Assembly: GCA_017415165.1 (NCBI GenBank)
Contig: JAFQIY010000047.1
Span: 1 to 53,828 of the forward strand
Reading direction: 5' to 3'
DNA: 53,828 nucleotides
Origin: Oscillospiraceae bacterium
Lineage (GTDB): Bacteria; Bacillota; Clostridia; Oscillospirales; Ruminococcaceae
Shown here piece after piece: positions 1-53,828 of the stretch (within the stretch, counting starts at the first letter, position 1; every line of letters starts with the position of its first letter). A program made the position numbers and the translations under genes. Below the pieces are notes generated by a model, which worked only from the letters and a program-made list of their open reading frames with translations, did not search any database and was not told the origin of the DNA.

Positions 1-2
1 TC

Positions 3-153
3 TTTTGCAACACAGTTGCAAAATTCACCCTTGCGGAGCGCTTCACAGGCGGCGCTGCGGCGCCAAGAAAGTTTTCGCCGCTTGCGAGCGGCGACAAAGG
101 GGCGCTGCCCCCTTGACCCCTGCCAAAGGGTGCGCACACCCTTTGGAAACCCA
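3..153. repeat. Multi-hairpin modular repeat, copy 1
   Basis: A chain of short stem-loops fills this stretch: TTTTGCAAC/GTTGCAAAA, GGCGC/GGCGCC, CGCCGCT/AGCGGCG, GGGGC/GCCCC and CCAAAGGGTG/CACCCTTTGG, joined by linkers such as TTGCGGAGCGCTTC and ending in GGAAACCCA. The linkers and the order of hairpins recur at 8452-8594, while the stem bases differ in paired fashion. The open frame through it has no ribosome site and is repeat-derived. The rest of the gap up to 311 holds an isolated AAATTATAATTT palindrome (181-192) and the fabV promoter. Confidence 0.75.
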
Positions 154-228
154 TTATTTAAACGCTATAGTTAGTGCACTAAATTATAATTTACCATAAC
201 ATTTGCACAGTATTATTGATAATGCCAC

Positions 229-257
229 TTGATTTTTTTGTTCAAAAGTGGTAAAAT
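229..257 (+). promoter_or_regulatory. Predicted sigma-A promoter of fabV
   Basis: TTGATT (229-234), a 17-base spacer and TAAAAT (252-257), with TGG just before the -10 as an extended -10 element. It lies about 50 bases ahead of the fabV start, which has its own AAAGGA ribosome site. Confidence 0.65.
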
Positions 258-311
258 AATAACGTATATTTAAATTTACTGAAACGAGATTTTATTGAAA
301 GGAACTTTATT

Positions 312-1490
312 ATGATAGTTAAACCAAAAATCCGCGGTTTTATTTGTACGACTGCTCATCCTGACGGCTGCAAGGCTATTGTCAAGGAACAGATTGACTA
401 TGTTAAAAAGTGCGGCAGGATTGACGGTCCTAAGAAAGTGCTTGTAATCGGCGCTTCTATGGGTTACGGTCTTGCTTCAAGAATTTCTGCGGCTTTCGGC
501 AGCGGCGCTTCTACAATCGGTGTTATCTTCGACAAGCAGGGCACTGACACAAAGCCCGGCTCTGCAGGCTGGTACAACACTTCAGCTTTTGAGGAGTACG
601 CAAAGGCTGAGGGCATCTACGCAAAGACAATCAACGGCGACGCTTTTTCCTCTGCTGTAAAGGACGAAACAATCGCACTCATCAAGAAGGATTTCGGCAA
701 GGTCGATATGGTTGTTTACAGCCTTGCTGCGCCGAGAAGAACAACTTCCGACGGCACGGTTTACAGCTCTGTACTTAAAACTGTAGGCGGCGATTTCACA
801 AACAAGTCTATCGACGTCAAGACAGGTGCAGTTTCAAACGTTACTATCTCACCTGCTACCGAGCAGGAAATTCACGCTACCGTGAAGGTTATGGGCGGCG
901 AGGACTGGAAGGAATGGATTGGCGCACTCAAGGCTGCTGACGCTATCGAGGACGGCGCTGTAACTGTTGCATACTCCTACATCGGTCCTGAACTTACTCA
1001 CCCTATCTACAAGGACGGCTCTATCGGACGCGCAAAGGCTCACCTTGCTGAAACCGCAAAGGAAATCACAAAGTCCATTGACGGCGTTTCCGCTTACGTT
1101 TCTGTAAACAAGGCTCTTGTTACACAGTCAAGCTCTGCAATTCCGATTGTTCCGCTTTACATTTCAATCCTCTACAAGGTTATGAAGGAAATGAACATTC
1201 ACGAGGGCTGTATTGAGCAGATGCAGAGAATGTTCGCTGAAAAGATTTACGGCGGCGAGGTAAAGACAGACGCTGAGGGTCTTATCCGTCTTGATGACTG
1301 GGAAATGCGTGAGGACGTGCAGGCTAAGGTTGCTGAGGCGTGGGACAAAATCAGCGAAAGCAATCTTAAAGAGCTTGCTGACATTGACGGCTACAACAAG
1401 GATTTCATCAAGCTTTTCGGCTTTGAAGCTGACGGCGTGGACTACGAGGCTGAAACCGATACCGCTGTGGGCATCGCAAGCCTTGCATAA
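312..1490 (+). CDS. fabV: FabV-type trans-2-enoyl-ACP/CoA reductase
   Basis: NADH-dependent reductase of the FabV/TER family. It reduces the trans-2 double bond of enoyl-ACP or enoyl-CoA, either in the last step of fatty-acid elongation or in butyryl-CoA formation. The 392-residue length is typical. The N-terminus MIVKPKIRGFICTTAHP, the nucleotide-binding segment VLVIGASMGYGLASRI (about residues 44-59), VVYSLAAPRRT (about 134-144) and the catalytic Y-x8-K in the YIGPELTHPIYKDGSIGRAK region are all family hallmarks. The ATG start follows AAAGGAACTTTATT. It stands alone with its own promoter and is followed after 21 bases by the peptidase gene, so the two may be co-transcribed. No other fatty-acid synthesis genes lie nearby, so the sequence alone does not separate the fatty-acid role from the butyrate role. 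Confidence 0.93.
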   Translation: MIVKPKIRGFICTTAHPDGCKAIVKEQIDYVKKCGRIDGPKKVLVIGASMGYGLASRISAAFGSGASTIGVIFDKQGTDTKPGSAGWYNTSAFEEYAKAEGIYAKTINGDAFSSAVKDETIALIKKDFGKVDMVVYSLAAPRRTTSDGTVYSSVLKTVGGDFTNKSIDVKTGAVSNVTISPATEQEIHATVKVMGGEDWKEWIGALKAADAIEDGAVTVAYSYIGPELTHPIYKDGSIGRAKAHLAETAKEITKSIDGVSAYVSVNKALVTQSSSAIPIVPLYISILYKVMKEMNIHEGCIEQMQRMFAEKIYGGEVKTDAEGLIRLDDWEMREDVQAKVAEAWDKISESNLKELADIDGYNKDFIKLFGFEADGVDYEAETDTAVGIASLA

Positions 1491-1511
1491 ATTAATTTAA
1501 AGGAAGTTACT

Positions 1512-2876
1512 ATGGATAAAATTTTTGAACAGCTTTTTGCTTATATTGACAGCCATACCGAGGATATGATTTCTGATTTGGCACGCTTAATCCGTATCCC
1601 GTCCGTCAAGGGCGAGTCTGCGGAAAATGCACCCTTCGGAAAAGAGCCTGCGGCGGCACTTGACGAGGTGCTGAAAATCTGCGGCGAAGCAGGTCTTGCG
1701 GTACGCAACATTGATAATTATGTGGGTACGGCTGATTTTTACGAAACAGATACAATTCCCGAGCTTGGCGTGCTGAGCCATATGGACGTTGTTCCCGTTG
1801 GCGGCGGCTGGAGTGTTCCTCCGTTTGAGCTTACTCAGAAGGACGGCAAGCTTCTTGGTCGTGGTACAATCGACGACAAAGGTCCTGCAATTGCGGCGCT
1901 TTACGCTGTAAAGGCTATCAAGGACAGCGGCATCAAGCTTTCCAAAAACGTGCGCCTTGTTTTCGGCACGGACGAGGAATGTGGCTCAGGTGACCTTGAA
2001 TATTATCTGAAAAAGGAAAAGCTCCCCGAAATGCTGTTTACCCCTGACGGAAGCTACCCTGTTATCAATGCTGAAAAGGGTCTGATGAGGGCTTCCTACA
2101 CAGGTGCAATCTCTGACAAAATCGTAAGTATGAAGGGCGGCACAGTTGTAAACGCTGTTCCCGAATATGCGGAGGCTGTTCTTGCAGGTGTAACTGTCGA
2201 TACTGCAAAGTACAGCTTTGAGGGTGTAACTCTTACAGCAGAAACCTGCGGCGAAAACGTGAAGCTTACCGCAAACGGAGTAAGCGCTCACGCTTCTCTC
2301 CCTGAGGGCGGAAAGAACGCTGTTACGGCGCTTCTCACGGTTGTTGCTGACGTGACAGGCGACAGCACAGTCAAGGCACTTGTTGAAATGTTCCCATATG
2401 GTGAGACTGACGGTGCTTGTGCAGGAATAAAGTGCTCCGACAAGATTTCAGGCGGACTCACAACAGTACTCAGTGTTATTGACGGTGCTGACGGTACGCT
2501 TACCGCTAAGCAGGATATCCGTTTCCCTATCGACAGAAAGTGCGCTGAAATCATTGCTATGATTGAAGAAAAGGCAAAGGAAAAGAGCCTTGCCCACAGG
2601 ATTGATATGGCAATCGAGCCGCACTACGTCCCTGAGGACAGCGAGTTTGTGCAGAAGCTTCTTTCGGTGTACGAAACCGTTACAGGCGAAAAGGGGTACT
2701 GCGTTGCAATCGGCGGTGGCACTTACGTCCACGAAACTGAGGGCGGTGTTGCATTCGGTGCGGAATTCCCCGGTGATGACAATCATATGCACGGCGCTGA
2801 CGAGTTTATTACTCTTGAAAGCTTCGTGAAAAATGCAAAGATTTTTGCGGCGGCAATTTATTCGTTGTGTAAATAA
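1512..2876 (+). CDS. pepV: M20 family dipeptidase, PepV type
   Basis: Cytoplasmic dinuclear-zinc metallopeptidase that cleaves dipeptides, probably for amino-acid recovery. Length 454 is normal for PepV. The metal ligands are visible in order: LSHMDVVP (first His and the following Asp), GRGTIDDKGP (bridging Asp), GTDEECGSGD (catalytic Glu and metal Glu), FTPDGSYPVINAEKG, and near the C-terminus HMHGADEFITLES (last His). The lid-domain insertion between about residues 190 and 360 is present. Ribosome site AAAGGAAGT precedes the ATG. It lies 21 bases after fabV and ends at a strong terminator. Close relatives in the M20 family have other substrates, such as acylated amino acids, but the motif set favours PepV. 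Confidence 0.9.
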   Translation: MDKIFEQLFAYIDSHTEDMISDLARLIRIPSVKGESAENAPFGKEPAAALDEVLKICGEAGLAVRNIDNYVGTADFYETDTIPELGVLSHMDVVPVGGGWSVPPFELTQKDGKLLGRGTIDDKGPAIAALYAVKAIKDSGIKLSKNVRLVFGTDEECGSGDLEYYLKKEKLPEMLFTPDGSYPVINAEKGLMRASYTGAISDKIVSMKGGTVVNAVPEYAEAVLAGVTVDTAKYSFEGVTLTAETCGENVKLTANGVSAHASLPEGGKNAVTALLTVVADVTGDSTVKALVEMFPYGETDGACAGIKCSDKISGGLTTVLSVIDGADGTLTAKQDIRFPIDRKCAEIIAMIEEKAKEKSLAHRIDMAIEPHYVPEDSEFVQKLLSVYETVTGEKGYCVAIGGGTYVHETEGGVAFGAEFPGDDNHMHGADEFITLESFVKNAKIFAAAIYSLCK

Positions 2877-2878
2877 GC

Positions 2879-2917
2879 AAATGCCTGAGAAGATTAATTG
2901 CTTCTCAGGCATTTTTT
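2879..2917. terminator. Bidirectional rho-independent terminator
   Basis: Stem ATGCCTGAGAAG / CTTCTCAGGCAT with a short AT loop, followed by a T run on the plus strand and preceded by A residues for the minus direction. It separates the convergent pepV and SDR genes, and its T run overlaps the SDR stop codon. Confidence 0.85.
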
Positions 2918-3674
2918 ATTGCTCACCTTTTTTGGTCTGAATGTTATATGCAACGGCGGCAAGCAGATTATCGGGGATAAGCCTTGACCCGTAAACGCAG
3001 ATTTTCATTTTCAGCGTCGGGATAATCAGCGATTTCCGTGCAAACATTCCGTTTACAGCACACTCAGCCGCGTACTCCGCAGTAATTCCTCTTAAACCGA
3101 AATCTACCCCTGCAACATCATTGAAGGGCGTCATTACAGGCCCCGGACAGAATGCTCCGATGTAGACATTGCTTCCCTTGACACGCATTTCCTCACGGAC
3201 AGCCTGCGTAAGCTTCACCACATAATTCTTCGTTGCGTAATAGGTAGCCATAAGAGGTCCGGGCATAAAGCCTGCGGCAGAAGCTACGTTCAGGATATAA
3301 CCCTTATCGCGGGCGGAAAAATCCCTCAGGAAAAGCTTTGTAAGTGTGTGCACCGCTTTAATGTTAACGTCAATCATTTCAAGCTCACGGTCAAGCTCTG
3401 TTCCGCAGAATCTGCCGAAAAGTCCGAAGCCTGCGTTGTTCACGAGGATGTTCACGTTGTACGCAGAGGCTTCTGTGTAGAGCCTTACACACTCACTTTC
3501 CTTTGAGATATCAGCCACGATGATTTTCACTCGCTTTGCGCCTATCTCGTCGCGGAGCGCTTCAAGCTTCTCACGGTTTCTTCCCGAAATAACAAGTCGG
3601 ACACCTTTTTTCGCAAGTTTCAGCGCTATTTCACGTCCTATTCCCGAGCTTGCGCCCGTAACAAGTGCGGTCAT
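2916..3674 (-). CDS. Short-chain dehydrogenase/reductase (SDR)
   Basis: Classical SDR oxidoreductase of unknown substrate, 252 residues. The Rossmann motif TGASSGIG lies at about residues 6-13, NNAG near 85, and the catalytic Ser and YxxxK are in NVASAAGF and YYATK. The later PGPVMTPF segment is typical of the DltE/YqjQ-like subgroup. The frame is open further upstream, but the start chosen here (MTALVTG) has AAAGGA eight to nine bases ahead and begins directly at the nucleotide-binding strand, as in the family. It starts four bases after the transglutaminase gene, so translation is probably coupled. Its specific role cannot be read from the sequence. Confidence 0.88.
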   Translation of the reverse strand: MTALVTGASSGIGREIALKLAKKGVRLVISGRNREKLEALRDEIGAKRVKIIVADISKESECVRLYTEASAYNVNILVNNAGFGLFGRFCGTELDRELEMIDVNIKAVHTLTKLFLRDFSARDKGYILNVASAAGFMPGPLMATYYATKNYVVKLTQAVREEMRVKGSNVYIGAFCPGPVMTPFNDVAGVDFGLRGITAEYAAECAVNGMFARKSLIIPTLKMKICVYGSRLIPDNLLAAVAYNIQTKKGEQ

Positions 3675-3678
3675 AAAA

Positions 3679-5871
3679 TCAATCCTTTCGTTTTTTCGCT
3701 TTTCGTATTGCCTTATACTGCATTTTGTAGCAGTAAAATGCAGTATCCTTTTCATTGCTGTCGGTTTTAATTCCGCCGTAGCAGGTCTTTACAAACGGCT
3801 TTATCAGCGGCTCAAGGCTGAGTGCGGTTCTGCTTTCGGTGTAGTCCCTCAGCTGTTCGGGAGTAAGTGCCTTGCAGCTTTCGCCGAATTTCCTTTCCAT
3901 ATTCAGAGCGTGACGGTTGTAAAGCAGGATAACAGCCTTGCCGCTGTCGGAAAATCTGACTTTTAACCTGAACATACCCTCAGCAATTTTCGGTGAAAGA
4001 ATAATCAGCAGGATAAATATTCCGATTACAACAACTGCAATGATTGCCGTGAAAAGTATTGCCAGCGGGTCAGTTTTGCTTTCCTGATTTTCGGAGGACG
4101 CTCTCGGAGCTGTCAGGTCAGCAGGGGTAGGCTCGTATATCTGCCAGCCTGCACCCGTGATATAAACCTCGGGGTAAGCGTGAGCGGTATCGGTATAAAT
4201 ATAGTGCAGCTGAGGGGTGTTTTCAGCAGACTGCATAACAAATCCCTCAACATAACGGACGGTCAGTCCCGCTGCCCGTGCAAGAAGCGTATATGCCGTT
4301 GCGAAATCGGAGCAGATACCTTTTTTGCTTTCAAACAGGAAGAATTCAGGGGTATCGCTTTCCTCGGGCGGCTCATAGTTAAGGTCGTAGACGAAGCCGC
4401 TGTGAAAATATTGTTCAATAGCCTGCGCCTTCTGATAGTCATACTCCATACCCTCGGTAAGCTCATCGGCAAGCGCCTGTATTTCGGGAGAAACCTCTGT
4501 CACGGTTTTTTCGGCATATTCCTCAGCGTAGATATGGCTATCGAAAAATGTGTCAATTACCTCCGCTTCCTCCTCCATATCCATTGACATAGCATAAATC
4601 CACGCCCAGTAAAGCAGCATATCGTAATCAAGGAAGTCTATGTCGCAAAGCCCCCTTGAAAGAAGCTGCTCAAAAATATCTTCAGTATAGTAGCGGATAG
4701 TGTAGTTTGCGTTTTCGGGGAGATAATACAGATTTGTGAAAATCTCGCCATCGTCAGTGCGTGCATTGAATCGTGTCTTTATGTTTGAGAGGGTTAATTC
4801 CGTTGCACGAAGCGGTGCAAGCACATAAACCGAGGGGTAACTCTGTGTATAAATCAGAGCGTAGCTTTCCTTTTCGGTGATGCCCGAAAGCTTATTCAGA
4901 TAATCAGATTGTCCCATACCGTTTTCGTACAGGCTGTTTACAGCCTCCGAAAGCTTTTCGTAGCTCAGAAGCGGAGCAGTTTCCTGCCACTTTTTGCTAC
5001 CGCTCATTTCGTCAGCCTCAACCCAGCCGCCCTTTTCACGGTCGTAAATATCAAACACCTGAGTTTTCATATAAACGGGAGAGTCCGTGTTTACAATGTA
5101 TATCAGTACGTTTTCTCCTCGCCTGAGCAGGTCGGTGTTGCCCGACATATTCTTGTATTCACCTGTGTAACGCTGCTCGTTGCTGCCGCCAATCTGAAAT
5201 TTGTCGGTAAGCTCCTTGAAATTCTCGTAATAAGGCGTAACCGACGGCTTCGGCAGAAGCAGTGCCAGAAGAATTACTGCAACGGTGAAATCCGTATATA
5301 CAATCAGTGCAGCATTGCCCTGCGGCTTTGCTCCGCTCAGCAGGCTTTTCCGTGCATTGTAAACAAAGATGATAATGTTCACCGCTGCAAGAATTGCTGC
5401 ATAGCCGTAAGGCATTGCGGTAGCCGTTTTTACTGCCAGTGCAAAAGGGACAAGGGAAAGAAGCGTTACAATTGATGAACGGTAGATAACCTTCGTGAAG
5501 TAGTAAGCCGCCGACGTGAAGAAGAAGCACATCAGCACCGTAAGAGTGAATATGAAATCAAATTTTGTTTCAACCGCTTCTGAGCCTGAGAAAAACCATC
5601 TGATGAACTCAAGCATCTCGGAAAAGCTGTTTATCGTAAACGAGGGAACGAGTCCCACGCAAACCAGCACGGCAACATAAAGGAGTCCGCCGAGTTTTTT
5701 CTTCCTAACATATCCGATAAAGAGGATAACCGCTGCCGACATAACCGCACCGAGTATGGTATAGGCATTGATTATTGTTGACAAGTATATATAGGCAACC
5801 GCCGATACGCTTACCGTGCACAAAATCCATAATAACAGCAATTCGCCGTACTTTGCAAGCTTGTCGCCCAC
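3679..5871 (-). CDS. Membrane transglutaminase-like protein (TgpA type)
   Basis: 730-residue membrane protein with a GTG start preceded by AAAGGAGGGATAAC. The first ~200 residues contain about six hydrophobic segments. A large extracytoplasmic region follows with a transglutaminase-like core: the catalytic Cys in GICSDFATAYTLLARAAG, the His in AHAYPEVYI and the terminal EPTPAD segment. A last membrane helix (PLAILFTAIIAVVVIGIFILL) lies near residue 620 with a basic cytoplasmic tail. This is the TgpA-like architecture, whose substrates are largely unknown but which commonly sit in clusters with MoxR/DUF58 genes. Those partners are absent here; the neighbours are an LRR surface protein and an SDR. 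All three catalytic elements look intact. It is separated from the LRR gene by a terminator-like hairpin. Confidence 0.85.
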   Translation of the reverse strand: MGDKLAKYGELLLLWILCTVSVSAVAYIYLSTIINAYTILGAVMSAAVILFIGYVRKKKLGGLLYVAVLVCVGLVPSFTINSFSEMLEFIRWFFSGSEAVETKFDFIFTLTVLMCFFFTSAAYYFTKVIYRSSIVTLLSLVPFALAVKTATAMPYGYAAILAAVNIIIFVYNARKSLLSGAKPQGNAALIVYTDFTVAVILLALLLPKPSVTPYYENFKELTDKFQIGGSNEQRYTGEYKNMSGNTDLLRRGENVLIYIVNTDSPVYMKTQVFDIYDREKGGWVEADEMSGSKKWQETAPLLSYEKLSEAVNSLYENGMGQSDYLNKLSGITEKESYALIYTQSYPSVYVLAPLRATELTLSNIKTRFNARTDDGEIFTNLYYLPENANYTIRYYTEDIFEQLLSRGLCDIDFLDYDMLLYWAWIYAMSMDMEEEAEVIDTFFDSHIYAEEYAEKTVTEVSPEIQALADELTEGMEYDYQKAQAIEQYFHSGFVYDLNYEPPEESDTPEFFLFESKKGICSDFATAYTLLARAAGLTVRYVEGFVMQSAENTPQLHYIYTDTAHAYPEVYITGAGWQIYEPTPADLTAPRASSENQESKTDPLAILFTAIIAVVVIGIFILLIILSPKIAEGMFRLKVRFSDSGKAVILLYNRHALNMERKFGESCKALTPEQLRDYTESRTALSLEPLIKPFVKTCYGGIKTDSNEKDTAFYCYKMQYKAIRKAKKRKD

Positions 5872-5896
5872 GTTATCCCTCCTTTCGCAGCTGTTT

Positions 5897-5936
5897 CAAA
5901 AATGGGGTACAAGACGCATCCGCGTTTTTGTACCCC
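5897..5936 (-). terminator. Terminator-like hairpin between LRR and transglutaminase genes
   Basis: On the minus strand GGGGTACA pairs with TGTACCCC around an inner partly paired loop and is followed by ATTTTTG. It lies in the 73-base gap between the two genes and may end or reduce read-through. Confidence 0.65.
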
Positions 5937-5944
5937 TCATCATA

Positions 5945-7114
5945 TCAATTCTTGCCGCTGCCGTTTTTCTTCATCATAACCAGCATTGTTGCAAGGACTG
6001 CAATTACTACAGCCATAATCACAATCACAACAACCACACCCACGCTGAGTCCGTTTGAGCCGGAAGTCTGTGCAGATGCTTCCGCAGTTTCCTCAGAGGT
6101 TGTAACATTTTCGTCAGCAGAGCCGTCTGTAACTGCTTCTGTTTCAGCAGCTTCGGTTTCTTCCTCAGCAGCTGTTACAGCTTCGGTTTCCGCTTCTGTT
6201 TCATAAGTCTCATTATTTTCCTCAGGAATTTCAGCAGAAAGAGTGTACTCACCCGTAAGGTCAGCAGCAATTTTAATGTTGTTCTGTTCCCAGCTTTCAA
6301 AGCTTTCCTCAGCTTCTTCGTAGCAGTGAATTGTTGCGCTTACGTTTCTGAAAACATCGCTGTCGAGAGCAGGTGCTTCCGTGCCGTAAACGTAAATATC
6401 CTTCAATGCGTTGCAATCCGCAAAAACACTCATTCCGATTTTCTTCACATCAGGGCCGATTGAAATTTTTTCAAAGCCGCACTTGCTGAAGGTGTTTGCG
6501 TAAATTTCGGTAATTCCATTCGGGATAATGAATTCGATAATTGACTTGCAGTCCTGAAATGCACCCTCACCGATGTATGTAATTCCCGCAGAAATAGGAA
6601 TAGCATTCAGTGCCTCACAGCCTGCAAAAGCGTAATCATCAATAGTTGTGACCGTCCCCGGCATAAAAACCTTAATGAGCTTTCTGTTGTTTGAAAAAGC
6701 GTTTTTGCCGATTTCAACGGTGTTCTTCGGAAGTGTTACAACCATAAGCTGATTTCTTGAAGTCAGTGCATTTTCGGGAATAACACCGTCCTCGGTTTCG
6801 GTTTTCGCAAGCTCCAGAATTTCAAGGTTAGGAATATTTGTCAGTGCCTTGTAGTCATCGGCATTAAGAGTGCCCTCCAGCACGGCAACATTCTTTATGA
6901 AGTTGAAGTCTATGCCGTCAGCAGCTTCGGTAAGCGCCTCAGCAAGTCTGCCTGTTTCAAAGCTTGCCACGGTAATGCTTTCGCCGTCCTCCTCAGCGCC
7001 CGACAAAATCGGCATAATGACAATACCCAACAGCATTGCCGCAGCGATGATGATAACGAAAATTCTTACGGCAAGATTTTTCTTTTTTGTGTATGGTGAG
7101 TATTTTTTTGACAT
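5945..7114 (-). CDS. Membrane-anchored leucine-rich repeat protein (BspA/LRR_5 type)
   Basis: 389-residue surface protein. It has a basic N-terminus followed by a hydrophobic anchor (IFVIIIAAAMLLGIVIMPIL, about residues 18-37), then roughly six LRR_5 units between about 70 and 250 with the pattern xxIxxxAFxxCxxLxxIxIP. A Glu/Thr/Ala-rich low-complexity stretch follows (about 270-345), then a second membrane helix (VGVVVVIVIMAVVIAVLATML) and a short basic tail. The repeats should face outward between two anchors. LRR_5 proteins often mediate adhesion or protein-protein contacts. The gene begins five bases after the DUF1444-like gene (GGGAGG ribosome site), suggesting one transcript. Ligand and role are unknown. 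Confidence 0.82.
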   Translation of the reverse strand: MSKKYSPYTKKKNLAVRIFVIIIAAAMLLGIVIMPILSGAEEDGESITVASFETGRLAEALTEAADGIDFNFIKNVAVLEGTLNADDYKALTNIPNLEILELAKTETEDGVIPENALTSRNQLMVVTLPKNTVEIGKNAFSNNRKLIKVFMPGTVTTIDDYAFAGCEALNAIPISAGITYIGEGAFQDCKSIIEFIIPNGITEIYANTFSKCGFEKISIGPDVKKIGMSVFADCNALKDIYVYGTEAPALDSDVFRNVSATIHCYEEAEESFESWEQNNIKIAADLTGEYTLSAEIPEENNETYETEAETEAVTAAEEETEAAETEAVTDGSADENVTTSEETAEASAQTSGSNGLSVGVVVVIVIMAVVIAVLATMLVMMKKNGSGKN

Positions 7115-7119
7115 CGGAA

Positions 7120-7953
7120 TTATTCCTCCCTGTTATCGTTGTGACCTATAGAAAATCTTCCTGCAATCTGTATATCCTGCTGAGTAAACAGCAGGACATC
7201 AGTTGTAAGAGGATTTTTTGCTTTTCTGTATTCGCTGAGGATAACCGTGCCCAGTCCCTCAAGAATGTTGTTTGTAATATTTTTCAGCACCAGCAGGCTT
7301 TCTCTTGACGGTGCAACAACGAGAAATTTTGCACCGAATTTGTCGTAAATAACGCTTCGGAAGTCGTTGCACAGAATGAATGAGCTGCAGAAAGCAGGAG
7401 CGGAGGTCTTGATTTCAAGCGCCTTTATACCGCCCGAAAGCTCCTCCTCGCTGATTTCGGCACGGGAAAGAATTCTGCACATATTTCTGTCCGCAACCGA
7501 GAAAACGACCTCTCTCGGCACGCCCCAGCGTTTCAGCGTAGCCTCGTCGAGATAGTGCACGATTTCGTCATCGGGGGTGTACGCAACAACCTTTTTGAGT
7601 CCGTCAACAAAATCAGCGCTTATCATAAGCTCGCTGACGTCCTTTTCGCGCATAATCAGCAGTCTGAGAAATTCCTGTCCGTTAGTGAAAGAAACCATTC
7701 TGCCCTTTGTGACAAAATCCAGCTCAAGGCGTTTGATAAGCCTTTCAAGCTCCTCATCGGACTGTGTCCTTTCATAAACGGAGCGAGCCTCGCCGATGTC
7801 GATTTTGAAAGTAGCCGCGCCGTTGGAAATCTCGTAAACGCTGTCGCTGTCACGGGAAGTAACATAGAAATGCTGACGTTTCAGGGCATTTTTAAATCCG
7901 ATTTCGAATTTGTCACGGTTAAAAATTCCGCTGATTTTTTCAGCAAGCTTCAT
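7120..7953 (-). CDS. Hypothetical cytoplasmic protein, DUF1444/YtpQ-like
   Basis: 277-residue soluble protein without signal peptide or membrane helix. The plan (an N-terminal part beginning with the FNRDKFEIGFKNALK region, a middle ending in SRAEISEEEL, and a C-terminal half with FLVVAPSRESLLVL and TTDVLLFTQQD) is reminiscent of the DUF1444 family (YtpQ of Bacillus), which has no known activity. I base this on remembered layout only. Strong ribosome site AGGAGG ten bases before ATG. It is the first gene of the minus-strand group that continues with the LRR protein. Confidence 0.5.
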   Translation of the reverse strand: MKLAEKISGIFNRDKFEIGFKNALKRQHFYVTSRDSDSVYEISNGAATFKIDIGEARSVYERTQSDEELERLIKRLELDFVTKGRMVSFTNGQEFLRLLIMREKDVSELMISADFVDGLKKVVAYTPDDEIVHYLDEATLKRWGVPREVVFSVADRNMCRILSRAEISEEELSGGIKALEIKTSAPAFCSSFILCNDFRSVIYDKFGAKFLVVAPSRESLLVLKNITNNILEGLGTVILSEYRKAKNPLTTDVLLFTQQDIQIAGRFSIGHNDNREE

Positions 7954-8218
7954 ACGGTACGACCTCCTTTCGAAAATTCAATATACAAATACAGTATAAC
8001 ATATTTTCAAAAGCTTGTACACACTTTTACGCATTTTATTCCGCAGAATTTTTCAATTATTTTTTTGGCAATTTGACAAAGCAAGAAAAAGCAAAGTACG
8101 GTTTCCAAAGCCTCGGGTTTCCAAAGGGTGCTTAATGCAAAGTATATTGCAACAACGATATACCAAGATTACCAATAGCGCTAGCAGGAGGAAGAGAGGT
8201 TTAGGGAAAAGGGGAGCA

Positions 8219-8309
8219 CGAGGGGGAAAACCGCAAGGAGAGAGGGAGGACGGCGTGCGACCATAGCGGTTGTTGAGTCCTCTCTCTTTCCTGAAGGTTT
8301 TCCCCCTCG
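8219..8309. repeat. Large imperfect inverted repeat
   Basis: Left arm CGAGGGGGAAAACC followed by GCAAGGAGAGAGG, and right arm CCTCTCTCTTTCCTGAAGG followed by TTTTCCCCCTCG, pair over about 30 positions around a 25-base loop. It could form a long hairpin in either strand. It does not match the other repeat families in the window. Confidence 0.7.
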
Positions 8310-8401
8310 TTTACCACGCAAACTATATTGTAAAGAAAAATGTTTTTAAAACTATAAAGTTTGGTATCAATATGAAATTTCCTCTGAGCACCACAGAAAC
8401 G

Positions 8402-8594
8402 CAACGGCTTGCGCCGTTGTTAAGAACGCCCTCTCTTACAGGGCGTTCTTCTTTTGCGGCTAACTCGCCGCAAAATTCATCTTTGCGGAGCGCTTCTAAG
8501 GCAGCGCCTGCGGGCGCAAGAAAAGCTTTCGCTCTCTGCGGAGAGCGACCAAAGGGCTTTGCCCTTTGGAAACCCACCACCTTTGAAAAGGTGG
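8402..8594. repeat. Multi-hairpin modular repeat, copy 2
   Basis: Consecutive stem-loops: CAACGGC/GCCGTTG, AAGAACGCCCT/AGGGCGTTCTT, TTTTGCGGC/GCCGCAAAA, GCGCC/GGCGC, CGCTCTC/GAGAGCG, AAAGGGC/GCCCTTT and CCACCTTT/AAAGGTGG. From 8452 on, the linkers and order match the copy at 3-153, while the stem sequences differ with compensation. It starts 22 bases beyond the pfkA stop, so on the minus strand it would form the 3' end of the pfkA message. Confidence 0.75.
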
Positions 8595-8616
8595 ACGAAA
8601 CTTTCCCTTTGCTTTT

Positions 8617-9702
8617 TTAGTCCCCGAAAGAAATTCCGAGATGTCTCGCTGTTACTACCATCTGGTGGTCTTCCGTTACAAACTTGGTTTTGCCTGCAAC
8701 CTCACTCAGCGGATTTTCCGTAATTGAATTCTTCACCATTGCTACCGAGTAGCCGTACTTCTCCTTCTCGATAAGCTTTGCGGCACGGACGCCGAACTTT
8801 GTTGCGAGGACTCTGTCGTAAGCTGACGGACTTCCGCCTCTTAACATATGTCCGGGCACGCACACTCTTGTTTCAATTCCCGTGCCCTTCTGAATCTGTG
8901 CGGCAAGTCGGCTTGTAGCTGTTGTGATGCCTGCCTCCTGACGAAGCTTAGCACGTTCCTTCTTCTTCATTTTTGCTTCTTCAATATCGTATGCGCCCTC
9001 TGCGAAAGCCACAATTGAGAATGTCTTGCCAGCTGCGGAACGCTTGTTGAGTGCTTCAATAACCTTTTCTGAGTCGTAAGGAATTTCGGGGATAATAATA
9101 ATATCCGCGCCGCCTGCGATACCCGAATAGAGTGTAAGCCAGCCAGCCTTGTTGCCCATAACCTCAACCATAAGAATACGGCTGTGGGAAGCGGCTGTTG
9201 TGTGGAGACGGTCGATAACGTCAGTTGCAATATCAACCGCCGTATGGAAACCGAAGGTTACGTCCGTGCCGAAAATATCGTTGTCGATTGTCTTTGGCAG
9301 ACCGATAACGTTCAGTCCTTCTTCCGAAAGGAGGTTAGCGGTTTTGTGAGTACCGTTGCCGCCGAGAGTAAGCAGGCAGTCAAGCTTCTGCTTCTTGTAG
9401 GTTTCCTTCATAGCCTTGACCTTGTCCACGTTATCCTCGCCGATAACGGACATCATCTTGAACGGCTGACGCTTTGTGCCGAGAATTGTTCCGCCCTGTG
9501 TGAGAATACCCGAAAATTCCGAAGGACGCATATCTCTTGCGATGTTGTTGATAAGTCCGTAGTAGCCGTTCTGAATACCGACGATTTCAACGTTATCCTC
9601 GCCCATTCTCTCGAAGCACGCCTTTGCCACGCCTCTGATTGTAGCGTTAAGACCGGGGCAGTCACCGCCGCTTGTAAGGATACCTATTCTTCTCTTAGCC
9701 AT
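8617..9702 (-). CDS. pfkA: 6-phosphofructokinase
   Basis: Phosphorylates fructose 6-phosphate to the 1,6-bisphosphate in glycolysis; cytoplasmic. Length 361 is slightly longer than the ~320 of classical bacterial PfkA. Motifs: LTSGGDCPGLNATIRG (residues 9-24), LGGNGTHKTA (113-122), GLPKTIDNDI (134-143), MVEVMGNKAGWLTL and the late GHMLRGGSPSAYDR. The donor-site residues are mixed. The Gly of GGNGT (117) corresponds to Gly104 of E. coli, the ATP-type residue. Lys137 in PKTIDND is the residue usual in pyrophosphate-dependent enzymes, and the usual Asp103 is Asn116. The phosphoryl donor is therefore uncertain. Ribosome site AAAGGAGG precedes ATG. A terminator of the upstream EAL gene lies 20-55 bases ahead. 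Confidence 0.93.
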   Translation of the reverse strand: MAKRRIGILTSGGDCPGLNATIRGVAKACFERMGEDNVEIVGIQNGYYGLINNIARDMRPSEFSGILTQGGTILGTKRQPFKMMSVIGEDNVDKVKAMKETYKKQKLDCLLTLGGNGTHKTANLLSEEGLNVIGLPKTIDNDIFGTDVTFGFHTAVDIATDVIDRLHTTAASHSRILMVEVMGNKAGWLTLYSGIAGGADIIIIPEIPYDSEKVIEALNKRSAAGKTFSIVAFAEGAYDIEEAKMKKKERAKLRQEAGITTATSRLAAQIQKGTGIETRVCVPGHMLRGGSPSAYDRVLATKFGVRAAKLIEKEKYGYSVAMVKNSITENPLSEVAGKTKFVTEDHQMVVTARHLGISFGD

Positions 9703-9719
9703 TTTAATTTCCTCCTTTT

Positions 9720-9757
9720 AAAACAAAAGGGACACACACTTTTCAGCGGCGTCCCTT
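9720..9757 (-). terminator. Terminator after the EAL-domain gene
   Basis: On the minus strand AAGGGAC pairs with GTCCCTT and is followed by TTGTTTT. It lies just after the stop of the GGDEF/EAL gene and before pfkA, so it ends the former or attenuates read-through into the latter. Confidence 0.7.
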
Positions 9758-9761
9758 GAAC

Positions 9762-12038
9762 TTATGCATTAACATTTATGCCGCACTTCATTGCCATAAA
9801 TTCTTCAAACTTATCAGCAGGCATCGGTTTGCCGAAGAAGTAGCCCTGTGCGTGGTCACAGCCTGATTCCTTGAGAATTTCAGCCTGACCTATTGTTTCG
9901 ATACCCTCTGCGATTGTTTCGATTTTCTTGGATTTTGCAATTCTTATAACCGCAGAAACGATTTCTCTGGATATTTCGTCTTCCTCGAGATACATTATAA
10001 ATGAGCGGTCAAGCTTGAGCAATGTAATCGGGAGCACCTGAATATAACTCAGTGACGAATAGCCTGTGCCGAAGTCGTCCATAGAAAGCTTCACGCCAAG
10101 CTCCTTGATTTCCTTCATCTGCTGGATAGCGTGGTCGATATCCTTCAGCGCAAGGGACTCTGTAAGCTCAACATCAAGCCACTGCGGTTCAAGACCTGTT
10201 TCGCTGAGAGTATTCTGAATAACGTCCTTGACGTTTGTCTGATAGAAATCAACAGCCGTAAGGTTGATTGAAACCGTGATAGGCGGGAAGCCCATATCCT
10301 GCCATTTCTTGTTCTGTCGGCAGGCTTCGTGCAGAACGAAATTGCTTATGTCGGTAATCAGCAGGGAATTTTCCGCAACGGGGATAAACTGGTTAGGCGG
10401 AACGATTGTACCGTCAGGTTTAATCCAGCGGATAAGTGCTTCCATACCGATGAGAGAACCGTCAGCGAGGTTGATTTTAGGCTGATAGTAAAGCACCAGC
10501 TCGTTGTTTTCCAGTGCGTGGGCAAGCTCGCTTTCGAGGGCGTTGCCAGCGAGAATTTTTTCGTGCACCTTGTTGTCGTAGCGGATAATGTCGCCCTTTG
10601 TGCCGTCGGACATACTGAGGGAGAACTCAGCGTGGTCAAGGATTGCGGCAAAGTTGTCGCCGCCGTCTGACATCTTGCAGTAGCCTGCGGAACAGGTTAC
10701 GGTCTGATGCATAAGGAATTCGGCGCAGACCTCCTGAAGTCTGTTCTGAATTTTCTTTATCATTGTAACAGGGAGAGTTTCATCGCCTGTATCGTGGACA
10801 AGCATTGCGAAGTTGTCGCCGCCGATTCGTGCACCGAATCCGCCCTTTGAGAGAGTCTCCTTTACAATTTTGCCGAATTCGTTCAGCAGCTTGTTGCCGT
10901 TGAGGTAACCGCAGGTATCATTGATAATATGGAAGTTATCAATGTCGAGAACGATAATCCAGTAGCTTTGATTGATCTCCTTGCAGCACTCAAAGGTTTC
11001 CTGACCAATCTGCATAAACTTGTTTCTGTTGAAAATCTGTGTAACATCGTCGATGTACGCCATTTTTTCGATAAGGGTATCCTTTTCCTTATCCCTTGTA
11101 ATGTCCAGCACCGCACCGCCTATATCTGCAAGCACACGGTTCTTGCCTGGGTTCACCTTATATCGGAACTGGTACCAATGGTAGGTATTATCCGCCGAAA
11201 GCATACGGAATTCCGTGCTGTGTGTTGTATGGTCGCCGCCGCGTGCATTTGTCATCGTACCCTCAAGGGCGTCATAAATCATAACGTCCTCGGGATGAAA
11301 TCTTGCTCTGAAAACTCCGGGAGAAACAATCTCGGTATTGATGCCGAGCATTTTCTGAAGCTGTTCGGAAATGTGATAATTGCTTGCACCCGACTCCTTC
11401 AGCAGCAAACCGATTTCGGAAAGCTCCATCGAGAACATATAACGCTTTTCCGACTCAGCAAGGCTTTTGGAGTACTGAATGAGGTCTTCTTTCATTTTCA
11501 CCGTTTCGGAAAGGTCAAGACCGATAGAAAGCATAAGGTAGGATTTGTTCTTATTGTAAGTGTTCACGCTTACAATGGAGGTATTCCATACGGTGCAGAC
11601 CTTTGCGCCGCCCTTTGCGGTAACGTAGAATTCCTCCTCACGGTTGTTGACAACAGCCTGCAGGCTCGGAGCGAATGCGTCCGCAGGAAGAACCTTCTGA
11701 AGGGTTTTGATATCGGACAAATCCTCCGAGGTGTAGCCGAGAGCCTTGGTAAGCTCGCTGTTTACCTCAACGTAGCGGAAATCAGCATCCCACAGGATAG
11801 CCATAGCGTTTATCGTCTGCATAATATTGGAGATGTTTTCTCTTTCGCGGACAACTCTCTCCCTCTCATAATTGAGGAGCACGCTGATAAGGATTATTGT
11901 CGAAACGACAGCAACCGCCGCAAAGCTTATCATAATCACGGTGGTATAAGCGGGAATTCTCAGTGCAATATTAAGTACAGTAAAAAGTGAAGCGATGTAT
12001 GCTGCTGTAAATATGATTATTTTGGAAACCTTATGCAC
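9762..12038 (-). CDS. PAS-GGDEF-EAL cyclic-di-GMP protein, degenerate GGDEF
   Basis: 758-residue membrane protein probably lowering cyclic di-GMP. Two N-terminal hydrophobic segments (IIIFTAAYIASLFTVLNIAL and TVIMISFAAVAVVSTIILISVL) are followed by two PAS-like sensory regions (about 65-320), a GGDEF domain with the signature changed to RIGGDNF (so probably no cyclase activity), and a complete EAL domain from about residue 500. The EAL domain has MEALIRW, then DDFGTGYSSLSYI and LKLDRSFI, all residues expected for metal binding and hydrolysis. GTG start with GGGGG seven to eight bases upstream. A consensus promoter lies at 12111-12139. It is divergent from the two-component genes. The degenerate GGDEF may instead bind GTP as an allosteric site. 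Confidence 0.9.
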   Translation of the reverse strand: MHKVSKIIIFTAAYIASLFTVLNIALRIPAYTTVIMISFAAVAVVSTIILISVLLNYERERVVRERENISNIMQTINAMAILWDADFRYVEVNSELTKALGYTSEDLSDIKTLQKVLPADAFAPSLQAVVNNREEEFYVTAKGGAKVCTVWNTSIVSVNTYNKNKSYLMLSIGLDLSETVKMKEDLIQYSKSLAESEKRYMFSMELSEIGLLLKESGASNYHISEQLQKMLGINTEIVSPGVFRARFHPEDVMIYDALEGTMTNARGGDHTTHSTEFRMLSADNTYHWYQFRYKVNPGKNRVLADIGGAVLDITRDKEKDTLIEKMAYIDDVTQIFNRNKFMQIGQETFECCKEINQSYWIIVLDIDNFHIINDTCGYLNGNKLLNEFGKIVKETLSKGGFGARIGGDNFAMLVHDTGDETLPVTMIKKIQNRLQEVCAEFLMHQTVTCSAGYCKMSDGGDNFAAILDHAEFSLSMSDGTKGDIIRYDNKVHEKILAGNALESELAHALENNELVLYYQPKINLADGSLIGMEALIRWIKPDGTIVPPNQFIPVAENSLLITDISNFVLHEACRQNKKWQDMGFPPITVSINLTAVDFYQTNVKDVIQNTLSETGLEPQWLDVELTESLALKDIDHAIQQMKEIKELGVKLSMDDFGTGYSSLSYIQVLPITLLKLDRSFIMYLEEDEISREIVSAVIRIAKSKKIETIAEGIETIGQAEILKESGCDHAQGYFFGKPMPADKFEEFMAMKCGINVNA

Positions 12039-12110
12039 TTTAAATCCCCCTTTCGATAAAGTGTAACGTCAGAACGCACTACACCTATATTAGTATATAA
12101 TTACAATTAC

Positions 12111-12139
12111 ATTATACAAAATTAAGTTATTTTTGTCAA
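12111..12139 (-). promoter_or_regulatory. Consensus promoter of the GGDEF/EAL gene
   Basis: On the minus strand TTGACA, exactly 17 bases and TATAAT, both hexamers perfect. It implies a 5' leader of about 65 bases before the GTG start. Confidence 0.85.
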
Positions 12140-12280
12140 TAATTATAAAGATTAAACACTGAATTTAAGCTAAAATTTCACAAAGCCGACACATTTAAAT
12201 GTTAAAATATATAAAGCAGATGCCGAATTATAAGGAATTTTGACGAATACATATTTTTCACAAGGAAAGGACGATGCGCT

Positions 12281-12952
12281 GTGCCTAAAATTCTTATTGT
12301 TGATGATGAAAAGATGATACGAAACGTTGTTAAGGAATATGCTGAATTCGAGGGGTACGAAACTGCCGAAGCGGAAAACGGAATGGAAGCTGTTGAGCTT
12401 TGCCGCAAGGAGGATTTCGACATTATCATTATGGACATTATGATGCCCCGTCTTGACGGCTACTCCGCTGTAAAGGAAATCCGCAAAAGCAAGCAGATAC
12501 CCGTTATTATGCTTTCCGCAAGGGGCGAGGAATACGACAAGCTTTTCGGCTTTGAAATAGGCATTGACGACTATGTTGTAAAGCCTTTTTCTCCGAAGGA
12601 GCTGCTTGCGAGAATAAAAGCCGTGCTGAAACGAGGCGGCTCAGGTGATGAAACAAAGATTGAAAAAATCCGTTTTGAGGGACTTGAAATAAACATCACA
12701 GGCAGAGAGGTCACAATCGACGGTCAGGCTGCACAGCTTACCCCTAAGGAGTACGACCTGCTTTTCTACCTTGTCCGCAACAAGGGGATTGCCCTGTCCC
12801 GCGAAAAGCTTCTTGAGGAAGTATGGGGGTACGATTTTTACGGCGATGACCGTACCGTTGACACCCACATAAAAATGCTCAGAAGCTCCCTCGGCGAGTA
12901 CAGAAAATTCATTGTAACCCTCCGTGGAATGGGCTACAAATTTGAGGCATAA
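12281..12952 (+). CDS. OmpR/VanR-family response regulator
   Basis: 223-residue DNA-binding response regulator. The receiver domain begins PKILIVDDEKMIRN, has the phospho-acceptor Asp in IIIMDIMMPRLDGY (about residue 52), the switch Ser in MLSARGEEYDK and the Lys in VVKPFSPKELLARI. The C-terminal winged helix runs from about 130 and includes LTPKEYDLLFYLVRNKG and the recognition helix in DDRTVDTHIKMLRSSL. The start is GTG with AAGGAAAGG ahead; an in-frame ATG is not available because the nearby ATG frame stops at once. It is followed 18 bases later by its kinase. Target genes are unknown; the pair most resembles VanRS-like systems by layout. Confidence 0.93.
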   Translation: MPKILIVDDEKMIRNVVKEYAEFEGYETAEAENGMEAVELCRKEDFDIIIMDIMMPRLDGYSAVKEIRKSKQIPVIMLSARGEEYDKLFGFEIGIDDYVVKPFSPKELLARIKAVLKRGGSGDETKIEKIRFEGLEINITGREVTIDGQAAQLTPKEYDLLFYLVRNKGIALSREKLLEEVWGYDFYGDDRTVDTHIKMLRSSLGEYRKFIVTLRGMGYKFEA

Positions 12953-12970
12953 TGCGGAAAGGGCTTCACA

Positions 12971-14422
12971 TTGAGAACTAATCTGAAAAGTATCCGCAAC
13001 ACGGTCTGGATTTACTTTGCAATCTTTATCAGCAGTATTCTTTTTTTGCTTTGGTTCAGCTTCGGCATTTCCCTTGAGTCAACCTACAAGCGCACCAAAA
13101 TACAGAACATCTTTGACATTGCAAACTATATCCTCACAGGCTGGAGCGCCGATGAATTCACTATCGGCAGCCTTGACCGCATTGCCTACGATAACAATAT
13201 GTGCATCCTTATTCAGGATTCTTACGGCAACCCTGTCTACTCCTATGATATGATGGCAAGCAACTGCCTTATTCACGGTGTTTTCGGCACGGAGCTGTAT
13301 AAGTATCGTGCCAATGCCCTGAGCAGCAGCTCAGGCATTTACTATGCCGAGGTAAAGAATCCACGTTTCAACAACAACACTATGCTGTTTGTAATGGTAC
13401 TGGGCGACAAGGAAAGCCCCAGCGGCTATATCTTTCTGAACACGTCCCTTGAGCCGCTTGACTCCACAAAGGATATCATCTACCGTCAGATTTTCTGGAT
13501 AAGCATTATGCTGCTTATTCTCGGTCTTGGTATTTCATACTTCCTTGCACGTCTTATTGAAACTCCTATCGGACGAATTACAAAGTCCGCAAAGGTTATG
13601 GGGCAGGGCGATTACACCGTGCAGTTTGACGGCAGAGGCTACACCGAAACGGAGCTTCTTGCGGAAACCCTTAACCACGCTGCCGAAGAAATTTCAAAGG
13701 TTGATGCTCTCCAGCGTGACCTTATCGCAAATATTTCCCACGACCTGCGCACACCCCTTACAATGGTGAAGGCTTACGCTGAAATGATACGTGACCTGTC
13801 GGGTGACAACCCCGTAAAGCGTGAGGAGCACGTCGGAATTATCATCGAGGAAAGCGACAGACTTGCCGCACTTGTAAACGACATCCTGGACCTGTCAAAG
13901 CTGGAAAGCGGCACGGCAGGAATTGAAAAATCCACATTCTCCATAACAAGAAAAATCCACGATATAATGAGCCGTTATAACCTGCTTGTGGAGCAGAAGG
14001 GCTACAGCTTCCACCTGAGCACCGAAAAGGACTTTGAAATCGAAGCCGACGTGATAAAAATCGAGCAGGTGCTCTACAACCTTATCAACAACGCCGTGAA
14101 TTACACGGGCGAAAACAAAACCGTATATATCACACAGATTATCAAGGACGAAACCACTGCACGAATTGAAATCACCGACACTGGCAAGGGTATCGAGCCT
14201 GAGCTGCTGCCGCTTATTTTCGACAGGTACTACCGTGCGGAAAAAAGCCGCCGTGAGGTTATAGGCACGGGTCTTGGTCTGTCGATTGTAAAGCAGATTT
14301 TAAAGCAGCATAACTTCAAATTCGGCGTGCGCTCTGAGCTTAACGTGGGAAGCACATTCTGGTTTGAGGTAAAGGGCAGGATTACAGGCGAATACAACGA
14401 GGAGGGAAATGACAATGACTAA
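12971..14422 (+). CDS. Membrane sensor histidine kinase
   Basis: 483 residues, TTG start with GGAAAGGG nine bases before. Membrane helix 1 (about 13-33) and helix 2 (IFWISIMLLILGLGISYFLA, about 176-195) enclose a ~140-residue extracytoplasmic sensor. The HAMP linker follows, then the HisKA helix with the phospho-His in LIANISHDLRTPLTMVKAYAE split over about 250-270, the N box (LYNLINNAVNY), DTGKGIEPELLPLIFDRYY and GTGLGLSIVKQI. All kinase boxes are intact. It forms a pair with the preceding regulator, and its last codons overlap nth by 14 bases, so a repair gene is translated from the same message. The signal sensed cannot be deduced. Confidence 0.92.
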   Translation: MRTNLKSIRNTVWIYFAIFISSILFLLWFSFGISLESTYKRTKIQNIFDIANYILTGWSADEFTIGSLDRIAYDNNMCILIQDSYGNPVYSYDMMASNCLIHGVFGTELYKYRANALSSSSGIYYAEVKNPRFNNNTMLFVMVLGDKESPSGYIFLNTSLEPLDSTKDIIYRQIFWISIMLLILGLGISYFLARLIETPIGRITKSAKVMGQGDYTVQFDGRGYTETELLAETLNHAAEEISKVDALQRDLIANISHDLRTPLTMVKAYAEMIRDLSGDNPVKREEHVGIIIEESDRLAALVNDILDLSKLESGTAGIEKSTFSITRKIHDIMSRYNLLVEQKGYSFHLSTEKDFEIEADVIKIEQVLYNLINNAVNYTGENKTVYITQIIKDETTARIEITDTGKGIEPELLPLIFDRYYRAEKSRREVIGTGLGLSIVKQILKQHNFKFGVRSELNVGSTFWFEVKGRITGEYNEEGNDND

Positions 14423-15050
14423 AAAGGAAAGAGCGGCGCTTGCTGTATCGGGACTTGAAGCAATTTATCCCGACGCAAAATGCTCACTTGTGTACACTCA
14501 CCCTTATGAGCTTATGATTGCGGGACGTCTTTCCGCACAGTGCACCGACGCAAGGGTCAATATCGTAACGAAAGACCTTTTTGCCAAGTACCCCACCCTT
14601 GAAGCCTTTGCCGAAGCTGATATTGCGGACGTGGAGGAAATCGTGAAGCCCTGCGGTCTGTATAAAACAAAGGCGAAAAGCATTGTTGAAGCCTGCCGAC
14701 GTCTGCTTTACGACTTTGGCGGAGAGCTTCCGAAAACAATTGACGAGCTTACAACCCTTTCAGGTATAGGCAGAAAGACAGCAAACCTGATTATGGGAGA
14801 CGTGCACGGTCTGCCTGCAATTGTTACAGATACACACTGCATAAGAATAACAGGCAGACTGGGACTTACCAAGGAAACCGACCCGAAAAAGGTTGAGCAG
14901 GATTTGCTGAAAATCATACCTGCGGAAAAGGGCAGTGACTTCTGCCACAGAATTGTAATTTTCGGACGTGACTTCTGCACGGCAAGAAATCCGAAGTGCG
15001 AAAGCTGTCCTTTAAAGGAATACCTTAACGGATACAAATGTAAAGTGTAA
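14409..15050 (+). CDS. nth: Endonuclease III, DNA glycosylase/AP lyase
   Basis: Removes oxidised pyrimidines and nicks abasic sites in base-excision repair. 213 residues, the usual size. The helix-hairpin-helix LSGIGRKTANLIMGD carries the catalytic Lys, and VTDTHCIRI the catalytic Asp. The C-terminal cluster-binding Cys are FCTARNPKCESCPLKEY and a last Cys in GYKCKV. The spacing is C-x6-C-x2-C-x10-C, whereas the classical 4Fe-4S loop has x5 for the last gap. The ATG at 14409 or the next one at 14415 are both possible; GGAGGG fits the first at four bases and the second at ten, so 14415 may be the true start. It overlaps the histidine kinase gene. Confidence 0.93.
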   Translation: MTMTKKERAALAVSGLEAIYPDAKCSLVYTHPYELMIAGRLSAQCTDARVNIVTKDLFAKYPTLEAFAEADIADVEEIVKPCGLYKTKAKSIVEACRRLLYDFGGELPKTIDELTTLSGIGRKTANLIMGDVHGLPAIVTDTHCIRITGRLGLTKETDPKKVEQDLLKIIPAEKGSDFCHRIVIFGRDFCTARNPKCESCPLKEYLNGYKCKV

Positions 15051-15168
15051 AAGTGTGGAATTTGGAGTGAGGAGTTATTGTATTTGTCCACAGCAGGTAA
15101 ATTTAAAATTGCCTGCCACAGGCGAGTATCTTTAACTCCACTCTCCACACTCCACACTCCTCACTCAG
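15051..15168. repeat. Degenerate copy of the GTGGAGT palindromic repeat
   Basis: Starts directly after the nth stop with AAGTGTGGAATTTGG and ends with CCACACTCCACACTCCTC, the inverted counterpart. The centre differs from the full-length 123-bp copies and contains an additional GCAGG/CCTGC hairpin. It fills the gap between nth and recQ. Confidence 0.7.
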
Positions 15169-15186
15169 AATAAGGGGTAAAACAAA

Positions 15187-17211
15187 ATGAACAAGTACGG
15201 GGTATTAAGTGAATATTTCGGGCATACCGAATTCCGTCAGGGTCAGGAGGAGCTTATCGACAGCATTCTTTCGGGACGTGACGTACTCGGCATTATGCCT
15301 ACAGGTGCAGGAAAATCGGTTTGCTATCAGGTTCCTGCGCTTCTTTTTGACGGAATAACAATCGTTGTTTCTCCTCTTATTTCTCTTATGTCCGACCAGG
15401 TCAGCGCACTTGTCCAGTCGGGCGTGAAGGCGGCTTACATAAACAGCTCACTTACCCTTCCCCAGTACAGAGAGGTTTTCCGCCGTGCACGGATGGGAAT
15501 GTACAAAATCATTTACGTCGCACCCGAAAGGCTTACCACGGACGAGTTCATTTCCTTTGCGGAAAGCACTAAAATTTCAATGGTAACCGTTGATGAAGCA
15601 CACTGCGTTTCCCAATGGGGACAGGACTTCCGACCAAGCTATCTGAAAATTGTTGAGTTCATCGAACGGCTTTCCTACCGTCCTGTTGTAAGTGCCTTTA
15701 CCGCAACAGCTACGGCTGAGGTAAAGGAAGATATAAGCAACATTTTGCGGCTGAATAACCCGTTTACCGTTACCACGGGCTTTGACAGAAAAAATCTCTA
15801 TTTCGGGGTACGTCACCCGAAGGACAAATACACCGAGCTGAAACAAATTCTTGACGGAAACAGCGGCAAAAGCGGCGTTGTGTACTGCATAACAAGAAAA
15901 ACCGTTGAGGAGGTCTGCGAAAGGCTTTGCGAGGACGGCTACTCCGCAACACGCTACCACGCAGGTCTGCCTGACGAGGAAAGACGTGCAAATCAGGAGG
16001 ATTTTATCTGCGACAAGAGCACGGTTATGGTTGCCACAAACGCTTTCGGAATGGGCATTGACAAGTCCAACGTTTCGTTTGTCGTGCACTACAATATGCC
16101 GAAAAATATTGAGGGCTACTATCAGGAGGCGGGACGTGCGGGACGTGACGGCGAGCCTGCCGAATGTGTGCTTCTCTACAGCGGTCAGGACGTGCGCACA
16201 AACCGTTTTCTTATCGAAAAGGGCAGCGAGGAAAACACCGATATGACTGAGGAAATGCGTGCGGCTGTCCAGCAGAAGGATTTGGAGCGGCTTAAAGCTA
16301 TGACCTTCTACTGCAACACTACGGGCTGTCTGCGTGAGTATATTCTGCGCTATTTCGGAGAGCGCTCACCTTCCTACTGCGGAAATTGTTCAGCCTGCAA
16401 TTCCAACTTTGAAACCGTCGATGTTACAACCGAAGCACAGAAAATCGTGTCTTGCGTTTATCGTGTGCAGAACAGCGGAAGAAGCTTCGGACGCAAGCTT
16501 ATTGCCGATATTTTAAAGGGCAGCGCCAACAAGCGTATTGCCCAGTTTGGTCTTGACAAGCTGCCAACCTATGGAATTATGCCCGATTTCACACAGATTA
16601 AAATTGTGAAAATTATGGATTACCTTATCGAAAACGGCTGGCTTGCTGTTGAGGGAGAATTTTCCGTTGTTGCAACAACCCCGAAATCGGCGGAGATTGT
16701 CCGTGACCGAATAAAGGTCGAAATGAAGCTTGAAAAGGAGCAGGAAGCTGCCGTTTCAATCAGGACGTCAGCGGTGGATTACGGCGTGGATATGGGACTT
16801 TTTGCGGAGCTGAAAAAGCTGAGAAGCAGCTTTGCCGCAGAGCTTCACGTCCCTGCCTACATAATTTTTGCAGACGCCGCTTTGAAGGATATGTGCAGGA
16901 AGCTGCCCGAAAGTCAGGCGGAATTTCTTTCCGTTGCAGGCGTGGGCAAAAGAAAAGCAGAAAGCTACGGCGAAGCGTTTTGCACCCTTATTTCGAACTA
17001 CATCGAGGCGCACCCGAATATGAAGCGTATCGCCGTTACAAAGCCTGTCTACACCGAAAGTGCTGGTCAGCCCTGGACTGACGAGGAGGACTCAATGCTG
17101 GAAATCGAAATGGAGGAGGGTCTTACCGTCAAGCAGATAAGCGACAACCACAAGCGTTCCCTTGGCGCAATCCGTGCGAGGATAAAGAAGCTGGGGTTAG
17201 AGGAGAATTAG
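15187..17211 (+). CDS. recQ: RecQ-family ATP-dependent DNA helicase
   Basis: 3'-5' helicase used in recombination and fork repair. 674 residues. Q-motif region FGHTEFRQGQEELI, Walker A IMPTGAGKSVCYQVPA (about 38-53), DEAH box VTVDEAHCVSQWGQDFRPSY, motif III AFTATAT, motif V/VI with MVATNAFGMGIDKSNV and YYQEAGRAGRDGE. The zinc cysteines of the RecQ-C domain are in CNTTGCLREYILRYF and YCGNCSACN. After the RQC winged helix an HRDC domain is seen around 530-600 (FADAALKDMC, FLSVAGVGKRKAESYG). A final ~45 residues (WTDEEDSMLEIEMEEGLTV then QISDNHKRSLGAIRARIKKL) form a helix-turn-helix-like tail seen in many clostridial RecQ proteins. It has its own ribosome site AAGGGG. Confidence 0.95.
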   Translation: MNKYGVLSEYFGHTEFRQGQEELIDSILSGRDVLGIMPTGAGKSVCYQVPALLFDGITIVVSPLISLMSDQVSALVQSGVKAAYINSSLTLPQYREVFRRARMGMYKIIYVAPERLTTDEFISFAESTKISMVTVDEAHCVSQWGQDFRPSYLKIVEFIERLSYRPVVSAFTATATAEVKEDISNILRLNNPFTVTTGFDRKNLYFGVRHPKDKYTELKQILDGNSGKSGVVYCITRKTVEEVCERLCEDGYSATRYHAGLPDEERRANQEDFICDKSTVMVATNAFGMGIDKSNVSFVVHYNMPKNIEGYYQEAGRAGRDGEPAECVLLYSGQDVRTNRFLIEKGSEENTDMTEEMRAAVQQKDLERLKAMTFYCNTTGCLREYILRYFGERSPSYCGNCSACNSNFETVDVTTEAQKIVSCVYRVQNSGRSFGRKLIADILKGSANKRIAQFGLDKLPTYGIMPDFTQIKIVKIMDYLIENGWLAVEGEFSVVATTPKSAEIVRDRIKVEMKLEKEQEAAVSIRTSAVDYGVDMGLFAELKKLRSSFAAELHVPAYIIFADAALKDMCRKLPESQAEFLSVAGVGKRKAESYGEAFCTLISNYIEAHPNMKRIAVTKPVYTESAGQPWTDEEDSMLEIEMEEGLTVKQISDNHKRSLGAIRARIKKLGLEEN

Positions 17212-17219
17212 TGCGATAT

Positions 17220-17317
17220 AAGGAGTGAGGAGTGTGGATAGTGGAGTTAGGAGTTAAAGAAGACTATGTTTTGCACAATAACTCCACATTCCTAACTCTA
17301 GATAAATTATCATTTAT
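17220..17317. repeat. Degenerate copy of the GTGGAGT palindromic repeat
   Basis: AAGGAGTGAGGAGTGTGG to AACTCCACATTCCTAACTC, with the centre resembling the ACCATAGTTTACAC core, ending in an AAATTATCATTT variant of the terminal palindrome. It lies 40 bases ahead of the padR promoter. Confidence 0.75.
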
Positions 17318-17359
17318 CCGCATTACATCTGCGTTTGTCAATATTTTTGCAAAAAGGTA

Positions 17360-17388
17360 TTGACAAACGTTTTTTTGTATGCTACTAT
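17360..17388 (+). promoter_or_regulatory. Promoter of the padR-DUF2812 operon
   Basis: TTGACA (17360-17365), 17 bases, TACTAT (17383-17388). It is immediately followed by a long palindrome that would cover the transcription start. Confidence 0.88.
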
Positions 17389-17416
17389 TATGTCACACGA
17401 TATATCGTATGACATA
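17389..17416 (+). promoter_or_regulatory. Probable PadR operator
   Basis: A 28-base nearly perfect palindrome: TATGTCA, then a centre with ACGATATATCGT, then TGACATA. It has the ATGT...ACAT halves known for PadR-family sites. A third half-site (TATCGTGACACAT) follows at about 17419-17431. Its position over the start site predicts autorepression by the PadR protein encoded next. Confidence 0.85.
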
Positions 17417-17451
17417 ATATCGTGACACATAATAGTTAGGAGGACAGCAAT

Positions 17452-17757
17452 ATGCCATATAATGGAGGACCTATGACCGAAGCAATGTACTATGTGTTGC
17501 TTGCACTTATGAATCCAGGGCACGGTTACAGACTTATGAATGCTATTTCCGAAATTTCGGGAGGACGTGTTTCAATGGGACCCGGTACGCTTTACGGGGT
17601 GCTTACCCGTATGCAGAAGGACGGTCTTATTCTTATTGCTGAAGATGACGGCAGAAGAAAAACCTACGCAATAACCGACAGCGGAAAGGCGGCACTGAAA
17701 GAGGAGTACAACCGCCTGAAGGCAATGGTTTCGGACGGCACGATTATTGACGGATAA
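17452..17757 (+). CDS. PadR-family transcriptional regulator
   Basis: 101-residue winged-helix regulator of the short PadR type. The MTEAMYYVLLALMNPGHGYRLM start of the fold (split here only by name), the VSMGPGTLYGVLTRM recognition helix and the wing LIAEDDGRRKTYAITDSGK are characteristic. Most PadR proteins repress their own promoter and neighbouring membrane genes until a small molecule or stress signal binds. The start ATG follows AGGAGGAC; a second ATG eight codons on is less well placed. It heads an operon with three DUF2812 genes, the first 12 bases downstream, and the predicted operator lies upstream. Confidence 0.92.
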   Translation: MPYNGGPMTEAMYYVLLALMNPGHGYRLMNAISEISGGRVSMGPGTLYGVLTRMQKDGLILIAEDDGRRKTYAITDSGKAALKEEYNRLKAMVSDGTIIDG

Positions 17758-17769
17758 GGAGGCGTTGTT

Positions 17770-19044
17770 ATGAGCATTAAATTTATGAAAATAAACAAGT
17801 ACGAGCCTGCCGCTGATGAAAAGAAGCTGGAAGAAATGGCGGCGAAGGGTGAGTTTATCACGGGTTATTTTGAAGGAATTGCGACCTTTAAAAAGGGTGA
17901 GCCGCAAAAACTGCGTTACTGCATCGAGCTTGACCCGAAAATGCTGAACAGGGATAAACTCAATATGTATGCCGAAAGCGGCTGGCAGTTTGTTACAGGA
18001 TATTGTTCCGATGTGAGAATATATGTAACCGAGGATGAAAATGCGCCTGCAATTCACACCGATAAGTCGGAGTATGCGCACGTTGTAAAAAAATATCACC
18101 GTTCACTTGTTTTATCTCTTGCGATAATTTATATTGTATGGGGATTTATGAATGTGTGGGAAACGATTTTATCATACGCTATGACAAAAAAATTTGTGAC
18201 ATTTCTTGCGCAGGAGCCACTGTATGAGAATGGAAAATTCGGTCTTGCAATGACAATTGCGGCGTTTTTTGTCTGTCTTTTCCTTTTGTTGATTTACATA
18301 AGAGAAATAAGAGCGTCATCAAAATATGTATCGGGCTATATTCAGAATGAAAAGGAAGCGGCAAGGGTTATCCGCAGAAATAAGCTTGCGGCTTGTATAG
18401 TAACAGCGGCATTTATTGTTCTTACTGCTTCGGGAATGTTTTTTGCGTATGCTGTAAATTCAGCAGGCGTGGAAAAGGTTAATTATTCTGATATAACTTC
18501 GAATATTATTACAATTGATGAATTATTCCCCGATGGAAAGTGTGTTGAAACGGTGGATGAGGAAACGCTGAAGGAATACCTTAACCCCAAGGTGTTTGAA
18601 AATCAGGAGAATTTCGGTCACGCTTTCGCAAAGTCCTATACCTCTTGTGTAACGGATAGCTTTTATGAATACACGGTGTGGGGTGCTTATCTTTCCGATA
18701 ACTCGGAGTATGGCGAAAAGCTTCTGCTTCACGGATATTATTATGATTTCAAGGCGGAATGGCTTGCGAAAATCGGACTGGATGAGGAAGTGAACGGTCA
18801 GCTGAACTGGCTTAACAAGACCGTGGTTGACGAATATCCCGACAATATCGAGGCTGTAAGACTTGACGTATCAGGTACGGAATTTGACGAGGCGGTTTAT
18901 GTCAATGATGTATACCGTGATAATATTACTCTTGTTATGCGAAGCGGAAAAACAGTGTGCCGTATTGATTTATATCACGATAATGAAAATGGAATTACCC
19001 CTGAAATGATTTTTGACAATATAACAAAGAACGTTAAGGAGTAA
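17770..19044 (+). CDS. DUF2812 membrane protein, paralogue 1
   Basis: 424 residues. The N-terminal ~115 residues match the DUF2812 pattern (MSIKFMKINKYEPAADEKK, then LRYCIELDP and EDENAPAIHTDKSEYAHV). Three membrane helices follow (about 118-142, 157-180 and 205-230), with a ~190-residue outer C-terminal domain of unknown fold. DUF2812 genes are commonly found next to padR regulators; the function is unknown. AAGGAGG ribosome site. It is the first of three tandem paralogues separated by four bases each. The first 90 bases differ from those of paralogue 2 at only two positions, although the rest has diverged strongly. Confidence 0.85.
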   Translation: MSIKFMKINKYEPAADEKKLEEMAAKGEFITGYFEGIATFKKGEPQKLRYCIELDPKMLNRDKLNMYAESGWQFVTGYCSDVRIYVTEDENAPAIHTDKSEYAHVVKKYHRSLVLSLAIIYIVWGFMNVWETILSYAMTKKFVTFLAQEPLYENGKFGLAMTIAAFFVCLFLLLIYIREIRASSKYVSGYIQNEKEAARVIRRNKLAACIVTAAFIVLTASGMFFAYAVNSAGVEKVNYSDITSNIITIDELFPDGKCVETVDEETLKEYLNPKVFENQENFGHAFAKSYTSCVTDSFYEYTVWGAYLSDNSEYGEKLLLHGYYYDFKAEWLAKIGLDEEVNGQLNWLNKTVVDEYPDNIEAVRLDVSGTEFDEAVYVNDVYRDNITLVMRSGKTVCRIDLYHDNENGITPEMIFDNITKNVKE

Positions 19045-19048
19045 CATT

Positions 19049-20290
19049 ATGAGCATTAAATTTATGAAAATAAACAAGTACGAGCCTGCCGCTGATGAAA
19101 AGAGGCTTGAAGAAATGGCGGCGAAGGGTGAGTTTATCAAATCCCACGCTCTTGGAATGGCTTTTTTCAAAAAGGGTGAACCGAAAAAGGTTAAGTACTG
19201 TATTGAGGCGGCAATGTTCAGACCGAGCAGGAAAGTCCGAAAGGCTTACGCCGAGGACGGCTGGAAAATGACAGCAAGGGGCGAGGATTTCAGCGTGTTC
19301 ATGTCCGAGGATGAAAACGCTGTTCCGCTTCACACGGACCGCTCGGAGTATGCACACATTGTCAAGAAATATCACCGTCACATTCTGGCAATGCATATTT
19401 ATCTTTGCCTGTTTGCTCTCCTTTATATACTTATGCCCATTGTTTTCTTTCCGCTTACAACCTTTGGTGAGTGTCAGGTGATTTTCACTCTCCCCCTTAT
19501 GTACGGTCTTCAAAAAGAGTTCCTTAAAATATCAATCTGGTTAGCGGTAATTATGTACCCCATTCTGCTGATATATCTGCGTGAGCTTATCAAGGCAGGA
19601 CAATTTGTAACAGGCTGTATCGAGAACAAAGCCGACGCTGAAAGGGCTTCCCGCCGCAACAATATTATGACGGCAATTTTCGTTTTTCTCCTTGTTATCA
19701 ATGCGGCAGTAATTCTTTTCTATGCCTGTTCTTCCCTCAATAACACCTCTGAAAAAGTCCCCTTTTCACAGCTTCCCGACAGCATTATAACTATTGACGA
19801 AATCTATGACGAAAACATCGAGTTTCTGCTGACGGACGAGGCTGCTGAAAAATATATTGACCCCGAACTCTGGGAACACGGAATTGAAGCGTATTTGCCT
19901 TACTCATTTGCTATAACCTCCGTTTTTACCGATTGCCATTATCAGTATTGGCAGCACGCCGCATACATACCCGACGGCAAGGAAAAGGGCAGAAAAATAG
20001 CCGTGCGCAATACATACACCGAATTCAAAAATAAATGGCTTGCGCAAATGGGTGCAGAGGAATTTATGGAATACGAACGTTTTTTCTTTTCCGACAGCCC
20101 CGACAGAATTCAGCTTGACACCGAGGGCACGCCCTTTGACAAGGCTGAATACCTGCTCACAGATTACTCGCTGTATATGGTTTTGCAGGCAGATGATACC
20201 GTGCACACGATAAATACAACAATTCCTCCCGAAAGCGGATTTACGCCTGAAATGATTTTTGAGAACATAACCGAAAACTGTAAGGAGTGA
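19049..20290 (+). CDS. DUF2812 membrane protein, paralogue 2
   Basis: 413 residues with the same plan as the preceding gene: cytoplasmic DUF2812 domain (VKYCIEAAMF; SEDENAVPLHTDRSEYAHI), three hydrophobic helices beginning near residues 117, 160 and 205, and a distinct outer domain that contains FSQLPDSIITIDEI and ends FTPEMIFENITENCKE. The corresponding end of paralogue 1 is ITPEMIFDNITKNVKE, so both ends are conserved and the middle is variable. Start ATG follows AAGGAGT, whose TAA/TAACAT context couples it to paralogue 1. No enzyme motif recognised. Confidence 0.84.
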   Translation: MSIKFMKINKYEPAADEKRLEEMAAKGEFIKSHALGMAFFKKGEPKKVKYCIEAAMFRPSRKVRKAYAEDGWKMTARGEDFSVFMSEDENAVPLHTDRSEYAHIVKKYHRHILAMHIYLCLFALLYILMPIVFFPLTTFGECQVIFTLPLMYGLQKEFLKISIWLAVIMYPILLIYLRELIKAGQFVTGCIENKADAERASRRNNIMTAIFVFLLVINAAVILFYACSSLNNTSEKVPFSQLPDSIITIDEIYDENIEFLLTDEAAEKYIDPELWEHGIEAYLPYSFAITSVFTDCHYQYWQHAAYIPDGKEKGRKIAVRNTYTEFKNKWLAQMGAEEFMEYERFFFSDSPDRIQLDTEGTPFDKAEYLLTDYSLYMVLQADDTVHTINTTIPPESGFTPEMIFENITENCKE

Positions 20291-20294
20291 CATT

Positions 20295-21485
20295 ATGGGA
20301 CTTAAATATATGCAGATAAACAAATACGAACCTGCCGCTGATGAAAAAAGGCTTGAGGAGTTTGCGGCAAAGGGTGAATTTATATCAAGTCAGTGTGCGG
20401 GAATTGCTGTTTTCAGAAAAGGCGGGCCGAAGAAAATGCGTTACTGTATAGAGGCTGACACACATATGCCGAGGAAGAAAAAGCTTGCGGCATACAAGGA
20501 ATGCGGCTGGAGCTTTGCTGCAAGGGCAACTGACGCAAACATATACTGCACCGAGGACGAAAACGCTGTTCCGCTTCACACAGACCGTTCGGAATATGCA
20601 CACGTTATCGAGACATTCCACCGTTCCTCGCTTATAATGTTTGTGGTTTTCCTGTTGATGCTTGTTGCATTGTATGCAGGAATGTTCATTTTTTACAATG
20701 TACTGGATTACTCCGTGCTGTATCTGTTGGAATATGATTTGAAGATAGAAACAAGAATGCTGATTTCCTCCGCCGTGGCAACAGTTTTTATCGGAATGCT
20801 GATGATAATTTATCTTGTTGACGTGATTCGTGCAGGTCAGTTTATTGCAGGCTGTATCGAAAATAAAAAATCAGCTGCGAAATCTGTTGCTGCAAATGCG
20901 GTAATGATAGCTTGTGCAGTTCTTATGCTTGTGATTTCGATAGGCGATATTCTTTTCCACTGGTACTGCGGACTTGTGAATAGCTCCCGTCAGGGAGATT
21001 TTTCCGAGCTTCCCGACAAGGCAATAACCGCAGAGGATTTTGTCGAGCTTGCTCCCCATGAAGTTCTTGCCGCCGAAGGATGGCTTTATGTCGGCTCAAG
21101 TCTGACAGCCCGTGAATCGGCACTTACCGACACATACTGCGAATATGACCAATTTGAGGGCTATTACAATAACAGCGGAGAGACCGCAGCATTTTCTGTT
21201 AACGGTGAGTATTATGAATTCAAAAGCACGCTTGCCGCAAAAATCGCCGTTGACGAGCTTGCAGATTTCTGGGAAGGAATATATGAGGGCTATAACATCT
21301 CAGTAAAGGAACACAACGTCGAAGGAACAGCCTACGACAGGATAATCTCCATAACCAACTTCACGTGGGATGATGTTACCTTCTTTGTACGTCAGGGCAA
21401 GGTTGTTCAGTGCGTGAAAATATATTTCAATGATGATTTTTCCGATACGGAAACAATTTACCAAAAGCTTATTGAGATAGAATAG
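20295..21485 (+). CDS. DUF2812 membrane protein, paralogue 3
   Basis: 396 residues, the last of the tandem set. N-terminal domain MGLKYMQINKYEPAADEKR, MRYCIEADTHMPR and TEDENAVPLHTDRSEYAHV. Three membrane helices (about 117-140, 153-178 and 200-222). The outer domain again begins with a FSELPDKAIT segment, as in paralogue 2 (FSQLPDSIIT). The C-terminal motif is shorter (SDTETIYQKLIEIE). Four-base gap to paralogue 2 with a GGAGTG ribosome site. The operon ends at the terminator at 21597-21632, shared with pyk. The three outer domains may recognise different ligands or form a hetero-oligomer; this is inference. Confidence 0.84.
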   Translation: MGLKYMQINKYEPAADEKRLEEFAAKGEFISSQCAGIAVFRKGGPKKMRYCIEADTHMPRKKKLAAYKECGWSFAARATDANIYCTEDENAVPLHTDRSEYAHVIETFHRSSLIMFVVFLLMLVALYAGMFIFYNVLDYSVLYLLEYDLKIETRMLISSAVATVFIGMLMIIYLVDVIRAGQFIAGCIENKKSAAKSVAANAVMIACAVLMLVISIGDILFHWYCGLVNSSRQGDFSELPDKAITAEDFVELAPHEVLAAEGWLYVGSSLTARESALTDTYCEYDQFEGYYNNSGETAAFSVNGEYYEFKSTLAAKIAVDELADFWEGIYEGYNISVKEHNVEGTAYDRIISITNFTWDDVTFFVRQGKVVQCVKIYFNDDFSDTETIYQKLIEIE

Positions 21486-21596
21486 AACAGTTTGCGTGCT
21501 CCATATCCTATGGCGGCGATTTCCTTACATTGCTCATCGTTGCTGCATATGGCATACCCCCTTATGTATACAAGAATTATGCCTATGAATGACAAA

Positions 21597-21632
21597 AATC
21601 CCTGAGAACTCAAATTCTCAGGGATTAATTTT
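21597..21632. terminator. Terminator between the DUF2812 operon and pyk
   Basis: Stem AATCCCTGAGAA / TTCTCAGGGATT with a six-base loop, followed by AATTTTTT on the plus strand and preceded by A residues for the minus strand. It separates convergent transcripts and abuts the pyk stop codon. Confidence 0.85.
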
Positions 21633-23054
21633 TTATTCCACAGAAGCAACCTTCAGCATATTTGTCGTGCCTGCAATACCGAGAGGAATACCTGCGGTAA
21701 GCACCACAACGTCGTCCTTTGCAATGTAGCCTGCGTCAACAGCCGCCTTGATAGCGCTGTCAAAAAGCTCGTCGGTGCTCTGCTTTTCGTCCATAAGAAC
21801 AGGGAGCACACCCCAGCTCATATTCATCTGACGGAGCACGGTTTCGCTCGGTGTACAGCCGATAATCATACAGGACGGACGGAACTTCGAAAGATTTCTC
21901 GCCGTTGAACCTGACTTTGTAACCGTGATTACAGCCTTTGCACCGATATCGTGTGCAGTTGTAACAGCCGCGTGAGAGATAGCGTTTGTCTGATTTTTCT
22001 CAATGGAAACAGGACGCTTTGAAAGTCTGCTGATGTAGTTTATGTCCTTTTCTGTTGTTTCGGCAATAAGCGCCATTGTGCGGACAGCCTCGATAGGGTG
22101 CTTGCCTGCGGCGGTTTCACCCGAAAGCATAATAGCGGAAGTGCCGTCATAGATTGCGTTTGCAACGTCTGTGATTTCGGCACGGGTAGGCTTCGGATTT
22201 GTAATCATTGACTCAAGCATCTGTGTAGCCGTAATAACCTGCTTGCCTGCAAGGTAGCCCTTTTCGATAATGTCCTTCTGAATTGCGGGAATTTGCTCGA
22301 AAGGAATTTCAACGCCCATATCGCCGCGTGCAACCATAATACCGTCAGCAGCTTCAATGATTTCGTCAATGTTGTTCACGCCGTCGATGTTTTCGATTTT
22401 AGCAATAATTCTCGGGGTTGTCCAGCCAAGGCTCTTTGTGAATTTCTTGAGGTAATTTATATCAGCGGAAGTACGCACAAAAGAAGCTGCGATAAAGTCG
22501 TAGCCCATCTTTGAACCGAATTCCAGGTCGCTCATATCACGCTCGGAGAGGTACGGCATAGAAAGCTCAACCCCAGGCACGTTGATGCCCTTGTTGTTGG
22601 AAAGAATTCCGCCTGTTGTAACCTTGCAGATGATATCTGTAGCAGTAATTTTTTCTGCAACAAGCTCAACAGCACCGTCATTGATAAGGATTTTCGTGCC
22701 GATAGAAACGTCCCCCGGCAAACCCTTGAAGGTAATTGAAGCGCGTTCAGCCGTGCAGGGGATATCTTCAGTTGTGAGTGTGAATGTGTCGCCGTCAAAA
22801 ATTTCAACAGGCTTGTCGTCAACGAATTTGCCCAGACGGATTTCAGGACCCTTTGTATCAAGCATTGTAGCAATCGGCAGACCAAGTTCCTCACGGAGAC
22901 GGACAACCTGCTTGAAGCGTCTTTCGTGCATTTCGTAGTCGCCGTGGGAGAAGTTGAAGCGGGCAACATTCATACCTGCCAGCATCATCTCACGAAGAAT
23001 TTTATCATCATCTGTAGCAGGTCCGATAGTGCAGACGATTTTGGTTTTTCTCAT
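21633..23054 (-). CDS. pyk: Pyruvate kinase
   Basis: Last step of glycolysis: phosphoenolpyruvate plus ADP to pyruvate plus ATP. 473 residues, the short form without the extra C-terminal PEP-utilising domain found in many Bacilli. Motifs: MRKTKIVCTIGPAT, MNVARFNFSHGD, MLDTKGPEIRLG, the catalytic IIAKIENIDGVNNIDEI, and MVARGDMGVEIPFEQIP followed by KQVITATQMLESM. The C-terminal regulatory domain (TKSGSTARNLSKFRP) is present. The ribosome site is weak (AAAAGAG). A consensus promoter lies at 23131-23159. Its separation from pfkA shows the two glycolytic control genes are not one operon here. Confidence 0.97.
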   Translation of the reverse strand: MRKTKIVCTIGPATDDDKILREMMLAGMNVARFNFSHGDYEMHERRFKQVVRLREELGLPIATMLDTKGPEIRLGKFVDDKPVEIFDGDTFTLTTEDIPCTAERASITFKGLPGDVSIGTKILINDGAVELVAEKITATDIICKVTTGGILSNNKGINVPGVELSMPYLSERDMSDLEFGSKMGYDFIAASFVRTSADINYLKKFTKSLGWTTPRIIAKIENIDGVNNIDEIIEAADGIMVARGDMGVEIPFEQIPAIQKDIIEKGYLAGKQVITATQMLESMITNPKPTRAEITDVANAIYDGTSAIMLSGETAAGKHPIEAVRTMALIAETTEKDINYISRLSKRPVSIEKNQTNAISHAAVTTAHDIGAKAVITVTKSGSTARNLSKFRPSCMIIGCTPSETVLRQMNMSWGVLPVLMDEKQSTDELFDSAIKAAVDAGYIAKDDVVVLTAGIPLGIAGTTNMLKVASVE

Positions 23055-23130
23055 ATAATAACAACTCTTTTCAATAAATTAGGTTAAGCGGAGATTGGGT
23101 CACATCAATTCCAAATTTCCGCCATATACC

Positions 23131-23159
23131 ATAGTACACCATATTTGTCAAGGTGTCAA
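23131..23159 (-). promoter_or_regulatory. Promoter of pyk
   Basis: Minus strand TTGACA, 17 bases, TACTAT. A second TTGACA lies within the spacer. The leader would be about 70 bases. Confidence 0.8.
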
Positions 23160-23212
23160 GGCATTTGCAAATATTCTTTACCGTTTATTATCTGCCGATT
23201 TAGAAAAAATAT

Positions 23213-23335
23213 AAATTATAATTTGTCTGTGAGTGTGGAGTTTGGAGAGTGGAGTGAGGAGTTAAAGAGAACCATAGTTTACACAACAACTCCACACTCC
23301 ACTCTCAACACTCCTAACTCTATAAATTATAATTT
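23213..23335. repeat. 123-bp palindromic repeat, full copy A
   Basis: Begins and ends with AAATTATAATTT. Left arm GAGTGTGGAGTTTGGAGAG continues GTGGAGTGAGGAGTT; the right arm is its near inverse (AACTCCACACTCCACTCTC, AACACTCCTAACTC). The non-palindromic core is AAAGAGAACCATAGTTTACA. It ends six bases before the -35 box of the next promoter. Other full copies are at 30919-31041, 32713-32835 and 44108-44230 (inverted). Confidence 0.92.
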
Positions 23336-23341
23336 ATCCTC

Positions 23342-23370
23342 TTGACAAATGTAGACTAATATGGTATACT
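23342..23370 (+). promoter_or_regulatory. Promoter of the small NrdD-tail gene
   Basis: TTGACA, 17 bases, TATACT with TGG before the -10. It directly follows repeat copy A. Confidence 0.85.
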
Positions 23371-23414
23371 TTAATCATAAACAAAACCGCAATGTCAACG
23401 AAAGGAGATTTACT

Positions 23415-23675
23415 ATGGAAATAATTGTAAATAACGGTACTATCACTGAAAAGGAAAAGACCGCTTACATTGAACACGTCAAGGCAAAAGCACCCGACCG
23501 TGAGCTTGTATATCTCGAAATCAATCTCGACGGTGAGTTCGTGGATTTGAAATACAAGTTCGCTGAAATCCCGTTTGAAAGAATCCGCCGTGTTACAGGA
23601 TATCTGACAGGTACTCTTGACCGCTGGAATGACGCAAAACGTGCCGAGGAAGCTGACCGTGTAAAGCACGCATAA
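23415..23675 (+). CDS. Small NrdD C-terminus-like protein with a glycyl-radical-type loop
   Basis: 86 residues, start chosen at ATG 23415 because AAAGGAG lies eight bases ahead; the frame is open a little further upstream without such a site. The C-terminal third, IRRVTGYLTGTLDRWN followed by DAKRAEEADRVKH, closely resembles the extreme C-terminus of anaerobic ribonucleotide reductase NrdD, including the R-V-x-G-Y loop whose Gly holds the radical. The zinc-binding CxxC pairs of NrdD and the whole catalytic barrel are missing. The N-terminal part (MEIIVNNGTITEKEKTAYIE) is unlike NrdD. Such small proteins are often labelled as NrdD in clostridial genomes. A role like the YfiD/GrcA spare part of pyruvate formate-lyase is possible but unproven. 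Its own promoter precedes it; no activase gene is adjacent. Confidence 0.7.
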   Translation: MEIIVNNGTITEKEKTAYIEHVKAKAPDRELVYLEINLDGEFVDLKYKFAEIPFERIRRVTGYLTGTLDRWNDAKRAEEADRVKHA

Positions 23676-24163
23676 AAATTTTTCCTGCTGTCACAAAGCG
23701 ACAAATTGTGCGCTGCTGCCGTGCTATACTTGTATCAGTTGGAACGGTGACAATCGCCTCCGTATCCACCATCTCTTTACTTCTTTTTCAAATTGTGTTC
23801 TGCATTTTCAGTCTGTACGCTTGCCGTGCAGGCTGAATTTGCATTTATAGATAAGAAATGTTTACAAAACGGTTACTAATGTTTTTGATTTGAGATAAAA
23901 TAAACCAATTTAAATGTCGTTTTTGTGGAATGTGCCCTAAAGTTGAGAATTTTTTTCTGAAAAAATGTTATAAAAAACTTTGCAAAAAGCTTTTATTTTC
24001 TGTTTGATTATGGTATAATAGTAATGCTGTGAAATTGCACCTGATATCCGTTTTACTTATTTGCAGCACGGTTTAATGTGCCAAATGGCACTTCCGTTTA
24101 TTTTGAACAGTGCAGATTGCTGAGGTTTTTCCAGTTAAAGCACTGCTTTGGGAGAGAATATCT
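23676..24163 (+). other. 488-base spacer with possible structured RNA and murA promoter
   Basis: No protein gene seen. An extended -10 (TGC TATACT, 23722-23730) lies near the left end. Downstream are a GGTG/CGCC hairpin near 23745 and a stem CAGTCTGTACG / CGTGCAGGCTG (23809-23835) of 11 pairs including two G-U, closed by a CTTGC loop. No T run follows. These hint at a transcribed leader or small RNA, but I recognise no known family. The right part is AT-rich and carries the murA promoter. Confidence 0.4.
24011..24019 (+). promoter_or_regulatory. Extended -10 promoter element of murA
   Basis: TGG TATAAT at 24011-24019 with no good -35 at the usual distance. It implies a murA leader of about 140 bases. 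Confidence 0.6.
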
Positions 24164-25450
24164 TTGGAGAAGTTTATTATAAAAGGCGGCAGACGGCTTC
24201 AGGGTGAAGTCGAAATCAGCGGCGCCAAAAATGCGGTTGTGGCTATTATCCCTGCCGTAATACTTTCAGACGAACCTTGTATACTTGAAAATGTTCCTAA
24301 CATCAGCGACGTTTCCATCAGTCTCCGTATCCTCTACGAGATGGGCGCAACCGTTGATTTTATTGATAAAAACACTGTAAAGATTGACGCAACAGGCATC
24401 ACCGACCCGATTGTGCCTTATGAAATGGCTAAGCATATGCGTGCTTCATACTATTTCCTCGGTACGCTCCTCGGCAAATTCGGCAGGGCGAGAGTTTCTA
24501 TGCCCGGCGGATGTTACCTCGGTGACAGACCTATTGACCAGCACCTTAAAGCTTTCACAACCCTCGGTGCTGAATGTACTCTCGACCACGGTATGGTCGA
24601 TATCAAGGCTGATGCACTCTACGGTACACAGATTTATTTCGATATGGTTACCGTTGGTGCAACTATAAATGCTATGCTTGCCGCTGTCAAGGCGACAGGT
24701 CTTACTATAATCGAAAATGCCGCAAAGGAACCCCATATCGTTGACCTCGCAAACTTCCTCAACTCTATGGGCGCTGACATTATGGGCGCAGGTACAGACG
24801 TTATCAAAATCCGCGGCGTGAAAAAGCTCAAGGGCACTACTTACGCAATAATCCCCGACCAGATTGAAGCAGGCACATTTATGGTTGCCGCAGCTGCAAC
24901 AAGGGGTGACGTGCTTATCAAAAACGTTATTCCTAAGCACCTCGAAAGCATTACCGCAAAGCTTGAAAAAATCGGCGTGAATGTTGAGGAATTCGACGAC
25001 AGCATCAGAATTTCCGTGGACGGTCCGCTGGTTAAGACAAGCATCAAAACTATGCCGCACCCAGGTTTCCCTACAGATATGCAGCCGCAGGTTTCCACGC
25101 TTCTTTGTCTTGCAGAGGGCACAAGTATCGTAACTGAGGGTATCTTCGACAACCGTTTCCGCTACGTTGACGAGCTGAGAAGAATGGGCGCAGATATTTC
25201 CGTTGACGGTAAGGTTGCAGTAATCGAGGGTGTGGGCGAGCTTATGGGCGCACCTGTTACCGCTCCCGACCTGAGAGCAGGCGCAGCGCTTGTTATTGCA
25301 GGACTTGCCGCAAAGGGCGTAACCGAAATTGAAGATATCTACCATATCGAAAGAGGTTACGAGAATTTTGAGGAAAAGCTCCGTGCGCTGGGTGCAGATA
25401 TTACAAAGAAAACTGTTCCAGGTACAGCCGTGAGAAAGGCAGCTATATAA
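24164..25450 (+). CDS. murA: UDP-N-acetylglucosamine 1-carboxyvinyltransferase
   Basis: First committed step of peptidoglycan precursor synthesis: transfers enolpyruvate from PEP to UDP-GlcNAc in the cytoplasm. The start is taken at TTG 24164 (GGGAG about ten bases upstream), giving 428 residues beginning MEKFIIKGGRRLQGEVEISG, as in the family. The longer frame from 24110 adds an unconserved 18-residue tail. Lys-Asn of SGAKNA, the catalytic Cys in MPGGCYLGDRPIDQH and DLRAGAALVIAGL near the C-terminus are present, so the enzyme should be sensitive to fosfomycin in principle. Followed by its own terminator. Confidence 0.96.
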   Translation: MEKFIIKGGRRLQGEVEISGAKNAVVAIIPAVILSDEPCILENVPNISDVSISLRILYEMGATVDFIDKNTVKIDATGITDPIVPYEMAKHMRASYYFLGTLLGKFGRARVSMPGGCYLGDRPIDQHLKAFTTLGAECTLDHGMVDIKADALYGTQIYFDMVTVGATINAMLAAVKATGLTIIENAAKEPHIVDLANFLNSMGADIMGAGTDVIKIRGVKKLKGTTYAIIPDQIEAGTFMVAAAATRGDVLIKNVIPKHLESITAKLEKIGVNVEEFDDSIRISVDGPLVKTSIKTMPHPGFPTDMQPQVSTLLCLAEGTSIVTEGIFDNRFRYVDELRRMGADISVDGKVAVIEGVGELMGAPVTAPDLRAGAALVIAGLAAKGVTEIEDIYHIERGYENFEEKLRALGADITKKTVPGTAVRKAAI

Positions 25451-25454
25451 AAGT

Positions 25455-25487
25455 AAATCCGCTTCCGATTGGGAGCGGATTTTTTGT
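25455..25487 (+). terminator. murA terminator
   Basis: AAATCCGCTTCC pairs with GGGAGCGGATTT (G-U included) and a T run follows. Confidence 0.85.
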
Positions 25488-25501
25488 GTGCATAAAAATA
25501 A

Positions 25502-25535
25502 AAATCCGTGAAGAACAGTCTTCACGGATTTGTTT
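25502..25535 (-). terminator. Aspartate kinase terminator
   Basis: AAATCCGTGAAGA / TCTTCACGGATTT with an ACAG loop, adjacent to the aspartate kinase stop and followed on the minus strand by a short T-rich stretch. Confidence 0.8.
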
Positions 25536-25536
25536 A

Positions 25537-26865
25537 TTACTTCTGTGCTGTTGCAACGAAGATATCGTAGATAGCTCTGATTGCAGGCTCGAAGTCCTCG
25601 TTTGTAACACCGATGATGATGTTAAGCTCAGAAGAGCCTTGGTCAATCATCTTAACGTTGATTTTAGCGTGTGCAAGTGCGGAGAAAATTCTGCCCGCTG
25701 TACCGCGTGCCTTTCTCATAGAGCGTCCAACAACTGCGATGAGCGCAAGGTCGTCTTCAACATCCATATGGTCAGGATGAACACGGAAATTGATTTCGTC
25801 AAGAACATTCTGCTGAACAGGCTTGAAAGCGTCTGTGTTTACGATAACGCTCATTGTGTCGATACCTGAAGGCATATGCTCAAAGTTCATACCGTTCTTT
25901 TCAAGAGCACGGAGCACATTTCTGCCGAAGCCCTGCTCGCTGTTCATCATATCCTTTTCGATATTGATTACAGAGAAGCCCTTCTTGCCTGCGATACCTG
26001 TAATAACGTACTCGCTTGTTTCGTCGGAGTCAGCAACAATCATTGTACCTCTGTCCATAGGACGGTTTGTGTTCTTGATGTTGATTGGAATACCAGCCTT
26101 ACGAACAGGGAAAATAGCGTCCTCGTGAAGAACACCTGCACCCATATAAGCAAGCTCACGAAGTTCACGGTATGTGATAGTCTTGATTGGCTCAGGATTT
26201 TCAACAATTCTCGGGTCGCAGATAAGGAAGCCAGAAACGTCAGTCCAGTTTTCGTAAATCTTAGCGTTTACTGCGCTTGCAACGATAGAGCCTGTTACAT
26301 CGGAGCCGCCGCGGGAGAATGTACGGATTGTATCGTTAGGCATTGAGCCGTAGAAACCTGGGATTACAGCGTATTCACATCTTGCAAGTCTCGGACCGAG
26401 GAGAGAAAGTGTCTTTTCAAGGTCAAACACGCCGTTTTCGCCGAACTTGATGTAGCCTGCAGGGTCGATGAATTCGAACTTGAGGAAAGCGGCAAGAACG
26501 ATGCTGTTGAGGTATTCACCTCTTGAAGCAGCGTAGTCACGTCCTGCACGGTGTTCGAAAGCGTTCTTTATTTTTGTGAATTCCTTTTCGAGGGAAATAT
26601 CAAGACCAAGCTCGGAAATGATACCGTTGTAGCGTTCCTCAATTGCAGCAAATTCTTCAGCGAAGTTTGCACCCTCAGCAGCCTTAGCATAGCAAGCGTA
26701 AAGCATATCGGTAACCTTTGTATCCTCGCTGAAGCGCTTGCCGGGAGCAGAAGCAACAACGAAACGTCTGTCAGGGTCAGCAAGAACAATTTCCGCAACC
26801 TTTCTGAACTGATTAGCGTCAGCAAGGGAGCTGCCGCCGAACTTAACAACCTTGATATTACTCAT
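25537..26865 (-). CDS. lysC: Aspartate kinase
   Basis: Phosphorylates aspartate to enter the lysine, threonine and methionine pathways. 442 residues from the chosen ATG (AAAGG ten to eleven bases upstream; six further codons upstream are open but lack a ribosome site). Motifs: VVKFGGSSLAD at the N-terminus, FSRGGSDVTGSIVA (aspartate binding), YENWTDVSGFLICDP and TYRELRELAYMGAGVLHEDAI. Two ACT domains at the C-terminus (FSVINIEKDMM and LIAVVGRSMRKARGT) point to allosteric control by lysine or threonine. It is a stand-alone gene without asd or dap genes nearby. Its 5' leader is predicted to contain a palindromic repeat; no lysine riboswitch was recognised. Confidence 0.93.
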   Translation of the reverse strand: MSNIKVVKFGGSSLADANQFRKVAEIVLADPDRRFVVASAPGKRFSEDTKVTDMLYACYAKAAEGANFAEEFAAIEERYNGIISELGLDISLEKEFTKIKNAFEHRAGRDYAASRGEYLNSIVLAAFLKFEFIDPAGYIKFGENGVFDLEKTLSLLGPRLARCEYAVIPGFYGSMPNDTIRTFSRGGSDVTGSIVASAVNAKIYENWTDVSGFLICDPRIVENPEPIKTITYRELRELAYMGAGVLHEDAIFPVRKAGIPINIKNTNRPMDRGTMIVADSDETSEYVITGIAGKKGFSVINIEKDMMNSEQGFGRNVLRALEKNGMNFEHMPSGIDTMSVIVNTDAFKPVQQNVLDEINFRVHPDHMDVEDDLALIAVVGRSMRKARGTAGRIFSALAHAKINVKMIDQGSSELNIIIGVTNEDFEPAIRAIYDIFVATAQK

Positions 26866-26890
26866 AGAAAAACAACCTTTCAAATGTAAA

Positions 26891-27001
26891 AGTCAGGAGT
26901 TAGGAATGTGGAGTGTGGAGTGTAAATAACAAATACAATTGTTCAGAAGAGTTATTATGAACACTCATAACTCCTCACTCCACTCTCAAAACTCCTAACT
27001 C
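26891..27001. repeat. Degenerate palindromic repeat inside the lysC leader
   Basis: AGTCAGGAGTTAGGAATGTG to ACTCTCAAAACTCCTAACTC: outer arms GAGTTAGGA / TCCTAACTC and inner GGAGTGTGGAGTG versus CACTCCACTC. The centre differs from the full copies. It lies between the predicted lysC promoter and the lysC start, so it would be transcribed as a long hairpin. Confidence 0.75.
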
Positions 27002-27012
27002 AATTATATACT

Positions 27013-27041
27013 ATTATAAATAAATTCCCCCATTAAATCAA
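27013..27041 (-). promoter_or_regulatory. Promoter of lysC
   Basis: Minus strand TTGATT, 17 bases, TATAAT. The predicted leader is about 140 bases and consists mostly of the repeat. Confidence 0.75.
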
Positions 27042-27101
27042 TAGGTATATAAAACAAAAATAACAGCAGAAACGATGTCCGTTTGTGAAAAACGACTGTA
27101 T

Positions 27102-30100
27102 TTACACGGTGGACAAGATAGTGGACGAACCGTCCTTGTCCTTTGCTACACTTATTCCGCAGGGGATTACCGATTTAAGCTCGCTGACGTGAGAAATTAT
27201 ACCGATTGTACTTCTTTCGCTTGTTAATCCGCAGAGTATACCGACAGCCTCACGAAGCAGACCCGTGTCAAGGGAGCCGAAGCCCTCATCAATGAACATA
27301 GCCTCGATTTTTATTCCGCCGCTTCTGCTTTGAGCAACAGAGGAAAGTCCCAGCGAAAGCGCAAGGGAAATCAGGAATTTCTCGCCGCCTGACAAGTCCT
27401 TTACGCTGTATTTTGCGCTGCCGTCAGCGGTGAGATTTTCAACCTCCAAATCAAGTCCCTGCTTTGAGTTTGCCGCAAGGTCGGTCTTTATGCAAAGACG
27501 GAAGCGTCCGCCGTGCACACTCGAAAGTATCTCGTTTGCCTGCTCCACAACAAGTCCCAGAATTATTCCGAGAATGTAGCGTGTGAAGGAAATGCCCTTA
27601 CTGCCGACCATAAATTTAGCGTAGGCGGAAAGCTTGTCGTATTCCTCGCGCCGCTTCTCGCTTTCGGCAAATTTCACGGAGCAGTCCTCAATCAGCTTTT
27701 TCAGCCGCTCGGATTTCTGCGCCGAAAGAGACAGCCTTGCGGAAAGGTCAGCAAATGCACCCTGAGCTTCCTCCGCTTCACTTCGGAGGGCTTCAAGCTC
27801 AGGCTTTTCCTTGCCCTCAAGCTCAGCTTTAAGCTGTGAAATCCGCTCACCCAGCGAGTGACGGTCAAGGTCGTAGCGTTCAGTCTCGGCGGCATATTCT
27901 GCGGCGGTGCTGTCAGGAAGAAGTGCCTTTTTGTACTCCTCAACAGACGGGAAACCTGCCTGTGAAAGCCGCAGGGTAAAGTTTTTGTTTGCGTTGTCAC
28001 AGCTTTTCTGCGCCGCAAGAATTTCCTCCTCAGCCTGAGAAAATGCCGCAGAAGCTTCAATTCTGCACCTTTCCGCCGTTTTCACAGCTTCGTCAAATGT
28101 GTACTTTTCCTTTTCGAAATTTTCTGTTTCAGCCCTGAGCACAGCAACTCCCGTACTGTAGGAAGCGGCGTCAGGGTAACGCTTGTCAAGCTGACTTCTG
28201 AGGGTTTCAGCCTCGGCATTTGCCGCAGAAGCTTCATTCTGAAGTCGGATTTTCCGCTGAGACGCTTCCTCGGATTTGACTTTCAGCTCCTCACGCTGAG
28301 CCGAAAGCTGTGAAATGTGCTGACCAAGCTGCGGAAGAAGTGCGTTTTTCTTCTGAGCGGTTTCAGCTTCTGCCGTAACCCTTTTAAGCTCGTCTGCCGA
28401 GTAGCCGCAGTCCTCCATAATTTTCAGCATATTGCCGATATGCTCCTCAGCGGCAGGAATTCGTGCTTCCTGTGCGGCGGCTTCATTGTGCTTGTCCGAA
28501 GCCGCTTTGTATGCGGTCTCGAAAGCCGTCTTTGCGCTTTTTACCGCCTCGGCAGTAACCGTGCTGCCCGAATTTACCGCGGGACAAGGGTGTAATGTGC
28601 TGCCGCAGACGGGACAGGGCATACCCTCTTTCAGCGACGAGGAAAGCTCTGCTGCGGTGTTTGCAATAAAATCAGCATAAAGACTGTCGTAATTCTTTTC
28701 AGCGGCGCATTTTTTCTCGTCAAGCACAGCCGCTTCATTTTTCAGTTTTGCAACATCGTTTCGTATATCATCAAGGGCACGGCGGTAGACAAGCAGCTTC
28801 TTTTCTGCTTCTGCGCCGCCTTCAAGCGCCTTTTTTCTGCTCAGCAAATCAGGCAGCACCGCCGCATATTTGTCACGGATTTCCACCTGCTCAGCTTCAA
28901 GCTTCTGAATTTCAGCCGCAGTTTTTTTCTCCGACTCCGCAAGCATCAGACAATTTCTTTCAGCGTCCATAAGCTCTCTTGCTACCTTGCTTCTGCGTGC
29001 ATCTGCGGCGCCGATTTTGTCGTAGACATCGGCAAGTCCCGTCAGCACAGCAAGCTCCGAAAGCTTTGTCTTGTATGCCTTTTCGCCCTCTGCAACAGCC
29101 TTGCCCTTTTCAGTTACCGCCGCAAAATTCCTTTCAGCTTTCTCGGCGTAAACCCGTGCCGAGTCAAGCTGTTTCTTACGGCTCTGAAGTGCTTCTGCCG
29201 CAGAAATTGTTTCCGCATATTCGGGACGGAGCTTTCCTGCCTCGGCATTTTTCGCAAGGGCAGATTTTACAGAAGCTATTCTGTCAGCAAGCTTGTCAAG
29301 TTCAGCAATTTGTTTTTCCGTTTCCTCAGCCGCAGAAAGTTTTTCCGTCAGCACCTCCGCCGCCGTAAGCTTTTCACGGATTACGGAAAGGCTTGCCTTA
29401 GCCTTTTCAACCATCGACGCAAGCATTGCCTTTTCCTCGTCAAGCCTTTCAGTCTCCTGCCTGAGTCCGTCAATGCTTTCGGCATTTTCCGCCGCAAGAA
29501 CAGCTTTCAGTGCCGTATCCTCGTGGTCGATTTCGTTTTTCATAGCAGCCGCTTTTTCGGCAAGCTTCGCAGAAATTGCCGTGTACTTGTCAGCAGCAAA
29601 AAGCGTCGAGAGGGTGTTTTCCTTGTCCTCACTCTTTGAGGTAAGCAGACGTTCAAACTGACCCTGCGGAAGAATTACAACCTGTCTGAACTGGTCGGCG
29701 TCAAGACCTGTAATCCGCTTCGCCTCGTCGTTAACCTTTGTAAAAGTCGGGTTTTCAAATATGGCACGGAACTGTCCCTCCGACTCCTCATAGACGAAGC
29801 AGTCCTGCTTGCTTTCTTCCTTTTTGCTTCGGGGCGTGATACGGATTGTCCGTGTGAACTTGTAGAGTCTGCCCCCCGAACGGAAAGTGAACTCAACCTC
29901 TGTAGGGAGATTTTCCGCCGCAGGAAGTGCGCATCTGAAAGTTGAACGGCTGTCACCGCTTGACCTGCCGTAAAGGGCGTACATCATAGCATCGAGAATT
30001 GCCGTCTTGCCTGAGCCTGTTGCGCCGTGAATAAGGAACAGGCTGTTCAGTTTTTCGAAATCTATTTCAACAGCGTCCGCATAAGAAGCAAACGCCTGCA

Positions 30101-30122
30101 TTTTCAATCTGACAGGGAGCAT
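27102..30122 (-). CDS. sbcC: SbcC-type SMC-like ATPase
   Basis: Large subunit of the SbcCD (Rad50-Mre11-like) nuclease, which processes hairpins and blocked DNA ends. 1006 residues. Walker A IHGATGSGKTAILDAMMYAL (about 33-52), two long coiled-coil arms rich in Ala/Glu/Lys, the zinc hook MPCPVCGSTLHPCP near residue 508, the ABC signature KDLSGGEKFLISLALSLG and Walker B MFIDEGFGSLD. All key residues look intact. Ribosome site AAGGAGG. It lies 16 bases after rsmE on the same strand. The nuclease partner gene sbcD, normally directly upstream, is not next to it. Confidence 0.93.
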   Translation of the reverse strand: MLPVRLKMQAFASYADAVEIDFEKLNSLFLIHGATGSGKTAILDAMMYALYGRSSGDSRSTFRCALPAAENLPTEVEFTFRSGGRLYKFTRTIRITPRSKKEESKQDCFVYEESEGQFRAIFENPTFTKVNDEAKRITGLDADQFRQVVILPQGQFERLLTSKSEDKENTLSTLFAADKYTAISAKLAEKAAAMKNEIDHEDTALKAVLAAENAESIDGLRQETERLDEEKAMLASMVEKAKASLSVIREKLTAAEVLTEKLSAAEETEKQIAELDKLADRIASVKSALAKNAEAGKLRPEYAETISAAEALQSRKKQLDSARVYAEKAERNFAAVTEKGKAVAEGEKAYKTKLSELAVLTGLADVYDKIGAADARRSKVARELMDAERNCLMLAESEKKTAAEIQKLEAEQVEIRDKYAAVLPDLLSRKKALEGGAEAEKKLLVYRRALDDIRNDVAKLKNEAAVLDEKKCAAEKNYDSLYADFIANTAAELSSSLKEGMPCPVCGSTLHPCPAVNSGSTVTAEAVKSAKTAFETAYKAASDKHNEAAAQEARIPAAEEHIGNMLKIMEDCGYSADELKRVTAEAETAQKKNALLPQLGQHISQLSAQREELKVKSEEASQRKIRLQNEASAANAEAETLRSQLDKRYPDAASYSTGVAVLRAETENFEKEKYTFDEAVKTAERCRIEASAAFSQAEEEILAAQKSCDNANKNFTLRLSQAGFPSVEEYKKALLPDSTAAEYAAETERYDLDRHSLGERISQLKAELEGKEKPELEALRSEAEEAQGAFADLSARLSLSAQKSERLKKLIEDCSVKFAESEKRREEYDKLSAYAKFMVGSKGISFTRYILGIILGLVVEQANEILSSVHGGRFRLCIKTDLAANSKQGLDLEVENLTADGSAKYSVKDLSGGEKFLISLALSLGLSSVAQSRSGGIKIEAMFIDEGFGSLDTGLLREAVGILCGLTSERSTIGIISHVSELKSVIPCGISVAKDKDGSSTILSTV

Positions 30123-30138
30123 ATTGACCCTCCTTGAT

Positions 30139-30858
30139 TTACATATTGCCCGTAAGGTTCATAAGGATTGCCGTGACCGCAATCGGACAGGTTTCGCACC
30201 GCAGAATTCTTTCACCGAGCCAAATCTGAGTTGCACCTGCGTTTTCGGCAGCCTCAGCTTCGGCACGTTCAAATCCGCCCTCTGAGCCAATCATCACAGC
30301 AATTGATTTTGCTTCGGCAACAGGCATTGACGAAAGCTTCTCGCCGCCGTTTTCGTAGCAGAAAAGCTTCAGCTCGGATTTTTTCATATCTTCAAGAGCC
30401 TGCTTCATCGTCATCAGCGGAGCAATTTCAGGAATTATTCCCCTGCCTGACTGCTTAGCCGCCTCCTCAGCAATTTTCTGCATACGCTCCTGCTTTTTGC
30501 GGTAGGACTTTTCATCGGGACGTGCAATACAGCGTGACGAAATAAACGGCACAATACGGGTCACGCCAAGCTCCGTGGTTTTCTGAATAATAAGCTCAAG
30601 CTTGTCCTGTTTTGGGTACGCCTGATAAAGCGTAAGTTCAACAGACGGCTCACTTCGGCTTGTCTCCGTGCCGACAACCCTGCACAGCACCTCCGTCTCG
30701 GTAATGCTCTCGATTACGCAGTTGTAGTCCGTGCCGCTGTGGCAGAAGGTTATTTCCTCACCCTTTTTCATTCTCAGTGAGTAGCCTATATGACGTGCAT
30801 CGCTTCCTGTAACGGTTATGAAATCCGACGCAGGTGCATCGGTAAAAAATCTTGGCAT
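30139..30858 (-). CDS. rsmE: 16S rRNA (uracil(1498)-N3)-methyltransferase
   Basis: SPOUT-family methyltransferase that modifies U1498 of 16S rRNA. 239 residues. The N-terminal PUA-like part (MPRFFTDAP, ARHIGYSLRMKKGEEI), then the knot domain with LYQAYPKQDKLELIIQKTTE, LGVTRIVPF, VMIGSEGGFERAEAE and LGERILRCETCPIAVTAIL. The last motif has two Cys where most family members have LR(T/V)ETA. A near-consensus promoter lies at 30892-30920. The gene is the first of a two-gene unit with sbcC. Confidence 0.94.
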   Translation of the reverse strand: MPRFFTDAPASDFITVTGSDARHIGYSLRMKKGEEITFCHSGTDYNCVIESITETEVLCRVVGTETSRSEPSVELTLYQAYPKQDKLELIIQKTTELGVTRIVPFISSRCIARPDEKSYRKKQERMQKIAEEAAKQSGRGIIPEIAPLMTMKQALEDMKKSELKLFCYENGGEKLSSMPVAEAKSIAVMIGSEGGFERAEAEAAENAGATQIWLGERILRCETCPIAVTAILMNLTGNM

Positions 30859-30891
30859 TGCAGTTGCTCCTCTGAAATTTACTTTAGAATT

Positions 30892-30920
30892 ATTATACTA
30901 TTTTTATGCTGGTTAGTCAA
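30892..30920 (-). promoter_or_regulatory. Promoter of rsmE-sbcC, -35 overlapping a repeat end
   Basis: Minus strand TTGACT, 17 bases, TATAAT. The first two T of the -35 box are the last two bases of repeat copy B. Confidence 0.85.
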
Positions 30921-31041
30921 ATTATAATTTGTCTGTGAGTGTGGAGTTAGGAGAGTGGAGTGAGGAGTTAAAGAGAACCATAGTTTACACAACAACTCCA
31001 CACTCCACTCTCAACACTCCTAACTCTATAAATTATAATTT
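30919..31041. repeat. 123-bp palindromic repeat, full copy B
   Basis: Same length and terminal AAATTATAATTT as copy A, with one visible change in the left arm (GGAGTTAGGAG instead of GGAGTTTGGAG). It lies between the mgtE terminator and the rsmE promoter. Confidence 0.92.
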
Positions 31042-31054
31042 CTAACCAAAACAC

Positions 31055-31089
31055 AAAACCACTTCCGACTTTAAATCAGAAGTGGTTTT
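31055..31089 (-). terminator. mgtE terminator
   Basis: AAAACCACTTC / GAAGTGGTTTT with an AT-rich loop, immediately after the mgtE stop on the minus strand and followed by TTTTGTG. Confidence 0.8.
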
Positions 31090-31091
31090 AA

Positions 31092-32450
31092 TTACTGTAA
31101 TCTGTCCGCAAGAATATTTGTTGCAATCGTGAAGTAAATCAGAAGTGAGCAGGAGTCCACAACCGTTGTGATAAGCGGTGTTGCCATTATGGCAGGGTCA
31201 AGCTTTATCGCCTTAGCCGCCATAGGAAGCATTGCTCCCACAAGCTTTGCAAGTATAACCGTGCCGATAATCGACAGTGCTATAACAACCGCAAGCTCAG
31301 GGTCGCTGTAGGTAATCCATATTCTCGCGCCGTTTACTATCGCAAGCACAACCGAGCAGATAAATGCAATTCTGAATTCCTTGAAAATAACCTTGAAGAA
31401 GTCCCTCAGACGGATTTCCTCAATTGCCATACCGCGGATAATCAGCGTCGAGCTCTGAGAGCCGCAGTTTCCTCCCGTACCCATTACCATCGGCATAAAC
31501 GAAACCAGCATCGGTATCATCGAAATCTGCGACTCGAAGCGGGTCGAAATCATACCCGTCAGCGCCGCCGAAAGCATCAGCACCAGCAGCCACGGAATAC
31601 GGCTTTTTGCGTGTTGCCATACAGACGTCTTGAAGTAGCTGTCCTCCGCAGGCATAACCGCCGCCATCTTTGCAAAGTCCTCGGTATTTTCTTCCTGAAG
31701 TACGTCCATCGCGTCGTCGAAGGTTACAATGCCCACAAGTCGGTTTTCGTTGTCAACAACGGGCATTGCCGCAAAGTCGTACTTTGACATCGTGCGGGCA
31801 ACGTGCTCCTGGTCATCGTGGGTATTGACGGAAATCACGTTTGTTTCCATAATATCCTCAATGCGCTCATTTTCGTCCGCAACAAGCATATCCAGCACCG
31901 TAACAACGCCCAGAAGCTTTCTTGCCTCCGTAACGTAGCAGGTATAGACCGTCTCTTTAACAAGACCTATTTTTCTTATACGCTCAAAAGCTTCCTTGAC
32001 AGTAATCTCCCTGCTGAAGTAGACAAACTCCGTAGTCATAACAGAGCCTGCGCTGTCCTTGGGGTACTTGAGAAGCTCATTGATTTGTTTTCTTGTTTCG
32101 CTGTCAGTGTTACGCAGAATACGCGAAACGACATTCGCAGGCATTTCCTCAATAATGTCAACCGTATCGTCGATATAAAGCTCATCAATAACGTATCGGA
32201 GCTCCTTGTCCGAGAAAATATTGATAAGCTTCATCTGAGTGTCGCTGTCCATATAGGTAAACGCCTCAGCCGCAAGCTCCTTAGGGAGAATGCGGTACAG
32301 CATAATCAGTTGTTTTTCGCTGAAATCCTCGTCCTCGTCAAGCTCGCTTATAAGGAAAGCAAGGTCAGCAGGGTTCATCTCCTGCAAATCGGACTTGAGG
32401 GCAGCGAATTGCTTATTCCCGATTAATTCGAGAGCAAGCTCCTTATCCAT
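31092..32450 (-). CDS. mgtE: MgtE-type magnesium transporter
   Basis: Mg2+ channel/transporter of the inner membrane. 452 residues: N-terminal superhelical domain (about 1-120), two CBS domains (TTEFVYFSREITVKEAFERI and METNVISVNTHDDQEHVART regions, about 125-250) that sense cytoplasmic Mg2+, a plug helix, and five membrane helices from about 280. Family motifs include FMPMVMGTGGNCGSQSSTLI and GAMLPMAAKAIKLDPAIMAT, with the pore Asp in LDPA. ATG start with AGGAGG eight bases ahead. A consensus promoter, a short ORF and alternative hairpins form a ~208-base leader that suggests Mg2+-dependent control. Confidence 0.96.
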   Translation of the reverse strand: MDKELALELIGNKQFAALKSDLQEMNPADLAFLISELDEDEDFSEKQLIMLYRILPKELAAEAFTYMDSDTQMKLINIFSDKELRYVIDELYIDDTVDIIEEMPANVVSRILRNTDSETRKQINELLKYPKDSAGSVMTTEFVYFSREITVKEAFERIRKIGLVKETVYTCYVTEARKLLGVVTVLDMLVADENERIEDIMETNVISVNTHDDQEHVARTMSKYDFAAMPVVDNENRLVGIVTFDDAMDVLQEENTEDFAKMAAVMPAEDSYFKTSVWQHAKSRIPWLLVLMLSAALTGMISTRFESQISMIPMLVSFMPMVMGTGGNCGSQSSTLIIRGMAIEEIRLRDFFKVIFKEFRIAFICSVVLAIVNGARIWITYSDPELAVVIALSIIGTVILAKLVGAMLPMAAKAIKLDPAIMATPLITTVVDSCSLLIYFTIATNILADRLQ

Positions 32451-32457
32451 AAAAAAA

Positions 32458-32523
32458 CCTCCTATTCAATTGAAATAGAAGGCATAAAACTGCTGTATCA
32501 AGAAGCAATTCAATTGGTTCTTG
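32458..32523 (-). promoter_or_regulatory. Alternative hairpins before the mgtE ribosome site
   Basis: On the minus strand CAAGAA (32523-32518) can pair with TTCTTG (32504-32499). CAATTGAA (32516-32509), located in that loop, can instead pair with TTCAATTG (32474-32467), which ends three bases from the AGGAGG of mgtE (32463-32458). The two pairings conflict sterically or form a pseudoknot. This is the arrangement expected of a translation- or transcription-control leader. Confidence 0.5.
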
Positions 32524-32527
32524 GTTT

Positions 32528-32617
32528 TTACGGCAATGAAACGGACGCACTTACTGCATACGTACCAAAGCCGCAACTTCGCGGTTTTATACCCTTGCCA
32601 TTATTCCCGGCGTCCAT
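32528..32617 (-). CDS. 29-residue leader peptide of mgtE
   Basis: Short ORF with a strong ribosome site: AAAGGAG eight bases before ATG at 32617. The peptide starts MDAGNNGKGIKPRSC and continues GFGTYAVSASVSLP before TAA. It lies entirely in the predicted mgtE leader, starting about 42 bases after the likely transcription start and ending 77 bases before mgtE. The coding sequence itself contains a CCGC/GCGG hairpin at codons 12-16. Leader peptides control Mg2+ transport genes in enterobacteria (MgtL); no sequence similarity to MgtL is claimed. I do not recognise the peptide family. Confidence 0.6.
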   Translation of the reverse strand: MDAGNNGKGIKPRSCGFGTYAVSASVSLP

Positions 32618-32665
32618 TTTTTTCACTCCTTTTTGCAGTACATATTTGTTCAAGCAACAATTTTT

Positions 32666-32694
32666 ATTATACACTTTTTTCATTTGCCTGTCAA
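32666..32694 (-). promoter_or_regulatory. Consensus promoter of the mgtE leader and mgtE
   Basis: Minus strand TTGACA (32694-32689), 17 bases, TATAAT (32671-32666), both perfect. The -35 lies 19 bases from the end of repeat copy C. Confidence 0.92.
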
Positions 32695-32712
32695 CAAAAA
32701 ATTAATGAAGAT

Positions 32713-32835
32713 AAATTATAATTTGTCTGTGAGTGTGGAGTTTGGAGAGTGGAGTGAGGAGTTAAAGAGAACCATAGTTTACACAACAACTCCACACTCC
32801 ACTCTCAACACTCCTAACTCTATAAATTATAATTT
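32713..32835. repeat. 123-bp palindromic repeat, full copy C
   Basis: Appears identical to copy A throughout, including both AAATTATAATTT ends and the AAAGAGAACCATAGTTTACA core. It lies between the mazF stop and the mgtE promoter. Confidence 0.93.
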
Positions 32836-32880
32836 GTACACTTGTTTTTTACTGTTCCTGCCCATAAGGCTAAGTATGCC

Positions 32881-33237
32881 TTATGTAGCGTCGTTAGGAA
32901 GTCCGAAGCTGATTGAAAGGGCACTGTTGACCTTAGTCATAGCAGTCGGGTCGAGCTCGCCCATTCTCTCCTTCAGACGTGTTTTATCAATGGTACGGAT
33001 TTGCTCAAGAAGAACAATGCTGTCCTTTTGCAGACCGCATTTGTCCGCCGCAAGCTCGATGTGGGTCGGCAGCTTGGATTTGTCACGCTGACTGGTGATG
33101 GCCGCAGCAATAACCGTGGGACTGTGCTTGTTGCCCACATCATTCTGCACAATAAGCACGGGACGGATACCTCCCTGCTCCGAACCTACAACGGGACTTA
33201 AATCCGCGTAATAAATTTCTCCCCTTTTCACAGACAT
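32881..33237 (-). CDS. mazF: MazF/PemK-type endoribonuclease toxin
   Basis: Sequence-specific mRNA interferase, 118 residues from the chosen ATG. Conserved features: [47 protein letters not shown] and the late [16 protein letters not shown]. This start has AGGAG nine bases upstream and matches the family N-terminus. A further 31 in-frame codons reach a GTG at 33330 that also has an AAGGGGA seven bases ahead, so a longer form cannot be excluded. No mazE-like antitoxin is adjacent: upstream is only this short stretch and then a repeat. It may be an orphan toxin or have a distant antitoxin. Confidence 0.9.
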
Positions 33238-33374
33238 TTTCATACACTCCTGTTTTACCGATTTGATAATATTGTTGACACTAATTTCCGAAATAATCAT
33301 CATCGGCAATTTTTTCTCGGACGTGTTCACGGGGTAATCCCCTTACTATTATATGCACGGACAAGGGGGGAGGT

Positions 33375-33517
33375 AAATTATAATTTGTCTGTGAGTGTGG
33401 AGTTTGGAGAGTGGAGTGAGGAGTTAAAGAGAACCATAGTTTACACAACAACTCCACACTCCACTATACGAACTTGTTCGTTTTCCACACTCCACACTCA
33501 CAGACAAATTATAATTT
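33375..33517. repeat. Palindromic repeat, 143-bp variant with perfect inverted ends
   Basis: The left part equals copies A and C up to CAACTCCACACTCCACT. It then holds an ACGAACTTGTTCGT palindrome and ends with CCACACTCACAGACAAATT ATAATTT, which is the exact inverse of the left end instead of the normal right end. It fills the spacer between mazF and the deaminase gene together with its promoter. Confidence 0.88.
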
Positions 33518-33543
33518 ACTTTTCCTTTATTATGTGCTATAAT
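33515..33543 (+). promoter_or_regulatory. Promoter of the deaminase gene
   Basis: TTTACT, 17 bases, TATAAT with TGC before the -10. The first three bases of the -35 are the end of the repeat. Confidence 0.65.
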
Positions 33544-33578
33544 ATCTGTAGTGACTTTCTCGGAAAGGATTGTTTTAT

Positions 33579-34862
33579 ATGAAACTCAGATTTTACAACG
33601 CTTCTGTACTGACCGAAGCAGGAAAGGATATTTTCTGCGGCGAGGTGCACACCGACGGCGACAAAATCACTTACGTTGGTACTGAAAAGGGAAACGGGCA
33701 GTTTGACCGGGAGATAAATCTCGGCGGCAACCTGATTATGCCGTCTTTCAAGAATGCACACACTCATTCGGCTATGACTTTTCTCCGCTCCTATGCGGAC
33801 GATCTGCCCCTTAACGACTGGCTTTTCAAGCAGGTTTTCCCGATGGAGGACAAACTCACTCCCGATGATGTCTACGAGCTGACAAAGCTTGCGGCGCTGG
33901 AATATTTCTCGGGCGGTACAACGGCGGCATTTGATATGTATTTCTTCCCTGACTCCATTGCTCAGGCGGCAATTGATACGGGTCTGCGCCTTGTGCTGTG
34001 CGGTGCGGTTTCTGGCGGTGACAATCAGACTGACTACGACTCTGCATTGTCACGTCTTGAGGACTATGTTGTACGCTTCAACAGCCTTAATCCGCTGGTT
34101 TCCTTCAAGATGGGATTTCACGCTGAGTATACAACTCATATTTCTATACTCAAAGGAATTGCTGAACTTGCTAAAAAGCACAAACAGCCACTCTACACCC
34201 ACAACAGCGAAACCGCTAACGAGGTGCAGGGCTGCATAGAAAGACACGGTATGACTCCGACCGCACTTATGGAAAGCCTCGGTATGTTTGAGTACGGCGG
34301 CGGTGGCTTCCATTGCGTGCATATGACCGATGAGGACTTGAACATCTTCAAGAAGCGTGGACTTTACGTTGTGACAAATCCTTGCTCCAACTGCAAGCTT
34401 GCAAGCGGAATTGCCCCACTTGCAAAGATGAACGAAATGGGCATCAACCTTGCAATCGGTACGGACGGACCTGCCAGCAACAACGCTCTTGATATGTTCC
34501 GTGAGATGTATCTTGCTTCCGTGCTTCAGAAAGTCCGTGAAAATGATGCTTCCGCAATGCCTGCGGGTGCTGTGCTACGTGCGGCAACAAGCGGCGGTGC
34601 ACTTGCTATGGGGCTTAATGACTGCGTGACACTTTCCGAGGGCAGCAAGGCTGATATGGTTGTAATTGATATGAACAGACCGAATATGCAGCCTGTGAAC
34701 AACGTGCAGAAAAATCTTGTCTTTGCAGGCACACGCGATAACGTGAAGATGACAATTGCAAACGGCGTGATTGTTTACGAGGACGGCAAGTTCCCGACCC
34801 TTGACGCTGAAAAGATTTACGCTAAGGCTAATGAGATTATGGCAGCAAAAAAGAATTCGTAA
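33579..34862 (+). CDS. mtaD: Amidohydrolase, MTA/SAH deaminase type
   Basis: Metal-dependent deaminase acting on 5'-methylthioadenosine/S-adenosylhomocysteine or a related purine nucleoside. 427 residues from ATG 33579 (AAAGGA ahead); a TTG three codons earlier is less suitable. Metal ligands: NAHTHSAMT (HxH), the His in KMGFHAEYT, GGGFHCVHMTDEDL, and the Asp in AIGTDGPASNN. The MPSFKNAHTH start and EMYLASVLQK segment fit the SAH deaminase/ATZ-TRZ group. The ending KADMVVIDMNRP is the small composite beta domain. Substrate within the family is uncertain; guanine- and atrazine-type enzymes share the same ligands. It precedes galE without an obvious link. Confidence 0.82.
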   Translation: MKLRFYNASVLTEAGKDIFCGEVHTDGDKITYVGTEKGNGQFDREINLGGNLIMPSFKNAHTHSAMTFLRSYADDLPLNDWLFKQVFPMEDKLTPDDVYELTKLAALEYFSGGTTAAFDMYFFPDSIAQAAIDTGLRLVLCGAVSGGDNQTDYDSALSRLEDYVVRFNSLNPLVSFKMGFHAEYTTHISILKGIAELAKKHKQPLYTHNSETANEVQGCIERHGMTPTALMESLGMFEYGGGGFHCVHMTDEDLNIFKKRGLYVVTNPCSNCKLASGIAPLAKMNEMGINLAIGTDGPASNNALDMFREMYLASVLQKVRENDASAMPAGAVLRAATSGGALAMGLNDCVTLSEGSKADMVVIDMNRPNMQPVNNVQKNLVFAGTRDNVKMTIANGVIVYEDGKFPTLDAEKIYAKANEIMAAKKNS

Positions 34863-34893
34863 TTCGTAATGCGTAATTCGCAATTAAGAATTA
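34855..34893. repeat. Short AATTCGTAATGCG-type repeat
   Basis: AATTCGTAATTCGTAATGCG and then TAATTCGCAATTAAGAATT just after (and including) the deaminase stop codon. The same words build the palindrome at 41734-41834, so this is a fragment of that family. Confidence 0.6.
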
Positions 34894-34999
34894 TTGCAAA
34901 CGAAGTTTATTGCTAAAAAATAATTTGCTGTATTGAATTATAAATATAACAGGAACGGCACGGTTATGTGCCTTCCTGCGAAATAAAGGAGAAATGATT

Positions 35000-35992
35000 A
35001 TGAGTATTCTGGTTTTAGGCGGAGCAGGCTACATAGGCTCCCACACTGCACTTGAACTTGTAAAGGCAGGTCACGACGTTGTTATTGCCGACAGCCTTGT
35101 AACAGGCTACAGAAGTGCTGTTCCCGAAAAGGCACGCTTCTATCAGGGCGACCTTCGTGATTTTGATTTCCTCGACAAGCTTTTCCAGCAGGAGAAAATC
35201 GACGCTGTAATTCACTTTGCGGCTTATTCCCTCGTTGGTGAAAGTGTTACAAATCCGCTGAAATATTACGACAACAACCTCTACGGCACTAAGGTACTCC
35301 TTGAAGCAATGGTGAAGAACAACGTTGGCAAAATCGTGTTTTCCTCAACAGCTGCTACATACGGCGAGCCTGAAAATATTCCTATCCTTGAAAGTGACAG
35401 AACCTGCCCCACAAACCCATACGGCGAAACAAAGCTTGCTATGGAGAAAATGTTCAAGTGGACAGCCGAAGCACACGGTCTGAGATACGTTTCCCTCCGT
35501 TACTTCAATGCCTGCGGTGCTGACGAAAGCGGTACAATAGGGGAGGCGCACAACCCCGAAAGCCACCTCATTCCGCTTATTCTTCAAGTGCCAAACGGCA
35601 AGCGTGAAACAATCTCCATTTACGGCACTGACTACGATACACCTGACGGAACCTGTATCCGTGACTATATCCACGTTACCGACCTTGCACAGGCTCATAT
35701 TCTTGCTGTGCAGTATCTCAACAACGGCGGTGAAAGCGATATTTTCAATCTCGGCAACGGCGTAGGTTACTCCGTTCGAGAGGTAATCGAAACCGCAAGA
35801 AAGGTTACTGGACACCCAATTCCTGCAACCGAAACTCCAAGACGTGCAGGCGATCCTGCAAGACTTGTTGCGTCCAGCGAAAAGGCGAAGAAAATCCTCG
35901 GCTGGAAGCCTGTTCACGACAGCCTTGAAGAAATTATTGCAAGCGCTTGGAATTGGCACAAAAATCACCCTGACGGATACGCTGAAAAGTAA
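35000..35992 (+). CDS. galE: UDP-glucose 4-epimerase
   Basis: Interconverts UDP-glucose and UDP-galactose using bound NAD+. 330 residues from ATG 35000 (AAAGGAG eight bases ahead; the ATG six bases earlier is too close to it). Motifs: LVLGGAGYIGSHTALEL, the catalytic SSTAATYG Ser/Thr and YGETKLAMEKM (YxxxK), YFNACGADESGTIGE, and the C-terminal RAGDPARLVASSEKAKKILGW segments. It supplies sugar nucleotides for galactose use and for cell-surface polysaccharides. It ends at a strong terminator shared with the next, convergent operon. Confidence 0.96.
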   Translation: MSILVLGGAGYIGSHTALELVKAGHDVVIADSLVTGYRSAVPEKARFYQGDLRDFDFLDKLFQQEKIDAVIHFAAYSLVGESVTNPLKYYDNNLYGTKVLLEAMVKNNVGKIVFSSTAATYGEPENIPILESDRTCPTNPYGETKLAMEKMFKWTAEAHGLRYVSLRYFNACGADESGTIGEAHNPESHLIPLILQVPNGKRETISIYGTDYDTPDGTCIRDYIHVTDLAQAHILAVQYLNNGGESDIFNLGNGVGYSVREVIETARKVTGHPIPATETPRRAGDPARLVASSEKAKKILGWKPVHDSLEEIIASAWNWHKNHPDGYAEK

Positions 35993-35997
35993 AAAGG

Positions 35998-36030
35998 AAA
36001 TCCCACTGAATTGCCTCAGTGGGATTTGTT
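35998..36030. terminator. galE terminator
   Basis: AAATCCCACTGA / TCAGTGGGATTT, then GTTTTA. It abuts the stop of the convergent ankyrin gene and may serve both. Confidence 0.85.
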
Positions 36031-36939
36031 TTATCTCAGATATTCATAAATCTTATCTGCATCAAAGTGCAGGGCGTGGTCGTGTGCTGTCTGACCATAG
36101 TTGTCAACAGCATATTTTTCGGCGCCGTTTTCCAGCAGAATTTCAATAATCTCAACTGTGCGGTCACCTTTTTGCGACGTTGCCGCATACATAAGAGGTG
36201 TCTTGCCGCAGTAATTTGCAGCGTTGACGTCTGCGCCGTATTCAATAAGCAGTCGGACTGTTTCTGTATTTCCTGCACTTGCTGCCAGCATAAGCGGAGT
36301 AATTCCGCAAGCATCACTGTATCTGTAGCCATACGTTGAGTCACCGCTATGACTGATATGCTCTGCTTTGTGAGTCCACGCTCTGCGGTTTACATCTGCG
36401 CCGCTTCTGACAAGGAATTCAACCTGCTCATAATCCGCATCGGGATAGGTGAATTCACTGCCGCAATATTCCATAAGCAGGGTATGTTCTCCCTCTGCGG
36501 CAGGCTCGTTGCTCTCTGTGGAAGCATAGGCGGGAATATCAGGCGTAATACCGTTTTCAATAAGCTTCTGTGCAGCTTCAAACTCGCCGTGCTCTACACA
36601 CCATTCAAGGCTTGACTCCAGCTGTGCCTGTACTTCCATTGCTCTTTTTTTACTGAGAATACTGTCGACAGTGTAAATAACTGTAAACAAGGTAAGTAAT
36701 GTAAGACTTACTGCAATAAGAATTCTCGGATGCTTTTTCCTTTTGTACGGAATGGCTGTTTCCGAAAATTCAGCGGATGCCAGATATTTTTTCTCCCGCC
36801 GTCTGTCGACAATCAAAGTAATTACCCCGATTGTCAGCATAATCAATAACGCAAAAACTGCTCCGAATATCAAAGCGGCGATAATGCCGCCGATAATCAG
36901 CAAGACAAGCAGGGCAAAGAGCATACTTGTAATAACCAT
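36031..36939 (-). CDS. Membrane-anchored ankyrin-repeat protein
   Basis: 302 residues. A long hydrophobic N-terminus (about 1-44, probably two helices), a basic linker, and another membrane helix (ILIAVSLTLLTLFTVIYTV, about 72-90). Three to four ankyrin units follow: FEAAQKLIENGITPD, VEFLVRSGADVNRRAW, ITPLMLAASAGNTETVRLLIEYG and KTPLMYAATSQ ... IIEILLENGAEKY. The repeats are predicted to mediate protein contacts. The gene follows a TPR membrane protein by 17 bases, so the two likely act together. Ribosome site GAAGG. Function not recognised. Confidence 0.8.
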   Translation of the reverse strand: MVITSMLFALLVLLIIGGIIAALIFGAVFALLIMLTIGVITLIVDRRREKKYLASAEFSETAIPYKRKKHPRILIAVSLTLLTLFTVIYTVDSILSKKRAMEVQAQLESSLEWCVEHGEFEAAQKLIENGITPDIPAYASTESNEPAAEGEHTLLMEYCGSEFTYPDADYEQVEFLVRSGADVNRRAWTHKAEHISHSGDSTYGYRYSDACGITPLMLAASAGNTETVRLLIEYGADVNAANYCGKTPLMYAATSQKGDRTVEIIEILLENGAEKYAVDNYGQTAHDHALHFDADKIYEYLR

Positions 36940-36956
36940 AAATTATCGCCTTCTTT

Positions 36957-37745
36957 TTATAATACGCCTTTTAATTCTTTGACGTTTCCGCCGTGCTTGC
37001 CGTACATTGTGCAATACTTTTCTGCATATTCATCATTGCCAAGCCGTTTGTAAGCAACCGCCGCAAGGCTCATAGACTGTTTTATTTTCGGTTCAGCTTC
37101 AAGGGATTTCAGGGCGTGCTCCAAAGCAAGCTGATAGTCAGCCCTCATCAGATACAGATTGCCAAGGTTGCAGTGGGCATAAGGGTTTGACGGGTCGTGG
37201 TGAACCGCCTCACGATAGCATCTCAGCGCCTCGTCATTTTTGCCGATATGCGTGTAGATAAGCCCAAGATTTGACCAGGCGTGGGAATTGGTATAATCCC
37301 TCGTCAGCAGCTCCTCATAATCGGCAATTGCACCTGACTTGTTGCCGCTTTCGTCCTTGCACAGCGCACGGAAATACAGCACTGCTGAAAAATCGTCACT
37401 TTCTGAGCAGTGCACCTCCAGCGCATCAAGCGCCTTGATTGCCTTGTCAAATTTATTCTCGTTGTACAGGGTAATCACCGACATGAGCTTCATATAGCGC
37501 ACCCTGTCGTGGCTGAATGCTGTTTTTATTATGTAGCTGTAGCGTTCCTCGTAAATTTTGTAATCAAAAGGGGAGCGCTTTCTTTTTATTCCCAGCACGC
37601 CGAGAAGATACACCACAAACAGCACGATTGCCTTTGACAGAATTTTCGCATTCTGCTCCTCTGCAAAAAACAGCTGCCACACGATAAGCACAGCCATACT
37701 GATGATAATCAGTATGTTGAGTGCAAAAACAATTTTAGTTCTCAT
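36957..37745 (-). CDS. Membrane protein with TPR repeats
   Basis: 262 residues. Two N-terminal hydrophobic segments (about 5-26 and 37-53), then TPR units from about 90 to 250, with clear pairs such as SHAWSNLGLIYTHIGKNDEA, NPYAHCNLGNLYLMRADYQ and SMSLAAVAYKRLGNDEYAEK. Probably cytoplasmic TPR domain on a membrane anchor. Middle gene of a three-gene unit (15 bases after the small membrane gene). No enzyme motif. Confidence 0.8.
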   Translation of the reverse strand: MRTKIVFALNILIIISMAVLIVWQLFFAEEQNAKILSKAIVLFVVYLLGVLGIKRKRSPFDYKIYEERYSYIIKTAFSHDRVRYMKLMSVITLYNENKFDKAIKALDALEVHCSESDDFSAVLYFRALCKDESGNKSGAIADYEELLTRDYTNSHAWSNLGLIYTHIGKNDEALRCYREAVHHDPSNPYAHCNLGNLYLMRADYQLALEHALKSLEAEPKIKQSMSLAAVAYKRLGNDEYAEKYCTMYGKHGGNVKELKGVL

Positions 37746-37760
37746 AGCAGTTCTGTAATG

Positions 37761-38150
37761 TCACGCAGACCTGAGCACAGCATATGTATACACAGCAGGA
37801 AGTGCGGCAATAAGAAGGTCGCCGACTGTAAAGGTTCTGTATACGATTGAAATAATAAGGGAAAGCACGCAGATAATCGTCATAGCAACGCCGTACATAA
37901 ACGCTCTTCGGTTTGCGGTCTGACCGTCACTGAAACCGTAAAATGCCATTACGCCAAACCCGCCGCAAAGCACTGCTGCACTGAGCACGTTGCCGATAAA
38001 GCCCATAAACGTACCTCTTGCGATAAATGTGAACAGAGCAAGGTCAACTATCAGCCCGTGGCTTGTGAAAAGACCCTTTAAGCTGAAAATAAGGGCAGCA
38101 ACAGAAATAATTGCGGAGAGGACAGAACACGCGGTTACAACTTTTTTCAT
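37761..38150 (-). CDS. Small four-helix membrane protein
   Basis: 129 residues from ATG 38150 (AAAGGA nine bases ahead; the longer frame adds six codons). Four hydrophobic segments: VTACSVLSAIISVAALIFSL, IVDLALFTFIARGTFMGFIG with VLSAAVLCGGFGVMAF, MTIICVLSLIISIV and LIAALPAVYTYAVL. No known family recognised. First gene of the unit with the TPR and ankyrin proteins. Confidence 0.7.
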   Translation of the reverse strand: MKKVVTACSVLSAIISVAALIFSLKGLFTSHGLIVDLALFTFIARGTFMGFIGNVLSAAVLCGGFGVMAFYGFSDGQTANRRAFMYGVAMTIICVLSLIISIVYRTFTVGDLLIAALPAVYTYAVLRSA

Positions 38151-38189
38151 ACTCAACATTCCTTTCAAGATTTGATTTATTTGCTTATA

Positions 38190-38221
38190 TAAAACAAAAC
38201 GCCGAGACTATTGCCTCGACG
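38190..38221 (-). terminator. Terminator of the tRNA cluster
   Basis: Minus strand CGTCGAG / CTCGGCG with an eight-base loop, followed by TTTTGTTTTATA. Confidence 0.75.
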
Positions 38222-38262
38222 AATCTCACATTTATTAAGAGCTTTGCGCTCAAAAAAGAAAA

Positions 38263-38338
38263 TGGAGCGGATTACGGGGCTCGAACCCGCTACCTCCACC
38301 TTGGCAAGGTGGCGCTCTACCAGATGAGCTAAATCCGC
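38263..38338 (-). tRNA. tRNA-Gly (GCC)
   Basis: 76 bases including an encoded CCA. Acceptor GCGGATT/AATCCGC, D-loop TAGCTCATCTGGTAGAGC, anticodon loop TTGCCAA between CACC and GGTG, T arm GCGGGTTCGAGCCCCG. Last gene of the cluster. Confidence 0.97.
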
Positions 38339-38434
38339 ATAAATGGAGCGACAGTGAAAAGTGCCGCATTACTGTACTTTGATACAAACCGTAGGTTTGA
38401 AACAATAAAGTTGAAACAAACTGTAAGTTTGTTT

Positions 38435-38510
38435 TGGTGCCTCCGGACGGAATCGAACCATCGACACGGGGATTTTCAGTCCCCTGCTCTACCGACTGAG
38501 CTACAGAGGC
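38435..38510 (-). tRNA. tRNA-Phe (GAA)
   Basis: 76 bases with encoded CCA. Anticodon loop CTGAAAA between GGGGA and TCCCC; D arm GTAGCTCAGTCGGTAGAGC; T arm TGGTTCGATTCCG. Confidence 0.97.
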
Positions 38511-38553
38511 AACTTCGCGGTACAGCTACCATTATAATTCCTCGAAGGAATTG

Positions 38554-38630
38554 TGGCGACCTGGATGGGACTCGAACCCACGACCTCCGCCGTGACAGGG
38601 CGGCGTTCTAACCAGCTGAACTACCAGGCC
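38554..38630 (-). tRNA. tRNA-Asp (GTC)
   Basis: 77 bases with encoded CCA. Anticodon loop CTGTCAC between CCGCC and GGCGG; T arm GTGGGTTCGAGTCCCAT; discriminator G as expected for tRNA-Asp. Confidence 0.97.
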
Positions 38631-38634
38631 AAAA

Positions 38635-38710
38635 TGGTGGGAACAATAGGGCTCGAACCTATGACCCTCTGCTTGTAAGGCAGATGCTCTCCCAGCTGAG
38701 CTATGCTCCC
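38635..38710 (-). tRNA. tRNA-Val (TAC)
   Basis: 76 bases with encoded CCA. Acceptor GGGAGCA/TGTTCCC with one G-U pair; anticodon loop CTTACAA between TCTGC and GCAGA; T arm TAGGTTCGAGCCCTA. First gene of the cluster after its promoter. Confidence 0.97.
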
Positions 38711-38752
38711 ATTTTGTCATCGCATCAACTCTTGTTGACCGGCGACTTAATT

Positions 38753-38781
38753 ATCTTACACCAAAACAACACAAAAGTCAA
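38753..38781 (-). promoter_or_regulatory. Promoter of the tRNA cluster
   Basis: Minus strand TTGACT (38781-38776), 17 bases, TAAGAT (38758-38753), about 40 bases before tRNA-Val. Confidence 0.75.
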
Positions 38782-38863
38782 GAGGTTTTTTCAAAAAATC
38801 CGCACTTTCGGCACTTTGTACAATCAGGCTTGCGTTTGAAACAGCGCACTATTGCAAATTGCA

Positions 38864-38906
38864 TCAAAAAATGCGGAATATTACCGTAAAAGATAATATC
38901 CCGCAT
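38864..38906 (-). terminator. Terminator of the phage-like cassette
   Basis: Minus strand ATGCGGGATATTA pairs with TAATATTCCGCAT (one G-U), then TTTTTTG. It begins five bases after the stop of the last cassette gene and insulates the tRNA promoter. Confidence 0.88.
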
Positions 38907-38910
38907 AAGA

Positions 38911-39828
38911 TTAAATATTGCAGTACCTGTCAAAATAGCAGATAATTTTTGTGTAAACGCCCTTTTTGGCATTGCCGCAGATTTCAACAGAGGAAATCTC
39001 GCAGTCTGTCCCGTCAGAAAAAACGAACCTGTCACGAAGCTCCTCACCGTTGTAGCCGAGGTAGGTCGCAAACCTTGCCTTGCTGCCTCGCTCGGTAAAA
39101 TTCAGCTTGTACTGCAAGCCAAGGTGGTCAAGGGCAACAAACTGCTTGTCGTAGGCAATGTATTTACAGCGAATAATGCCCCTTTCCTCTGCAAAATTGT
39201 CGCTGTAGTGATAGCTGTAGGTGTCGTTGACGTCTTTCATATAGTAATCGCTGACCATTCTGGAATAGTCGCCCGTGATGCCTTCCTCGAAGATTTTTTC
39301 AGGGGTGACCACAAGAGGATTGTCAGCAGGTGCAAGCCTTATCTCGTTTGGTGCACCTATGTAGGGGTAGTCCTCGTAAAGAGTCAGACCCATACAAACG
39401 ATAGCCGTCCACTGGCTGTCGTGCTCCTTTACATATATGTAGCGCACGGTTGTGTCGTCGCTTTGCCACGTCACATTCGGAATTGTCAGGTGCTCGCTCA
39501 TAAGCTTGTTCAGGGAAATAACCGTCAGCGTGCCCGGCTCGATTTCATTCTGCGCAAGCATTGAAGCAAACCCTCTTGAAGTAATTTTCAGCAGACTTCT
39601 TCCGCTGCTTTTTACAACAGAAAATGCGTCCATTATTCCGCTGTGGACGAGCTTTTCTCCTACCGTAAAATCAACCTTCACAACATCGCTTGCGGCACAT
39701 TCCGTCTCAGCAGTAACCGTCAGACTGCTGTAGGGCGTGTACCTTTCACGGACGCACCTGAACGTTGCAATCCTGTCGGTTTCAAGGGTTGTTCCGTCCT
39801 TGAAGTATAATTTCAGCAGTACGTTCAC
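38911..39828 (-). CDS. Phage tail hub/baseplate-like protein
   Basis: 305 residues, GTG start overlapping the preceding stop by four bases. The first ~110 residues (VDFTVGEKLVHSGIMDAFSV, LLKITSRGFASMLAQNE, PGTLTVISLNKLMSEHL) resemble the ring/hub proteins of the XkdQ/gp44/gpD type found in phage tails and PBSX-like elements. The C-terminal ~120 residues (FAEERGIIRCKYIAYDKQFV onwards) are less characteristic. If a hub, it would sit at the tip of a tail, yet no tail tube, sheath or tape-measure gene is present in the cassette. Last gene before the terminator. Confidence 0.5.
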   Translation of the reverse strand: MNVLLKLYFKDGTTLETDRIATFRCVRERYTPYSSLTVTAETECAASDVVKVDFTVGEKLVHSGIMDAFSVVKSSGRSLLKITSRGFASMLAQNEIEPGTLTVISLNKLMSEHLTIPNVTWQSDDTTVRYIYVKEHDSQWTAIVCMGLTLYEDYPYIGAPNEIRLAPADNPLVVTPEKIFEEGITGDYSRMVSDYYMKDVNDTYSYHYSDNFAEERGIIRCKYIAYDKQFVALDHLGLQYKLNFTERGSKARFATYLGYNGEELRDRFVFSDGTDCEISSVEICGNAKKGVYTKIICYFDRYCNI

Positions 39829-40193
39829 GCTGTCACCGCCTTTTCGGAGACGTCTCCCTCGCAGGCAAATTCAACCTCAACCGTTTCGGATTTTCCGCTT
39901 CTGCCTTTGCAGGTATAGGAAACAAGAACAGCGTCCGCAAAGGTCATTCCGTCGTATTCAAGTGAAAACCCCGTGCCGCTTGTAAGCATTGCATCAAGCA
40001 GGTGTGCGCAAGGGCTTTCCGACGTGCCCGAAAAGGAAATTCGTGCAGCCTTTCCGCCGCCGTTATGCAGGGCAACATCGCCGTTGCTGAGGACAGTTTC
40101 GCCGACAGCGGCATTTCGTGCAAAGGAGTATTCCTCCACAAAAATTTTCACGCCGCCGAATTCTGCACAGTATTTATCAGCCGCAAATTCCAT
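39825..40193 (-). CDS. Phage-cassette protein of unknown function (122 aa)
   Basis: Beta-rich soluble protein with GETVLSNGDVALHNGGGKAA and SGTSESPCAHLLDAML and a second beta segment. The gene overlaps the preceding 128-residue gene by 17 bases and the hub-like gene by four, so it is part of a translationally coupled set. It could be a tail or baseplate component; no family recognised. GTG/ATG choice: the ATG begins MEFAADKYCAE. Confidence 0.5.
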   Translation of the reverse strand: MEFAADKYCAEFGGVKIFVEEYSFARNAAVGETVLSNGDVALHNGGGKAARISFSGTSESPCAHLLDAMLTSGTGFSLEYDGMTFADAVLVSYTCKGRSGKSETVEVEFACEGDVSEKAVTA

Positions 40194-40563
40194 AGCCGCA
40201 CCTCTTTACATCAAAAAATATTTCGCAGTAAACCCTGTCGGTTTTCACTTCGTACTGCACCTCGGAAATCTCCGCTCCGAAAATTTCCTCGCCGCAGTTC
40301 AGCACCGCAGGAACAACGGTATTTTCAGCACAATTCTGCACCTCACCGCCGTCTGCACCGAAAGCCTGCACCGTAATCCTTACCTGCACAGAAACGTCTG
40401 CCGAACCGCCGTGAAGCCTTTCAAAGCTGATTTTCCTCACCCCCGCATAAGCTGAAACCGACTTGTCCGCCCTGTTGTAGCCTGCAAGACGGCAGTATTC
40501 ACGCTCGCAGGAAACACCTGCCGAATTTACCGCACTGATTATGTTGTCGAGAATATTCTGCAT
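40177..40563 (-). CDS. Phage-cassette protein, possible head-tail or tail-completion protein
   Basis: 128 residues from ATG 40563, with GGAG ten bases upstream (a longer frame would run into the previous gene). It starts MQNILDNIISAVNSAGVSCE and has a beta-rich remainder ending EIFFDVKRCGYGICG. Size, position after the connector-like gene and the start pattern suit a tail-completion or minor tail protein, but this is inference from gene order only. Confidence 0.45.
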   Translation of the reverse strand: MQNILDNIISAVNSAGVSCEREYCRLAGYNRADKSVSAYAGVRKISFERLHGGSADVSVQVRITVQAFGADGGEVQNCAENTVVPAVLNCGEEIFGAEISEVQYEVKTDRVYCEIFFDVKRCGYGICG

Positions 40564-40570
40564 ATCAGAC

Positions 40571-40930
40571 TCACTCCATTCTGACGAACACGAAGCCGTC
40601 GTCACGGATTATTCCAGCACAGACCGCCTCGTACTCCCTGTAAAGCCGACGGGCACGCTCAAGACGTGCCGAGTAATCCTGTTCCTGAGGAACAGCGCCC
40701 GTTCTTGTCAGTGCAAGACGTTCCCTGACCGCCTTTATTTCAAGGGCACGGCAAAGCGCCTCAGCCGCCGCAAGATAATGAACCGCCGTGCAGTCACAGT
40801 CCTCATCGCAGTCAAGACGTTCTTCGGTGTGCCTTGCCGCAAGAGTCGCAACGGGAAGGAACTCGTCCGCGTCAGCCTCGTTGTAAAAAAGCCTGAACAG
40901 CGCAAACACCTTTTCAATTTCAAGACTCAC
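40571..40930 (-). CDS. Head-tail connector-like protein
   Basis: 119 residues, mostly helical, GTG start with AGGGGG seven bases ahead. Segments FALFRLFYNEADADEFLPVA, HYLAAAEALCRALEIKA and LERARRLYREYEAVCAGII resemble the small alpha-helical gp6/gp15-type adaptors that sit after the capsid gene in many phages. Twelve bases after the protease gene. Assigned by size, helix pattern and position. Confidence 0.5.
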   Translation of the reverse strand: MSLEIEKVFALFRLFYNEADADEFLPVATLAARHTEERLDCDEDCDCTAVHYLAAAEALCRALEIKAVRERLALTRTGAVPQEQDYSARLERARRLYREYEAVCAGIIRDDGFVFVRME

Positions 40931-40942
40931 AAACGTTCCCCC

Positions 40943-41710
40943 TTACATTTTGTACTCGTCACAGCTTTTCACGGTGCTTGCCGCCGAAAAATTTCTGCAA
41001 AGCTGTTCAAGCTCATCATCACCGAGAGCGTCCTTTATGCAGTCGAAAAGCTTTTTCGCCGTGCCGTCGGGACTTTTCAGCATAAGAGCACGGTTTATCA
41101 TAGCTTCCTTTTCACTTCTTGAAAAAGCGGGAGTCTCAGGCTTTTCAAAGCTTTTTGTCACGCCTGCACAAACCTGTGCAGGAACAGCAACAAAGCTCCA
41201 TTCGTAAGCGTCGGAAATATCATCAAGAGTGAAGAAACAGCGCTTTCCATCGTATTTTCTTCCCTTGACGTGACGGCAGGGCTTCACCCTCCTGTCAGCA
41301 CCGCACACCGAGCAAATCTGCTTCTCAGCGCTACAGGATACGGAAACCTCTTTCTTGATGCCGCCGTCAATCTCACGGATAAGGTCAGCATTCGAGTCAG
41401 TTCTCACCATATAGGCATAGCCTTTAAGGTACGCATATTTCTCGCCGAGGGAATTGCTTCTCTCCTCCTCGACAACCTCTGTCAGAAAAATTCTGGCAGT
41501 CTGATTTTCACCCTTTGGATTGTGGTCGAAAATGCCCGTTACACCGATGAATTTTTCCGCAAGCTCATCAAGGGACTTGCGTGAAAAGCGTTCATTGTCA
41601 CGGTCAATCTCGTTGTCACAAAGGGTCACAGGAAAAATGTAAACCTCCTCAACGGAAAGCTCCTTGCGGGTGAATTTGTTGAGCTGTTCAAGTAAAGTTT
41701 TTTCATCCAT
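40943..41710 (-). CDS. Prohead protease-like protein (HK97/XkdF-like)
   Basis: 255 residues from ATG 41710; the frame upstream reads through a repeat and is not used. AAAGGA lies 13 bases upstream, which is long, so a TTG four codons earlier is an alternative. N-terminal half: EEVYIFPVTLCDNEIDRDNE, FIGVTGIFDHNPKGENQTAR (candidate catalytic His) and GGIKKEVSVSCSAEKQICSV (candidate Ser). These correspond to the His/Ser arrangement of HK97-fold maturation proteases. A Cys-rich stretch (CSVCGADRRVKPCRHVKG) may bind zinc. In transcription order it follows the capsid gene, whereas proteases normally precede it. Confidence 0.65.
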   Translation of the reverse strand: MDEKTLLEQLNKFTRKELSVEEVYIFPVTLCDNEIDRDNERFSRKSLDELAEKFIGVTGIFDHNPKGENQTARIFLTEVVEEERSNSLGEKYAYLKGYAYMVRTDSNADLIREIDGGIKKEVSVSCSAEKQICSVCGADRRVKPCRHVKGRKYDGKRCFFTLDDISDAYEWSFVAVPAQVCAGVTKSFEKPETPAFSRSEKEAMINRALMLKSPDGTAKKLFDCIKDALGDDELEQLCRNFSAASTVKSCDEYKM

Positions 41711-41733
41711 TGGTTCAATCAAATCCTTTCTAT

Positions 41734-41834
41734 CAATGCGCAATGCACAATTCGCAATGCGCAATTATGGTAGCATTCTCTGCAATAAAGCGACGTACCA
41801 TAATTGCGAATTACGCATTACGAATTGCGAATTG
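41734..41834. repeat. Palindromic AATTGCGAATTACGC-type repeat
   Basis: Left arm CAATGCGCAATGCACAATTC continuing GCAATGCGCAATTATGGTA; the right arm TACCATAATTGCGAATTACG continuing CATTACGAATTGCGAATTG is its near inverse, around a 24-base loop. It fills the gap between the capsid and protease genes. A fragment of the same family is at 34855-34893. Confidence 0.85.
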
Positions 41835-41836
41835 AA

Positions 41837-42802
41837 TTATGCGATATTAAGCACCTTAACTGCGTCTGCGGAAATTACAGAGAAGCCTGCATTTACCGCA
41901 ACTGCCGCCGCTTCGGAAAGCTTGGAAATAAGCTTGTCAACCTCAACGACAACCTCGCCGCCTCTGATGAATTCCAGAGCACAGTTCTTGTCCATACCGA
42001 TTGCGATATCGTCCGCAACCGCAGAGGAAACAACGATTTCTGCGCCGAATGGTGTGAGCATATTGCCGCCGCTTGTTGTGACAGCCTTGTTCATCTCGTC
42101 AAATGCAAGAATTTTCGCCGCCGTTGCAGGTGAACATACAACCGCATTCATTTCGCAGTTTGTGAACTTGCCCCAGAACGCCGCAAGCTCGGAGTAATTG
42201 AAATCGCCGCCTGTCATAGAAACAGTTTCAGCCGCCGCTGTTACCGCTGTGATTGCAGATGCTTCAATTGCCTTAGCAAGCTTTGCACCTACCGCACGGA
42301 GAGCTACCGCAAAAACGTCAAGTCTCTGCTGTCTGATTGCTTCATACGGAGCATTGATAAGACGTGCAAACTTCTTGAGTGCAATCGGTGCAGATGTAAG
42401 AGAAATGCTGCTTTCAGGAAGCGCACCGCCAACAGCAATTTCACCGTCGTATGCAGCTGTGCCGTCAGAAAGTACAATGCCGCGGCAGTCGATACCGTCT
42501 GCAATGCTCATTGCCGCAGTAATCTTGTTAACACAGCCGCTGTTAAGACCGCTTTCTACAGCACGTCTTACAAACTCAGGGAAAAGAAGTGCACTTTCTG
42601 CAGACTGGAAGAACTTGTCCACCTTGTCAGCATTTACACCCTTCACCTTGATGTCGAAGCGCTTCAGCTGACGTTCAAAAGCGTCAAGCTTTGCAAGACC
42701 GTCTGTGTAGTTTTCAGATGGGTCAAGCGCTTCAAGTGCCTGAGAGAAAGACTTGCCTGAAAGATTATAAAGACCCTTTTCGATTTTGATAGAATTAAAC
42801 AT
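41837..42802 (-). CDS. Major capsid protein (HK97-fold-like)
   Basis: 321 residues from ATG 42802 with AGGAGG eleven bases ahead; the longer frame is repeat-derived. An N-terminal helical region (MFNSIKIEKGLYNLSGKSFS to about residue 70), ALLFPEFVRRAVESGLN, ALKKFARLINAPYEAIRQQR, and a C-terminal beta part with MLTPFGAEIVVSSAV, CALEFIRGGEVVVEVDKLIS. This is the usual plan of phage capsid proteins of the HK97 group (N-arm, E-loop, P and A domains). Being the third gene after terminase and portal, it is the obvious shell protein. Confidence 0.75.
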   Translation of the reverse strand: MFNSIKIEKGLYNLSGKSFSQALEALDPSENYTDGLAKLDAFERQLKRFDIKVKGVNADKVDKFFQSAESALLFPEFVRRAVESGLNSGCVNKITAAMSIADGIDCRGIVLSDGTAAYDGEIAVGGALPESSISLTSAPIALKKFARLINAPYEAIRQQRLDVFAVALRAVGAKLAKAIEASAITAVTAAAETVSMTGGDFNYSELAAFWGKFTNCEMNAVVCSPATAAKILAFDEMNKAVTTSGGNMLTPFGAEIVVSSAVADDIAIGMDKNCALEFIRGGEVVVEVDKLISKLSEAAAVAVNAGFSVISADAVKVLNIA

Positions 42803-42831
42803 ATTAATATTCCTCCTGTTAATTTGATGAC

Positions 42832-42918
42832 GAGTGTGGAGTGTGGAGTGAGGAGTTGTTGTGTAAACTATGGTTTTTCCCCTAACTCCACACTCCACTT
42901 TCCTAACTCCACACTCAT
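42832..42918. repeat. Shortened GTGGAGT palindromic repeat between portal and capsid genes
   Basis: CGAGTGTGGAGTGTGGAGTG, AGGAGTT and the core TGTGTAAACTATGGTTTT (inverse orientation to copy A), then CCTAACTCCACACTCCACTT and TCCTAACTCCACACTC. The AAATTATAATTT ends are lost. Confidence 0.8.
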
Positions 42919-42922
42919 AATT

Positions 42923-44086
42923 TTACATTCCAATTTCCTTTTCGATTTTCGCCGCCTGTGCGTTGTGAAGTCTTGCCTGTGCGAGGACAGCCTCGTCCTG
43001 AAGATTGATATTTTCCCACTCAACGGAAACGCTTCCGCTGCCGCCGATAAGCGCAAGATAGGTGCTGCAAATCTGCTTTATCACAGGCGTAAGCTGTCTG
43101 CGGTAAAACTCCAGCTCAGATGTAAGAATATCCGCCTGCTGTGAGGACATCCTCTCCGTTGAAGACCAGGTCAGACCAAGCAGAAACGGCGGCACGGAAA
43201 GCTTTGCAACAATCTGCTCAAGAAGCTGTCGCACGGGAATTTCCGTGTCGATAATCTGATTATCCGCACCGATAACCTTTATTCCCACGTCGCCCACCGC
43301 AACAAAGTCACGCACCTCGCCGCAGCGCATTGCGTTCATTCCCTCGCTCCATTCCTTTGCAATCTGCTGTGCACGCTCCTTTGCAAAAGCCATTTCGCTG
43401 CTGTCTGACGGCTTGTAGGTTACAGCGTAACGCACGTTACCCACACGGTCAAAATTCTGACCGATGCACTGATAAATTCTCATCAACACCGCCGAAATGC
43501 AGGGGAGTCCCCTGAGAATTGACTGACCGTCAGGATTTTTCGTGTTAGGATTGAGTGCACCGTAAACTATAAGCTGAGGATTTGCAGCAGCACGCCACTC
43601 GTTGTCATTGTCAAGCATAAAATAACGTCTCTCACAAGGGTTTTCACCTGCACGACAGCAGAAACGGTTGACGTTTATCGGAGCAATACCCTCCACATCG
43701 CCCGTCTGATGATTTACAAGTATCTCTGCCGCCGCTGAACCGTAAGTAAGCAGGCTGTCGAGAAATGCGTCAGTAAAAGCATAGATTGACACGCCGCCTG
43801 TGCCCACGGGAATTTCCTCAGTAAAGCTGTCCATAGCCTCCTGAAAGCGCTCATCAGCGCATATTACCCTGTAGCCGCCTGTAAGTCTGATAATTTTCTG
43901 AATTGCCGCATCGACAATCGGCACCGAATAACGCAGATTGTCATAAAGCTGACGCTCGTTTGCACCTCCCGGCTGAAGCGTGAACAGATTCACACCCTTT
44001 TCAGCAAACCTGCCGCCGCTTACCACACCGCACTCAATAGGCTTAATGTCAGCATCACGGCTCAGAAATCTTTTGATAATGTTCAT
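42923..44086 (-). CDS. Phage portal protein
   Basis: 387 residues. Dodecameric DNA gateway at the capsid vertex. Conserved features: IVDAAIQKIIRLTGGYRV, FLDSLLTYGSAAAEILVN, GQSILRGLPCISAVLMRIYQ, the stem/helix LRQLLEQIVAKLSVPPFLLG followed by TWSSTERMSSQQADILTSELEF and the helical tail ending AAKIEKEIGM. These are typical of SPP1/HK97-type portals. AGGAGG ribosome site. It follows terL (143 bases) with a repeat copy between them. Confidence 0.85.
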   Translation of the reverse strand: MNIIKRFLSRDADIKPIECGVVSGGRFAEKGVNLFTLQPGGANERQLYDNLRYSVPIVDAAIQKIIRLTGGYRVICADERFQEAMDSFTEEIPVGTGGVSIYAFTDAFLDSLLTYGSAAAEILVNHQTGDVEGIAPINVNRFCCRAGENPCERRYFMLDNDNEWRAAANPQLIVYGALNPNTKNPDGQSILRGLPCISAVLMRIYQCIGQNFDRVGNVRYAVTYKPSDSSEMAFAKERAQQIAKEWSEGMNAMRCGEVRDFVAVGDVGIKVIGADNQIIDTEIPVRQLLEQIVAKLSVPPFLLGLTWSSTERMSSQQADILTSELEFYRRQLTPVIKQICSTYLALIGGSGSVSVEWENINLQDEAVLAQARLHNAQAAKIEKEIGM

Positions 44087-44107
44087 AAATTCCTCCTGAA
44101 TAAATAT

Positions 44108-44230
44108 AAATTATAATTTATAGAGTTAGGAGTGTTGAGAGTGGAGTGTGGAGTTGTTGTGTAAACTATGGTTCTCTTTAACTCCTCACTCCACTCTCCA
44201 AACTCCACACTCACAGACAAATTACAATTT
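44108..44230. repeat. 123-bp palindromic repeat, full copy D (inverted)
   Basis: Opposite orientation to copies A-C: TAGAGTTAGGAGTGTTGAGA to CTCCACACTCACAGACAAATT. The right terminal palindrome carries one change (AAATTACAATTT). Its last bases contribute to the terL stop codon. It is located between terL and the portal gene. Confidence 0.92.
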
Positions 44231-45482
44231 ACCGTTTCACGTTCCCTGCCCAGAAACCGCCCTCGTCGCTGCGGAAGAACGGACTCGTCACAAAATACCT
44301 CATATCGTCCATAGCGTGGTCGTTTTCCTTGATGGGAACATCACCGCTGCGGCTTTCATCCCAGCGGTACAAGGTAAACTCCCTCAGAATGTCCGTGCAG
44401 CTTTCACTGAACATAAGCCTGCCGTCCCTTAAAGCGTCTGAACAGCGCCTTATGCCCGACAGCACGTCATTCTGTGCCTTTGTAACGGGAAACTCGCCGT
44501 GACGACGGATACATTCAATAAAAGATGCCGCCGACGGGTCAACGATAACTCCCTCGACCCGCCTGCCGCCTATAAGCTTACAAAGCCCCTCGTAATGTTC
44601 CTCGTCAGTCCTTGACATACCCTCCCGTTTTGAACTGTAATAATACTCGGCAATTCTGTACCACACTCCGTCATTCCTGCCCCATAAACCAAACGATGAC
44701 GGATTGACCGTTCCGTAATCGCAGGAAACAACGTACTTCTCAAAGCTGTCGGGAAGCCTGCACACAACGTACTTTTCCTCCGAGAACAACGGGTACACCA
44801 GACCCTCTGCCGCTACCCATTTTCCCAGCACGAACCTGTCGTAGAACGTGCCCGAATAAAGCCGCTTGTATCTCTCACGGACTTCCTCCGAAAGTGACGG
44901 ATTGTCGTCCATCGTGAAGTGCAGATACAGCGCATTCTTCTCCCTTGCCCTGAGCACCCACTCACGGTAAAACCAGTGATACGGATAAGACGGATTACAG
45001 CTGAACCAGATTTTCGAGCCGCTTACCGAGCACCTTGCCAACGCCTGCTCCACAAAGGAACGGGGCATCAGCACCACCTCGTCGAGCATTACACCGCTGA
45101 GCGTAATGCCCTGAATAAGAGCCGCCGAGCCTTCGTCCTTGCCGCCGAAAAAGTAGAAACGGTTCGTCCTGCCGCCTGCCGAAATGTCAGCATAGCTGCC
45201 GCTTACCTTTTCGGTGCAGCGGAAACCAAGCCCCCTCAGCGAGGACAGCAGCGGCGTAACAACATTTCTTCGCAATGAAGTAACCGTCTTGCCGCATATC
45301 GCAAAAACTCCGCCGTCAAATTCCGACATCGCCCACGCCGCAAAGGAAAGCGACATACAAAGTGTCTTGCCGCTGCGCACCGCACCGTCGCAGATGACCG
45401 CATCGCAGTTTCTGTGTTCTTTCGTCCTCCACCACGTCAGCACCGCAAGCTGCTTCTGAGAGAACTGCGTGAATTTCGCCAA
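44229..45482 (-). CDS. terL: Terminase large subunit (PBSX-type)
   Basis: 417 residues. ATP-driven DNA packaging motor and headful/cos nuclease. Walker A DGAVRSGKTLCMSLSF (about 32-47), Walker B GVMLDEVVLMPRSF, ATPase coupling motif FSCNPSYPYHWFY, and RNase-H-like nuclease residues in VVSCDYGTVNPSSFGLWG, VEGVIVDPSAASFIECIRR and the late HAMDDMRYF. All catalytic positions look intact. The stop codon lies at the edge of repeat copy D. Second gene of the cassette, 23 bases after terS. Confidence 0.9.
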   Translation of the reverse strand: MAKFTQFSQKQLAVLTWWRTKEHRNCDAVICDGAVRSGKTLCMSLSFAAWAMSEFDGGVFAICGKTVTSLRRNVVTPLLSSLRGLGFRCTEKVSGSYADISAGGRTNRFYFFGGKDEGSAALIQGITLSGVMLDEVVLMPRSFVEQALARCSVSGSKIWFSCNPSYPYHWFYREWVLRAREKNALYLHFTMDDNPSLSEEVRERYKRLYSGTFYDRFVLGKWVAAEGLVYPLFSEEKYVVCRLPDSFEKYVVSCDYGTVNPSSFGLWGRNDGVWYRIAEYYYSSKREGMSRTDEEHYEGLCKLIGGRRVEGVIVDPSAASFIECIRRHGEFPVTKAQNDVLSGIRRCSDALRDGRLMFSESCTDILREFTLYRWDESRSGDVPIKENDHAMDDMRYFVTSPFFRSDEGGFWAGNVKR

Positions 45483-45505
45483 ACAACCAACCTCCGTTCA
45501 ATTTC

Positions 45506-45997
45506 TTATTCAGCCTTGTCAGCAGCCGTATTTTCGGCAGCCTCGCCGATAGCATCGAAGAAGCTCTGTGCAAGGTCATCAACAGCCTTGCCGCTGCGGA
45601 TTTCATTAAGCTTTTCAATAGCCTTGAGCCTGTCCGCAAATTTGATTTCGCAGACTCCCTTGCCGATTTTGAACTCGGCAACATTATAAAGGTCAAGCTT
45701 TCTTATGTCCGCCTCGGTAAGCTCCTCAGGATTGCTTTCCGCAAGAATTACCGCATCGTTTATCCTGCCGTTGATAAGCCTTTCGAGAGCGTCCTCAACC
45801 GTGCTTCCCACAGCCTTTTTCATCGTAACAGCCATTGAAGCCAGAAACCCGAATGCCTGAGGGTGAGAAAGAATTTTCATACCCTCCTCATAAGCAGACC
45901 CGTGAGCAAACCCACAAGCGGCGGCAGCCTCCTCAACGTTTCTGCTCCTGAAGAACTGATACAGAAATTTTTTCTGTGCCTTAGTGAGATTCTGCAC
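45506..45997 (-). CDS. terS: Terminase small subunit-like protein
   Basis: 163 residues, GTG start with AAAGGGGG seven bases ahead. N-terminal helix-turn-helix MQNLTKAQKKFLYQFFRSRN and VEEAAAACGFAHGSAYEEG for recognising the packaging site, then a helical oligomerisation region (LERLINGRINDAVILAE) and the DLYNVAEFKIGKGVCEIKF segment with an acidic tail. This is the terminase-small layout of PBSX-type elements. It opens the cassette; a terminator-like hairpin lies about 55-90 bases upstream. Confidence 0.78.
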   Translation of the reverse strand: MQNLTKAQKKFLYQFFRSRNVEEAAAACGFAHGSAYEEGMKILSHPQAFGFLASMAVTMKKAVGSTVEDALERLINGRINDAVILAESNPEELTEADIRKLDLYNVAEFKIGKGVCEIKFADRLKAIEKLNEIRSGKAVDDLAQSFFDAIGEAAENTAADKAE

Positions 45998-46049
45998 CCA
46001 TACACCCCCTTTCCGCAGAGCACCTTTGCGTATGCCCTACACAAAAAGG

Positions 46050-46088
46050 CTTAAAAAACGAAAAAGTTGCACGCGAACGTGCAACTTT
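46050..46088 (-). terminator. Terminator/attenuator hairpin ahead of terS
   Basis: Minus strand AAAGTTGCACG / CGTGCAACTTT with a TTCG tetraloop, followed by TTCGTTTTTT. It points toward terS and lies between any upstream promoter and the cassette, so it could attenuate cassette expression or end an upstream transcript. Confidence 0.7.
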
Positions 46089-46169
46089 CAGAAAAATATT
46101 TTTTTGTTTTATTGTGTATTTGTAGCAACGCACAAAATCACCGTGCAACTATTGTCAAGGCAGACATAA

Positions 46170-46199
46170 AAAGTCCGTGCCAAATATGACACGGACTTT
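46170..46199. repeat. Extra copy of the cotH terminator stem-loop
   Basis: AAAGTCCGTG, loop CCAAATATGA, CACGGACTTT. The same 30 bases recur at 46382-46411 with one change; the two copies flank the AT-rich repeat as direct repeats. Confidence 0.85.
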
Positions 46200-46381
46200 C
46201 AGTTTGTCGAAAAAGACTTTTCGACAATGAATAGTGAATATTGAATAATGAAGAATGAATAATTAAGGAATTGCCTTCGGCAATAATATTAAAAACGTCC
46301 GCAAAGCGGACACTTTAACTATTCATTATTCTTTATTCATTATTCATTTTTCATTAGCCTGTCGACTTTATCGACAGGCTC
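46200..46381. repeat. AT-rich repeat of ATGAATAATGAAT type with embedded hairpins, copy 1
   Basis: Contains GTCGAAAA/TTTTCGAC, TATTCATTATT-type words on both sides, GAATTGCC/GGCAAT, GTCCGC/GCGGAC, and at the cotH end GCCTGTCGA/TCGACAGGC. The inverse-oriented second copy is at 53689 to the window end. Confidence 0.88.
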
Positions 46382-46411
46382 AAAGTCCGTGCCAAATATG
46401 ACACGGACCTT
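46382..46411 (-). terminator. cotH terminator
   Basis: Minus strand AAGGTCCGTG / CACGGACTTT four bases after the cotH stop, with a short T run, immediately followed by the AT-rich repeat. Confidence 0.75.
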
Positions 46412-46415
46412 AAAA

Positions 46416-48476
46416 TTATTCAAAAACAGCCTTGAGCGTAAAATCACCGCTGAAAGTTATCTCCGCAGAAGGAGAATTCGGGTCGGAAATTTCCGCACCC
46501 GTGCACTCCCAGCACTTGAATACCGCACCCTCAGCAGGCTCAGCCTCTACCGTCAGCGTGTAGTCAGGGAAATATCTTCCCGTGAATTCCTTGCCAAGGT
46601 CAAGCTTTGCACCCTCAACGTAAACCGTGCCCTTTGCCGCATCGGAACAATTGATTGTTACATTTGCAAACTTGCTTAAATCCATTGCATTCTGCATAAG
46701 ACCGGGGAACACAAGATAACGCTTGTCCATAAAGGTTTCAAGCTGATAAAGCTTGTCGTTGTAATACTTTGTCGTATCCCAGGAAAGCCACTCAGGACCG
46801 AAACGGTCAAAGGTATCGGGAACAAGCTTCTTGTAAACCGTGCCCATCTCATTGATAAGTGCAACAGCCTTTTCCTTCTCAAAGTTCACATTACGCATAT
46901 TGCACATCGCTGAAACAAGTTCTTCCTTGAAGCCTTCGTTTGCATAAAGCGACCAGAACATCGCCGCAGGATTTCTTGTTTCTTCGCCTGTTTCCTCGTC
47001 AACGGTTATCGCTTCAATTTCCGCAGCAGCATCAAACACCTTTGTGATGTTGTCCATTGTGTAGGTGTTTCCGTCAGCGTAAATACCTGTCGAATAATCT
47101 GTGTCGTAAACAAGCATACGCCACTTTCCGTCAGCATAAACGCTGTCCTCACCCGTATCCCTTACTCTCCACATCTGCCAGTTGTTGCCCTCGAAAATGC
47201 TGTCCTCATTATAGATGTAAAGATTAAGCGCAAGCATATCAACATAGCTTCCTATGTCAATCATTTCGCACGCCTTTGCATAGTTTGCCTCGTCCGTCAT
47301 ATCGTTAGACGTGATAAAATCGAACATATCGTTGTAAAGGCTGATGTCCTCATCGTTGCCCTCCTCGATTTTGTTCTTCTTCACAATAACGATATTCTTG
47401 TTGTCAAGACCATAGTTGTTTTCAATGTAGTTATCGGAGTAATCCTCCGCCATAGTGTACATTCCCCAGTATTCGCCGTTAAGGTATACAACGCACGGCG
47501 CAGCAGCCATTGTGTCAAATCTGCCGCCCTCAGCAAGCTTCTGAAGATACGGGTCACGGATTTTTGCATAGTCGCAGTCGTTGCCGCCGTTGCGGAGTAC
47601 GAAGGACTTGTACTTCGTAACCTCGCCCGTCCCGTCGCTTCGCTGAACATTCGGAATAATCGGATATTCAATCGCCTTTAAGCCGTAATCCTCCCTTGCA
47701 ACAACACGGAAGCTTTTCTGAGTTGCACTTCTTGAAGCCGCACCCATAATACGGAAGCCCACATCCTGCATAAAGCCTGCACCTGTTGCGTCTATGTATT
47801 CAAGATTTACGGGACGCTCCCACTCTCTGCCCCTGTTTGAGTAGTTGCCCTCAGCCTGCCACGCTTCATAAGGACCTGTCTGCGCCGCAACCCATTCGTC
47901 ATAGGTTTTTCCGAGGACATAAATGCCCTTTTCGTAATCATAAAGGTTATCCGCCTCAGTCAGAAGCGATATGACAGGCACTTCACCGTATTCCTCGTTA
48001 CGGTCAATTCCGACCCAGAATGTGCCGTTTCGCACCTGACTTTTTGTCCCGTCAGGAAGATATGCAACCGCCCTGATTACGTTTGCTTTTTTGACCTTGC
48101 CGTTGGGAATGTAATCTCCGCCTGCACTTGTACCCGTCTGCTGACTTAGCCTATTGGGAGAATTGGTGTTGTTGGTGAGAACAATTCCACCCATATAAAG
48201 AGTATCAGTATCATCAGGTACACTTCCGTCAGTAGTGTAATAAATCTTTGCACCCTCAACGCCGCAGTTCATTTCAAGAGTGATATCCTCAGCGTAAAAA
48301 CCGCTTCCGTAGTTGAAAGTGACGTCATTCAAATCCCTCGCAGGTGCAGCAGTATACACAGCCACAACAGCAGGTGCTTCATCGGCATCCTTTCCCGAAT
48401 TTTCACAGCCTGCAAACCCTGCACACATCACAAGCGCAAGAATTGCAGCAATAAATTTATTCAAAGCTGAACGCAT
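46416..48476 (-). CDS. CotH-kinase-domain surface lipoprotein
   Basis: 686 residues. A lipoprotein signal peptide (FIAAILALVMCAGFAGCENSG, lipid Cys at about 24) is followed by a chitobiase/beta-hexosaminidase C-terminal-like beta domain (GAKIYYTTDGSVPDDTDTLY) and a CotH-like atypical kinase domain (about 150-560). The latter contains PVISLLTEADNLYDYEKGIY, RIMGAASRSATQKSFRVVA, FVLRNGGNDCDYAKIRDPYL, YLNGEYWGMYTMAEDY and WRMLVYDTDYSTG with the candidate metal Asp. The C-terminal ~75 residues form an InlB/Big-like repeat (AEPAEGAVFKCWECTG). CotH domains phosphorylate spore-coat proteins in Bacillus; in ruminococci they occur on extracellular, often cellulosome-linked, proteins. Own promoter at 48503-48532 and GGAGG site. 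No dockerin recognised. Confidence 0.85.
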   Translation of the reverse strand: MRSALNKFIAAILALVMCAGFAGCENSGKDADEAPAVVAVYTAAPARDLNDVTFNYGSGFYAEDITLEMNCGVEGAKIYYTTDGSVPDDTDTLYMGGIVLTNNTNSPNRLSQQTGTSAGGDYIPNGKVKKANVIRAVAYLPDGTKSQVRNGTFWVGIDRNEEYGEVPVISLLTEADNLYDYEKGIYVLGKTYDEWVAAQTGPYEAWQAEGNYSNRGREWERPVNLEYIDATGAGFMQDVGFRIMGAASRSATQKSFRVVAREDYGLKAIEYPIIPNVQRSDGTGEVTKYKSFVLRNGGNDCDYAKIRDPYLQKLAEGGRFDTMAAAPCVVYLNGEYWGMYTMAEDYSDNYIENNYGLDNKNIVIVKKNKIEEGNDEDISLYNDMFDFITSNDMTDEANYAKACEMIDIGSYVDMLALNLYIYNEDSIFEGNNWQMWRVRDTGEDSVYADGKWRMLVYDTDYSTGIYADGNTYTMDNITKVFDAAAEIEAITVDEETGEETRNPAAMFWSLYANEGFKEELVSAMCNMRNVNFEKEKAVALINEMGTVYKKLVPDTFDRFGPEWLSWDTTKYYNDKLYQLETFMDKRYLVFPGLMQNAMDLSKFANVTINCSDAAKGTVYVEGAKLDLGKEFTGRYFPDYTLTVEAEPAEGAVFKCWECTGAEISDPNSPSAEITFSGDFTLKAVFE

Positions 48477-48502
48477 AATATTCCTCCATACAATTTTTAA
48501 AA

Positions 48503-48532
48503 ATTATATCACGAAGCGTCCTCGATTGTCAA
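48503..48532 (-). promoter_or_regulatory. Promoter of the cotH gene
   Basis: Minus strand TTGACA, 18 bases, TATAAT, about 20-25 bases before the ribosome site; both hexamers perfect. Confidence 0.82.
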
Positions 48533-48545
48533 CCAAAAATGGAAT

Positions 48546-50444
48546 TTACTTCATATAAAGTGCCATTTCAGATTTGATAATATTCTGATAGTCCATAGCA
48601 ATTGCCGCATATTTCCTGTCAAGCCTTATCAGCCTGCGGAGTGCGTCAATGCAGTTCTTGTAGTCACGGTTGTTTCTGAGAATATTAATTTCCGCCATTG
48701 TAACCGCCGCCATAATCTCAGCAGGAATACTGTTCTCACCGAAAGCGTTCAGATACATAATTCCAAGATTTCCTGCCGTGCTGTACAGGAATGACGCAGA
48801 CGTATTCACTTTAAGCAAGCCGTTTATCGTGCACAGACAAGCCCTTGCCGCCGTGTAGATATCGCCCCTTGCAACATCGCTGAAATCAATTTTTGAAGCC
48901 CTTTCAGCAAATCCCCTGATTGTGCGGAAGCCTGTTTCCATAAGCCGTTCAACGTCCTCACATTTTGAAAGGTACGGAACAGGCGCAATGCCCTCATCAA
49001 CCATTATGTAAAGCAGGTCAGGGTAGTCCATCCCGTGCTTTTCAGCATACGTCATCAGACGTGCTTCACCTGCACCTCTGCCCGAAAAATGCTCCTTGTA
49101 AATCGAAACCAGCTTGCGCTGAGAAGCAGATTTGAGATTTACCGATGACAGCTTGTTGATAACCGCGTTACGTTCATTTTCAGGCATTTCAAACACCAGC
49201 GAACGGAACGCACGGAAAAGTTCCTTCTGCAGCTTGCCGTCGCCCTCCGAAAGAACTGAAACAAGCTTCTTTGAGTCATACTCGTTCAATAAGCTTTTTT
49301 CCTGTGCAATACGGTTGTAGAAGTATTCACTGTTGCCGCTGTAAACTGAAACAGGGTAATTTCTGAAGCTGTTTTCAGCCTCCTTGTAATGCCTTGTTTT
49401 TATGCAGCAGACAGCATAATACAAATTCATCTCCGCAAGAGCATTTTCGTCCGACATATATCTGTAGGAATAAAGTATGTCACGGGTGTTGATGTTCTGC
49501 CTTTTAATTGTATCGTACAGACTGAAATAGCTGTTTGCCATTTCATAAGCCTCATCGTATCTTTCCGATGAGTAGAGCGCAATCGCCGCAAATGCAATAA
49601 TTTCAAGGTCGGTGCTGCGGATTTCATTCTTAATCTCCTTGCTGAGAGAGAAATATTCCTCGTGAACCCTGACAGCATCATCATAACGTCTGCGTGCAAC
49701 ATATGAGGAAATCATACAATGATAAAGTGCAAGCACATAATCGTCGTTATTTTCCTTGCAAAGCGCAATACCCTTTTCAAGATATTCGTAAGCCAGTGCC
49801 TCGGTTTCCTTGTCGGAATTCAGCGCCTCGAAAAGCTCACGGTACAGCGAAGCGCTTTCCTCGCCCGACTCCAGACGATTTTTCAGTATCTCATAGTTAC
49901 GCTTTGATTTTTCGGCACTTACCGTCTGCACATAACCGTAATGGTCTGCAATATCCTTAATCAGACGAACAGGCGGTCTGTGCGTATTGAGCTTTTCGTG
50001 CACAGGATTTATAAATTTTGTCTCGGGAAGAATTTTTGTAAGTCTCGGCACAAAGAAATCCACATATCTGCCTGTTCGCTCAGGATTGTTGTAATTTCTT
50101 ACCGAAAATGAAGCGGAGTTGTATTCCTTGTATTCCCCGGACTTGAAAAAGCTTATTATATCATCACAGGAAATGAAAATTTCGTCAGCGTCCACCGACA
50201 TAAACCATTCGCCCTGCGCCTGCATAAGTCCGACATTTCTTGCAGCGGAAAAATCATTTGTCCACTCATAGAAAAGAACCTTGTCCGTGTATTTTTTCGC
50301 AATCTCAACCGTGCCGTCAGTTGACCCCGTGTCAACAATAATCAGCTCGCTGCTGATATTTTTCAGAATAGGTTGAAGCGCTTCAAGGCATCTGCCAAGC
50401 ATCTTTTCCTCATTTTTAACAATCATACCGATGGTAAGCAGCAT
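48546..50444 (-). CDS. Family 2 glycosyltransferase with TPR-like C-terminus
   Basis: 632 residues. The first ~230 residues are a GT-A glycosyltransferase: LLTIGMIVKNEEKMLGRCLE, IIVDTGSTDGTVEIAKKY, EWTNDFSAARNVGLMQAQGE and the DxD motif in FMSVDADEIF. The rest is a long helical, TPR-like region (segments such as EYLEKGIALCKENNDDYVLA, AIALYSSERYDEAYEMANSY and AVCCIKTRHYKEAENSF). This architecture is common in clostridial enzymes that glycosylate proteins or peptides (SunS-like), but the acceptor here is unknown. No membrane helix. AAGGAG ribosome site. Confidence 0.85.
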   Translation of the reverse strand: MLLTIGMIVKNEEKMLGRCLEALQPILKNISSELIIVDTGSTDGTVEIAKKYTDKVLFYEWTNDFSAARNVGLMQAQGEWFMSVDADEIFISCDDIISFFKSGEYKEYNSASFSVRNYNNPERTGRYVDFFVPRLTKILPETKFINPVHEKLNTHRPPVRLIKDIADHYGYVQTVSAEKSKRNYEILKNRLESGEESASLYRELFEALNSDKETEALAYEYLEKGIALCKENNDDYVLALYHCMISSYVARRRYDDAVRVHEEYFSLSKEIKNEIRSTDLEIIAFAAIALYSSERYDEAYEMANSYFSLYDTIKRQNINTRDILYSYRYMSDENALAEMNLYYAVCCIKTRHYKEAENSFRNYPVSVYSGNSEYFYNRIAQEKSLLNEYDSKKLVSVLSEGDGKLQKELFRAFRSLVFEMPENERNAVINKLSSVNLKSASQRKLVSIYKEHFSGRGAGEARLMTYAEKHGMDYPDLLYIMVDEGIAPVPYLSKCEDVERLMETGFRTIRGFAERASKIDFSDVARGDIYTAARACLCTINGLLKVNTSASFLYSTAGNLGIMYLNAFGENSIPAEIMAAVTMAEINILRNNRDYKNCIDALRRLIRLDRKYAAIAMDYQNIIKSEMALYMK

Positions 50445-50501
50445 TGTTCCAACTCCTTTTCAGAATGGGATATATTGTATTTATAATAACATATTTGTGT
50501 T

Positions 50502-51455
50502 TCAATTGCAATAAGCGCCGTGCAAGCAGCCCTGTACCGTGTTCCTGCGCCGCATCTCCTTGTCAATGCCGTTCAGTACGGACTTTTTGTCCCTGCTCCA
50601 CAGCGGCGCAATAAGCGTTTCACGGTCGCCGTCCCCCGTAAGACGCTCAATCAGCGTGTCAGGGTGCAGCCTCTCCAGCTGGTCGCAGACCGTTTCAATG
50701 TAATCCTCCATTGACATTTCCGCAAACTCGCCCCGCTCAAACATCTCCGCCAGCACCGTGTCCCTTATAATATGAAGCAGATGAATTTTTACAGCGTGAG
50801 GACGAAGCCTGCCAAGCTCCTCAGCCGTTGCAAGCATCATTTCTCTTGTCTCAAAGGGGAGACCGTTTATGATATGCACGCATACATTTATGCCACGCTT
50901 TTCAAGCATTTCATAGCCGCGCAGAAAATCCGAATATGTGTGACAGCGGTTGATAAGCGCCGCCGTCCCGTCGTGAATTGTCTGCAAGCCAAGCTCCACC
51001 GTCAGATATGTTTCACGGGACAGCTCCGCAAGATAATCCGCCGTTTCCTCGCTTATGCAGTCAGGTCTTGTTGAAACCGCAAGTCCCACCGTGTTTTCGC
51101 AGGCAAGCGCCTCGCCGTACAGCCTTTTCAGCCTGTCAAGGGGAGCATAGGTGTTGGTGTTTGCCTGAAAATAGGGAATGTAGAACAGGTCGTCCCCCCA
51201 CTTGTTCACAAGCTTTTTTCTGACCTCGTCAAATTGCTCTGAGATGCTCCTGCAAGGACTGCCGCCGAAATCGCCGCTGCCCTTTGCCGAACAGTAAATA
51301 CACCCGCCCGTGCCCTTTGTCCCGTCAATGTTCGGACAGGTAAATCCGCCGTTCAGACTTATCTTTACCGCTTTTTTGCCGAAGCGCTTTTTCAGATACG
51401 CACTCTGCATATTGTACCGCTTGTTTGTAGCAGGGTCAGGCAGAATAATCCCCAT
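50502..51455 (-). CDS. Radical SAM protein, TIGR01212/YhcC family
   Basis: 317 residues from ATG 51455 (AAAGGAG eight bases upstream; a GTG three codons earlier overlaps that site). The iron-sulfur cysteines lie in GGFTCPNIDGTKGTGGCIYC (C-x11-C-x2-C), a spacing typical of this uncharacterised family, followed by ISTRPDCISEETADYLAELS-like segments (here LAVSTRPDCISEE) and HIINGLPFETREMM. The substrate is unknown. All cluster ligands are present. Not clearly in an operon with the neighbours. Confidence 0.88.
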   Translation of the reverse strand: MGIILPDPATNKRYNMQSAYLKKRFGKKAVKISLNGGFTCPNIDGTKGTGGCIYCSAKGSGDFGGSPCRSISEQFDEVRKKLVNKWGDDLFYIPYFQANTNTYAPLDRLKRLYGEALACENTVGLAVSTRPDCISEETADYLAELSRETYLTVELGLQTIHDGTAALINRCHTYSDFLRGYEMLEKRGINVCVHIINGLPFETREMMLATAEELGRLRPHAVKIHLLHIIRDTVLAEMFERGEFAEMSMEDYIETVCDQLERLHPDTLIERLTGDGDRETLIAPLWSRDKKSVLNGIDKEMRRRNTVQGCLHGAYCN

Positions 51456-51560
51456 TTTCAGCACTCCTTTTTTATATATTTTTAACGGATTTCAAGTCTT
51501 TTTTTTTACTATTATAGCGTATTATTCAGAAAAATGCTACTTAATTCGGCAAAAAAGCTA

Positions 51561-51588
51561 TTGCAATTTTTGTTTTTTGTGGTATAAT
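51561..51588 (+). promoter_or_regulatory. Promoter of the epimerase-like gene
   Basis: TTGCAA, 16 bases, TATAAT with TGG as extended -10. Confidence 0.75.
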
Positions 51589-51633
51589 GAAAGGGTATAG
51601 ATATATAAATTTACAGAACGGAGGGCGGCTTTT

Positions 51634-52572
51634 ATGAAAACTGTTATGGTTACAGGTGCATCCGGGCTTATCGGAAGCGAACTTTCTGAAGCCTTGCTTG
51701 CTAAAGGATTTAAAGTAATAGGTGTTGACAATACCCCTGGTGCATCAGTCAACAATCCTAATTATGTATTTGTTCAGACTTCTATCGATGATAAGGATAC
51801 TGTTACAAGAGCTATGTCCGAACACAGAATTGATGTGCTCGTCCACACAGCTTGTTCCGTAGATAACGACCTGCCTAATATTATTACATCTGCTCACGAA
51901 AAGCAGTCTGCAGCAGTTGACAAATATCTTTATAAAAATGCTGTTTCAGCAGGTGTGTCTGATATCATTCTCCTCAGCACACACCTTGTTTACGCTCCGC
52001 AGAAAACCCGTGAGCCAATCCGTGAAACCGCTGACGAAAAGCCTGCAAGTGATTATGCAAAAATGAAATTTGACAGCGAAAAGGCTCTCGCAAAGGTTAT
52101 CAAGGGCGCAGGCTCCTGCAAGGGCGTTATCGCAAGAGTTTGCCCAATTTACACAAAGACATATGTACCTAATCTCCACGCTAAGATTTTTGACCCTAAG
52201 GATAACTGCTCATATATCTACGGCTACGGCGATTACGGCTTCACATTCTGCTGTCTGTACAACTTCATCGACTTTGTTCTCGGTGTTCTCACAGTAAACG
52301 GCGGCATCAACTATCAGGGCGTGTATAACGTCTGCGATACAAAGCCTATCCTTGCAAAGGAAATCGTTGAGTTTGAAAGAGCACACCACAAGCTCGGTGC
52401 TGTTATCCAGCGTAACTACAGCGTTGTTAAGTCCATCGGCTTCGGCAACAAGGACGCAAAGGTTGACTACCGTTACAACGACCCGAGCATTGTCTGCAGC
52501 AACGTTTCCTACGACAACACAAAGGCACAGAGAATTTCCACATTCAGATGGAAGCTTTCCAACACAAAGTAA
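51634..52572 (+). CDS. NAD-dependent epimerase/dehydratase-like protein
   Basis: 312 residues, extended SDR family. MVTGASGLIGSELSEALLAK (nucleotide-binding loop), DVLVHTACSVDNDLP, the active-site region DIILLSTHLVYAP and YAKMKFDSEKA (YxxxK), followed by a C-terminal substrate region (IYGYGDYGFTFCCLYNFIDF). Length is normal for sugar-nucleotide epimerases, but substrate and reaction cannot be assigned. Ribosome site GGAGGG. It has its own promoter and terminator. Confidence 0.88.
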   Translation: MKTVMVTGASGLIGSELSEALLAKGFKVIGVDNTPGASVNNPNYVFVQTSIDDKDTVTRAMSEHRIDVLVHTACSVDNDLPNIITSAHEKQSAAVDKYLYKNAVSAGVSDIILLSTHLVYAPQKTREPIRETADEKPASDYAKMKFDSEKALAKVIKGAGSCKGVIARVCPIYTKTYVPNLHAKIFDPKDNCSYIYGYGDYGFTFCCLYNFIDFVLGVLTVNGGINYQGVYNVCDTKPILAKEIVEFERAHHKLGAVIQRNYSVVKSIGFGNKDAKVDYRYNDPSIVCSNVSYDNTKAQRISTFRWKLSNTK

Positions 52573-52583
52573 TATAAAAGCTG

Positions 52584-52615
52584 AACCGTCCTCATTATTG
52601 AGGGCGGTTTTTGTT
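52584..52615 (+). terminator. Terminator of the epimerase-like gene
   Basis: AACCGTCCTCA / TGAGGGCGGTT with a TTAT loop, then TTTTTGTT. Confidence 0.88.
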
Positions 52616-52702
52616 AAGGCGTTAAAGTATAAGTATCCCTATATCATTACTATAAAAATGTGTCGAAATATAGTGTAAAGCGCACAATTCTCAACAGCTT
52701 GC

Positions 52703-52731
52703 TTGACATATTTTTTGTAATGGTGTATAAT
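52703..52731 (+). promoter_or_regulatory. Consensus promoter of degV
   Basis: TTGACA (52703-52708), 17 bases, TATAAT (52726-52731). The degV start is 33 bases after the -10. Confidence 0.92.
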
Positions 52732-52763
52732 ATCTATGTATTAAAATTTGAAAGGGATCGCCT

Positions 52764-53654
52764 ATGGAAAACCGTGATTATGTAATTGTTACCGATACGA
52801 CAACCGATATGGGTGCTGACTATTATAAGGAAAACAACATCCCGTATATTGCCCTGCACTACATTATGGACGACAAGGAGTACGTCCAGTATGCCGAGGA
52901 CGGTATTGATATAAAAACTTTTTACGATAAAATCAGAAACGGAAGTATGCCTAAAACTTCGCAGGCTTCCTATGAGGATTTGTACAACATCTTTGAAAAA
53001 ATCGTCAAGGAAGGCAAGGATATCTTCTACCTGTCTTTCTCAGCCGCACTCAGTGGTTCTTACCATACCTCCACTATTGTTGCAGGCGATATTTCTGAAA
53101 AGTATCCTGAACGCAGGGTGAAATGCATCGACTCTGCAGCTGCCTGCGGCGGTGAGGGTCTGCTTCTTGATATGTGTATCAGAAAATACAACGACGGTTA
53201 TTCTCTCGACAAGCTTGTTTCCTATGCCGAGGAAACCAAGAATAAAATCGCTCACTTTGTAGTTGCCGATGACCTTAACCACCTCCACCGCGGCGGACGT
53301 GTTTCAAAGGTTTCCGCAGTAGTAGGCGGTATGCTCGGCATCAAGCCCCTTATCCACGTCAACGACGAGGGTAAGCTTATTCCTTACGGCAAAGTCCGCG
53401 GAAGAAAGGCTGCTATTGAGTCAATCGGAAATCAGATGAAGAAAAAATATATCCCCGGCGCAAACGAGGAAATCTTCATCAACCACGCCGACTGCCTTGA
53501 GGATGCCGAATATCTTGGCAATTACGTCAAAAAGCTTATGCCTGACGTAAAAAGAGTCCGCTACGGCGATATCGGTGCTGTAATAGGCTCTCACACGGGC
53601 GCAGGTACCCTTGCACTTTTCTTTGTTGCTGAAAACAAAGCACCTGTTGAATAA
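52764..53654 (+). CDS. DegV family fatty-acid-binding protein
   Basis: 296 residues. DegV/FakB proteins bind a fatty acid and present it to the kinase FakA for phosphorylation in Gram-positive lipid synthesis. Hallmarks: VIVTDTTTDMGADYYKE, MPKTSQASYEDLYNIF, YLSFSAALSGSYHTSTIV, CIDSAAACGGEGLLLDM, HLHRGGRVSKVSAVVGGML, IKPLIHVNDEGKLIPYGKVRG and GAVIGSHTGAGTLALFF. Start ATG follows AAAGGGATCGCCT. No fakA gene lies next to it. It ends at a terminator and then an AT-rich repeat. Confidence 0.95.
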   Translation: MENRDYVIVTDTTTDMGADYYKENNIPYIALHYIMDDKEYVQYAEDGIDIKTFYDKIRNGSMPKTSQASYEDLYNIFEKIVKEGKDIFYLSFSAALSGSYHTSTIVAGDISEKYPERRVKCIDSAAACGGEGLLLDMCIRKYNDGYSLDKLVSYAEETKNKIAHFVVADDLNHLHRGGRVSKVSAVVGGMLGIKPLIHVNDEGKLIPYGKVRGRKAAIESIGNQMKKKYIPGANEEIFINHADCLEDAEYLGNYVKKLMPDVKRVRYGDIGAVIGSHTGAGTLALFFVAENKAPVE

Positions 53655-53660
53655 AAACGA

Positions 53661-53688
53661 AAACTCCGCTGCACAAACAGCGGAGTTT
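53661..53688 (+). terminator. degV terminator
   Basis: AAACTCCGCTG / CAGCGGAGTTT with a CACAAA loop. The expected T run is cut off after TTT by the start of the AT-rich repeat. Confidence 0.8.
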
Positions 53689-53828
53689 GAGCCTGTCGAT
53701 AAAGTCGACAGGCTAATGAAAAATGAATAATGAATAGTGAATAGTTAAGGTGTCCGCTTTGCGGACATTTTTAATGTTATTGCCGAAGGCAATTCCTTAA
53801 TTATTCATTCTTCATTATTCAATATTCA
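53689..53828. repeat. AT-rich repeat, copy 2, truncated by the window end
   Basis: GAGCCTGTCGA/TCGACAGGC hairpin, then ATGAAAAATGAATAATGAAT, GTCCGC/GCGGAC, ATTGCC/GGCAAT and TTATTCATTCTTCATTATTC. It is the inverse of 46200-46381 with the same order of hairpins and the same junction to the preceding terminator (TTT followed by GAGCCTGTCGA). Confidence 0.88.

Follow-up and report, generated by a model that had tools for sequence, protein, structure and literature searches.

A 7.1 kb block of nine ORFs, located in a 53,828-nucleotide stretch of Oscillospiraceae DNA (referred to as the window), very probably represents a domesticated, host-owned operon of the gene transfer agent (GTA) type for the production of a small particle that packages DNA. 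It belongs to a widespread family, and a Faecalibacterium GTA has already been published (PMC12946183). Since its inheritance is largely parent-to-daughter and scattered copies of its genes keep the same dyad, the block resembles a device by which the host moves DNA more than it resembles a virus. A domesticated particle-forming system, which was one of the readings offered in a preliminary description of the sequence, is strongly supported by conserved gene order and locus, purifying selection, vertical inheritance and scattering of the genes with a common cis-element.

Gene content and organization of the block

Nine collinear, intact minus-strand ORFs were confirmed at positions 38911–45997, with host genes on both sides. 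A cluster of tRNA-Val, -Asp, -Phe and -Gly genes (38263..38710, minus strand) adjoins the block outside the operon and serves as a landmark, being the same neighbor in other species; the window itself starts at base 1 of its contig (G000:C46). On the minus strand, a leader hairpin of 12 pairs with a T run (46062..46089) precedes terS, its core being conserved in the genus, and an intrinsic terminator of 15 pairs with a T run (38871..38906) follows the last stop of the operon. Both hairpins described previously thus exist, the gap to the terminator being four bases instead of the five given before. They are convincing because of stem length and conservation and not because of the mechanical scan, which returned 12 terminator-like sites versus a mean of 9.6 in shuffled sequences. 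Hairpins of different sequence were observed behind the hub gene in several genus members.

The operon begins with terS (45506..45997, minus strand) encoding a small terminase subunit of 163 aa (PF03592, E 5e-11; phrog_51, 5e-7; dN/dS 0.03–0.13). Short TerS ORFs of 104, 107 and 135 aa occur in the genomes with scattered genes described below, and short ones were found elsewhere, too. The terL gene (44229..45482, minus strand, TTG start as listed) encodes the large terminase subunit of 417 aa (PF03237, 2e-13; phrog_2, 1.5e-50; dN/dS 0.08–0.09). Its putative motor and nuclease residues, which we take to be Walker A, Walker B and the nuclease aspartates, are invariant in a nine-member alignment, in agreement with the earlier reading that terL retains them. 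Next are the genes for the portal protein (387 aa; 42923..44086, minus strand; phrog_30703, 1e-133; dN/dS 0.08–0.13) and the major capsid protein (353 aa as listed; 41837..42898, minus strand; PF25209, 2e-12; phrog_3922, 1.5e-61; dN/dS 0.07–0.14), for which tblastn matches in relatives begin at residue 11–33 of the listed protein. The prohead-protease-like protein (273 aa as listed; 40943..41764, minus strand) matches phrog_16951 (8e-95), a family without stated function. Among the ORFs of this family longer than 250 aa, the motif K(K/R)EVSxxC is present in 123 of 131 and a strict F/Y-DHxP in 50 of 131, and the protein is predicted to act as a protease.

The head-tail connector-like protein (119 aa; 40571..40930, minus strand; dN/dS 0.17–0.40) was named by position and family; it holds a conserved place in the gene order and has no convincing family match of its own. 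The product of g7 (142 aa; 40177..40605, minus strand; dN/dS 0.20–0.40), tail-terminator-like by position only, also holds a conserved place; the window protein obtained no PHROGs family match, and two weak matches came from single members each. For the g8 protein (122 aa; 39825..40193, minus strand; dN/dS 0.11–0.17), no convincing family match of its own was obtained either, and profile searches with g7 and g8 against solved structures and PHROGs gave nothing usable. However, the g8 profile finds hub-adjacent proteins of 171–172 aa in longer versions of the block, and for one of these, matches to PF07157 (DNA_circ_N) and LysM were obtained; an hhalign comparison for g8 yielded an E value of 2.5e-4 with a probability of only 43. 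These profile links suggest that g8 may be related, in shortened form, to the distal tail protein of the XkdP / Mu gp43 type. The last gene (38911..39828, minus strand) encodes a baseplate hub protein of 305 aa (dN/dS 0.09–0.15), gp44-like by family: a profile of the family picks out 3d37 ('Tail protein, 43 kDa', E 5.5e-4) as well as 1wru ('Baseplate hub protein gp44', E 0.029), and 8 of 60 family members match phrog_177 ('baseplate hub'), whereas the window protein alone has no convincing database match. The g8 and hub families accordingly resemble two proteins of the contractile tail tip, presumably those named XkdP/XkdQ and Mu gp43/gp44. In contrast to such a tail tip, no sheath, tube, tape measure or baseplate wedge was recognized in the nine-gene block; among longer relatives, a sheath is present in L041 and a wedge in L058.

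In the flanks, the analysis covered 10 ORFs located from 33.5 kb to 53.7 kb and, below 33.5 kb, 24 ORFs of 100 aa or more that do not overlap. Among the matches listed for these 34 ORFs (below 33.5 kb the best 25 of 33 and the best 25 of 34 families, the majority of listed PHROGs having no description), neither an integrase nor a tape measure, a sheath, a holin or an endolysin appeared. This is in line with the preliminary description, which had noted the absence of such genes from the window and had regarded an integrase or tail genes beside the block as a sign of an ordinary prophage. For the window's genome (G000), neither a lysis gene nor an adsorption gene was detected, and a tail fiber profile gave three matches in 20 genomes, none of them in the window's genus or in G000. 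The only Baseplate_J gene of G000 is part of a separate contractile tail locus on contig G000:C5. A tail borrowed from that locus was considered and rejected, since the carriers G001 and G003 (both 99% complete) lack a Baseplate_J gene.

In the mechanism proposed here, TerS and TerL would cut DNA and pump it through the portal into the capsid, which would be matured by the protease-like protein, while the connector, g7, g8 and hub proteins would form a very short tail tip that seals the head. The block would derive from a phage with a contractile tail that was subsequently reduced. Expression would be set by the dyad GTTGCA-N8-TGCAAC directly before terS, and lysis and adsorption would be supplied by unlinked genes. 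Particles are accordingly predicted to form, to carry mostly host DNA and to deliver it to other cells.

Distribution, inheritance and selection

The portal family was detected in 143 of 297 sampled genomes of the family, representing 52 of 95 genera, and in 2 of 24 genomes from other families of the order. It is mostly single, more than one match being recorded in 7 of the 143 genome rows, and among the matches listed six contain a stop inside the portal frame. Within the window's genus, the portal is present in 12 of 21 genomes and missing from nine, in which no clean empty site was seen. The nine-gene order is kept in the genus wherever contigs are long enough, and the same order recurs in dozens of loci. 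Among isolates, the block is carried by R. flavefaciens FD-1, YAD2003 and ATCC 19208 and by R. albus 8. A search for the block at the same locus in relatives, as suggested beforehand, showed the hub adjoining tRNA-Val in 7 of the 12 genus carriers, while two more retain a fragment of tRNA-Val where the contig ends. Of 13 carriers tested for terL, two (G123 and G295) gave no match, the cluster beginning at a contig end in both; the portal frame of G123 contains a stop.

Inheritance of the block is largely vertical. Trees of rpoB and portal were compared for 27 carriers (30 chosen carriers were sought for the rpoB set and 28 matched, of which the fragment from G020 was left out) and agreed in 16 of 24 splits, or in 14 of 17 when only strong splits are counted, while relabeled control trees shared 0.23 splits on average and three at most. 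Three strong rpoB splits conflict with a single portal split, which has a support of 0.94; based on this conflict and the portal occurrence in genomes outside the family, some horizontal transfer of the block is possible.

All nine genes are under purifying selection, showing dN/dS values of 0.03–0.23 in comparison with G017, and none of the genes compared contains an internal stop. Frameshifted copies in close relatives, named previously as an indication of neutral decay, were thus not apparent, and the values given above for terL, portal and capsid, the three genes proposed for this comparison, likewise indicate purifying selection.

Dispersed genes in reduced genomes and the common dyad

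In three relatives with genomes of 0.7–0.9 Mb, the cassette genes are unbroken but dispersed, and modules on the same contig are 117–159 kb apart. G097 (0.7 Mb) carries terL and mcp on C4 (194.7 kb and 320.8 kb) and portal on C5 (107.8 kb), whereas in G111 (0.9 Mb) terL and portal lie on C8 (66.6 kb and 225.4 kb) and mcp on C5 (121.3 kb). In G170 (0.8 Mb), terL is located on C1 (308.7 kb), portal and mcp on C7 (137.8 kb and 21.0 kb) and a connector-hub module on C6. Genes at least 117 kb apart in these three genomes could hardly share one small head.

All 11 modules of the scattered genomes possess the dyad at or near their 5' end. A scan of 42 pieces of G097 (736,233 bases, sites spanning two pieces being missed) and 180 kb of G170, with pieces L360–L362 left out, assigned four of five non-coding dyad sites of G097 to cassette modules. 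In the window, the core dyad GTTGCAC-N6-GTGCAAC, which contains GTTGCA-N8-TGCAAC, occupies positions 46066–46085, and this core does not vary in two alignments comprising 10 and 11 members of the genus. Because a T run follows the dyad in the genus, it may function as a leader terminator under antitermination or as an operator. The dyad is not universal: among 113 distinct loci (117 before removal of identical ones), an exact copy was found upstream of terS in 33 and a loose one in 46.

Based on these observations, the GTA genes probably constitute a family-wide host regulon under one dedicated regulator reading GTTGCA-N8-TGCAAC, the split pieces having kept or gained this switch. That the dyad is instead a leader or dispersed element of general use in these bacteria, and no dedicated capsid-gene switch, appears rather unlikely. 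Such an element would fit G015, which has nine dyad copies, one before terS and eight elsewhere, the seven inspected among the latter adjoining unrelated genes (recG-, prfB- and rimP-like by eye) in varying orientation, and also the copy before a DUF4417 gene in G007, G008 and G009. However, the pattern occurs in 12 of 12 carriers versus 0 of 9 non-carriers of the genus (in G009 the sole copy lies elsewhere, the cassette contig beginning inside terS), 34 sites in the surveyed loci lie upstream of terS versus four elsewhere, and in G097 the four non-coding sites that deviate least within the six-base cores all belong to cassette modules. If the regulon reading is true, particle production continued although the genes became unlinked and the genomes shrank to an extreme degree. 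Retention of the genes in such genomes, scattered and with a common switch, bears on the long-debated question whether GTAs are kept for the benefit of the host. Moreover, the dyad provides a handle for finding the regulator as well as any missing lysis and adhesion genes.

Alternative functions and origins of the particle

A domesticated particle may also serve another use, packaging host DNA yet killing or decoying instead of delivering, as stated for PBSX in the available sections of PMC12946183, whose authors leave the same question open for the Faecalibacterium GTA. The lack of any recognized tube, wedge, fiber or lysis gene in the block would be compatible with this use. Nevertheless, it is considered unlikely: invariant motor and nuclease residues in TerL would be needless for a pure killing device, as would the constraint on terS, terL and capsid, which is among the strongest in the block, and no toxin-like match was obtained for the nine-gene block in Pfam/PHROG-type family matches.

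Capsid-forming PICIs possess head and packaging genes without a tail, encode an integrase and move as one unit. A satellite of this type using the tail of a helper phage would account for a block with packaging, head and neck functions but no tail, for the adjoining tRNA genes and for the separate contractile tail locus in the same genome. It is highly improbable, however, since genes 100 kb or more apart, placed at three or four sites in three species, cannot move as one element; furthermore, no integrase was among the matches listed for the flanking ORFs, G001 and G003 carry the block without Baseplate_J, and inheritance is largely vertical. The satellite-like remnant considered in the preliminary description is therefore not supported. 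A decaying prophage remnant, to which the missing tail and lysis genes and the few interrupted portal frames elsewhere in the family might point, can practically be dismissed in view of nine intact frames, dN/dS values of 0.03–0.23 against G017 and identical gene order in dozens of loci, so that the earlier statement that the block is not a randomly decayed prophage holds.

Six portal matches were obtained in a phage collection, namely five to 'Bacteriophage sp.' scaffolds without annotation and one to a Microcystis phage with 28% identity. As judged by eye, L275 and L276 contain long host-like gene runs and L280 and L281 host-like genes before terS, while L279 is too short to tell. True phages with this portal were rejected on account of the mostly host-like scaffolds and the low identity of the Microcystis phage.

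Comparison with published gene transfer agents

The window's genus, with Ruminococcus and Oscillospiraceae as named relatives, presumably also belongs to the Ruminococcaceae. Faecalibacterium is placed in this family in the available sections of PMC12946183, which reported the Faecalibacterium prausnitzii GTA (FpGTA I / FpGTA II) in January 2026. According to these sections, the particles are about 40 nm in size, show no visible tail and contain about 9 kb of DNA; the operon comprises terS, terL, portal, scaffold, capsid and hypotheticals, without replication genes, and lysis and baseplate genes are located at a second locus (PMC12946183). Judged by the published description, the block resembles FpGTA in its operon of terS, terL, portal and capsid genes without replication genes, whereas FpGTA I, placed at 2536737–2546346 of CP030777 in F. 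prausnitzii APC918/95b, comprises 10.5 kb and ten ORFs (PMC12946183) versus 7.1 kb and nine in the block. The same sections describe GTA-like packaging of 4.6 kb fragments in Ruminococcus callidus, for which the authors name no operon (PMC12946183); by analogy, these data are at most a suggestive pointer to host DNA packaging here. The block family offers a candidate operon for this packaging and would move the picture from a single published GTA of gut bacteria towards an ancient trait of a large lineage living in gut and rumen.

Furthermore, the available sections of PMC9662315 characterize GTAs by Caudoviricete-derived particle proteins, by fully endogenized genes often at several loci, by mostly vertical inheritance with co-diversification of the host, by packaging of mainly random host DNA, by own genes too large to be packaged completely and by DNA delivery to other cells. 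The particle proteins of the block are of this derivation, its genes occupy one locus here and three to four places in three relatives, and the portal tree of 27 genomes reproduces 14 of the 17 strong splits in rpoB. In these respects it resembles, by description, the alphaproteobacterial type I GTAs, stated in the sections consulted to be Caudoviricete-derived and vertically inherited, with RcGTA genes distributed over five loci in R. capsulatus (PMC9662315, PMC6854486). RcGTA particles are described with a 49 nm tail. Somewhat at odds with the GTA-type reading, RcGTA TerS is described as having no DNA-binding domain (PMC6854486), whereas the TerS protein of the window matches PF03592 from residue 4 onwards.

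Gene content of the block

The window starts at base 1 of contig G000:C46, belonging to a genome of 2.62 Mb in 75 contigs. As claimed in the preliminary description, the block comprises nine intact, collinear genes on the minus strand, extending from terS to hub (38911-45997), with every frame unbroken. TerS, TerL, portal and capsid proteins are recognised by Pfam or PHROGs. For the protease-like protein, a protease role is putative, because it belongs to a PHROG of no stated function and its relatives feature a K(K/R)EVSxxC motif in 123 of 131 cases and a strict F/Y-DHxP motif in 50 of 131. For the last gene product, hub, the family profile gives matches to baseplate hubs of the gp44 type (3d37, E 5.5e-4; 1wru, E 0.029), and 8 of 60 family members match phrog_177 ('baseplate hub'). 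The preferred reading of the g8 product is a shortened protein of the XkdP/gp43 type, since the g8 profile picks up hub-adjacent proteins of 171-172 aa in longer relatives, and one of these has matches to PF07157 and LysM; direct profile-profile comparison was weak. Position and conservation are the sole support for g7 and the connector. In several relatives (loci L103, L117, L119, L148 and others), g7 and g8 form a single ORF of approximately 225-257 aa, and elsewhere two genes. Furthermore, repeat-like sequence was observed in spacers of the block (44090-44220, 42826-42910 and 41760-41840) and in similar form at approximately 32633-33091; it looks like a small dispersed repeat.

Genomic locus and occurrence in relatives

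The block is flanked by host genes encoding, among others, CotH, a glycosyltransferase, a radical SAM protein, epimerases, DegV and an amidohydrolase. Within the genus, 12 of 21 genomes (the window's genome G000 counted) carry the portal gene, as do 7 of 16 from other genera of the family and 2 of 24 from other families of the order. As to the same block in related genomes, proposed earlier as a check, the nine-gene order is kept wherever the contig is long enough. A tRNA-Val-led cluster adjoins the hub end in seven of the 12 carriers (window, G003, G006, G007, G011, G012 and G017), a count in which the contigs of G008 and G009 stop before reaching that side. In G015 and G020, a tRNA-Val fragment lies at the contig end. 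Around the G001 block, no tRNA was detected. A clean empty site was not seen, including at the tRNA clusters of non-carriers G005 and G013, which have different neighbours.

Selection and inheritance

In comparison with G017, dN/dS values obtained by simple Nei-Gojobori counts were 0.09, 0.12 and 0.07 for terL, portal and capsid, the genes singled out in the preliminary description, and 0.03 (terS), 0.11 (hub), 0.13 (protease-like), 0.17 (g8), 0.20 (g7) and 0.23 (connector) for the others. Compared with G001, connector and g7 reached 0.40, where dS of some genes was near or past saturation (infinite for the protease-like gene). For rpoB, the values were 0.02-0.03.

Among 297 sampled family genomes (completeness at least 90%), 143 from 52 of 95 genera matched the portal profile, including two marginal matches (G155, G190) and one represented by fragments only (G110); six listed matches contain one stop each. 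For 27 carriers, 14 of 17 strong splits are common to the rpoB and portal trees, the remaining three conflicting with a single portal split (support 0.94), and relabelling of tips yielded a mean of 0.23 and a maximum of 3 shared splits in 1000 trials. Moreover, rpoB and portal distances correlated (Spearman 0.79). Portal descent is read as mostly vertical with many losses, and some transfer may have occurred.

Scattered genes in reduced genomes

Portal carriers tested possess the capsid gene in 13 of 13 and cassette-type terL in 11 of 13 cases. In the reduced genomes G111, G170 and G097, terL, portal and capsid genes are each single-copy, unbroken and far apart, adjoining housekeeping genes as judged by eye. 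In G111, terL and portal are 159 kb apart on one contig and the capsid gene is on another; in G170, portal and capsid genes are separated by 117 kb on one contig, with terL on a different contig and a connector-to-hub module on a short fourth one; and in G097, 126 kb separate terL and the capsid gene on one contig, the portal gene being on another. Since genes are separated within single contigs, assembly breaks are an unlikely cause of this scattering. A cluster is retained in two further small genomes, G295 (0.8 Mb) and G123 (1.0 Mb), and begins at a contig end in both; terL was found in neither, and the portal frame of G123 is interrupted by a stop. The stretch behind the protease-capsid pair of G111 (L236:10541-12448) codes for an RVT_1 reverse transcriptase together with a bAvd-like protein (match just below the curated cut-off), the composition of a diversity-generating retroelement.

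A dyad shared by block and modules

The hairpin reported earlier ahead of terS is present and contains GTTGCACGTTCGCGTGCAAC. Its core, GTTGCAC...GTGCAAC, is invariant in 11 of 12 genus carriers, namely those whose contig extends to the site, across species with hub identities of 55-82% to the window protein. The genus pattern occurs in 12/12 carriers versus 0/9 non-carriers, counting G009, whose sole copy precedes a DUF4417 gene; one of two copies in G011 is intragenic. Of 70 named loci with sufficient sequence ahead of terS, 33 showed some terminator-like hairpin there, versus 10 of 350 simple shuffles. GTTGCA-N-TGCAAC precedes terS in 33 of 113 distinct loci, versus four sites elsewhere within the surveyed loci, and the spacing is 8 in 33 of 34 sites upstream of terS. 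Allowing one mismatch per half raises the number of loci with the dyad ahead of terS to 46 of 113 (chance expectation 0.034 per locus). In 22 of 33 cases, the dyad is followed by a T run, and therefore terminator and operator readings are both possible.

Ten loci of the scattered genomes contain 12 sites (at most one mismatch per half), one intragenic and 11 at or near module 5' ends: terS, connector-hub, protease and portal in G097 and likewise in G170, and terS, portal and protease in G111. For two ORFs as called, terS in G111 and the protease gene in G170, the dyad overlaps the start. The G097 connector-hub module directly follows terL yet has its own dyad. Scanning 736,233 bases of G097 gave 25 loose sites, 20 within ORFs; four of the other five head the four modules, and the fifth, a weaker one, adjoins a 676-aa ORF. 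The dyad-headed cassette genes are taken as a putative host regulon.

In G007, G008 and G009, the same leader dyad precedes a gene adjoining, by eye, an aspS-like gene (L298:4998-6335, L291:1583-2935, L293:1585-2922). Both copies tested matched DUF4417, making this gene a candidate further regulon member. G015 has nine genus-dyad copies, one before terS; seven of the other eight (L302-L308) have unrelated genes nearby, and several of these copies include the leader around the dyad. They would represent a dispersed element or an expansion of the regulon.

Relation to gene transfer agents and contractile phages

The GTA definition used here is that of PMC9662315. The block is likely a domesticated GTA-type operon, and its particles would presumably transfer DNA to other cells. 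PMC12946183 describes FpGTA I and II of Faecalibacterium, whose particles measure approximately 40 nm and hold approximately 9 kb of DNA; for R. callidus, it reports GTA-like packaging (4.6 kb) and names no operon. The literature searched, with subscription journals mostly outside its coverage, held nothing closer on a Ruminococcus GTA operon or on reduced genomes with scattered GTA genes. Four features are new as far as these searches go: the minimal form of nine genes, descent of the portal at family depth, scattering of the genes and the dyad they share.

The top 80 matching stretches, out of at least 574, include the named relatives R. flavefaciens FD-1, YAD2003, ATCC 19208 and Y1, and R. 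albus 8. Longer relatives encode sheath (L041, phrog_279), hub and baseplate wedge (L058, phrog_6) proteins downstream of the capsid genes; no tape-measure-sized gene was seen in the longer forms L041, L058 and L118. The nine-gene form looks like a pared-down contractile phage.

Matches in the phage collection were not convincing as true phages. Four records labelled 'Bacteriophage sp.', unverified and derived from human faeces (MT835508, MT835769, MT835952, MT836604; L275, L276, L280, L281), show the cassette beside host-like genes and may be either mislabelled or host DNA recovered from particles. Microcystis phage MACPNOA1 (KY697807, L277) has a portal of 28% identity under the annotation glycerone kinase, and a protease relative inside a gene annotated as nicotinate-nucleotide diphosphorylase. 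Finally, the window's genome harbours a separate contractile-tail prophage or tailocin (L206, G000:C5:15000-29870), whose genes include sheath, tube, tape measure, LysM, YQBQ and Baseplate_J.
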